31,157 nucleotides of DNA from a virus. The DNA lies in the IMG/VR virus record IMGVR_UViG_3300001392_001719, positions 1-31,157 of that record; one strand, given 5' to 3'. Each line of letters opens with the position of its first letter. Position 1 is the first letter of the stretch. Below the pieces are notes generated by a model. The model was not told where the DNA came from, searched no databases, and saw only the letters and a list, made by a program, of their open reading frames with translations. Shown here in pieces: positions 1 to 31,157 of the stretch. The translations under genes and the position numbers were made by a program.

Positions 1-507
1 CGCCAGATCTACATGAACGATGAGCCTAGTATCAACATCGTTGGACTCTCCCGGCAAGCTCGCGAATGGAAGTACCGCCACGATATCGGCGTCCTGTTCG
101 TGGATTACGTCCAACGGATCAAAGGCAGCACCAAAGGCCAGAGCAAACTGGAGCAGGTTACCGAAGTGGTCACCGCGCTCAAGAGCCTGGCGAAGGAATT
201 GAAAATCCCGGTTGTGGCCCTGGCCCAAGTTGGCCGAAGTGTGGATTCCCGCCCCGATAAGCGCCCGAACATGGGCGACCTGTCTGACGCCTCCGAGATC
301 GAGAAGGAAGCCGACAGCATCATCATGCTGTACCGGGACGACGTCTACAACGAGGACTCTTCCAGCAAAGGAATCGCTGAATTGATCTTTGAGAAGAACC
401 GGCACGGACCTACCGGCACTGTTCGCTGCGCCTTCCTTGGACAGTTTATGCAATTCAAGGAACTGGCCGCGCAGTCATACCAGGAACGCTATGGAGGTGC
501 CGCATGA
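1..507 (+). CDS. dnaB: Replicative DNA helicase, DnaB family, C-terminal part (5' end outside window)
   Basis: The reading frame is open from base 1, so the gene starts upstream and only about the last 168 residues are visible. They match the RecA-like motor domain of DnaB helicases. The Walker B stretch reads LFVDYVQRI, followed by the ALAQVGRSVDSRPDKRP stretch, then SDASEIEKEADSIIMLYRD, then FEKNRHGPTGTV with the arginine-finger-like region. The ATP-binding P-loop must lie outside the window. DnaB hexamers unwind DNA at the fork, so this marks the end of the phage replication block. The stop overlaps the next start by 4 bases (ATGA at 504). The family call is firm; the exact N-terminal architecture cannot be seen. 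Confidence 0.93.
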   Translation, partial: RQIYMNDEPSINIVGLSRQAREWKYRHDIGVLFVDYVQRIKGSTKGQSKLEQVTEVVTALKSLAKELKIPVVALAQVGRSVDSRPDKRPNMGDLSDASEIEKEADSIIMLYRDDVYNEDSSSKGIAELIFEKNRHGPTGTVRCAFLGQFMQFKELAAQSYQERYGGAA

Positions 508-689
508 ACACTCAATGCCCAGGCTGCCAACGCAACCTCCCCCTCCATAACGGAATCCACACGGGCGAGGTAGAGATGATTCGGTGTACCGCATTCTCCG
601 CCTTTGATCTTGAGCCAAAGAGCCGGGATTCGTGGTTTGAGGATAGGCCACGGAATGAGGCTTGGTTTAGGTTTGGGGGTGGGGTGTGA
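504..689 (+). CDS. Small unknown protein with an N-terminal CPGC motif
   Basis: This 61-residue protein starts with an ATGA overlap to the helicase and has a good ribosome site, GGAGGTG, at 493-499. It carries one CxxC pair near the N-terminus (CPGC) and a later single Cys, so it could be half of a zinc-binding knuckle, but no complete four-ligand set is present. The rest is polar with an Arg/Asp-rich middle. It is translationally coupled on both sides: its TGA overlaps the GTG of the HNH gene. I do not recognise a family. Confidence 0.6.
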   Translation: MNTQCPGCQRNLPLHNGIHTGEVEMIRCTAFSAFDLEPKSRDSWFEDRPRNEAWFRFGGGV

Positions 690-1273
690 AGTGGACCGCT
701 CAAAAGCGCGAATGGCTGCGTGAACTGTACCCCGATAAGCCCAACACGTTCCTCGCTGAGTTCTTTGGCTGCAGCTACAGCGCAATCAAGAATCAGGCCG
801 TGAAGCTTGGGCTGAAGAAGTCTCAGACGTACCTCGACAACAAGCCCGGATGTTTCGCCAAGGGCGCCGAGCCCTGGAACAAAGGCAAGAACTGGCACTC
901 TGGCGGACGATCTCGGGAGACTCAGTTCCGAACTGGCCACAATCCTCATAACTGGCACCCGGTTGGCTATGAGCGCTTAACCAGAGATGGCATCTGGGAG
1001 CGGAAGGTCGCGGACACCAAGGTCAAGCGTCAGGACTGGCGTCCGATCCACGTCCTGCAGTGGGAGGCAGACAACGGCCCGGTGCCAAAAGGCCACATCG
1101 TTATTTTCAAAGACGGAGATAGAGAGAACTTTGACCCCGACAATCTGGAATGCATCAGCCGTTCCGAGAACATGCGCCGGAACAGCGTACATCGTCTGCC
1201 GAAAGAAGTAGCCAGCCTTGTGCAGTTGGTTGGCGCTCTTAATCGTCAAATCAACAAAAGGGCACAGCCATGA
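686..1273 (+). CDS. HNH homing-type endonuclease
   Basis: The 195-residue protein has an N-terminal helix-turn-helix-like segment (residues about 1-45, with LAEFFGCSYSAIKNQAVKLG). A NUMOD3-like motif follows (FAKGAEPWNKGKNW, about 58-71). The C-terminal HNH core has IHVLQWE, then PKGHIVIFKDGD, then FDPDNLECIS and SENM. This order of DNA-binding modules and nuclease is typical of free-standing phage HNH endonucleases. The start is GTG at 686, overlapping the previous stop (GTGA). These enzymes nick or cut DNA and can be mobile; here the gene is embedded in the coupled operon with no flanking disruption, so it may instead serve phage DNA metabolism. Confidence 0.85.
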   Translation: MKWTAQKREWLRELYPDKPNTFLAEFFGCSYSAIKNQAVKLGLKKSQTYLDNKPGCFAKGAEPWNKGKNWHSGGRSRETQFRTGHNPHNWHPVGYERLTRDGIWERKVADTKVKRQDWRPIHVLQWEADNGPVPKGHIVIFKDGDRENFDPDNLECISRSENMRRNSVHRLPKEVASLVQLVGALNRQINKRAQP

Positions 1274-1512
1274 AAAACAAGATCGAAGATCTGCGGAATC
1301 ACCTATTCGAAACCCTGGAGAAGCTGAAAGACGGTGATATGGAGGTTGAGACTGCCAAGGCGGTATCTGGCGTGGCTCAGACCATCATCAACAGCGCCAA
1401 GGTGGAGATTGACTATCTGCGCGTCACAGAGCAACGCAGTGGTACTGGCTTCATCCCGGACGAGAGCGGACGAAAGGACGAGCTGCCCGCGCCTATGCGG
1501 AGGGTGAAATGA
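1270..1512 (+). CDS. Conserved small nin-region protein, unknown function
   Basis: This is an 80-residue acidic, mostly helical protein. It has an Asn/Leu/Lys-rich amphipathic N-terminus and a central segment (GVAQTIINSAKVEIDYLRV) that looks like a helix for oligomerisation. It overlaps the HNH stop by 4 bases (ATGA) and is coupled to the following gene the same way. Similar short proteins occur in the replication-to-late region of siphophages, but I cannot name a function. Confidence 0.65.
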   Translation: MKNKIEDLRNHLFETLEKLKDGDMEVETAKAVSGVAQTIINSAKVEIDYLRVTEQRSGTGFIPDESGRKDELPAPMRRVK

Positions 1513-1724
1513 AAACACTCCCCTATGACGTTTCCCGCTGCGCGGCCCGCTATAACGCCAATCCAGACAGCGAGTGGTGCCCTCAACGCGATACCTGTCA
1601 GCGCTACCTGGCACTCACTCAATGGGACAAGCAAGCCGGAATGCCTGAATACCAGAGGATTCCTGTTGTGATGGGGCAAAAGGATTGTGGGATCAAGATT
1701 GAAGTTTTGGAGGTGGCGGTATGA
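1509..1724 (+). CDS. Small four-cysteine protein, unknown function
   Basis: The protein has 71 residues with Cys at about 11, 24, 30 and 60. Spacing is compatible with a small metal-binding domain, but this is inference and no named zinc finger fits. Its start overlaps the previous stop (ATGA at 1509), preceded by GGAGGGTG. Its own 3' end carries the recurring GGAGGTGGCGGT junction that serves as ribosome site for the next gene. Confidence 0.62.
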   Translation: MKTLPYDVSRCAARYNANPDSEWCPQRDTCQRYLALTQWDKQAGMPEYQRIPVVMGQKDCGIKIEVLEVAV

Positions 1725-1906
1725 ACACAACATTGCCCAACAATCTCGCAGTAGATCGCAAGAAAGCTAAGCATTTCTTCGTGGAGTCAGGAAAGTTCTT
1801 TTCATGCCGCGAGTTACGCGCTGCGGACAGCGAAAACGAAATACGCCGGGACATTGAACGAGACGAACCCTGGCGGTTGCCGGTGACGATTGTGGAGGTG
1901 GAGTGA
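1721..1906 (+). CDS. Small unknown protein of the coupled early operon
   Basis: This 61-residue polar protein (AVDRKKAKHFFVESGKFFSC near the middle, VTIVEVE at the end) has no recognisable domain. The start is ATG at 1721, directly after the GGAGGTGGCGGT ribosome site and overlapping the upstream stop. Its stop overlaps the next start (TGATG at 1904-1908). Real-gene status rests on perfect coupling and ribosome-site quality, not on a family match. Confidence 0.58.
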   Translation: MNTTLPNNLAVDRKKAKHFFVESGKFFSCRELRAADSENEIRRDIERDEPWRLPVTIVEVE

Positions 1907-2220
1907 TGGGCTGGGGAGATTGCGGAACAGACTCGCAGGGTCGGCCAATAGGCTATGTACATCCTGCCACTTGCGACCATCCAGGCTGCAGCGAGCAGAT
2001 CGATCGAGGCCTGAGCTATGTCTGCGGAGATATGCACGGAGAGGATGAGGTGTCGTGCGAGAAGTATTTTTGCTCCGCGCATCGCTCTAAAACCGTCCAT
2101 CACGAGGCATCACGAGGCGAGCTATTAAGTGTCTGCGACCAGTGTGCAGCAGAGCTAATAGAGAGCGGCGAGTGGTTTGAGGATGAACTGGAAGGAGTGA
2201 TAAGGCCATGCGAAGCCTAA
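1906..2220 (+). CDS. Cys/His-rich putative zinc-binding protein
   Basis: About 104 residues with many Cys and His: CDHPGC near 22-27, a middle stretch with YVCGDMHGEDEVSCEKYFCSAH, and CDQC near 79-82. The pairs suggest one or two treble-clef or ribbon-type zinc sites of the kind found in small phage proteins. ATG at 1906 is preferred; a GTG one codon earlier is also in frame. The ribosome site GGAGGTGG lies at 1894-1901. The 3' end overlaps the next gene by 13 bases. Function unknown; DNA, RNA or ubiquitin-like partner binding would all be guesses. Confidence 0.66.
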   Translation: MGWGDCGTDSQGRPIGYVHPATCDHPGCSEQIDRGLSYVCGDMHGEDEVSCEKYFCSAHRSKTVHHEASRGELLSVCDQCAAELIESGEWFEDELEGVIRPCEA

Positions 2221-2468
2221 ACAAAGACCAAGAGTTCAACCGCGCCATGGACGAGGCCGTCAAAAAGTTCCTGATGGGCCGCGACGCCATGCGGATTAAG
2301 CAGATCGCCAAAGAAATGGGAGAAGACCCGTTCGATGTAAGGCGCTCCATGATCCGCCTGGTTGACCGTGGCGAAGTGTTCAAGGTGTATCAGCGGACAC
2401 CAACGCCGGGGGATTGGGCCTATGAGAAGGCGCATGGGGGTTATTCGCCAGATCCGGAGGTGGCGTGA
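2208..2468 (+). CDS. Small winged-helix-like protein
   Basis: The 86-residue protein contains MRIKQIAKEMGEDPFDVRRS followed by MIRLVDRGEVFKVY. This pattern fits a helix-turn-helix with a short beta wing, as in small DNA-binding regulators or replication accessory proteins. The C-terminus is a short Pro/Gly-rich tail. It overlaps the upstream gene by 13 bases and is coupled to the next gene through GTGATG at 2465-2470. It may be a transcription regulator of the early operon, but no operator can be assigned. Confidence 0.63.
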   Translation: MRSLNKDQEFNRAMDEAVKKFLMGRDAMRIKQIAKEMGEDPFDVRRSMIRLVDRGEVFKVYQRTPTPGDWAYEKAHGGYSPDPEVA

Positions 2469-2650
2469 TGAAAAGCCTCAAGGTTGCCGCCGTTGTTTTG
2501 GCTATCTGCATCATCACTGTTTTGCTTGGTGCGGTCCTGGATTCGGCGCTTGGTGACACAGGAAAGATGCTCTATGGAGCAGCATGCTTCGTTATTGGCT
2601 TTTGGGTAATTCCTTGGGCGACAAGCGAGGACAGGAGGTGGATGCCGTGA
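2468..2650 (+). CDS. Small two-helix membrane protein
   Basis: The 60-residue protein begins after a GGAGGTGG ribosome site (2456-2463). It has two hydrophobic segments, residues about 5-24 (VAAVVLAICIITVLLGAVL) and 35-50 (YGAACFVIGFWVIPWA), separated by a short polar loop, with a charged C-terminus (EDRRW). It probably sits in the host inner membrane as a hairpin. ATG at 2468 is chosen over the in-frame GTG at 2465. Too far from the lysis cassette to call a holin; function unknown. Confidence 0.6.
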   Translation: MKSLKVAAVVLAICIITVLLGAVLDSALGDTGKMLYGAACFVIGFWVIPWATSEDRRWMP

Positions 2651-2733
2651 ATCAGACAAACCGCCACCACTTATCCGTACATGGCGACACTTTGTTCATT
2701 AATCGTGAACAGGGCGGGAGGGTGAACGGGTGA
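2647..2733 (+). CDS. 28-residue coupled microprotein
   Basis: A GTG codon at 2647 overlaps the TGA of the membrane protein (GTGA). The frame runs 28 codons to a TGA whose first bases overlap the GTG of the next gene at 2730. An upstream GGAGGTGG (2634-2641) and an internal GGGAGGG before the next start fit the pattern of every other junction here. The peptide is polar with a His-His pair. It may be a true microprotein or simply a translational relay that carries ribosomes to the next gene. Confidence 0.45.
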   Translation: MNQTNRHHLSVHGDTLFINREQGGRVNG

Positions 2734-3140
2734 TTGTTGACTCAGAAATCCGCCTTGCTGAAGCGCACCGAGAGCTAGACGAGCAGTGGCGCGAACATCG
2801 CTGGCTGGACCTGGAATTTAAGCGCAGGGCCAAGCAGCGAACCATGACTCAAAACGGGGCAATGCACCTGTTTTTCCAGTGGCTGGCCGAAACGCTGAAC
2901 GATGCTGGCAAGGATATGCGCCGGACCCTACGCCATGACGTTGATATTCCATGGACGCCTGAAAGCGTCAAGGAACACCTCTGGCGCCCTATCCAGAAAG
3001 CAATGACCGAGAAGCACAGCACCACGGAGATAACGACCGTTGAGCCTGCGGCGATTCATGAGGTGCTGTCGCGGCATCTTGGGGAGAGGTTGGGTTTGGT
3101 TTGTCCGCCGTGGCCTAAGCGGGATCAGGAGGCAGCATGA
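2730..3140 (+). CDS. Conserved phage protein, NinB-like recombination/replication candidate
   Basis: This 136-residue protein starts at GTG 2730 (GTGA overlap). The central part, from KQRTMTQNGAMHLFFQWLAE through DVDIPWTPESVKEHLWRP to TEITTVEP and LSRHLGERLG, belongs to a widespread phage family. The K-R-T-x-x-Q-N opening and the W-P/HLWRP segment recall NinB-type proteins, which in lambda act in Red-like recombination and bind single-stranded DNA. The position a few genes before NinG supports a recombination role. I regard the NinB-like label as tentative. Confidence 0.6.
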   Translation: MIVDSEIRLAEAHRELDEQWREHRWLDLEFKRRAKQRTMTQNGAMHLFFQWLAETLNDAGKDMRRTLRHDVDIPWTPESVKEHLWRPIQKAMTEKHSTTEITTVEPAAIHEVLSRHLGERLGLVCPPWPKRDQEAA

Positions 3141-3265
3141 AACCAGAAACACACAAAACCGACAAGGCAAACGCGGCTCGCATGGCTGAGAACGCCAACA
3201 AGCAGGCCAATTCAACCAACAACGTCAGCTTTGCGGAGTTGATGCGGCAGTTGAGGGGTGTGTGA
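3137..3265 (+). CDS. 42-residue coupled small protein
   Basis: ATG at 3137 overlaps the preceding stop (ATGA) and has GGAGG at 3128-3132. The frame is 42 codons, Asn/Ala/Lys-rich (AENANKQANSTNN), with an amphipathic C-terminal helix (FAELMRQLRGV). The stop at 3263-3265 overlaps the start codons of the next gene. The ribosome site and coupling are as good as at neighbouring junctions. Function unknown. Confidence 0.5.
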   Translation: MKPETHKTDKANAARMAENANKQANSTNNVSFAELMRQLRGV

Positions 3266-3543
3266 TGGTGGGCTTCAACCCTTTGGCGAGCCGAGCCCCA
3301 GATCTCGCTTACGGCTCTGTTCGCGTGTATTCCAGCAACCTAGCAACACAGACCTCCCCAAGAAAGCAGCATAAGAAAACCGCTTCAATGAGTGACTCAT
3401 ATCACAATCGAGTGCAGAAGAAGTGGCTGAAGCGCTATGGCACGAAGCAAGTGCCGGGCGCTTATGAGCTTGCGGGTGGAGTTCTCGTTATGCATCCGGA
3501 GCTGGTCGAGTTGCTGAAACGAGAAATTGGGAGGGCAGCATGA
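3265..3543 (+). CDS. Small basic phage protein, start uncertain
   Basis: From ATG 3265 the product has 92 residues; from ATG 3388 it has 51. The conserved-looking part is the second half (HNRVQKKWLKRYGTKQVPGAY, then VMHPELVELLKREIG), a compact basic domain. The first 41 residues look low-complexity and atypical, favouring the internal start, yet only the upstream start has a good ribosome site (GAGGGG) and stop-start coupling. An N-terminal extension or a non-coding leader before 3388 are both possible. Function unknown. Confidence 0.55.
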   Translation: MVGFNPLASRAPDLAYGSVRVYSSNLATQTSPRKQHKKTASMSDSYHNRVQKKWLKRYGTKQVPGAYELAGGVLVMHPELVELLKREIGRAA

Positions 3544-3725
3544 CCATCGGCCAAACCCGCACAACCACCAAGAAAGAGCAGTCGGCAGAGATAGAGCAGG
3601 CTGTCGAGCGCTTCCTGAACAGCGGCGGCAAGACCAAGGAGTTCGAGACTCAGCGCTCAGAGTTCCGGCCAGCGTGGGAGGCTTACGCCAATTCAGCGTT
3701 TGAGGATCGGGGCCATGAGGCATAA
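3540..3725 (+). CDS. Small helical unknown protein
   Basis: The 61-residue protein overlaps the upstream stop (ATGA at 3540) after a GGGAGGG ribosome site. It is charged, with IEQAVERFLNSGG forming a likely helix followed by Lys/Glu-rich sequence. An 11-base overlap with the following tiny membrane protein gene marks continued coupling. The pattern (Thr-rich start, AVERFLNSGG) resembles small phage proteins of unknown role next to NinG. No domain assigned. Confidence 0.57.
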   Translation: MTIGQTRTTTKKEQSAEIEQAVERFLNSGGKTKEFETQRSEFRPAWEAYANSAFEDRGHEA

Positions 3726-3807
3726 ACGAGACTGGAAACAGGCCGGGATCTGGTTTGCGGCGTTTGTTGTGCTTGTGGTGTATGTGGCTATGGGAGGTGG
3801 GGCTTGA
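3715..3807 (+). CDS. 30-residue single-span membrane peptide
   Basis: ATG at 3715 opens a 30-codon frame. The peptide has a basic N-terminus (MRHKRDWKQ) and one hydrophobic span (IWFAAFVVLVVYVAM), then a Gly-rich end. The positive-inside rule predicts N-in topology. Its end contains the GGAGGTGGGG ribosome site for ninG and its TGA overlaps the TTG start at 3804. The amino-acid pattern is clearly membrane-like, which supports a genuine small gene and not chance. Confidence 0.5.
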   Translation: MRHKRDWKQAGIWFAAFVVLVVYVAMGGGA

Positions 3808-4379
3808 AAAAGTGCCGCATCTGCAAGGCCAAGTTTGAGCCCTATAGCAGCTTACAGGTTGCTTGCTCGCCAAAATGCGCCTTATCCATTGCGCAGAAAG
3901 GATTGCAGAAAGCTGCAGAAAGGAAGGCCAAGGAAACCCGGCAGTGGGTGAGGGAAGGGCGGAAGAAGCTCAAGAGCCGTGGCGACTGGCTCAAGGATGC
4001 CCAGACCGAGTTCAACAAGTTCGTCCGCCTGCGCGACCGACACCAGCCCTGCATAAGTTGCGGCAATTATCCCGATGACGCCGGACTGATTACCGGCTCC
4101 CGTATAGACGCCGGTCACTACCGATCAGTCGGAGCCTGCCCTGAACTCAGGTTCGAAGAACTCAACTGCCACGCACAATGCGTTAAATGCAACCAACACC
4201 TATCCGGCAACACCGTTGAATATCGAATCCGGCTAATCCAGCGTCTGGGCCATGAAACAGTCGAATGGATTGAAGGCCCACACGAACCCAAGCACTACAC
4301 CATTGATGACCTTCAGGCCATTGCCAAGCACTACCGTAAGGCCGCCCGAGAATTTGAGCGAGAGAGGAAAGCCGCATGA
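3804..4379 (+). CDS. ninG: NinG/Rap recombination nuclease
   Basis: The 191-residue protein matches the lambda NinG (Rap) family in length and motifs. It has an N-terminal zinc knuckle (CRIC then ACSPKC), a charged helical linker, then CISCG, the GSRIDAGHY segment and HAQCVKCNQHLSGN, a Cys/His-rich nuclease-like core. Rap cuts branched recombination intermediates such as D-loops and Holliday junctions and raises phage recombination. The start is a TTG at 3804, overlapping the previous TGA and preceded by GGAGGTGGGG. It is followed by a 4-base overlap to the metallophosphoesterase gene. Confidence 0.9.
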   Translation: MKKCRICKAKFEPYSSLQVACSPKCALSIAQKGLQKAAERKAKETRQWVREGRKKLKSRGDWLKDAQTEFNKFVRLRDRHQPCISCGNYPDDAGLITGSRIDAGHYRSVGACPELRFEELNCHAQCVKCNQHLSGNTVEYRIRLIQRLGHETVEWIEGPHEPKHYTIDDLQAIAKHYRKAAREFERERKAA

Positions 4380-5899
4380 CTGAAACGGCCACGGACAGAG
4401 AAACGATTGAGGTTCTGCACCGGTTCCGAAACCAGACCAAAGCTGCCAAGTACCTCGGGATCAGCCGCAATTCCATGAAGAAGCGCATCTGCCGAATCCG
4501 CAAGAAGGGGCTGATGTCCGAGACGACAACGCGCACATCCCAGGTTAAGCGGTACGTTATTACGGCGGCACAGAACAACACCCAGGCCCACCCGCAATTC
4601 CTTGAAAGCATCCACCAATACTGCGAGCACTTCGGCGCCAAGCTGATGGTGATCCCGGTCAACTACGAAAACATCACCCTGACCAGCAAGAATGGCCGGG
4701 AGGAAAAGTGGTGGGCTGCCGGTCTGGTGCCGTACTTCGTCACTGAGCGTCAGACACTGAATGACAATCTGATGTTGATGGCTGACGTGTCAGTGAACGC
4801 CACCAACAAGCACCCGTTGTCGGGCTTTGAGACGGTCACCGGTAAGCGCTCTGGCATCTTTGGACACGGGCAGATCGAGATGCAGATGATCCCGACGCCA
4901 CTTTCAAAGCTGCCCAAAATGCTGCACACCACCGGCTCGGTCACCACGCCGAACTACAGCGATACAAAGGCGGGCCGGATTGCGGAGGATAACCACTGCA
5001 TCGGCGCCCTGGTTGTGGAGACGGACGGCAGCCGCTTCTGGATACGCCAGATCCGGGCTGATGAGCAAGGCGCTTTCTACGACCTAAACCTGAAGTTCAC
5101 GCCCTCGGGAATCGAGCAGGCAGAGCCCGCCCTTGGCCTGGTGTGCGGGGATATTCACTGGGATTTCATCTGCCCGCAGGTTAAGGCGGCCACCTTCACG
5201 GCCAGCGACTCAATTAAGGCGGTGCTGAAGCCCCGGAAGTTGATTCTGCACGACGTTCTGGACTTCTACAGCGCATCGCACCACCACGAAAAGAACGCCC
5301 TCCTGCGATTCCACAAGCACCACAACCAGAAGAACAACGTCCAGAACGAACTGGACCGGCTGGTTGATGGTGTGCGGGAGATCACGCACGAAGAAGATGA
5401 CGTGGTTTTCGTCGGCAGCAACCACAACGAGCACTTTGGTCAATGGCTGAATCGCTGCAATCCGAACGACGATCCGGAGAACGCTCTGGTCTATCACGAG
5501 GTCCGTCTTGAACAGTTAAGGCGGGCGAAAGAATCGCTGGAGTTTCTTGATCCGCTGGAATGGTGGTTTGAAAAGCACCTGACAGATCGCAGATTCCAGT
5601 TCATCGACCACGACAGCGGCATGGTGGTTGGCAAGTACGACATATCCAACCACGGCCACATCGGCGCCAACGGCTCCCGGGGATCGGCCAAGCAGTTCAC
5701 CAAGTTCGGCGGCTATTACATCCTTGGGCACAGCCACACACCGGGCATCTACAAGAACGTGATTCAGGTCGGAACAAGCTCTGTCTTGCGCCTTGAGTAC
5801 AACGACGGCCCGAGCAGTTGGCTGAACAGTCACGCCATCATCTATCCGAACGGGCTGGCTTCACTGATACATATCATCGATGGGAGGTGGCGGGCATGA
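4376..5899 (+). CDS. HTH-metallophosphoesterase protein, phage T5 A1-like candidate
   Basis: This is a 507-residue protein. Residues about 8-46 form a helix-turn-helix of the Fis/HTH_8 type (TKAAKYLGISRNSMKKRI). The C-terminal half has ordered metallophosphoesterase motifs: GDIH at 258-261, a degenerate HDVLD at 292-296, SNHNE at 348-352 and GHSH at 451-454. These are the metal ligands of calcineurin-like enzymes, including Mre11-type nucleases. The layout and HTH-plus-MPP fusion recall phage T5 A1, which takes part in host DNA degradation; this link is from memory of the family and is not proven here. The gene sits directly behind ninG (ATGA). DNA nuclease, nucleotidase or phosphatase activity are all possible. 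Confidence 0.72.
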   Translation: MTETATDRETIEVLHRFRNQTKAAKYLGISRNSMKKRICRIRKKGLMSETTTRTSQVKRYVITAAQNNTQAHPQFLESIHQYCEHFGAKLMVIPVNYENITLTSKNGREEKWWAAGLVPYFVTERQTLNDNLMLMADVSVNATNKHPLSGFETVTGKRSGIFGHGQIEMQMIPTPLSKLPKMLHTTGSVTTPNYSDTKAGRIAEDNHCIGALVVETDGSRFWIRQIRADEQGAFYDLNLKFTPSGIEQAEPALGLVCGDIHWDFICPQVKAATFTASDSIKAVLKPRKLILHDVLDFYSASHHHEKNALLRFHKHHNQKNNVQNELDRLVDGVREITHEEDDVVFVGSNHNEHFGQWLNRCNPNDDPENALVYHEVRLEQLRRAKESLEFLDPLEWWFEKHLTDRRFQFIDHDSGMVVGKYDISNHGHIGANGSRGSAKQFTKFGGYYILGHSHTPGIYKNVIQVGTSSVLRLEYNDGPSSWLNSHAIIYPNGLASLIHIIDGRWRA

Positions 5900-6075
5900 C
5901 CATAACCCTATCCTGGTGGGCTCTCCCAGTCTTCGTGCTGGCCTACGGCCTATTCCTGACTCGCCGCCTCATCATGCGCGACCTGTTCGCCATGGTTGTG
6001 GCCGGCTCCTTCTGTGCCGGCATGGGATTGGTGGCGGCGCTTCTGACGGTTTTGGTTTGGGGGATAACGAGATGA
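5896..6075 (+). CDS. Small two-helix membrane protein
   Basis: ATG 5896 overlaps the preceding stop (ATGA) and follows GGAGGTGGCGGG at 5883-5894, so it is preferred to the longer in-frame start at 5818. The 59-residue product has two hydrophobic spans, about 5-22 (SWWALPVFVLAYGLFLT) and 33-57 (FAMVVAGSFCAGMGLVAALLTVLVW), with Arg residues between. The hairpin topology resembles small phage inner-membrane proteins. No function is known; it lies far upstream of the lysis cassette. Confidence 0.58.
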   Translation: MTITLSWWALPVFVLAYGLFLTRRLIMRDLFAMVVAGSFCAGMGLVAALLTVLVWGITR

Positions 6076-6500
6076 ATACGGCTGCTATTTGCTGGACATG
6101 TGGAGCCATTCTTCCATTTCATACACCTGACTGCACGGCAGGCAAGGCAAGAGCCACGACAAACACGGCAATAACCGGCGTGAAATACGACACCGATAAA
6201 CCGGCCATGGATTTGATGCCGCCGCTCATGGAAACGGAGGTGGCCAAGGTGCTGACCTTCGGCGCACAGAAATACGATGCCGAGAACTGGCGCCATGTTT
6301 CGGACCTCCATGCACGGTATCGCTCGGCGGCAAAGCGTCACATCAACGCTCTCAAGCGTGGCGAGATGTACGACGATGAAAGCGGCCTACACCATGCGGC
6401 ACACGCTGTCTGCTGCTTGATGTTTCTGGGTGAGATCGATCTTGAGCAGGCGAATATACCCAAATCAGGCAACAACCTACCCAATGCGGGCAGCGCATGA
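6072..6500 (+). CDS. dATP/dGTP diphosphohydrolase-like protein (DUF5664 / PF18909 type)
   Basis: The product is 142 residues from ATG 6072, which overlaps the previous TGA. The core has KYDTDKPAMDLMPP, then TFGAQKYDAENWR, then RYRSAAKRHINALKRGE and DESGLHHAAHAVCCLMFLGEID. These His/Glu/Asp motifs are the signature of the widespread phage DUF5664 family, annotated as dATP/dGTP pyrophosphohydrolase, an all-alpha MazG-like fold that removes purine dNTPs. An unusual N-terminal extension of about 35 residues has Cys at 7, 10 and 20 plus His at 16, which could bind a metal. The role would be control of the nucleotide pool during phage replication. Confidence 0.78.
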   Translation: MNTAAICWTCGAILPFHTPDCTAGKARATTNTAITGVKYDTDKPAMDLMPPLMETEVAKVLTFGAQKYDAENWRHVSDLHARYRSAAKRHINALKRGEMYDDESGLHHAAHAVCCLMFLGEIDLEQANIPKSGNNLPNAGSA

Positions 6501-6760
6501 TCCAACTGACCGCCATCGTAGACGGCAAACGGGCAACCATGCTGACAGATGCAAGCATAGAAGATGCCTGGAACAGTTGTAGGAGCAGGTTCGGAGCTAG
6601 ATTCGAAGGCTTCGCGCCAATACCAACAGAGATCAAAGCCCGCAGCAAGTGGGCAGAGTACAGGGCAAAGCAGGTAAGCCGGGAGGAACTGGAGGCCTGG
6701 CTGACAGAGCAGGATGACGAGGCAGAGATCAGGGCAATCTTTAACGGCATGCGAGGGTGA
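6497..6760 (+). CDS. Unknown small protein before the late regulator
   Basis: The protein has 87 residues, starting with ATGA overlap at 6497. It begins with a beta-like segment (MIQLTAIVDGKRATML), then two helical stretches, ending with an acidic helix (LEAWLTEQDDEAEIRAIF). No domain is recognised. It ends 1 base before the next start, and its own end contains the GAGGGTGAT ribosome site of that gene. Composition and coupling support a real gene. Confidence 0.6.
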   Translation: MIQLTAIVDGKRATMLTDASIEDAWNSCRSRFGARFEGFAPIPTEIKARSKWAEYRAKQVSREELEAWLTEQDDEAEIRAIFNGMRG

Positions 6761-6761
6761 T

Positions 6762-7265
6762 ATGGCAGAGCAGAATCGGAAGACGACAGAGCAGAAACTG
6801 TGGCGCATGGAGGCCGAAAGAGTAGTCAGTTTGTATCTGGATTACGTGTTCGCAGACAGTGACGCCGACGACATAGCCAGAGAGTCCCGGCACATCCTTG
6901 GCACCTACTCTGAGCATGGATCACTGCCGAAGGGTTCGGGCTTCGCTGGATTCTGCAAGCTGGGAGGAAAGATTGACCGGATGCGATACCGCGACGTAAC
7001 CAGGCCAATGATCCAGGCTAAAGAGGCCATGGAGAAGGTTGGAGATGACGACCAGATAAACGCCTTATGTGTTGACCGCATGTACCGTGACCGGACGCGG
7101 GCAGTGGCAACCGATCCGCTCAACGGCAAGACCAGGGAAATCACCTACCGAACCAAGGATTGCGCCCGCAAGCTGAACATCTCGGAGGACGTTTATCGCA
7201 AGCGCGTAAGCCGGGGCTATCAGGCCCTTGAGAGCGTCCTACAATCACGCAAACAGGCTGCTTGA
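6762..7265 (+). CDS. Candidate late-gene regulator in the position of lambda Q
   Basis: ATG 6762 has a good site (GAGGGTG) and gives 167 residues. A longer in-frame start at 6714 would run deep into the previous gene and is rejected. The C-terminus has an HTH-like segment (CARKLNISEDVYRKRVSRGYQALE), reminiscent of sigma region 4 or of phage antitermination/late-activator proteins. The gene directly precedes a strong promoter and two terminators, exactly the layout of Q and its target in lambdoid phages. The functional label rests on context plus the HTH, since I do not recognise a Q, ArpU or RinA sequence with certainty. The stop codon lies inside the promoter -35 box. Confidence 0.62.
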   Translation: MAEQNRKTTEQKLWRMEAERVVSLYLDYVFADSDADDIARESRHILGTYSEHGSLPKGSGFAGFCKLGGKIDRMRYRDVTRPMIQAKEAMEKVGDDDQINALCVDRMYRDRTRAVATDPLNGKTREITYRTKDCARKLNISEDVYRKRVSRGYQALESVLQSRKQAA

Positions 7266-7289
7266 CAATCAGTCACAAAAGGGTAGACT
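7262..7289 (+). promoter_or_regulatory. Candidate late promoter pR'-like
   Basis: A perfect TTGACA at 7262-7267 is followed after 16 bases by TAGACT at 7284-7289 (four of six -10 matches). Transcription would begin near 7296. A second -10-like box, TAGTAT at 7296-7301, lies at the expected start, like the sigma-dependent pause element used by Q-type antiterminators. Only two terminators and then the lysis genes lie downstream. Confidence 0.68.
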
Positions 7290-7315
7290 CAGAAATAGTA
7301 TTCAAGACTTTCCCC

Positions 7316-7349
7316 AAAAGCCGCCCGGTTCCGCCGTCGCGGCTTTTTT
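7316..7349 (+). terminator. Intrinsic terminator tR'-like
   Basis: The stem GCCGC (7320-7324) pairs with GCGGC (7339-7343) and is lengthened by flanking A/T pairs. It is followed by six T residues at 7344-7349. It lies about 20 bases after the predicted start of the late transcript, so without antitermination the transcript would be very short. Confidence 0.75.
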
Positions 7350-7393
7350 GTTGCCTGATTGAAAATTCCCTGGCCGGGTTCGCCTGACCAGAT

Positions 7394-7418
7394 GCCTCGC
7401 CAAGTGCGGGGCTTTTTT
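7394..7418 (+). terminator. Second intrinsic terminator before lysis genes
   Basis: GCCTCGC (7394-7400) pairs with GCGGGGC (7406-7412) across a 5-base loop, with one G-T pair, and is followed by six T residues. It is the second of two terminators in tandem and lies just upstream of the ribosome site of the first lysis gene. Confidence 0.75.
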
Positions 7419-7434
7419 ATTTCTGGAGGTCGCC

Positions 7435-7872
7435 ATGCCAAACGTCATCCTTGAGCGTTTCGCATACTCACCCGATGGCACCTTTGGCCGCCTCTCTTTG
7501 CCCAACGGAAAGTCATTCTTCACCGTTGAGCGCCCCTGGTTATCGAACAAGCCCTATGAGAGCTGCATTCCTGACGGCATTTACGTGATGGAAAAGCGCC
7601 GCTCTCCGGTTGTTGAGCGCACATCTGGCGGCGATTACCTGGAAGGATGGGAAATCACCCACGTTCCCGGTCGCACCTACATCATGATTCACCCCGGCAA
7701 CTGGCCTGAGAACTTCCAAGGCTGCATTGGCGTGGGCCTGAACTATCAGATCATTGATGAGCGCAACGCCGTCTCACAGTCCCGGATCGCCTTCTCTCAG
7801 GTCATGGCTGCACTGGATGGTCGCGACACATGGCGCCTTGAAATTCGCCCGTTCTTGATGGAATACCCATGA
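7435..7872 (+). CDS. DUF5675 family protein, first gene of lysis cassette
   Basis: The 145-residue protein matches the DUF5675 pattern: VERPWLSNKPYESCIPDGIY, then HVPGRTYIMIHPGNWPENFQGCIGVG. Conserved His86, Asn89 and Cys97 form an H-P-G-N then G-C-I motif that recalls the His/Cys catalytic pair of L,D-transpeptidases; this similarity is my inference. The gene is first in the late transcript and precedes two holin-type genes, so a role in cell-wall attack or lysis is plausible. No lysozyme, transglycosylase or amidase motif is present. Start ATG has the site CTGGAGGT at 7424-7431. Confidence 0.78.
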   Translation: MPNVILERFAYSPDGTFGRLSLPNGKSFFTVERPWLSNKPYESCIPDGIYVMEKRRSPVVERTSGGDYLEGWEITHVPGRTYIMIHPGNWPENFQGCIGVGLNYQIIDERNAVSQSRIAFSQVMAALDGRDTWRLEIRPFLMEYP

Positions 7873-8282
7873 GCTTCCTCGGCAAACTATTCGGCAGCAC
7901 GGCGGCCCAGCCCATTGAGGCAATCGGCAACGTCTTCGACAAGCTGTTTACCAGCGACGAAGAAAAAGCTCAGGCCAAGGCTGTCTTTGAGAAGATTTCC
8001 CAACAACCTCACATCCTGCAGGCTGAAATCAACAAGGTTGAAGCTCAGCACCGCAGCATATTTGTGGCCGGCTGGCGCCCATTCATTGGCTGGGTGTGTG
8101 GATCAGCGCTTGCTTATTCGTTCATCCTGCGCGACTTGATTGCATGGGGCATGAGCATTTCCAATCCCGGCATTGCTCCGCCGCCTGAGCTGGCCATGGA
8201 GCACCTTGTGTCGATCCTGCTGGCCCTTCTTGGCCTCGGCGGCATGCGCACCTTTGAAAAGCTCAAAGGAAAGGCGAAATGA
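7869..8282 (+). CDS. Holin, three-TM family (Holin_3TMs type)
   Basis: The 137-residue protein overlaps the DUF5675 stop (ATGA). A soluble, charged N-terminal region (about 1-65, including FTSDEEKAQAKAVFEKI) is followed by the family hallmark AGWRPFIGWVCGSALAYSFILRDL and a final hydrophobic segment, VSILLALLGLGGMRTFEKLKG. These match the phage 3TM holin family (PF11351). Holins form lesions in the inner membrane at a set time to end infection. A 4-base overlap couples it to the next gene. Confidence 0.85.
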   Translation: MSFLGKLFGSTAAQPIEAIGNVFDKLFTSDEEKAQAKAVFEKISQQPHILQAEINKVEAQHRSIFVAGWRPFIGWVCGSALAYSFILRDLIAWGMSISNPGIAPPPELAMEHLVSILLALLGLGGMRTFEKLKGKAK

Positions 8283-8620
8283 GCTTAAAGGACATCGCGG
8301 GACAGCTGGCCAGCAACGCGCACATCAAGATCGAATCCGCCCCTCAAGGCATCTCGTACGCAACAAACGGCTTCGTCTTCGCCTGGGGCGCCATGACCTT
8401 CAATCAGATCATGATGCTGATAGGCACGGTGTTCGCCGTTCTCACGTACTTCACAAGCCTGTATTTCCAGCGCAAGCGCGACCAGAGAGAGCAACGGCTG
8501 CTTGAGCACCGGATACAGGCCGAGATGAACGCCGCCGAGCGCAACACCGACAAAACCGAACTGCGCAACTGGTCAGCGGAATCGTCGCCTGATGCCGATA
8601 GCGGCCAGGCCGAGAAATAG
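8279..8620 (+). CDS. Second holin-like or lysis accessory membrane protein (HP1-holin-like)
   Basis: The 113-residue protein has a polar N-terminus, one clear transmembrane span (about 40-62, FNQIMMLIGTVFAVLTYFTSLYF), then a long charged helix rich in Arg, Gln and Glu. This profile fits HP1-type or class III holins, or an inner-membrane spanin subunit. It starts with an ATGA overlap to the 3TM holin. Its last 48 bases are shared, on the other strand, with the end of the PEP-CTERM-like gene, which is unusual for a lysis gene. I favour holin or antiholin over spanin because no overlapping lipoprotein gene is seen. Confidence 0.66.
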   Translation: MSLKDIAGQLASNAHIKIESAPQGISYATNGFVFAWGAMTFNQIMMLIGTVFAVLTYFTSLYFQRKRDQREQRLLEHRIQAEMNAAERNTDKTELRNWSAESSPDADSGQAEK

Positions 8621-9121
8621 CAGGGGCAGGGTGGCTGGCTCCATCACTGAATAGGGTTGACCAATCTGAAAGTCCAGGTCGAGGTAGGATCTTTGAGAGC
8701 CAGGCGGAAGGCTTGCAAGCGGAACGATGAGTGAGCCCCAAAACTCGCCATTTTCGTGATTGTGAAGGTTGCTGGCAAAGTCGCGATCTCCTTCGGGCGC
8801 CCTGATTAGAAATAAGGGGCTGAACACGATTCCTGATGCGGGGTCCGCTATATCGTGGGCCTCCACAACGTGGCCAAAATAATAGTATTCGTTGGACGTT
8901 AGCGGGTTCGTTCCTGCGAAAAGGGCGTCAAAATAAGGTGACGTGAATCTAGCCCGGACCAAAGCGTTCAGCTCAGTATCCGCAACGAAATACCCCGCGC
9001 CATCAATGCTGGTTTCGGGATTGGACGCTCTAAAGGTCATGTCATACCGCAAAAGCGAGGCGTGGCTACTGGCTGAAGCGCTGAGCAATAGCAGCAGAAG
9101 AAATTTTTGTAGATAAGTCAT
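8573..9121 (-). CDS. Exported PEP-CTERM-like protein (reverse-strand moron)
   Basis: The 182-residue product from ATG 9121 has an exact ribosome site (GGAGGT, 4 bases before the start). In-frame codons up to 9169 lack one. Residues 1-21 form a signal peptide (TYLQKFLLLLLLSASASSHA). The C-terminus (159-182) reads V-M-E-P-A-T, a hydrophobic helix and RRRFR, the tripartite layout of PEP-CTERM sorting tails, with Met in place of the first Pro. Hosts with exosortase cut and anchor such proteins at the surface. The middle is a beta-rich extracellular domain without a family match. Reverse orientation in a late operon marks it as a moron, probably active in the lysogen. Confidence 0.72.
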   Translation of the reverse strand: MTYLQKFLLLLLLSASASSHASLLRYDMTFRASNPETSIDGAGYFVADTELNALVRARFTSPYFDALFAGTNPLTSNEYYYFGHVVEAHDIADPASGIVFSPLFLIRAPEGDRDFASNLHNHENGEFWGSLIVPLASLPPGSQRSYLDLDFQIGQPYSVMEPATLPLLFLGLAAIGIRRRFR

Positions 9122-9194
9122 ATGCACCTCCGTGTATTGGTGATTCCCAAAAGCACGATTTATGCCCACTCAATGCAAACAGTTAGTTACAGGT

Positions 9195-9231
9195 CGAGCT
9201 GAAGCTCGTGTGTAACGAAAGCTGACGCTTT
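9195..9231. repeat. Two tandem short hairpins
   Basis: CGAGC (9195-9199) and GCTCG (9204-9208) flank the loop TGAA. AAAGC (9218-9222) and GCTTT (9227-9231) flank the loop TGAC. Both have 5-bp stems with 4-base loops, 9 bases apart, in the 142-bp spacer between the reverse-strand moron and the forward fibre gene. They lack T-runs. They may be protein binding sites or RNA processing/stability elements. Confidence 0.45.
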
Positions 9232-9263
9232 GAATTGATATTGAGAGTTTCTGGAGCCCGCCG

Positions 9264-10412
9264 ATGACCATCGCCATCCCAGACAACAGAGTCTTGATCC
9301 TTGTGGCCAAGGATGGGGGTGGGTTTCAGTCTGAGGGGCTGGATAGTGGGTCTTCGGGTGGCGATTCGGGTGGCACCAGTGCGCTTGCATGGTCGGCTGA
9401 AGACGGCCTGGGTGATCAGAACGAGATCGTTTTAACGACTGATACTTATACGTTCTCTGCCCCGTCAAAGTCGGCCTGGCTGGGGTTTGGCGAAGGCTGG
9501 TTGTACAGCCAATCTGATGATACGCCAATGGCTCAGTCCATCAGCGTTAATGGCGAAACTATCACTTATGAATATGGCGTCGGCAGTGAGAATCGATTTG
9601 TCAAAACGGTTGACGGGATCAAGGTCCTCGAATCAACCCTGATCCCATCACTTGGAACGGGCTACAACGCTGGGTTTATCAACTGGGATAATGGCGCGGC
9701 TATCCCCGCTGGAGACGCCATCTTTATGTTTGCGCGAGTCAGATGCACTGACGGATCGGTTAACAATGCATCTTTCCAGTGGAAACAAGAGCGGATACGT
9801 GCCTACGTGAACCTAAGCGGGGCCAGCCACAACTCGGCTTATGTTGCCGAAACGACCCCGTCTGGGTCGGGCTCTCGGATTGTGGAGTACGAGGGAAACG
9901 ATGGGGCCGCGTCGTCCCTGTACACCAGCGTACCTAAACACGGCGACGGTTGGTTTAACCACGGGTGGCTGTGGAAAATAAATACGCCGGATCAGTCCGA
10001 CGGCTTGATGGTGAAGTTAACACAGAATGACGGCAGCACAGGACTTACTGTGGACGACGACCCCGACAACTCCAGCGGTGACAGCGGGCGGGATACAATT
10101 CGCAGCTCGGAGTCGGAGCGCCCTCGGTTTGCATCCATTCAGGATTACATTGGAAACAATGGCGACAACACCACAAATATTCTTCTTCAGAGAACCGACC
10201 AATACTGGCAACTTAACGGAACGCATTTCTTTTTGTCCGACAACTCTAACCCTGCCTCTGCCGGCCTGTTCTGGCCATTAAGAGTGATTTCTGTGAGCGG
10301 GACCCAAACAGCAACGCTGAAGCTCTGGAAAGGCACGTTCGCCGATTATTCAGGAAAGGCCATTCTGGTGTATGACGAAGATATGAGCTTTATTGCGGGG
10401 GTCGATCTCTAA
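9264..10412 (+). CDS. Large beta-rich phage surface/fibre-like protein
   Basis: The 382-residue protein begins with a short hydrophobic beta segment (IAIPDNRVLILVAKDG), then a Gly/Ser/Asp-rich linker (about 20-37), then long Gly/Asn/Asp/Ser-rich sequence typical of beta-sandwich surface proteins. No signal peptide is seen, so it is probably a virion part and not secreted. The gene follows the lysis cassette, is in the late direction, and its stop touches the ATG of the Ig-domain gene (TAATG). A receptor-binding, fibre or capsid-decorating role is plausible. Ribosome site: GGAG at 9253-9256. I do not recognise a family. Confidence 0.6.
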   Translation: MTIAIPDNRVLILVAKDGGGFQSEGLDSGSSGGDSGGTSALAWSAEDGLGDQNEIVLTTDTYTFSAPSKSAWLGFGEGWLYSQSDDTPMAQSISVNGETITYEYGVGSENRFVKTVDGIKVLESTLIPSLGTGYNAGFINWDNGAAIPAGDAIFMFARVRCTDGSVNNASFQWKQERIRAYVNLSGASHNSAYVAETTPSGSGSRIVEYEGNDGAASSLYTSVPKHGDGWFNHGWLWKINTPDQSDGLMVKLTQNDGSTGLTVDDDPDNSSGDSGRDTIRSSESERPRFASIQDYIGNNGDNTTNILLQRTDQYWQLNGTHFFLSDNSNPASAGLFWPLRVISVSGTQTATLKLWKGTFADYSGKAILVYDEDMSFIAGVDL

Positions 10413-12592
10413 TGGCATCGATTCTTGGCAAGCTAGGAATACAGGAGGGCGATTCCTACACAGCCGCTGCTGGAAGCAATAGGGCGGTTGTTGTTGCCGG
10501 CACGGGTGAATCCGCATTCTCAAGCCGTGAAATTGTCGGCATAACCTTTGGTGGTGTTGCAATGACTCGGGCAGCCTATACGGGCGACACCGAGACGGCC
10601 AAAGGCGGGGTTTACTACATACTGGAGTCGCAAATACCCGCAGGCTCAAGTGTTATAGCGGTTGATTGGGACGGGCAGGTCCACGATGCATTTACCGGGG
10701 CTGTCTACACTCTTGGCGGAATTGATCAGGCTACTCCCGTCAATAACTTCAATTCCGCTGTTGGCGTGAGCCTGTTCGACCTCGATATAACGTTTAACGG
10801 CGTTGATGGTGGCGTTCTAGTTGCTGGCGCAGGCTCCAACTCGCCGGCTGATACGCTGAACCAGTCGTCCACTATATCTGCCACAACAACGACAGTAACG
10901 GTTGACCACGCGCAAACTACAGCAGGGCATGAAGGCTCGGCGATTTCTGGCGTGTTGAGCGCGGCAGGATCGGAGACGCTTGGGCTGAGATATTCCAGCG
11001 AGACGGACCCCGTTGGGGCGCTGGCTGTATTTAACCCTTCAGGCGCAGGCCCCTCCGGCCCCTCCCTAGACACAGTCCCTTCGACAGCCTACCCCGGCCA
11101 GTCTCGCACGGTTTTGGGCTCTGGCTTCGGTGCAACTCAGGGAACAGGTGGGCTGACAATCGGCGGTGTATCCCAGACGATCACCGGTTGGTCAGATACC
11201 AGCATTACGTTCACCACGGTCTTGGGCGCAAACAGCTACGGCACCGGAAAGGTCGTTGAGCTGACCACCGATGCAGGTGGCACAGATACTGGAGCGATTG
11301 AGCTTGTTGCGGATACGGCGGGCGGCTTTGGCGTGGTCACCATGTCCAGCCCGAACACTACGGACGAGTCAAGCGTTGCCTTTGGCGCAACCCCGACCGT
11401 GGTAACCGGTGACCAGTTTGAATGGGAAGACTTCAACGCCCTGGGTAATCTCGTTATTGACGCAGAGGGCTTTGTGTCCAGCGTTGATACAGAAGGCGCT
11501 TTCCGTGGCCGGTTCTGGGATGCCTCAGACGGCACATGGGGCAGCGTTAATACGTTCACCGCGAGTGCAACTGACGAAACCGCCCCCACCATCTCAAGCG
11601 CCGCTGTGCCCACGGCAGGCAATAACATCGCCGTACAGATGTCCGAATCCATGCAGGTTGGCGCAGGCGGATCTGGCGGCTGGACCATCAGCCTTGCAGG
11701 CGTCTCTGTCAGTTCTGCGTCGGTAGACGGCACAGACGACACGATTGTTAACCTGACGCCATCGCGCACCCTGACCGACGAAGACACGCTGACCATTGGC
11801 TATACGCAGCCCGGAGACGGCTTTCAGGATCAGGCGGCCACGCCAAACGATCTGGCAACGCTCAGCGGGCAGGTAGTAACGAACAACAGCACCCAGCAGC
11901 CGCCCGATGTGACGGGGCCGGTTACCCAGAGCGTGGGTGTGCCAACTGCTGGCACTTACGCCATTGGCGATGACCTGAACTTTACCGTCAACTGGGACGA
12001 AGCCGTTACGGTCACCGGTACTCCGGCGCTGAATCTGGATATTGGCGGATCTTCCCGCCAAGCCAACTACGCATCTGGCTCTGGCACAGCGGCCCTGGTG
12101 TTCACGTACACCGTCCAGGAAGGCGACGAGGATACGGACGGCATTGCCGTATCAAGCCTCACCCTGGATGGCGGAACGCTGCAGGATAGCTCAGGCAACA
12201 ATGCCACCCTCACGCTTAACAGTGTGGGCGACACTTCTGGCGTTCTGGTCGATGGCATCAGGCCGGTTATCTCAATCAACGCCCTGACCACCACAGACAC
12301 CACTCCGCTCCTTACGGGCAGTGCAGGGGATGCGGTAAGCCTCACCCTGGTCGTCAACAGCGTTACCTACAACCCCACTCCTTCCGGTGGCACATGGAGC
12401 CAGCAGCTTCCAGAACTGGCCCTCGACACCTACCCAGTGACCCTGAACGGGGAGGATGCGAACGGGAATGCGGCGGTTGAGGCTCAGGCGGTGCTGGCTA
12501 TCGTTGATGAGATCGTTACTGCTGGGAATGGTTTGTTCAGGCCGCTGTTCAGAGCGAACGCAAAATCTACTTTCAAAAATCTATTCAGGTGA
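10412..12592 (+). CDS. Ig-like multidomain adhesin/fibre-type protein
   Basis: The 726-residue protein looks modular. An N-terminal beta domain spans about 1-212. An IPT/TIG-like domain follows (about 215-300, PGQSRTVLGSGFG). A connecting domain lies at about 300-385. A SwmB-like domain spans about 388-490 (ALTDEDTLTIGY-type strand, YTQPGDGFQDQAATPND). An adhesin Ig repeat spans about 495-620 (AIGDDLNFTVNWDEAVTVTG, then GTAALVFTYTVQEGDEDTDG). A last Ig-like fold reaches about 700. The tail has a repeated LFR motif (GLFRPLFR, FKNLFR). Such domains are common in bacterial surface adhesins and phage fibres. No signal peptide is present, so a virion-bound host-contact protein is likeliest. Confidence 0.68.
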   Translation: MASILGKLGIQEGDSYTAAAGSNRAVVVAGTGESAFSSREIVGITFGGVAMTRAAYTGDTETAKGGVYYILESQIPAGSSVIAVDWDGQVHDAFTGAVYTLGGIDQATPVNNFNSAVGVSLFDLDITFNGVDGGVLVAGAGSNSPADTLNQSSTISATTTTVTVDHAQTTAGHEGSAISGVLSAAGSETLGLRYSSETDPVGALAVFNPSGAGPSGPSLDTVPSTAYPGQSRTVLGSGFGATQGTGGLTIGGVSQTITGWSDTSITFTTVLGANSYGTGKVVELTTDAGGTDTGAIELVADTAGGFGVVTMSSPNTTDESSVAFGATPTVVTGDQFEWEDFNALGNLVIDAEGFVSSVDTEGAFRGRFWDASDGTWGSVNTFTASATDETAPTISSAAVPTAGNNIAVQMSESMQVGAGGSGGWTISLAGVSVSSASVDGTDDTIVNLTPSRTLTDEDTLTIGYTQPGDGFQDQAATPNDLATLSGQVVTNNSTQQPPDVTGPVTQSVGVPTAGTYAIGDDLNFTVNWDEAVTVTGTPALNLDIGGSSRQANYASGSGTAALVFTYTVQEGDEDTDGIAVSSLTLDGGTLQDSSGNNATLTLNSVGDTSGVLVDGIRPVISINALTTTDTTPLLTGSAGDAVSLTLVVNSVTYNPTPSGGTWSQQLPELALDTYPVTLNGEDANGNAAVEAQAVLAIVDEIVTAGNGLFRPLFRANAKSTFKNLFR

Positions 12593-12598
12593 TCCCCC

Positions 12599-12943
12599 AT
12601 GGCAACAACACTATCCCCGGATACAACAGACCTGATGTTTCAGGAAAACGCGAATGCAAGGCAGCGCTACCGTCATGCTGAAACTATCAACGCGCAAACC
12701 GGAGAGTGGGTCATTCTTCCTGCTGGAGTTGAAGAGATCATGGTGAGCGTTGCGCCCGCTTCCGGGACGGCAAGGGTCGAGTATACCCAAGGAACAGTTG
12801 CTGACGCTGAGGCCGGCACGGCTACCCAGAGAGCATGGGATGCTGGCGATGTATCAGTATATACCGCCAGCGTGATGTCAAACACGGTGACTGCAATTCG
12901 CTGTGTGGCTTCTGCCAGCTGTGCCTTCGTGGTCACGGCGTGA
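12599..12943 (+). CDS. Small virion-associated unknown protein
   Basis: The 114-residue protein has an N-terminal helical stretch (DLMFQENANARQRYRHAET) and a beta-rich rest with many Ala, Val and Thr (EEIMVSVAPASGTARVEY, SNTVTAIRCVASASCAFVV). It ends the run of late genes before the noncoding packaging region. The size and profile suggest a small beta-barrel structural protein such as a fibre cap, chaperone or decoration subunit. The start is ATG 12599 with AGGTG 9 bases upstream. No family recognised. Confidence 0.55.
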   Translation: MATTLSPDTTDLMFQENANARQRYRHAETINAQTGEWVILPAGVEEIMVSVAPASGTARVEYTQGTVADAEAGTATQRAWDAGDVSVYTASVMSNTVTAIRCVASASCAFVVTA

Positions 12944-13061
12944 ACCAAAACGGTGCAAAATAACGGGGCCCCTGGAGGTCTGGCCAGCCCGCGGGGCCGG
13001 AGCAACCACGCGGTTTTCGTGAAATTTTTGGCCTTGTATAGCGCCTCACCAGTTGCCAGTT

Positions 13062-13107
13062 ATAACCATTTAATTATCAAACAGTTAAAACTGTTCGCTC
13101 TGGTTAT
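13062..13107. repeat. Nested inverted repeats in the packaging region
   Basis: The inner repeat is AACAGTT (13080-13086), 2 bases, AACTGTT (13089-13095), exact on both arms. The outer repeat is ATAACCA (13062-13068) against TGGTTAT (13101-13107), also exact. A perfect 8-bp palindrome, GTTATAAC, lies at 13059-13066. The arrangement suits binding of a dimeric HTH protein such as the terminase small subunit encoded next door. Confidence 0.7.
13075..13087 (+). promoter_or_regulatory. IHF binding site candidate
   Basis: TATCAAACAGTTA matches the IHF consensus WATCAANNNNTTR at every fixed position. The upstream flank is AT-rich (ATTTAATTATC), as IHF sites prefer. In lambda, IHF bends DNA within cosB to help terminase assemble, so the position here is meaningful. 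Confidence 0.6.
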
Positions 13108-13129
13108 TAAAACAGCGAGTGATTGAACC

Positions 13130-13627
13130 GTGACCGGAGAAGTCAACAGCATTGCAGATGCTTACAACTGGTCCATCAGCCAGCTTGCCCGGGCCTTCGG
13201 CATGGATCGCAAAACCATCGCCCGGAGAATTGAGGATGCCGGCATTAGCCCGACAGGAAAGAAGGGCGGCTACCCGACCTACGCACTGAAGGATGCGGCC
13301 CCGGCGATTTACGCAGACCAGGTGTTCTTCGATCCGGATGACGACCCCTCAAAGCTTCCGCCATCAGAGCGAAAGTCCTGGTATCAGTCGGAGAACGAGA
13401 GGGTAAAGCTTGAAGTTCAACTCAGGCAGTTGATACCGGCTGACGAAGTACACCTGGAGATGAGCAAACTGGCCAAAGCGGTAACCACCACTCTGGATAG
13501 TTTGCCGGACATACTTGAAAGGGATTGCGACCTGGACCCGGAGAGAATTGAGCGAGTCCAGAGCAGTGTTGACGGCCTGCGAGAAAAGCTTTACCTCCTT
13601 GTGATCGAAGAGGAAAACGACGAATGA
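13130..13627 (+). CDS. terS: Terminase small subunit, DUF1441/Nu1-like
   Basis: The 165-residue protein has an N-terminal winged HTH (SISQLARAFGMDRKTIARRIEDAGI, about 13-37) like Nu1 and DUF1441 packaging proteins. A linker and a C-terminal helical region (about 80-160, with EVHLEMSKLAKAVTTTLDSLPD) follow, the part that contacts the large subunit and forms oligomers. It recognises cos DNA and delivers it to the ATPase. The start is GTG at 13130 with only a weak ribosome site (AGCGAG). It overlaps the terL start by 4 bases (ATGA). The candidate cos elements end about 20 bases upstream. Confidence 0.86.
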   Translation: MTGEVNSIADAYNWSISQLARAFGMDRKTIARRIEDAGISPTGKKGGYPTYALKDAAPAIYADQVFFDPDDDPSKLPPSERKSWYQSENERVKLEVQLRQLIPADEVHLEMSKLAKAVTTTLDSLPDILERDCDLDPERIERVQSSVDGLREKLYLLVIEEENDE

Positions 13628-15666
13628 CTTCCCTTGCATCTGCAGCCCAGATCAAGCGAGAGGTCGCCAGGCTGATGAAGCCGCCGCGCAGGATCAAAGT
13701 CAGTGACGCGGTTGCCGAGAACATGATGGTCGTGGATGGCGGCGGGAAAATAGACCGCTTCCGCAAAGACCTAACCCCGTACATGAACCGCCCGATGGAC
13801 TGCCTCTCCAGCAGGATGTATGACGCGGTGGTGTTCGTAGGCCCGGCCCGATCTGGCAAGACTAACTGCCTTCTGGATGGGTGGGTTGCTTACGTGGTCA
13901 GCTGCGACCCGGGCGACATGCTGATTGTTCAGATCAGCGAGGAAAAGGCGAGGGAGTACAGCAAGAAGCGGATTGACCGCATGCTGCGGAACTCTCCAAG
14001 GCTGGCCCCGATGATGAGTCCGCACGGGCACGACAACAACGTGCATGACAAGACATTCAGGGCCGGCAACTATCTCGGTATCAAGTGGCCAACAGTAAAC
14101 GTCCTATCCAGTTCCGATTACCGGTTCGTGGCCCTGACGGATTACGACCGGCTGGAAGAGGATCTGAACGGCGAAGGCGATCCATTCAGCTTGGCGTCAA
14201 AACGAACGCAGACTTTTATGTCTTCTGGCATGACCCTGGTTGAGACTTCCCCGGGCTGGGAGATAACCGATCCGGACTATAAGCCGGACCAAAAATACCC
14301 GCACATGGCGCCTCCTACCAAGGGGGCGCTTTCACTTTACAACCTTGGAACTCGGGAGCGTCTTTACTGGCAGTGCGACAGTTGCGCAGAGTGGTATCAG
14401 CCGATCATGGAACACTTCAACATGGAGGCGGCCAAGCCATTTTGCCCCCATTGCGGGACGCTCGTTGACTCTTCCAGAAAGCGGGCACTTAACGCAAAAG
14501 GTGAGTGGGTGCCGGAAGGCTGCCAGTTGACGCCGACCGGCGAACTTGTCGGCACACCAAGGGAAAGCCGGATTGCTTCGTTCTGGATGGAGGGCCCTGC
14601 AGCAACATTTCAGACATGGGCGAGCTTGGCGCAGATGCTCCGGCAAGCCGAAGAGATCTTTGAGCAGACCGGCTCTCAGGAAACCTTGAAATCGAAAATC
14701 AATACCGACTGGGGGCGACCTTACCAGTACCGCAAAGCTGAGAACGTCCGAAGCCTTGAGGTTATCCAGCAGCGCTCCGAGAGTCTTGGTGACCGGGTTG
14801 TTCCTGAAGGGGTCCGGTCCCTGTTTGCTGCGGTGGATGTTCAGGCCGGAAAGCGCAGGCGATTCGTCATACAGGTTGTTGGCTACGGAGAACACGGCGA
14901 ACGCTGGCTGGTAGACCGATTCTCCCTGCGCAAGGCGGCCCGCACTAACGAAGACGGTGAAAAGGTACGGATCGATCCAGCCGGCCACCCAGAAGACTGG
15001 GAGTTGCTGACCACCTTCGTAATCTCCAGAAAGTATCCACTGGCGGACGAAAGCGGCAGAGAAATGCCGGTTCTGATGACGGCCATCGATACCGGTGGTG
15101 AGTCCGGCGTTACCGAAAATGCCTACCAGTTTTACCGGAAGCTTAAACGCCAGGGGCTGCACCGGAAGACAATGCTGATCAAGGGCGGCAGCACGATCAA
15201 CGCGCCACGGATGCGTGAGACGTTCCCGGACAGCACGGGCCGAAAAGATCGGCACGCCAGCAGCAAGGGCGATATTCCGCTGTACGTGCTCAATACCAAT
15301 CTGATCAAAGACACCATTTCAAACCGACTTGAAAGGGAAGAGCCCGGCCCCGGGTATATCCATTTCCCGGAATGGCTTGGCGAATGGTTCTACGCCGAAT
15401 TGACTTACGAGCAACGTGATCAGCGAGGCCGATGGGAGAAGCCGGGCAAGGGTGACAACGAAGCCTTCGACCTGTTCGGATACATCGATTGCGCCGCCAC
15501 CAAGAAAGGCTATGACAAGATTAACTGGCAATCACCGCCGCCATGGGCCAGGCCATGGGATAGCAATAGCGAGATCCAGGCGGGCGGTGAACAGTCCGTC
15601 TCGAAATCCACAGTGCCCCCGGCTAAACGCCAGCGCCGGCGCTCCAGAATCAGGTTCCAATCCTAA
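13624..15666 (+). CDS. terL: Terminase large subunit, GpA family
   Basis: The 680-residue protein matches lambda GpA in length and layout. The ATPase has Walker A GPARSGKT at 73-80 and an acidic LTDYDR Walker B-like segment at 171-176. A zinc ribbon with C251, C254, C274 and C277 follows. The nuclease domain starts near D405 (FAAVDVQAG) and includes VVGYGEHGERWLVDR, with an acidic end (EAFDLFGYIDCA). It packages DNA into the prohead and cuts at cos. It is coupled to terS (ATGA) and touches the gpW gene (TAATG). GpA-type enzymes cut at cos with cohesive ends, supporting a cos phage. Confidence 0.95.
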   Translation: MTSLASAAQIKREVARLMKPPRRIKVSDAVAENMMVVDGGGKIDRFRKDLTPYMNRPMDCLSSRMYDAVVFVGPARSGKTNCLLDGWVAYVVSCDPGDMLIVQISEEKAREYSKKRIDRMLRNSPRLAPMMSPHGHDNNVHDKTFRAGNYLGIKWPTVNVLSSSDYRFVALTDYDRLEEDLNGEGDPFSLASKRTQTFMSSGMTLVETSPGWEITDPDYKPDQKYPHMAPPTKGALSLYNLGTRERLYWQCDSCAEWYQPIMEHFNMEAAKPFCPHCGTLVDSSRKRALNAKGEWVPEGCQLTPTGELVGTPRESRIASFWMEGPAATFQTWASLAQMLRQAEEIFEQTGSQETLKSKINTDWGRPYQYRKAENVRSLEVIQQRSESLGDRVVPEGVRSLFAAVDVQAGKRRRFVIQVVGYGEHGERWLVDRFSLRKAARTNEDGEKVRIDPAGHPEDWELLTTFVISRKYPLADESGREMPVLMTAIDTGGESGVTENAYQFYRKLKRQGLHRKTMLIKGGSTINAPRMRETFPDSTGRKDRHASSKGDIPLYVLNTNLIKDTISNRLEREEPGPGYIHFPEWLGEWFYAELTYEQRDQRGRWEKPGKGDNEAFDLFGYIDCAATKKGYDKINWQSPPPWARPWDSNSEIQAGGEQSVSKSTVPPAKRQRRRSRIRFQS

Positions 15667-15875
15667 TGGCATTTACTCAAGACGATCTTGATGTGATCAA
15701 TGACGCGATTGCGACCGGTGAACTGGAAGTGCAGTTCGCTGATGGCAAGCGTGTTCGCTACCGCTCCATTGAGCAGTTGATGAAGTCCAAGCAGCACATT
15801 GAAAACGAGATTTTGAAGGATTCCGGAAAGCCGCCTCGGCGCGGCGTTCGGGTAAACGTTTGCAAAGGGGTCTGA
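15666..15875 (+). CDS. Head-tail joining protein, gpW-like
   Basis: The 69-residue protein has the gpW pattern: two helices (QDDLDVINDAIATGE and YRSIEQLMKSKQHIENEIL) around a two-stranded beta hairpin (LEVQFADGKRVRY). Lambda gpW binds the portal after packaging and completes the head. Here as in lambda it lies between terminase and portal. ATG 15666 overlaps the terL stop by one base. Confidence 0.88.
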   Translation: MAFTQDDLDVINDAIATGELEVQFADGKRVRYRSIEQLMKSKQHIENEILKDSGKPPRRGVRVNVCKGV

Positions 15876-15876
15876 T

Positions 15877-17319
15877 ATGCCGGGCAAGTTCCGTCAAGCT
15901 GCCAACTGGATTGCAAGTCAGTTCAAGAACCAGGCATACGAGGGTGCAACCAATGGTCGCCGGGCTACTGGCTGGAACGCTCCGGCTACAGGCCCGAACC
16001 GTGCGCTGAACGGCTCACTGAACACGCTTCGCAATCGCTCTCTTCAGGGCGTCAGGAATAATCCATGGCTTGAGCGAGCCATCAGCCGGAACGTGGTCAA
16101 CGAGGTTGGCACCGGTATTACGCCGATTTTTGAATCCAGCGACGGCAGCTTCAACGAATCAATGTCCGGCCTCTGGCTGCCCTGGACTGGACAGGCTTCC
16201 CCGGACGGTACCCTGGACTTCTATGGCCAGCTATCACAGGCCGTCCGTTGTCGCCGGACAGAGGGTGAGGTGTTTATAAGGCTGAGATCGCGCCCGGCGT
16301 CTTTCGGCCTGACGGTGCCCGTTCAGTTACAGGTAATCGAGCCGCACCACGTCCCGGAAACAGAAAACCGCGTTCGCCGCAACGGCAACAAGATCATCGC
16401 CGGGATTGAGTTCAATAAGCGAGGCCAGCGTGTAGCGGTTTGGATGTATCCAGAGCACCCGCAGGACTCCAACGGCTCTTCATTTTCGACCGCAAAACTG
16501 CTACGCATCCCGGCCAGCCAGATCATCCATCACTACCTTCCCCTGCGACCGGGGCAGGTGAGGGGCGAGCCGGATATTGTCCAGGCGCTTCTCCGCGCAA
16601 AGACCTATGACAGCTACGAAGATAGCGAGTTGGTCCGCAAAGAAACGAGGGCTCCGTTCACGGGTTGGTTGCAAAAGGAATATCAAGGTGATGCGGACTG
16701 GAAGTACGACCCGATTACTGGCGAGCCAATGGCGGAAGACGAGCCACTTCCTGAAATCAGCGCTCAGCCGGGAACGATACTGACCGGCGCAGCCGGCGAG
16801 AAGCTCAATCTTTTCGATGGCGACAACACCGGCTCTGGTTACACCGACTTTCAGGAACAGCAGAAGCTCGCAATCGCCGCCGGCGCAAAGTCGCTCTATG
16901 AACTGGTCACGGGCGACTGGTCGAAGATCAATGACCGCACCTATCGAGCTATGATTACCGAATACCGCCGCGAGATCGAGATGGCGCAGGATCACTTGAC
17001 CATCCATCAGATATGCGAGCGCGTCGGTTTCTGGTTCACAAACGCAGCGGTTCTTACCGGAAAGGTTCAGGCCCCAGGCTACGCCGACCGTTACGACGAC
17101 TACAACAGGCGAGACTGGCGCACCCAGCGCTGGCCGCACATCCATCCAACACAAGACGCACAGGCCGCAGTGCTCGAGCTCAACAACGACCTCGAAAGCC
17201 TCGACGCTCTGGTAGCCAAGCGCGGTTACCGGGCCGTTGATGTTCAGCAGGCCAACGTCAACGCCAAAAAACGCAAAGCCGAAATGCTCCGGAAAGCGGA
17301 GCTCACCGAAGAGGAATAA
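15877..17319 (+). CDS. Portal protein, lambda gpB family
   Basis: The 480-residue protein matches lambda-type portals (PF05136). It has the N-terminal basic, Asn-rich region (ATGWNAPATGPNRALNGSLN), then RNNPWLERAISRNVVNEVGTGI, then VIEPHHVPE, then LRPGQVRGEPDIVQALL and the C-terminal YADRYDDYNRRDWRTQRWPHIHP. Twelve copies form the ring through which DNA enters and leaves the head. The start has the AAGGGG ribosome site. The length is near that of short lambda-like portals. The gene leads directly, 3 bases on, to the protease. Confidence 0.94.
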   Translation: MPGKFRQAANWIASQFKNQAYEGATNGRRATGWNAPATGPNRALNGSLNTLRNRSLQGVRNNPWLERAISRNVVNEVGTGITPIFESSDGSFNESMSGLWLPWTGQASPDGTLDFYGQLSQAVRCRRTEGEVFIRLRSRPASFGLTVPVQLQVIEPHHVPETENRVRRNGNKIIAGIEFNKRGQRVAVWMYPEHPQDSNGSSFSTAKLLRIPASQIIHHYLPLRPGQVRGEPDIVQALLRAKTYDSYEDSELVRKETRAPFTGWLQKEYQGDADWKYDPITGEPMAEDEPLPEISAQPGTILTGAAGEKLNLFDGDNTGSGYTDFQEQQKLAIAAGAKSLYELVTGDWSKINDRTYRAMITEYRREIEMAQDHLTIHQICERVGFWFTNAAVLTGKVQAPGYADRYDDYNRRDWRTQRWPHIHPTQDAQAAVLELNNDLESLDALVAKRGYRAVDVQQANVNAKKRKAEMLRKAELTEEE

Positions 17320-17322
17320 ACC

Positions 17323-18396
17323 ATGAAGTGGTTCACCGCACAGGCTTCCGGAGACCGGACGGCCAAGCTGAGTATTGACCGCGCGATTGGTTCGGACTGG
17401 GCTCCGGACTGGATTGCAGACTTTACCGGCGAGAAGCCGGCCCGCGAATTCATCGAGGCGGTAGACGCTCTGGGCGAACTCGACCGAATCGACCTGGAGA
17501 TTAACAGCCCGGGCGGTGACGTTGCATCCGGCGTTCGGATCATGAACTACCTGATCGACCACCAGGCAGAGGTGCACGTCAAGGTGACCGGCATGGCGGC
17601 CAGCATCGCTACGGTGATCATGCTGGCCGGCGATACCCGCACTATGGGTGTCGGTACAAGCATCATGACGCACCGCGCATCGACGCTGATGATTGGCTTC
17701 TACAACAAAAAGGAGCTCGAGCAACACGCCTCCGGCATCGCTGCCATTGATGATGCCATTGTATCGGCCTACGTGGCCCGCACTGGAAAAAGCGCCGAGG
17801 AAGTGAACGCCCTGCTGGATAAGGGCGACCACTACATGGGTGCCGATGAAGCCATTGAATGGGGCTTCGCCACCGACAAGGACGCGAAGCTGAAGGCAGT
17901 TGCCAGCGCAGACCCGGCCACGTACCAAATGCAGATCAAGATGCAGGGCGAGATCCGGTCTGCCCAGGCAGAAGCTTCTGCGGCCACCGCTCAACTCGAA
18001 ATCAAGAACAAAGCAATCGAGGATCTGACTGCTGAACTGGAGGCCTTCAAGAATCCGACTGCCGCCACTGCCGACGAGATCATTGCCAAGTGCGAGGAAG
18101 CAGGCCTGGAGTCCATGGCTGTCGCAATGGCAAAAGAAAAGCTCCCCATGGCCACCGTTGAATCTCGCCTCAAGATGGCCGCCGAAGTTAAGGACATTGC
18201 CAAGGCCTCCGGAATTGACGAGGCGGTAATGCTCAAGAATCTTAGCAATCCAACCCAGATGATCCGCGATGCAATTGCCGAAGCCAAAGCGCTTGGCGAT
18301 CAGGATCTGGATCATCACCACCAGCCCGGCCCGGGCAATCAGAAACAGCCTGACGCAAGAAAGGCTTATTCCCAGCTCAATAACCACGACGCGTAA
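17323..18396 (+). CDS. ClpP-like prohead protease with scaffold-like C-terminus
   Basis: The 357-residue protein has a ClpP fold in residues about 20-190. LEINSPGGDV precedes the serine motif GMAASIA with nucleophile Ser94, catalytic His117 in MTHRAS, and probable Asp169 in KGDHYMGADEAIEWG. This equals the gpC role in lambda. The C-terminal 160 residues are helical and charged (about 205-245 coiled coil, EASAATAQLEIKNKAIEDL), the scaffold part, equal to lambda Nu3, which may also be made from an internal start. It matures the capsid from inside the prohead. Position between portal and decoration protein matches lambda. Confidence 0.92.
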   Translation: MKWFTAQASGDRTAKLSIDRAIGSDWAPDWIADFTGEKPAREFIEAVDALGELDRIDLEINSPGGDVASGVRIMNYLIDHQAEVHVKVTGMAASIATVIMLAGDTRTMGVGTSIMTHRASTLMIGFYNKKELEQHASGIAAIDDAIVSAYVARTGKSAEEVNALLDKGDHYMGADEAIEWGFATDKDAKLKAVASADPATYQMQIKMQGEIRSAQAEASAATAQLEIKNKAIEDLTAELEAFKNPTAATADEIIAKCEEAGLESMAVAMAKEKLPMATVESRLKMAAEVKDIAKASGIDEAVMLKNLSNPTQMIRDAIAEAKALGDQDLDHHHQPGPGNQKQPDARKAYSQLNNHDA

Positions 18397-18411
18397 CCCT
18401 GGAGATTAACC

Positions 18412-18747
18412 ATGAAAACTGAAACTACCCGTGCCGGTGAATTTCTGGTCTCAGAAGCTAACGGCAAGTTGTCCCGCGAAGCCATCACTGTAACCGGCGG
18501 CCCATACCTGCCTGGCCAGGTGCTGGGGAAAATCACCGCTTCTGGCAAGTACACCGCTTACGCATCGGGCGCCTCTAATGGCACAGAGACAGCCGCCGCC
18601 ATCCTCTGGGACGCTGCGGACGGATCGTCTGCGGATGTAACTGCCGTTGGCATTGTTCGTCTCGCGGAGGTTGATGAGGCGCTGCTCACTGGTGAAGACG
18701 CAGATGCTCTCACCGACCTTTCCGCTTCATTCGTCATTGCACGCTAA
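18412..18747 (+). CDS. Head decoration protein, gpD-like
   Basis: The 111-residue protein has the gpD-family pattern: LSREAITVTGGPYLPGQVLG, then AAAILWDAADGSSADVTAVGIVRLAEVD. Trimeric decoration proteins bind the expanded capsid and strengthen it. A GGAG site lies before ATG 18412. Its place between protease and major capsid protein is the same as in lambda. Confidence 0.9.
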   Translation: MKTETTRAGEFLVSEANGKLSREAITVTGGPYLPGQVLGKITASGKYTAYASGASNGTETAAAILWDAADGSSADVTAVGIVRLAEVDEALLTGEDADALTDLSASFVIAR

Positions 18748-18789
18748 TCAGCTATCCGCTGAACCGACACTGAGATCAGGAGAAACACA

Positions 18790-19779
18790 ATGGCTACACT
18801 GGACATTTTTAACGACGACGCATTCAGCCTTTCGAGCCTGACTGCGGCCATCAACGAAACCCCGTATGTACCGGGGCGCCTTGGCGCTCTGGGCCTGTTC
18901 AACAATGAGGGTATCAATACCACTCACCTGAGCATCGAGAAGGACGGCGCAACCCTGGCACTGGTGCCTGCCGCTGACCGTGGCGCGCCCGGTTTGCAGG
19001 TTGGCAAGGATAAGCGCACGCTGATTCCTTTCAACACACTGCACCTTCCGCAAGAATCCACGGTGATGGCTGACGAGATCCAAGGGCTTCGTGCTTTTGG
19101 CTCGGAGTCAGAAGTGGAAGCGGTCGCAAACTACGTGGCTCAGCGTCAGGCTAAGCATCGCCGGCAGCTGGACGCCACGATGGAGCACCTGAAAATCGGT
19201 GCTGTGAAGGGCATCATCATGGATGCGGACGGCACCACTCCGCTAGTGAACACCTTTACCGCATTTGGCATCTCCCAGACTACGCATGACCTGGTGCTCG
19301 GGACTGCAGGAACAAAGGTCAGGACTAAGTGCCTGGAGATTCTGGATAAGATCGAGGACCAGCTAGGCGGCGTTTCATTTACTGGCGCTCGCGGGGTTCT
19401 TGGTCGCACCAAGTTTAAGCAGTTCGTTGGCCACCCGAATGTAAAAGAAGCGTACGAGCGCTGGATGGACGGCGCGGCCCTGCGCGATGACGTGCGCGGC
19501 GGCTTTGAATTTGGCGGCATCGTATGGGAGCAGTACAGGGGGCAGGTTGGAAGCACAAAGTTTGTTCCTGATGACGAAGGCTATGTCTTCCCTGAAGGTG
19601 TGACCGACCTGTTCATCGGGCGTTTTGCCCCTGCCAACTACATGGAAACCGTTGGCACCAACGGTCTGCCGTACTACACCAAAGCTGAGCCGCTGCCGAT
19701 GAACAAGGGGATGAACCTGGAATCTCAATCCAACCCGATGTTCCTCTGCACCCGCCCGAACGCGGTGGTTAAGGTGTAA
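18790..19779 (+). CDS. Major capsid protein, gpE family
   Basis: The 329-residue protein has the family opening DIFNDDAFSLSSLTAAINETPYVPGRLG, followed by TTHLSIEKDG, the RQAKHRRQLDATMEHLKIGAVKG helix, YERWMDGAALRDDVRGGFEFGGI and the C-terminal APANYMETVGTNGLPYYTKAE. It matches lambda gpE (PF03864), with HK97 fold expected. The site AGGAG lies before ATG 18790. A GC-rich hairpin follows the gene. Confidence 0.95.
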   Translation: MATLDIFNDDAFSLSSLTAAINETPYVPGRLGALGLFNNEGINTTHLSIEKDGATLALVPAADRGAPGLQVGKDKRTLIPFNTLHLPQESTVMADEIQGLRAFGSESEVEAVANYVAQRQAKHRRQLDATMEHLKIGAVKGIIMDADGTTPLVNTFTAFGISQTTHDLVLGTAGTKVRTKCLEILDKIEDQLGGVSFTGARGVLGRTKFKQFVGHPNVKEAYERWMDGAALRDDVRGGFEFGGIVWEQYRGQVGSTKFVPDDEGYVFPEGVTDLFIGRFAPANYMETVGTNGLPYYTKAEPLPMNKGMNLESQSNPMFLCTRPNAVVKV

Positions 19780-19796
19780 CAGCCTGCAAACCCAAG

Positions 19797-19818
19797 CGGC
19801 CCCAGCCCGGGGCCGTTT
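19797..19818 (+). terminator. Hairpin after capsid gene, weak terminator
   Basis: CGGCCCC (19797-19803) and GGGGCCG (19809-19815) pair exactly around AGCCC. Only three T residues follow, then TCAGTTT-like sequence, so termination should be partial. It could lower expression downstream of the capsid gene or stabilise its mRNA. Confidence 0.55.
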
Positions 19819-19838
19819 CAGTTTGTGGAGATTGGTCT

Positions 19839-20147
19839 ATGAGCGACAAGACTTTCAAGCGATCCGCGAAACGGATACTGGCCCGACTGGGTGAGCCCTG
19901 CACGCTGACGCAATACAACGGCGGCGCTGTGATTCCAGATTGCCTGGTCCACATTTCCCGCGATGTGGAAGTGGTTTCCCCGGGCAACTCGGAAACCACG
20001 GAATTGCGAAATGAGGCAGAGATGCTGGTTGAGCAAGTCGGTGATTTGAAAAAGCGTGATGTGATCGAAACCAGCACCGAGCAATGGACGGTAGCAAAGA
20101 AGATTGCCAATGACGGTTACACCATCCGCGTAATAGTGAGTGACTGA
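19839..20147 (+). CDS. Head-tail connector candidate (gpFII-like position)
   Basis: The 102-residue protein is placed directly after the capsid gene, where lambda has gpFI and gpFII. It has a basic N-terminus (FKRSAKRILARLGEPCTLTQYNGG), then beta strands (AVIPDCLVHISRDVEVV, RDVIETSTEQWTVAKKI, YTIRVIVSD). The beta-barrel profile agrees with gpFII-type attachment proteins (PF05354-like). The sequence does not identify it beyond doubt, so the call rests on size, fold expectation and synteny. It shares a TGATG junction with the next gene. Confidence 0.68.
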   Translation: MSDKTFKRSAKRILARLGEPCTLTQYNGGAVIPDCLVHISRDVEVVSPGNSETTELRNEAEMLVEQVGDLKKRDVIETSTEQWTVAKKIANDGYTIRVIVSD

Positions 20148-20719
20148 TGGCTCAGAGCTACGCCCGAATTGACCCCAAAGGACTGAATGATGTCCTGAAT
20201 CTGCTCAGGGCATATCGTGCTGGCGGGAGTAAGGCTCTGCAAAGATCTGTTAACCATGGCGCAAAGCAGGGTCGGAAGATTTCCGTTGATGCCATGTCCA
20301 AGAAGTCAGCGCTCAAGAAAAAGGATCTCCGTGCAGCGACCAGCCTATATTTCGCGAGCTTGAGGACGTTGTCCGCAAAGCTGGTTATCAAAGGCGGCTC
20401 TGTTTCCCTAATGAGGTATGGCGCCAGGCAGACCAAGAAGGGCGTGACATTCAGGTTATGGAAAGACGGTAAGCGCGAGAAGTACCGGCACGCATTTATT
20501 ACGAGGTTGCCTGGCTCACCCTCTGAAGATGTTTATGAGCGGAACATATCTGACCCCAATTATGACGGTCGCACGCCCCTGCGAACCAAGAGAGGCCCCG
20601 CCGTTCCGAACATCTATGACAAGACGCCAGGGCTTGCAGGAAAGGCAGAAAATGAGGCTGGTGAAGAGATGTTAAAAGAGCTCGCTCGACAGATTGATCT
20701 ACTGAATAGAGGCCTTTAA
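20147..20719 (+). CDS. Minor tail protein, gpZ-like
   Basis: The 190-residue basic protein resembles lambda gpZ and related tail completion proteins: LQRSVNHGAKQGRKISVDAM, then KKKDLRAATSL, then VTFRLWKDGKREKYRHAFI, with a Lys/Arg-rich nature throughout. Prophage tail protein Z acts at the end of tail assembly for head joining. The order FII-Z-U is kept. TGATG junction with the upstream gene, TAATG with the downstream gene. Confidence 0.78.
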   Translation: MAQSYARIDPKGLNDVLNLLRAYRAGGSKALQRSVNHGAKQGRKISVDAMSKKSALKKKDLRAATSLYFASLRTLSAKLVIKGGSVSLMRYGARQTKKGVTFRLWKDGKREKYRHAFITRLPGSPSEDVYERNISDPNYDGRTPLRTKRGPAVPNIYDKTPGLAGKAENEAGEEMLKELARQIDLLNRGL

Positions 20720-21159
20720 TGGACACGATCCGCGAGAAAGTTGTTCAAGCGATTTCCGCGAGAGCCGACACCATCATTTCGGGAACACCGGTTATCCGAA
20801 GTGAACAGTACGAAGATGAGCCTGTTTTTGTTTGCGTGTGGGACCTTGATCAAGAAAGCGAGAAAACAAATTACGGAACCCAGAAGAACACGCTGCAGGT
20901 CGTTATTGAGTACCTTACTGGCAGTGCAGAAAAGCCATATTCCAGCTCGGCGAACTCGATGTACGGAGAGGTTATCTCTGCAATTATCAACGACACGATC
21001 AGTGGTAACCCTGAGCCAACGCTTGGCGGGCTTGCGACAAGCATTCGAGAAACCTCGTCATTGTCGCTCACCCCTGAGGCTGGGCTAAAAATCACGGGTT
21101 GTTCAGTGACGTTTGAAGTCATTTACGAAACACAGAACGGCGACCCATACACCCAATAA
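20719..21159 (+). CDS. Tail terminator, gpU-like
   Basis: The 146-residue protein has the tail-terminator profile: an N-terminal helix (IREKVVQAISARADTI), a beta core (PVFVCVWDLDQESEK, NTLQVVIEYL) and a C-terminal beta pair (GLKITGCSVTFEVIYET). It lies between gpZ-like and tube proteins, as gpU does in lambda, and would cap the tail tube after assembly. A strong terminator follows. Confidence 0.75.
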   Translation: MDTIREKVVQAISARADTIISGTPVIRSEQYEDEPVFVCVWDLDQESEKTNYGTQKNTLQVVIEYLTGSAEKPYSSSANSMYGEVISAIINDTISGNPEPTLGGLATSIRETSSLSLTPEAGLKITGCSVTFEVIYETQNGDPYTQ

Positions 21160-21181
21160 ACCATCAAATGATCACAGCTAG

Positions 21182-21205
21182 GCCCGCCATCGTGCGGGCT
21201 TTTTT
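21182..21205 (+). terminator. Intrinsic terminator between tail terminator and tail tube genes
   Basis: GCCCGC (21182-21187) pairs with GCGGGC (21194-21199) around a 6-base loop, followed by six T residues (21200-21205). In a late operon driven by an antiterminator this would be read through; otherwise the downstream tail genes would need another promoter, and none is obvious. Confidence 0.8.
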
Positions 21206-21263
21206 GTGCCCTGAATATTCGTAAACCGCCCGAAATGGGCATCAGCACCCCGGAGAGAAAACC

Positions 21264-22247
21264 ATGGCAAACGCTGAAAATGCAAAGATCCAGTACGAGG
21301 GCGGTCAGAACCAGCAAGCTTTGAGTGCGCTGGGCGATTCTGGCGACGCAACCACTTTTGAATCGGGCGCAGCCCTTTGGTCGCGCCGCACCGGTTTTGA
21401 ACCGGTCATTCGACCTGACGGCCTGATCACTGGCGGCACCATCACCCCGGCAGCATCTGGCGACGACAATGTCGTAGACGTGTCAGCCGGAACGGCTTAC
21501 GTGGGCGGGCAGCTTGTAGCTTTCTCGGCTGCAACGGACGTAACCTGTTCTCGCGCCGTCACCAGCAACACGCACATCGTTCACTCGATCACTGTGGACG
21601 GTTCTGGGACAATCGCCGCAGCAGCCGGCACTGGGTCAACATCATTCAGCGAGACTCGCGCCGCTGCTGGCGGACCTGCGTTGATTGCGGTAACCAAGAT
21701 CGAAATTGGCCAAGTGCGTCTTGCTGGCACGGCGGCGGCCCCTGTCACTGCCGCTGATATCAAGCAGGTCGTGGGCGTTCACCAGGAGCGGTATGACTTC
21801 CCGATCTGGGAGGTGGATTACCGGAATGGCAACGTGGTGTTCAACTCAGCTCTGCCGCTGATTCACACCGCCACGGTGCCAAAGAAAGTCTTTGCCTCCT
21901 ACGCCGAGCCGATCTTTGCGGATGTTCCTCGAGGCACCGACTATGTGCCGGCAGAAACATCGCACAGCACTAGCTCGACTCAGATTTACGGCAGCACCAT
22001 TGGCTCAACAAGCTCCACTCTGAACCAGGGCAGCTTCACCGCCTATCTGAATGACGGCATCAGTGATAGCCTGGTTCGCCTGAAAAACGAGTTCTTGTGG
22101 TTCAAGTTCTTCCCCAACAAGTTCCAGAGCAACTACCGGCTGGACCAGGGCAAGCTTGGCATCGCACGAACGTTCCCTGCCGGCGACGAAATTCAGGCGT
22201 CATGCACCATCTCGCCTGAGTCTGACGGTTCGGACGTGGCCGCATAA
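21264..22247 (+). CDS. Major tail tube protein
   Basis: The 327-residue protein occupies the gpV position. It has a polar N-terminus, an Ala/Gly/Thr-rich beta central region (about 60-180) and a C-terminal half with DFPIWEVDYRNGNVVF, KKVFASYAEPIFADVP and LKNEFLWFKFFPNKFQ. The Ala/Thr/Ser-rich middle may be an inserted surface domain; lambda gpV (246 residues) also carries an extra Ig-like domain, though placed at its C-terminus. Ribosome site: GGAGAG before ATG 21264. Junction TAATG to the chaperone gene. Confidence 0.75.
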   Translation: MANAENAKIQYEGGQNQQALSALGDSGDATTFESGAALWSRRTGFEPVIRPDGLITGGTITPAASGDDNVVDVSAGTAYVGGQLVAFSAATDVTCSRAVTSNTHIVHSITVDGSGTIAAAAGTGSTSFSETRAAAGGPALIAVTKIEIGQVRLAGTAAAPVTAADIKQVVGVHQERYDFPIWEVDYRNGNVVFNSALPLIHTATVPKKVFASYAEPIFADVPRGTDYVPAETSHSTSSTQIYGSTIGSTSSTLNQGSFTAYLNDGISDSLVRLKNEFLWFKFFPNKFQSNYRLDQGKLGIARTFPAGDEIQASCTISPESDGSDVAA

Positions 22248-22717
22248 TGGCTGGCTTCGACCTGAAAGCCTTCCAGAAGGCTCAATTCGTCCCGCGTGAA
22301 ACGGAAGTCACGCTGGATGCATTGGTAGAGGCTGGATTTGGAGACGGCGTTGTAAAAGTGCGCGGCCTGACTGCGCATGAGTTGGCAGAGGCGGAAGAGT
22401 CAGCATCGAAGGGGAGGCTTCTTTCTGATCTGGTTGAGCGCTTGTCTGGGGCGGGCAAAGATAAAGTTGGCGCACTGATGGATGGCATTGGCTACCATCA
22501 GGATGTCCCGGCCTCACTTGCCAAGCGCCTTGAGCATGTGCGGCTAGGGACTGTTCAGCCTGAAATGGATCTGGCGGATATTGCCAAGTTGGCAGAGGTG
22601 TTTCCGATAGAGTTCAGTGTCATGGCGAACAAAATCCTGGAACTGACAGGGAAAGGCCAGCAGGCCCAGGTAAAGCGCAAGCCCTCTGGAGCCAAGCAAG
22701 CATCCAAGCAAGCCTAG
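22247..22717 (+). CDS. Tail assembly chaperone, gpG-like (zero-frame product)
   Basis: This acidic 156-residue protein lies between tube and tape measure, the gpG position. It has the expected helical centre (LTAHELAEAEESASKG, LADIAKLAEVFPIEFSVMANKILEL) and a Lys-rich end (KRKPSGAKQASKQA). A second frame (-1) stays open over its last 150 bases and continues to 22833, the usual sign of a programmed -1 frameshift giving a gpGT fusion. The chaperone binds the tape measure while tube subunits polymerise. Confidence 0.85.
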   Translation: MAGFDLKAFQKAQFVPRETEVTLDALVEAGFGDGVVKVRGLTAHELAEAEESASKGRLLSDLVERLSGAGKDKVGALMDGIGYHQDVPASLAKRLEHVRLGTVQPEMDLADIAKLAEVFPIEFSVMANKILELTGKGQQAQVKRKPSGAKQASKQA

Positions 22718-22833
22718 CCCTTGCGGACAGAAAAGGCCGCTATCTCTATGAGACGCGGCCCGATGTTTTTCCAGAGGGCTATCTGACCGAGGCAGAGATG
22801 AATTTGTGGGGCATGTGGTACAGACGACAATAA
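22564..22833 (+). CDS. Tail chaperone frameshift extension, gpT-like (-1 frame)
   Basis: This frame, -1 to the gpG-like gene, is open from 22564 to TAA at 22831-22833. It has no ATG, GTG or TTG before the last dozen codons, so it can only be reached by a ribosome slip. After the zero-frame stop it encodes LALADRKGRYLYETRPDVF and YLTEAEMNLWGMWYRRQ, a compact domain like the T part of other phage chaperones. The slip probably falls between 22649 and 22717; the best tetramer is A-AAG at 22672-22675. No perfect X-XXY-YYZ heptamer is seen. Confidence 0.75.
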   Translation, partial: NGSGGYCQVGRGVSDRVQCHGEQNPGTDRERPAGPGKAQALWSQASIQASLALADRKGRYLYETRPDVFPEGYLTEAEMNLWGMWYRRQ

Positions 22834-22849
22834 CCCCCGTTATGGGGAG

Positions 22850-22877
22850 TTTAACCACCCCGGCAATGTGCTACGCT
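22850..22877 (+). promoter_or_regulatory. Candidate moron promoter
   Basis: TTTAAC (22850-22855), 16 bases, then TACGCT (22872-22877). The -10 is preceded by TGC, an extended -10 (TGn) that may compensate for the weak hexamer. It lies 17 bases after the chaperone extension ends and 27 bases before the DUF4124 gene. Confidence 0.4.
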
Positions 22878-22904
22878 CATCAGGTATATGACACGGAGGT
22901 AGCT

Positions 22905-23309
22905 ATGCGCCTGATTCTAGTTTTTCTCACCGCTCTATCATTTCCTGCGTTCGCCCAGGTCTACAAATGGACCGACGAAAGCGGCAACGTCCATTTCGGC
23001 AATCAACCGCCGCCAGGTCAACAGGATGAAGTCAGGATTCGGGAGAGCAGTCCCGGATCAATGGCGATCAAGCCAAGCGCATCGGCAGAGCCCGAGGTTC
23101 AGGAAAGCCCCCGAGCAGAGCTGGAAAGCCTTGAGTCCGCAGCACGAAGCAAGGCTTGCGATCTCGCCAAAAGCGAACTAGGCAGCGCTGAGCGGAAATT
23201 GACCTTGGCGCTCAGCATAGATAGGAACAGTCCGATGGTCGATTATCGGCAAAACCAAGTTGACCTTTGGGAGCGACGATCGCGCATTGAGTGTGTCGGC
23301 GCCAAATAG
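22905..23309 (+). CDS. Exported DUF4124 protein (moron between tail genes)
   Basis: The start is ATG 22905, 4 bases after an exact GGAGGT; an in-frame start at 22806 lacks one and overlaps the chaperone end. The 134-residue protein begins with a 17-residue signal peptide (MRLILVFLTALSFPAFA). The DUF4124 hallmark YKWTDESGNVHFGNQPP follows, then a Pro/Ser-rich linker and a charged helical C-terminus with two Cys (KACDLAK, IECVGAK), which may pair. DUF4124 proteins are periplasmic or envelope proteins of gammaproteobacteria with no known function. A chromosomal-type gene within a tail module, flanked by promoter and terminator, is a classic moron. Confidence 0.85.
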   Translation: MRLILVFLTALSFPAFAQVYKWTDESGNVHFGNQPPPGQQDEVRIRESSPGSMAIKPSASAEPEVQESPRAELESLESAARSKACDLAKSELGSAERKLTLALSIDRNSPMVDYRQNQVDLWERRSRIECVGAK

Positions 23310-23327
23310 ATAACCGAATCTCACCAG

Positions 23328-23351
23328 ACCCTGCTCCGGCAGGGTTTTTTT
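23328..23351 (+). terminator. Strong intrinsic terminator after the DUF4124 moron
   Basis: ACCCTGC (23328-23334) pairs exactly with GCAGGGT (23339-23345) around TCCG, followed by seven T residues. It ends the moron transcript and lies directly in front of the tape measure ribosome site, so late transcription must pass through it. Confidence 0.88.
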
Positions 23352-23366
23352 ATGCCCGGAGGAAAC

Positions 23367-26111
23367 GTGGCCGATACCACAAAAACCGTTGAGATCATTT
23401 TCGGTGGCATAGACAAAACGGGCTCAGCGGTCACCTCCGTTGGCCGCAATCTGGATTCTCTGGTAAACAAAGCTGGAGATATCACCGGACCTCTGGCGAG
23501 TGTCACGGACAGCATTATCAAGTTGGATGCAGCGCTGGTGGCTGTTGGCGTGGCCGTTCTCGGGTTTGCCACGAAGGAAGCGGTGACATTCGAGGCCGCT
23601 CTGATCGATCTGCAGAAGGTGCTCGACGAGAGCGAGGGCAGCGCCAGCGACTACTCGGACCAATTCAGCGATCTGTCATCACGGTTTGGCGTTAGTGCTG
23701 ACGCTATCATTCAAAGCACCGCTGATTTCCGTCAGGCCGGCTTCAATATCAGCGATTCCCTGACCCTGGTTGAGCAATCATTGCTGGCCGTGAATGCGGC
23801 GGACCTGACCACACAGCAGTCAAGCGAACTTCTCATTGGTACGCTGGCGGGCTTCCAGGCTCCTGCCTCAAGGGCCGCCAGTCTTCTGGATGTGCTGAAC
23901 GGTGTTTCGAACAAAGCAGGCGCCTCAGTTCAGCAGCTGGGCGACGGCTTCCGCATCCTGGCCCCGGTGGCCAACACGCTCGGTCTTTCCTTTGAAGAGA
24001 CAGCGGCCCTGCTGACACCAGTAGTTGAGGTGACGCGTTCGGGTACAGAATCCGCCAACGCTCTCAAGACGGCCATCAGCAACCTGATCAAGCCCACCAA
24101 AGAGCGGAAAGAGCTTCTTGAGGACGAGCTTGGCATTCAACTGGAAATCGACGGCCAGCGGCGAGACACCAAGGATGTTCTCTATGACCTGATCGACGCC
24201 ACCCAGGACCTGGATAACAACGAGAAACAACGCGTTGCTACGGTCATTGCCGGCGCTGAGCAGATGAGCCGGTTTATCGCTGTGCTTAACGGTGCGGAGC
24301 GGTCGGAAGAGATTCTCCAGGTCGCACTAAACTCCAGCGGATCTGCCCTCGAAGAGTTTGAGGTAAAAACGCAGTCTGCGGAGTTCGCGCTGAAGCAGCT
24401 CCGGTCGGCTTTTACGACCGCTGCCGCAACAGCCGGCCTTGAGTATATCGACCAGACTAAGGCGGTCACACAGGCAACGAGCAGCCTTGTTGATTCGTTT
24501 CGTGAAGCGATTCAGGGCGACAATGCAGATGTGCTGTTTGAGGCGCTTCGCAAAGGCCTCGATGGATTCGCAGAGCAGGTCGAGATAATCGCGGAGAATC
24601 TGCCGGAGGCCTTCGAGGGCCTGGATTTCTCTGACCTTCTGGCGTCCTTTGACGACCTGGGAAGCGAGCTCGGTGACCTCTTTGGAGCGGTCTTTGGCGA
24701 TGTAGACCTCAGCACGGTTGAGGGCCTGCGGGATGCCATGCAGCAGGTTGTTGATGCCTTCACCGCACTTACCAATGTGTCGGCAGGAATTGCCAGTGGC
24801 CTTGAGCCGCTGTTTATCGCTATCGGCACCGGTATTGAAAAGTTCCAGTCGCTGGATGAGGAAACCAAAAAATCAGCGGGCGAGATCCTTGGCCTGGCCA
24901 AGACCATCAATACTGTGCTGCCGGCAATCGGCGGCCTCGCTGGTGGGCTTGAATCTATCGGCACCGGTCTGACCGCCATTGCCGGCGCACAGGGTTTTAA
25001 AGCGCTGATTGGCAATCTGAACAGCATCAAGGCCATTGCGTCATCGACAGCCGGCAAGGGCGGGCTTCTTGGTCTCGCTCTAACTGGTGGCGTGGCGCTC
25101 GGATCGTTCATCAACGAGATATTCGAAGAAGAGCTTGATGGCCTGAATCAGCGGTTGTTCGAGTATTTCAACGCGGATGAATTGCAGGAGATTGCCCAGG
25201 CGTTCGCGCCCCTGACTGGTGAAGCAAAAAGACTCGGAGAAGAAACCGAGGAACTTCGTAAGGTCAGCCAGCGTTACGACGAAATAAACAACGCCCTTGG
25301 CCAGACCATGGGTTACACCACAGAAATCACTGAAGAGCAGCGAGCAGAGTTTAACAAATACGCTGAGCAGCTCGTTGAGAACTCCAAGAAAACGGAAGAA
25401 TTCAGCGGATCTCAGAGAGGCATCACCGACGCTGTCGAAGAGCTTAATCGAAGCGTTGAGGCCAGTGGCGGCGCACTTGGAAAGGTGTCAGAAAGCACCG
25501 AAGAGCTGGCAAAAAACAACAAATCTCTCCAACTAGGCTACGACGAGACCAGCGGTAAGATTAATAGCTTCTCGGGAACCATCGTCAACAGCAACAAAGC
25601 GCTGGAAGATGCCGCCAAGAAAACCGAGGAAGTTGTAAAGCAGACCGAGGCCTACCAACTAAAGTTGCTTGAGCTAAACAGCAACGAGCGAATCAAGCAG
25701 ATTGAGGCCAAGGTGTCTCTGGATATCGCCGAGGTTGAAGCCGGCGCTGATCGGGTTGAAGCGATAGCACAGACTATCAGCGATACATTCTCCAATACCG
25801 GCTCGGTCATTTCGGACTTGTTCGGCGGCTTTGATGACGCCAGTCGCTCCACGCAAATCGAGATCGCAAGCCAGATTAGAAAAGAGCAGGAGTTCCGACA
25901 GCAAGCGCTGGATGACCAAAGCGCCCTCACAAAAGCCGAGATCGACTTTATCAAGGAAAAAACTCGCCAGTTGGCTCGCGGTGACGCCCTGATCAAAGTA
26001 GATGGCGCAGGATTGCAGCCACACCTGGAAGCCTTCATGTTTGAAATTCTGAGAGAAATTCAGGTTCGCGTTAATGCGGACGGTGAAGAAATGCTGCTGG
26101 GGCTTAACTGA
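23367..26111 (+). CDS. Tail tape measure protein (TP901-type)
   Basis: GTG 23367 is chosen because GGAGG lies 4 bases before it; the in-frame ATG at 23352 sits at the terminator T-run without a ribosome site. The product has 914 residues. The TP901 tape-measure core spans about 60-330 (FEAALIDLQKVLDESEGSA, FSDLSSRFGVSADAIIQS, GASVQQLGDGFRILAP, SGTESANALKTAISNLIKP). Hydrophobic segments follow near 530-590, and then long coiled-coil stretches (about 600-860). At roughly 0.15 nm per residue the tail would be about 135 nm long. It is the longest gene here, as usual. Confidence 0.93.
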   Translation: MADTTKTVEIIFGGIDKTGSAVTSVGRNLDSLVNKAGDITGPLASVTDSIIKLDAALVAVGVAVLGFATKEAVTFEAALIDLQKVLDESEGSASDYSDQFSDLSSRFGVSADAIIQSTADFRQAGFNISDSLTLVEQSLLAVNAADLTTQQSSELLIGTLAGFQAPASRAASLLDVLNGVSNKAGASVQQLGDGFRILAPVANTLGLSFEETAALLTPVVEVTRSGTESANALKTAISNLIKPTKERKELLEDELGIQLEIDGQRRDTKDVLYDLIDATQDLDNNEKQRVATVIAGAEQMSRFIAVLNGAERSEEILQVALNSSGSALEEFEVKTQSAEFALKQLRSAFTTAAATAGLEYIDQTKAVTQATSSLVDSFREAIQGDNADVLFEALRKGLDGFAEQVEIIAENLPEAFEGLDFSDLLASFDDLGSELGDLFGAVFGDVDLSTVEGLRDAMQQVVDAFTALTNVSAGIASGLEPLFIAIGTGIEKFQSLDEETKKSAGEILGLAKTINTVLPAIGGLAGGLESIGTGLTAIAGAQGFKALIGNLNSIKAIASSTAGKGGLLGLALTGGVALGSFINEIFEEELDGLNQRLFEYFNADELQEIAQAFAPLTGEAKRLGEETEELRKVSQRYDEINNALGQTMGYTTEITEEQRAEFNKYAEQLVENSKKTEEFSGSQRGITDAVEELNRSVEASGGALGKVSESTEELAKNNKSLQLGYDETSGKINSFSGTIVNSNKALEDAAKKTEEVVKQTEAYQLKLLELNSNERIKQIEAKVSLDIAEVEAGADRVEAIAQTISDTFSNTGSVISDLFGGFDDASRSTQIEIASQIRKEQEFRQQALDDQSALTKAEIDFIKEKTRQLARGDALIKVDGAGLQPHLEAFMFEILREIQVRVNADGEEMLLGLN

Positions 26112-26464
26112 TGAATGTATTCATAAGCGCACCACTGTTTGATCTTGATGGCACTGTCTCGCTCACGAAGGTTTCCCCTGACGGCCTGGCCGGCTTTCAG
26201 CGTAGGAATAACCGGATAGCCACACTGGATGGAGGCGCCGCCATTCCTGATTTCGGTTATTCCGAGGCAGATAGAACCTTTGATATTCGCTGGAACGCGA
26301 TCAGCGAACCCACAGTTGAAGCGGTCAGACGCATGGCGAAGAGCTACAGCCGCCTGATTGTTTCGACCAAAGAGGGCTGCTATCTCGGGGCGCCAGGCCC
26401 GTTTAATTTGAGCAACGGCGAAGCGCAGTTTCAGATTCTGGTTGAAAAGAGGCTCGATCAATGA
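26111..26464 (+). CDS. Tail-tip protein, gpM-like position
   Basis: The 117-residue protein directly follows the tape measure (TGATG). It has beta-rich sequence (FDLDGTVSLTKVSPDGLAGF, SEADRTFDIRWNAIS), a helix (PTVEAVRRMAKSYSRL) and a final beta segment. Lambda gpM and distal tail proteins have this size and position. I do not recognise a specific family; the neighbours give the role. Confidence 0.6.
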   Translation: MNVFISAPLFDLDGTVSLTKVSPDGLAGFQRRNNRIATLDGGAAIPDFGYSEADRTFDIRWNAISEPTVEAVRRMAKSYSRLIVSTKEGCYLGAPGPFNLSNGEAQFQILVEKRLDQ

Positions 26465-26865
26465 AAATTCGTGTATCCCTCGGAGAAACCCTGGCGCAGG
26501 CGGTTTTGACTGATTTGGTGAGCGGGGCGGGCTCTGATCCCGCAATGGAGATATACACCGGGACGATGCCGGCCAGCCTTGGCGAAACCATCACCGACAC
26601 ACTTTTAGCGACCTTTACACTGAGCTCTACCGTTGGCACGGAATCTGGCGGGGTGATCACATTCAGTGGCTGGACGGACGAGGACTCTGCCCCTGCCGGT
26701 GGCGATGCTGGGTGGGCGAGGCTGCTAAATAAAAGCGGCACCGAGATTATGTACTTGTCTGCAGGCGGATCGGGAAGCGGGGCGTCTGTTATCGTGAGCC
26801 CGCTGACGATTGTTTCTGGTGAGCCGGTCAATCTGACCTCTGGCGTTATCCGGATGCCCGTCTGA
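26461..26865 (+). CDS. Minor tail protein, unknown type
   Basis: The 134-residue protein starts with ATGA overlap at 26461. It is Gly/Ser/Thr-rich and beta-rich (EIYTGTMPASLGETITDTLLATFTLS, then VIVSPLTIVSGEPVNL). The YTG-P-S-DT-LLA pattern is common in small phage tail and fibre-linked proteins that add a short beta-sandwich. Its start is within the ribosome-coupled tail operon; function unknown but virion-associated. Confidence 0.6.
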   Translation: MKIRVSLGETLAQAVLTDLVSGAGSDPAMEIYTGTMPASLGETITDTLLATFTLSSTVGTESGGVITFSGWTDEDSAPAGGDAGWARLLNKSGTEIMYLSAGGSGSGASVIVSPLTIVSGEPVNLTSGVIRMPV

Positions 26866-28334
26866 TGTCCAAGTATGCGGATTTAGCCTCAGCGGTAGGC
26901 GACGGCCTTGTTCATTATTGGCTGATGGACGAGACCAGCGGCACTGCCCTCGCTGACTTGATTGGCGAATGGAGTGCGAACTGCTTTGGCGATAGTTTCT
27001 CTGGCTCAGATCTGACGCCCAGCGAATATGACGCCATGATAGTCTCGACTCCGGCGGGCTACGGAAGGCACACCAGTGTGAACTGGGACGGAACCTCCGG
27101 GGGCATCAGTAAACTGGCAGCTATCAAGCTCGACCAATCTCCGCTTGATCCGTCATTTTCTGAGATTACGCTCCGGATAAGGTATTTTCATACATCCAGG
27201 GTTGAGGATGTTCGATCGGCACAGTCAATGACGCTTGCCTACCTCGGCGAACTCAGCAATTCCGGTCTATTAATCGATGTCGCAAACGGCTCAGTGTATC
27301 TTTCTGCGGGCAATGAAGATAGCGGGTCAACCAATATACCCGACCCTTTCGTTGTCGGGGAGTGGCACGATGTTGTGATTGCAGGAGATGCCACAAGCAC
27401 AGACTTTTACGTCAATGGCACACTCGCTCATTCTCTTACAGGCTCCAACAGCTTCCTGATTTACAATACCGCAACATACACAAACAGCTCTTTCATCGGC
27501 GCCGCCCCGGATGGCAACTATTACCTCGCTGGAACAGCGGTGGATGGTGTATTCCAAGATGCCTGCATCTGGAATCGAAAGCTGACCCCAACAGAAATCA
27601 CGGGGCTGCATAGTGACGGAACGGCAGAGCCTTTGGTCGCAGATCCCTCGCCAATTACCTACGATGCAGTATTGGATGCCACTCTCCCGATTGAGGCCGA
27701 TTTTAGCGCCCAGGTTGACCCGGTGTTGGCCGAACTTGATGTGGTATTCCCGATATCCTTTCGTGCTCCAGCATACCAAGACTGGGTATCCAAAATACCG
27801 CCCGCCCAGTTGCAAGAGGTGTATCGGCTCGTTATTACCGGCGCCGCAGATGGTCTGGATGATTTGTATATCGGCGGGATCTCTAGCTGGCAGGCTACGA
27901 ATCAGGCGGGCGGGCGCTCGTCCTATGTCCAGGCCGTGATCCCTGCAGCGGATCAATACCTGGCGGACATTTCCGACCGGCAGGGCGGGGATCTGGTTAT
28001 TCAGAAAGGTTACCGATTTGCAGATGGCCAGGTTCAATATGACGAAATCATGAGATCAAGGTTTGATACGTTGCGGCCAGATCGCGGTCAACGCGCACTG
28101 ACGGTAACCGTGTCCGGCTACATGCCCGATAACCCAACATCCACCGGAGCCAGAACGCTTACCGGCGTTCGTAGCATCAGCGTCAGCAACGGCCAACGCA
28201 GGGTGAGATGTAACATTGATCTGTTCTTGCAGCCAGGCATGACCGTGACGGCGCTGGATGAGACGTTCACCGCTGATTACATCAATTATTACGTGAGCGG
28301 CACCGACAAGTTCTGCGAAGTGAGCGAACGATAA
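26865..28334 (+). CDS. Tail protein with LamG-like lectin fold
   Basis: The 489-residue protein has an N-terminal LamG/concanavalin-like domain (about 12-240), with VHYWLMDETSGTALADLIG, then TLRIRYFHTS, EWHDVVIAGDATSTDFYVNGTL and DACIWNRKLTPTEI. The C-terminal half (about 290-489) is a tail-hub type domain (VYRLVITGAADGLDDLYIG, QYDEIMRSRFDTLRPDRGQRAL). The fold order suggests a sugar-binding module fused to a baseplate component. It probably binds host surface polysaccharide. Coupled through TGATG upstream and TAATG downstream. Confidence 0.72.
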   Translation: MSKYADLASAVGDGLVHYWLMDETSGTALADLIGEWSANCFGDSFSGSDLTPSEYDAMIVSTPAGYGRHTSVNWDGTSGGISKLAAIKLDQSPLDPSFSEITLRIRYFHTSRVEDVRSAQSMTLAYLGELSNSGLLIDVANGSVYLSAGNEDSGSTNIPDPFVVGEWHDVVIAGDATSTDFYVNGTLAHSLTGSNSFLIYNTATYTNSSFIGAAPDGNYYLAGTAVDGVFQDACIWNRKLTPTEITGLHSDGTAEPLVADPSPITYDAVLDATLPIEADFSAQVDPVLAELDVVFPISFRAPAYQDWVSKIPPAQLQEVYRLVITGAADGLDDLYIGGISSWQATNQAGGRSSYVQAVIPAADQYLADISDRQGGDLVIQKGYRFADGQVQYDEIMRSRFDTLRPDRGQRALTVTVSGYMPDNPTSTGARTLTGVRSISVSNGQRRVRCNIDLFLQPGMTVTALDETFTADYINYYVSGTDKFCEVSER

Positions 28335-30907
28335 TGTCAAAGGGTGAAATCTTAGGCCATCTTGGTGAGGGCAAGTATCGTGTTCGCCAGAAGTTGGCGA
28401 TCGATCGCATTCAGGAATTGCTCGCAAGGCTCAATGATCGAATTGCCGAGTTAGCGGTTGACCTCCCAACAGCCAAGCTAGAATTGCTGCAGGCCGAAGA
28501 GGCTGCAAAGGATAAGATTCGCGAAATCGATCTGCTGATTTACGATCTGCAGGCTGGCACTGAAGGCGCCAGGGAGGGAATCACCAAGCTTCAGGGAGAG
28601 CTGATAGAGCTGCAGGCCGCCGTTAGAATTGCGGAGCTAAAGGTTTCCGAGTTGATCGCTGAAAACCTATCGGCACTCAAACGCAGGGGGCAGCTCGAAT
28701 CCGTGCCAGAGGGCCGAGAGATAGAGGCTTGGTGTGCAGATTACACGTTGGACCTGTCCGGCGATGTTGGGCTTGTCGATGTGAATGATGAAGGCGGGCA
28801 GGGCGTCGTTATCCAGCCCGGCTTTGATTCCGGGGCGGCGTATGATCCTTTCCGCGATGGTGCGCTTTTTCCGAACCTAGCGCAGTCTGGACCCCAGATA
28901 TACTTCAACGCTGCCGTTCTCCCAGGCGTTCAAAAATGGATGCCACGTTACCGGGTGGGCGAGATAATCAGACTGCAGACTGACCTCTGTGATGTGAGGC
29001 TCGATAGCGCACAATCGAGCGTCCAAGGCTTGCCAATCAATGAAGCCGAGCTGCTGACCGGGATACCGATCATCTACATGGACTGCAATGGCTCGGCTTT
29101 CACTGAGAGCGACCGTGTTGTCGTGCGCTTCACGACCAATGGGCCGTTGGTGATCGGCTTTGAGTCGGATCCGGTGCCGTGCTCTTTGTTTGGCTTTGTG
29201 TTCGAACCCGCAAGATGGGAGGCCGGTCCGGCCCCTACATATCAGGCGGCCAAGACAACCTATGGCGAACCGTTCGAGAATATGAGCGGCCAAATCAACC
29301 CGCCGCTGGGAACCATTGATGGCGCAAACAACGCCTGGACAGCGACGCCGGACGCAAGCGACCTTTCCATTCAGCGCGGCAACGCCAGACTCTATGGCAA
29401 CAAAAACTGGTTCAATACTGAAAAGCTCGTTTTATCTTGGGATGGCCCCCCTGGTAGGGCGCACCGCCTTGACCAGATAGATATCAGCTTCACTGGATTT
29501 TTGGCTGACTGGAAAACAGGGCCCTGTGTCTACCATGATCTGAACATCATTCTTGATCTGTCGGAGCAGGCTGAGGCTGGGGCATTTGTTAATGTCCATG
29601 GCGCGTCCGTATACGAAGATGTCAGCGGTCAGCGATGGTTGGTCGTGGTGGCGTCTGATGAGTCATATGCAACCGGCCAGACCTTCAGAGTTTTTCGGAT
29701 AACAGTAGACGCCTTACTTCAACCTTTTGGGCTGCTGCAGTTCCTTCATGAAACGACGCTTATGCCGGGCATGGCGCCGCAGACCCATTTCTATTTCTCT
29801 GCGGACGGAACCAAAGCTGTTTGCACGATTGTTGGCGACCTGGAAGATGATGAAAATCTTCACATAGACCTGATTCGGTATAACATAGATTTTGGATTTT
29901 CGCTTGAGCAGCTTTGGACCAGGGCGGAGGTGGTGGGATCGCGAACTACCGTTGACACCCATAATGTGGATAGCGACCCGCCAGCCCCGGCTTCAGTGAT
30001 CACGACTGGCACAGTGGACGTATCCCAACAAACGGTAGGGCACGATGTGCCAATATATTGCGAGTATATAAATGATCGAGAAGTCTTTGTTTATGAGCGC
30101 CGTCCATCTAGCGATATATCCATAGACTCAGATTACATTGATCGGGAAATAGGCGCTGGATACGACACTTCCGGATCCAGGATTACGAGCGAGAATCGAG
30201 ATGGGCCCTTTGCGATAATTACCAGCGATGGAGTCGTCTTGTTTCAAGAAAGCAGCCCTCCATTTATCAATACTGATCTTGAGATTACCATTCTCAGGGG
30301 CACCGTAGGGGATAGCGTATCCGTCTCCAATGTCGAGTCAGAAAGGCGTGGCGGTATCCGTTGGGCGGAGAACCTGCTTGCCATCGATATTCGTTTCGGA
30401 TTTTGTGCGGTTGTTATGGGCGGGTTTGAATACAGCCTGAGCGAAAGCATTGATGACACCTACAGCGCCATGGATGCAAATGGCGGATCTCTCGACGCTG
30501 ACGGCAGCATTGACTCTGAGCCCATGAGAGAGGTCGTAGAGATCTGGAGAAACGGGGTGCGCATAGAAGAGATCGAGGCACTTACTTTGCCGTCAGGTAT
30601 TGAACATAAAAGTTACGGAGTGGACATCGCGTCTCAGGTGGGAATTACTGGGTCCAACACGAATACCACTATCGATGTTCTCCCCCAGATGCCCCTGGAA
30701 GTTGGCAGCAAGTTTTTGATGACCGCGGCTTCATACACCACTGGCCCGCATTCAATAACAGGCTTCGCCATGAACTACCCGGTCGCTTTTGATCAGCGGA
30801 GCCTTGTCACCTTCAATGAGGTAAGCGGCTACGACGACCCTGTATCTGAGATACTAGATCGCACGGAGTCTTCAGGTTATCTCCTGTGCTCTGTAGGTCT
30901 CATCTGA
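28334..30907 (+). CDS. Large tail-tip protein with N-terminal coiled coil
   Basis: The 857-residue protein has a long coiled coil at about 18-120 (IQELLARLNDRIAELAVDLP, LLQAEEAAKDKIREIDLL), then a beta-rich body (YTLDLSGDVGLVDVNDEGG, RYRVGEIIRLQ). It contains no peptidase or J-type fibronectin motif that I can see. It is the last gene of the tail block and lies at the tail-fibre/host-specificity position. The C-terminal 150 residues (TLPSGIEHKSYGVDIASQVG) may be the receptor-facing part. The start is TAATG at 28332-28336. Confidence 0.62.
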   Translation: MSKGEILGHLGEGKYRVRQKLAIDRIQELLARLNDRIAELAVDLPTAKLELLQAEEAAKDKIREIDLLIYDLQAGTEGAREGITKLQGELIELQAAVRIAELKVSELIAENLSALKRRGQLESVPEGREIEAWCADYTLDLSGDVGLVDVNDEGGQGVVIQPGFDSGAAYDPFRDGALFPNLAQSGPQIYFNAAVLPGVQKWMPRYRVGEIIRLQTDLCDVRLDSAQSSVQGLPINEAELLTGIPIIYMDCNGSAFTESDRVVVRFTTNGPLVIGFESDPVPCSLFGFVFEPARWEAGPAPTYQAAKTTYGEPFENMSGQINPPLGTIDGANNAWTATPDASDLSIQRGNARLYGNKNWFNTEKLVLSWDGPPGRAHRLDQIDISFTGFLADWKTGPCVYHDLNIILDLSEQAEAGAFVNVHGASVYEDVSGQRWLVVVASDESYATGQTFRVFRITVDALLQPFGLLQFLHETTLMPGMAPQTHFYFSADGTKAVCTIVGDLEDDENLHIDLIRYNIDFGFSLEQLWTRAEVVGSRTTVDTHNVDSDPPAPASVITTGTVDVSQQTVGHDVPIYCEYINDREVFVYERRPSSDISIDSDYIDREIGAGYDTSGSRITSENRDGPFAIITSDGVVLFQESSPPFINTDLEITILRGTVGDSVSVSNVESERRGGIRWAENLLAIDIRFGFCAVVMGGFEYSLSESIDDTYSAMDANGGSLDADGSIDSEPMREVVEIWRNGVRIEEIEALTLPSGIEHKSYGVDIASQVGITGSNTNTTIDVLPQMPLEVGSKFLMTAASYTTGPHSITGFAMNYPVAFDQRSLVTFNEVSGYDDPVSEILDRTESSGYLLCSVGLI

Positions 30908-30914
30908 ATTGGAG

Positions 30915-31157
30915 TTAGCTACTTGCGAGACCCCGAAATTTCTCAATCAATCGATCCCAAACCCGCCGCATCTTCTCATCCCGGTATTCGATGATCTCTG
31001 ATAGCTGTTCGGCACCCAGGTTCTGGTTGACCTGCTTCAGTCCGCCATTCCAGCACACTCGGATGTCGCAGCCGCCGGCGTAGATTCGTATCTCGGCCTG
31101 TGCGTCTGGTGCAATGGATTGCTCCAGTTCGCGGAGCATGTTGGTTGTGATTCTCAT
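30915..31157 (-). CDS. Small reverse-strand unknown protein
   Basis: The 80-residue protein reads from ATG at 31157 (last bases of the window) to TAA at 30915-30917, 7 bases from the tail gene end. A beta segment (AEIRIYAGGCDIRVCWNG) is followed by a charged helix (LSEIIEYRDEKMRRVWDRLIEKF). Two Cys may bind metal or pair. It is convergent to the tail operon, so it belongs to another transcript, such as early or lysogenic genes to the right. The gene may in fact start further out, beyond the window, since upstream sequence is missing. Confidence 0.6.
   Translation of the reverse strand: MRITTNMLRELEQSIAPDAQAEIRIYAGGCDIRVCWNGGLKQVNQNLGAEQLSEIIEYRDEKMRRVWDRLIEKFRGLASS

What the first reader, a model, noticed from the sequence alone, without database searches (positions are those of the whole stretch)
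22850..23351. Complete moron unit inserted between tail chaperone and tape measure
An exported DUF4124 protein is flanked by an extended -10 type promoter and a strong intrinsic terminator. The gpG/GT to tape measure order is among the most conserved in tailed phages, so a three-part insertion here is unusual. The window now has two envelope-directed cargo genes (this and the PEP-CTERM-like gene).
Basis: partly seen in the sequence, partly recalled or inferred. Interest (0 to 1): 0.62.

Follow-up and report, generated by a model that had tools for sequence, protein, structure and literature searches.

The report
Swappable envelope-gene cassette before tape measure
In a marine (Marinobacter-type) phage a small self-contained gene for a secreted protein sits between two tail genes; it is a real "moron" in a slot already known from phage HK97, but here the protein's tail end, or the whole gene, is swapped between close relatives inside a fixed promoter/terminator frame, and the same promoter and gene also occur in phage-satellite-like elements.

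Summary
Between the tail chaperone (22247-22717, plus a -1-frame T-like ORF to 22833) and the tape measure gene lies an extended -10 (22869-22877), a 134-aa exported DUF4124 gene (22905-23309) and a terminator (23326-23351). A comparison of 45 relatives shows it is an insertion: 22 have an empty junction, TMP following T directly. DUF4124 entered once, at the base of a 23-member clade; 20 of those keep it, two carry other exported cargo and one has lost it. So it is old and lineage-conserved, not a recent oddity. The site is not unusual either: HK97 gp15 and ES18 gp18-20 are annotated morons there. New details: the protein has two invariant cysteines in a predicted helical hairpin; its C-terminal half is exchanged between near-identical phages (97% tail tube, 13% C-terminus); one relative (L016) has another cargo gene between the same promoter and terminator. 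The same 26-bp terminator/RBS block precedes unrelated tape measure genes elsewhere, behind mostly exported cargo (25/33 against 23/245 background ORFs). Four ~16-kb tape-measure-carrying satellite-like elements in Marinobacter carry DUF4124 too, two with the same promoter. Best functional guess: lysogen-expressed envelope protein, probably superinfection exclusion; untested.

The parts
22247..22717 (+). Tail assembly chaperone (gpG-like), left flank of the slot
   Evidence: No Pfam/PHROG hit; assigned by position between tail tube and TMP and by homology along the relatives' tail modules
22717..22833 (+). T-like ORF in the -1 frame (SLADRKGRYLYETRPDVFPEGYLTEAEMNLWGMWYRRQ*); its stop marks the left edge of the insertion
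   Evidence: Sequence; homologous reading in relatives; in empty sites TMP begins at or just after this stop
22869..22877 (+). Extended -10 promoter core TGCTACGCT (no convincing -35)
   Evidence: TGNTANNNT in 20/21 homologous spacers, 1.3 expected; also upstream of the different cargo in L016 and of satellite DUF4124 copies L176/L177. Not tested experimentally
22895..22899 (+). Shine-Dalgarno GGAGG
   Evidence: Sequence, conserved in nearly all relatives
22905..23309 (+). DUF4124 cargo gene, 134 aa: signal peptide (residues 1-17), DUF4124 domain (8-59), disordered linker, C-terminal helical hairpin (about 69-130) with invariant C85 and C130
   Evidence: Pfam E 1.1e-12; 28-sequence alignment; AlphaFold2 pLDDT 91-98 over the hairpin; dN/dS 0.06-0.18 among relatives
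23326..23351 (+). Intrinsic terminator (stem-loop plus T7), abutting the TMP translation start
   Evidence: dG -18.6, z -3.25; compensatory changes across 13 versions; the same 26-bp block in 59 viral-contig stretches
23352..26111 (+). Tape measure protein, right flank; likely start GTG 23367
   Evidence: PF10145 E 4.8e-34, phrog_4211 E 6e-56; SD+ATGGC/GTGGC conserved
8573..9121 (-). Second probable envelope moron: signal peptide plus PEP-CTERM-like C-terminus (VMEPATLPLLFLGLAAIGIRRRFR), outside the slot
   Evidence: Sequence; 96% DNA identity to Marinobacter phage PS3

Best explanation
The feature is a moron cassette: an autonomous transcription unit (extended -10 promoter, one gene, intrinsic terminator) in the gap between the tail chaperone and the tape measure gene of a PS3-like Marinobacter siphophage lineage. 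Shown by sequence: it is an insertion relative to empty sites; it was acquired once in this lineage and then kept; its promoter and terminator flanks stay fixed while the C-terminal half, or the whole gene, is exchanged. Inferred: the host polymerase transcribes it from the prophage, and late transcription passes the terminator by antitermination or read-through. The protein is exported to the periplasm and folds as a small DUF4124 domain tethered by a flexible linker to a two-helix hairpin stapled by C85-C130. Most likely it changes the lysogen's envelope so that competing phages are excluded, either at a receptor/pilus system or at genome entry. The constant export/anchor part plus variable hairpin fits a target-binding module under diversifying exchange.
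For: Insertion polarity and single gain: 45-taxon tail-tube tree, junction DNA. Unit parts conserved: promoter, terminator covariation. Cargo swap inside the same promoter/terminator: L016; reverse-strand exported cargo: L018. Promoter plus gene in satellite-like elements (L176, L177). Export signal and two-cysteine hairpin. Purifying selection. Cargo behind the same terminator block is exported far above background, 25/33 vs 23/245, p 8e-16. [quoted passage not shown] prophage proteins that block type IV pili as exclusion factors (PMC11436027).
Against: No expression or phenotype data. The C-terminal type does not follow the adjacent TMP once tail-tube relatedness is removed (partial r 0.05, p 0.30), so TMP-matched exclusion gets no support. 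HK97 gp15 has no sequence similarity and is a predicted membrane protein. GC content equals the flanks (0.556 vs 0.55-0.58), so there is no compositional sign of foreign origin. The promoter lacks a -35. No PDB fold match (best E 0.27).
Confidence: 0.68

Rival explanations
1. A recent, unusual insertion specific to this phage.
For: Empty sites exist, including a Marinobacter prophage (L114, M. bryozoorum).
Against: 20 of 23 clade members carry it, including PS3 at 46-48% TMP identity; GC equals the flanks; HK97 and ES18 have morons in the same gap.
Confidence: 0.04
2. A tail-morphogenesis accessory gene: a third chaperone or a minor tail protein that happens to have its own promoter.
For: Constant position next to TMP and long retention in the lineage; satellite-like elements carry both TMP and DUF4124.
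Against: Signal peptide and periplasm-type cysteine pair; absent from the 22 outgroup phages with homologous tails, replaced by unrelated exported genes in L016/L018; C-terminus independent of TMP.
Confidence: 0.08
3. A type IV pilus (or type II secretion) modulator of the TfpC kind: it keeps or blocks pili and so changes motility, attachment or phage adsorption. A specific form of the best explanation.
For: [quoted passage not shown] a similar layout is predicted here.
Against: TfpC's authors warn that most DUF4124 proteins cannot be called orthologues; the TfpC sequence was not compared here; Marinobacter carries 7-9 DUF4124 genes per genome in the two checked, so the domain alone does not give the function.
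Confidence: 0.25
4. A host-benefit gene (envelope stress, adhesion, metal or peptidoglycan binding) with no role against phages.
For: Cellular homologues with the same signal peptide-DUF4124-two-cysteine layout occur in Marinobacter chromosomes, e.g. beside ilvB-like and clpB-like genes (neighbours named by eye).
Against: Closest relatives of the phage copies lie in prophages and satellite-like elements rather than at that locus; C-terminal exchange among near-identical phages is more typical of conflict.
Confidence: 0.2

Closest known systems
HK97 gp15 moron (AF069529 8203-8391)
   Same: Same gap between frameshift tail chaperone and TMP; own terminator whose T-run directly abuts an ATG before the TMP start; envelope-directed product.
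   Different: 62-aa predicted inner-membrane protein with no sequence similarity; the cargo here is a soluble exported DUF4124 protein with exchangeable C-terminus.
Phage ES18 gp18-gp20 ('possible moron')
   Same: Genes with putative terminators directly upstream of the TMP.
   Different: Unrelated cargo; several genes in a row.
TfpC and cellular DUF4124 (PF13511) proteins
   Same: Signal peptide, DUF4124 domain, extended linker, helical C-terminus.
   Different: Phage-encoded, on a mobile cassette; orthology to TfpC not tested.
TP-J34 Ltp and P22 SieA superinfection exclusion proteins
   Same: Prophage-expressed envelope proteins; the Ltp block is overcome by changes in TMP (PMC10883804).
   Different: Different proteins (a lipoprotein and an inner-membrane protein); relation to this cargo not tested.
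Marinobacter phage vB_MalS-PS3 (MF959999)
   Same: Carries the same unit in the same place (ATN93336.1, 137 aa) and the PEP-CTERM-like gene.
   Different: Not recognised in the description of that phage: DUF4124 and moron are not mentioned.
PLE satellites of Vibrio cholerae (satellite-encoded TMP)
   Same: Satellite that carries its own TMP (PMC12987554), like the Marinobacter elements noticed here.
   Different: PLE TMP is 20% identical to the helper's, with TAC and hub genes alongside; the Marinobacter elements' TMP is 41-70% identical to this window's TMP and sits with a DUF4124 gene.

Membership tests
Moron (autonomous insertion in a phage late operon) | Gene absent between the same flanking genes in relatives | tested here: met
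   22 of 45 relatives have an empty junction
Moron (autonomous insertion in a phage late operon) | Own promoter | tested here: inconclusive
   Conserved extended -10 in 20/21, no -35; activity not tested
Moron (autonomous insertion in a phage late operon) | Own terminator | tested here: met
   z -3.25; compensatory stem changes
Moron (autonomous insertion in a phage late operon) | Expressed from the repressed prophage | not testable with these tools
   Needs lysogen RNA-seq
Moron (autonomous insertion in a phage late operon) | Composition different from flanks (typical, not obligatory) | tested here: not met
   GC 0.556 vs 0.556/0.550 for TAC/TMP
DUF4124 (PF13511) | HMM score over the curated cut-off | tested here: met
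   48.4 vs 22 bits
HK97 gp15 superinfection exclusion family | Sequence homology to gp15 | tested here: not met
   No BLASTP alignment at E<=100; filed as 'same slot', not as a member
TfpC (type IV pilus factor) | Orthology to TfpC | not tested
   TfpC sequence not fetched; only domain and layout compared from PMC7593972
Superinfection exclusion proteins | Blocks superinfecting phage when expressed alone | not testable with these tools
   Experiment needed

The most novel reading that the evidence does not exclude
The gap in front of the tape measure gene is a widespread, standardised cargo slot: a constant terminator/ribosome-binding block and lineage-specific promoters frame interchangeable envelope-protein genes in many unrelated siphoviruses. 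In Marinobacter, ~16-kb TMP-carrying phage satellites exploit the same helper lineage and carry the same promoter plus DUF4124 gene, so that a satellite and its likely helper share both a tape measure gene and an exclusion-type envelope gene.
Probability: 0.3. Interest if true: 0.72.

Novelty: new variant of a known kind. Interest (0 to 1): 0.5.

Why it matters
Morons are usually described one at a time. Here empty, occupied, swapped and reverse-strand states of one slot can be placed on a tree, and regulatory flanks stay fixed while cargo changes. That gives a simple way to mine phage genomes for envelope-acting exclusion genes: read whatever lies between a terminator and the TMP start. It also offers a family (DUF4124 with a variable two-cysteine hairpin) in which target specificity could be mapped by comparing natural C-terminal alleles in otherwise near-identical phages. 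The satellite-like elements add a possible further case of satellite-encoded tape measures, with an apparent helper lineage that has a cultured member (PS3 on M. algicola DG893).

Tried and rejected
Recent, window-specific insertion: rejected by the tree. Unusual site: rejected by HK97 and ES18. Sigma-70 promoter with a -35: not found; only the extended -10 is supported. Compositional foreignness: none. Solved-structure relatives by sequence: none; fold search on the model: only generic helical hairpins, best E 0.27. TMP-matched exclusion specificity: no correlation of C-terminal type with TMP. First covariation count was off by one column because of the structure string; repeated with the right register. 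A PHROG call with a wrong reading frame failed and was repeated. The original HK97 gp15 paper is not held; its content is cited through PMC10883804. Pfam on the replacement cargo of L016/L018 gave nothing above cut-offs.

Full report
WHAT IS THERE. The window is a 31-kb IMG/VR virus record of a lambda-like siphophage related to Marinobacter phage vB_MalS-PS3 (PMC8424206). Gene order here: major capsid E, neck genes, tail tube (phrog_30644), tail chaperone (22247-22717) with a -1-frame T-like ORF to 22833, DUF4124 gene (22905-23309), tape measure (phrog_4211, PF10145). The DUF4124 gene has an extended -10, an SD GGAGG and a terminator whose T-run ends at the base before ATG 23352.

PROTEIN. 134 aa; signal peptide with AFA|Q; PF13511 at E 1.1e-12. 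In 28 homologues from phages and integrated elements, ten positions are invariant: M1, Y20, W22, D24, G27, H30, P35, V43 and two cysteines, C85 and C130. AlphaFold2 (27 sequences) gives a beta-hairpin at 20-32, a disordered linker (pLDDT below 50 at 44-54) and a confident helical hairpin, helices 69-105 and 110-130, pLDDT 91-98. The two cysteines are about equally far from the turn, as expected for a disulfide staple at the base (inference; coordinates were not inspected). dN/dS between close pairs is 0.06-0.18, so the frame is a real, constrained gene.

PROMOTER AND TERMINATOR. The generic scan does not distinguish either from chance in this window alone. Conservation does. TGNTANNNT occurs in 20 of 21 spacers, 1.3 expected after shuffling, mostly at -36 to -39 from the start codon; no -35 at 15-19 nt is convincing. 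The terminator folds at z -3.25; over 13 versions 93% of pair cells form, and 9 cells show changes on both sides, reached by 0 of 500 shuffles. These sequences are related, so the counts are not independent events.

INSERTION HISTORY. Tail-tube and TMP searches of viral contigs and bacterial genomes gave about 60 relatives. In many the junction is empty, with TMP (ATGGCTGA...) beginning at or just after the T stop, for example L114 (M. bryozoorum), L026-L029, L033, L036, L042, L044, L110. On a 45-taxon tail-tube tree, DUF4124 needs four changes: most simply one gain at the base of a 23-taxon clade (support 91/88), then two replacements (L016, L018) and one loss (L114). The 22 taxa outside are empty except one with other cargo.

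CASSETTE BEHAVIOUR. (a) Window and L002/L011 are near-identical phages (tail tube 97%, TMP 95%), yet DNA identity falls in two places: the middle of the chaperone gene and the DUF4124 C-terminal half (29-47%, with gaps), while the DUF4124 N-terminal region and the terminator/TMP start stay at about 78-92%. The C-terminal halves are 13% identical. At least four C-terminal types exist. (b) L016 (tail tube 91%) has a different 156-aa membrane-anchored protein between the same promoter (TTGTGCTACGCTCATTCAGGTAAATGACAAGGAG) and the same terminator. (c) L018 has an exported gene on the opposite strand. (d) L020, L022 and L064 hold extra genes, in L064 an ISL3 transposase. C-terminal identity does not track TMP identity after removing tail-tube relatedness (partial r 0.05, p 0.30).

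IS THE PLACE UNUSUAL? No. HK97's record labels gp15 'moron product' between gp13/14 and TMP gp16, with a terminator at 8398-8422; its T-run also runs straight into an ATG just before the TMP start. ES18's record labels gp18-20 'possible moron' before TMP gp21. The exact 26-bp block CCGGCNGGGTTTTTTTATGCCCGGAG occurs in 59 viral-contig stretches, mostly in front of tape measures of several unrelated families (phrog_1107, _24, _1538) that match phages of Escherichia, Klebsiella, Salmonella and Pseudomonas. A few instead precede other genes. The gene behind the block looks exported in 25 of 33 non-redundant cases against 23 of 245 other ORFs in the same contigs (p 8e-16), by a simple hydrophobicity/lipobox rule applied to alternative starts. 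That rule is crude and some cargo families are related, so the p-value overstates independence; the direction is clear.

SATELLITE-LIKE ELEMENTS. Among 124 Marinobacter genomes, the nine best hits to the phage DUF4124 protein (E 3e-15 or better) are three prophages with the gene in this slot, four tRNA-linked elements, one unrelated prophage and the M. bryozoorum prophage region, which has an empty slot but a DUF4124 gene elsewhere. The four elements (G012, G025, G051, G113) are about 15.6-16.4 kb between tRNA 3'-end direct repeats (50, 17, 18 and 16 bp). They encode an integrase, replication proteins (primase or DnaB in the two tested), a TMP 41-70% identical to the window's, and DUF4124 in the opposite orientation. 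No tail tube, chaperone, capsid or terminase was found by homology to this phage or among the ORFs tested. Two copies (L176, L177) keep the moron promoter block TGTGCTACGCTGA.ACAAA.TGTTACA.GGA. Satellite-encoded TMP was reported for PLEs in 2026, with further putative cases in that paper (PMC12987554). Excision, packaging and helper dependence are not shown here.

HOW IT MOST LIKELY WORKS. Shown: autonomous unit by sequence, insertion, retention with C-terminal exchange, export signal. Inferred: lysogen expression; disulfide; antitermination past the terminator in late transcription; action in the envelope against competing phages. The exclusion reading rests on HK97 gp15 in the same slot and on the enrichment of exported cargo; a type IV pilus variant rests on TfpC, a DUF4124 protein needed to maintain pili (PMC7593972). 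I put the moron anatomy at about 0.9, exclusion or receptor/pilus modification at about 0.5.

VERDICT. Observation confirmed; interpretation partly supported. Kind known (HK97 gp15-type moron slot); variant new (DUF4124 cargo, exchangeable C-terminus inside fixed flanks, shared promoter and gene with TMP-carrying satellite-like elements).

Noticed in passing
L185+L178 (G025:C3 ~46.4-62.5k), L184+L177 (G012:C22 ~40.8-57.3k), L183+L176 (G051:C1 ~1623.6-1639.2k), L182+L174 (G113:C1 ~3278.5-3294.5k): Four ~16-kb tRNA-integrated satellite-like elements in Marinobacter with integrase, replication genes, a tape measure protein 41-70% identical to the window's, and a DUF4124 gene; no capsid or terminase seen.
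   Followed up: partly
L220-L277: A 26-bp terminator/RBS block identical to the one here precedes unrelated tape measures in dozens of phage contigs, usually directly behind small lipoprotein or exported genes.
   Followed up: partly
window 8573-9121 (-): PEP-CTERM-like exported gene is 96% DNA-identical to the copy in phage PS3 although the tail proteins are only ~48% identical: a recently exchanged second moron; its upstream region also ends in ACACGGAGGT.
   Followed up: partly
window 22350-22600: The middle of the tail chaperone gene is also replaced between near-identical phages (48-59% DNA identity inside ~80-90% flanks), a second exchange patch next to the cargo slot.
   Followed up: no
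window 22640-22833: T-like ORF lies in the -1 frame after the chaperone, but no canonical slippery heptamer was seen; mode of T expression unclear.
   Followed up: no
L179 6095-6559 (-), G001:C39: The M. bryozoorum prophage has an empty TAC-TMP slot but a DUF4124 gene about 27 kb away on the same contig.
   Followed up: partly
L064 7558-11175: Slot enlarged to 3.6 kb with DUF4124, DUF2442 and an ISL3-family transposase.
   Followed up: no
L180, L181: A chromosomal DUF4124 gene beside ilvB-like and clpB-like genes in Marinobacter has the same signal peptide-DUF4124-two-cysteine layout: a possible cellular source.
   Followed up: no
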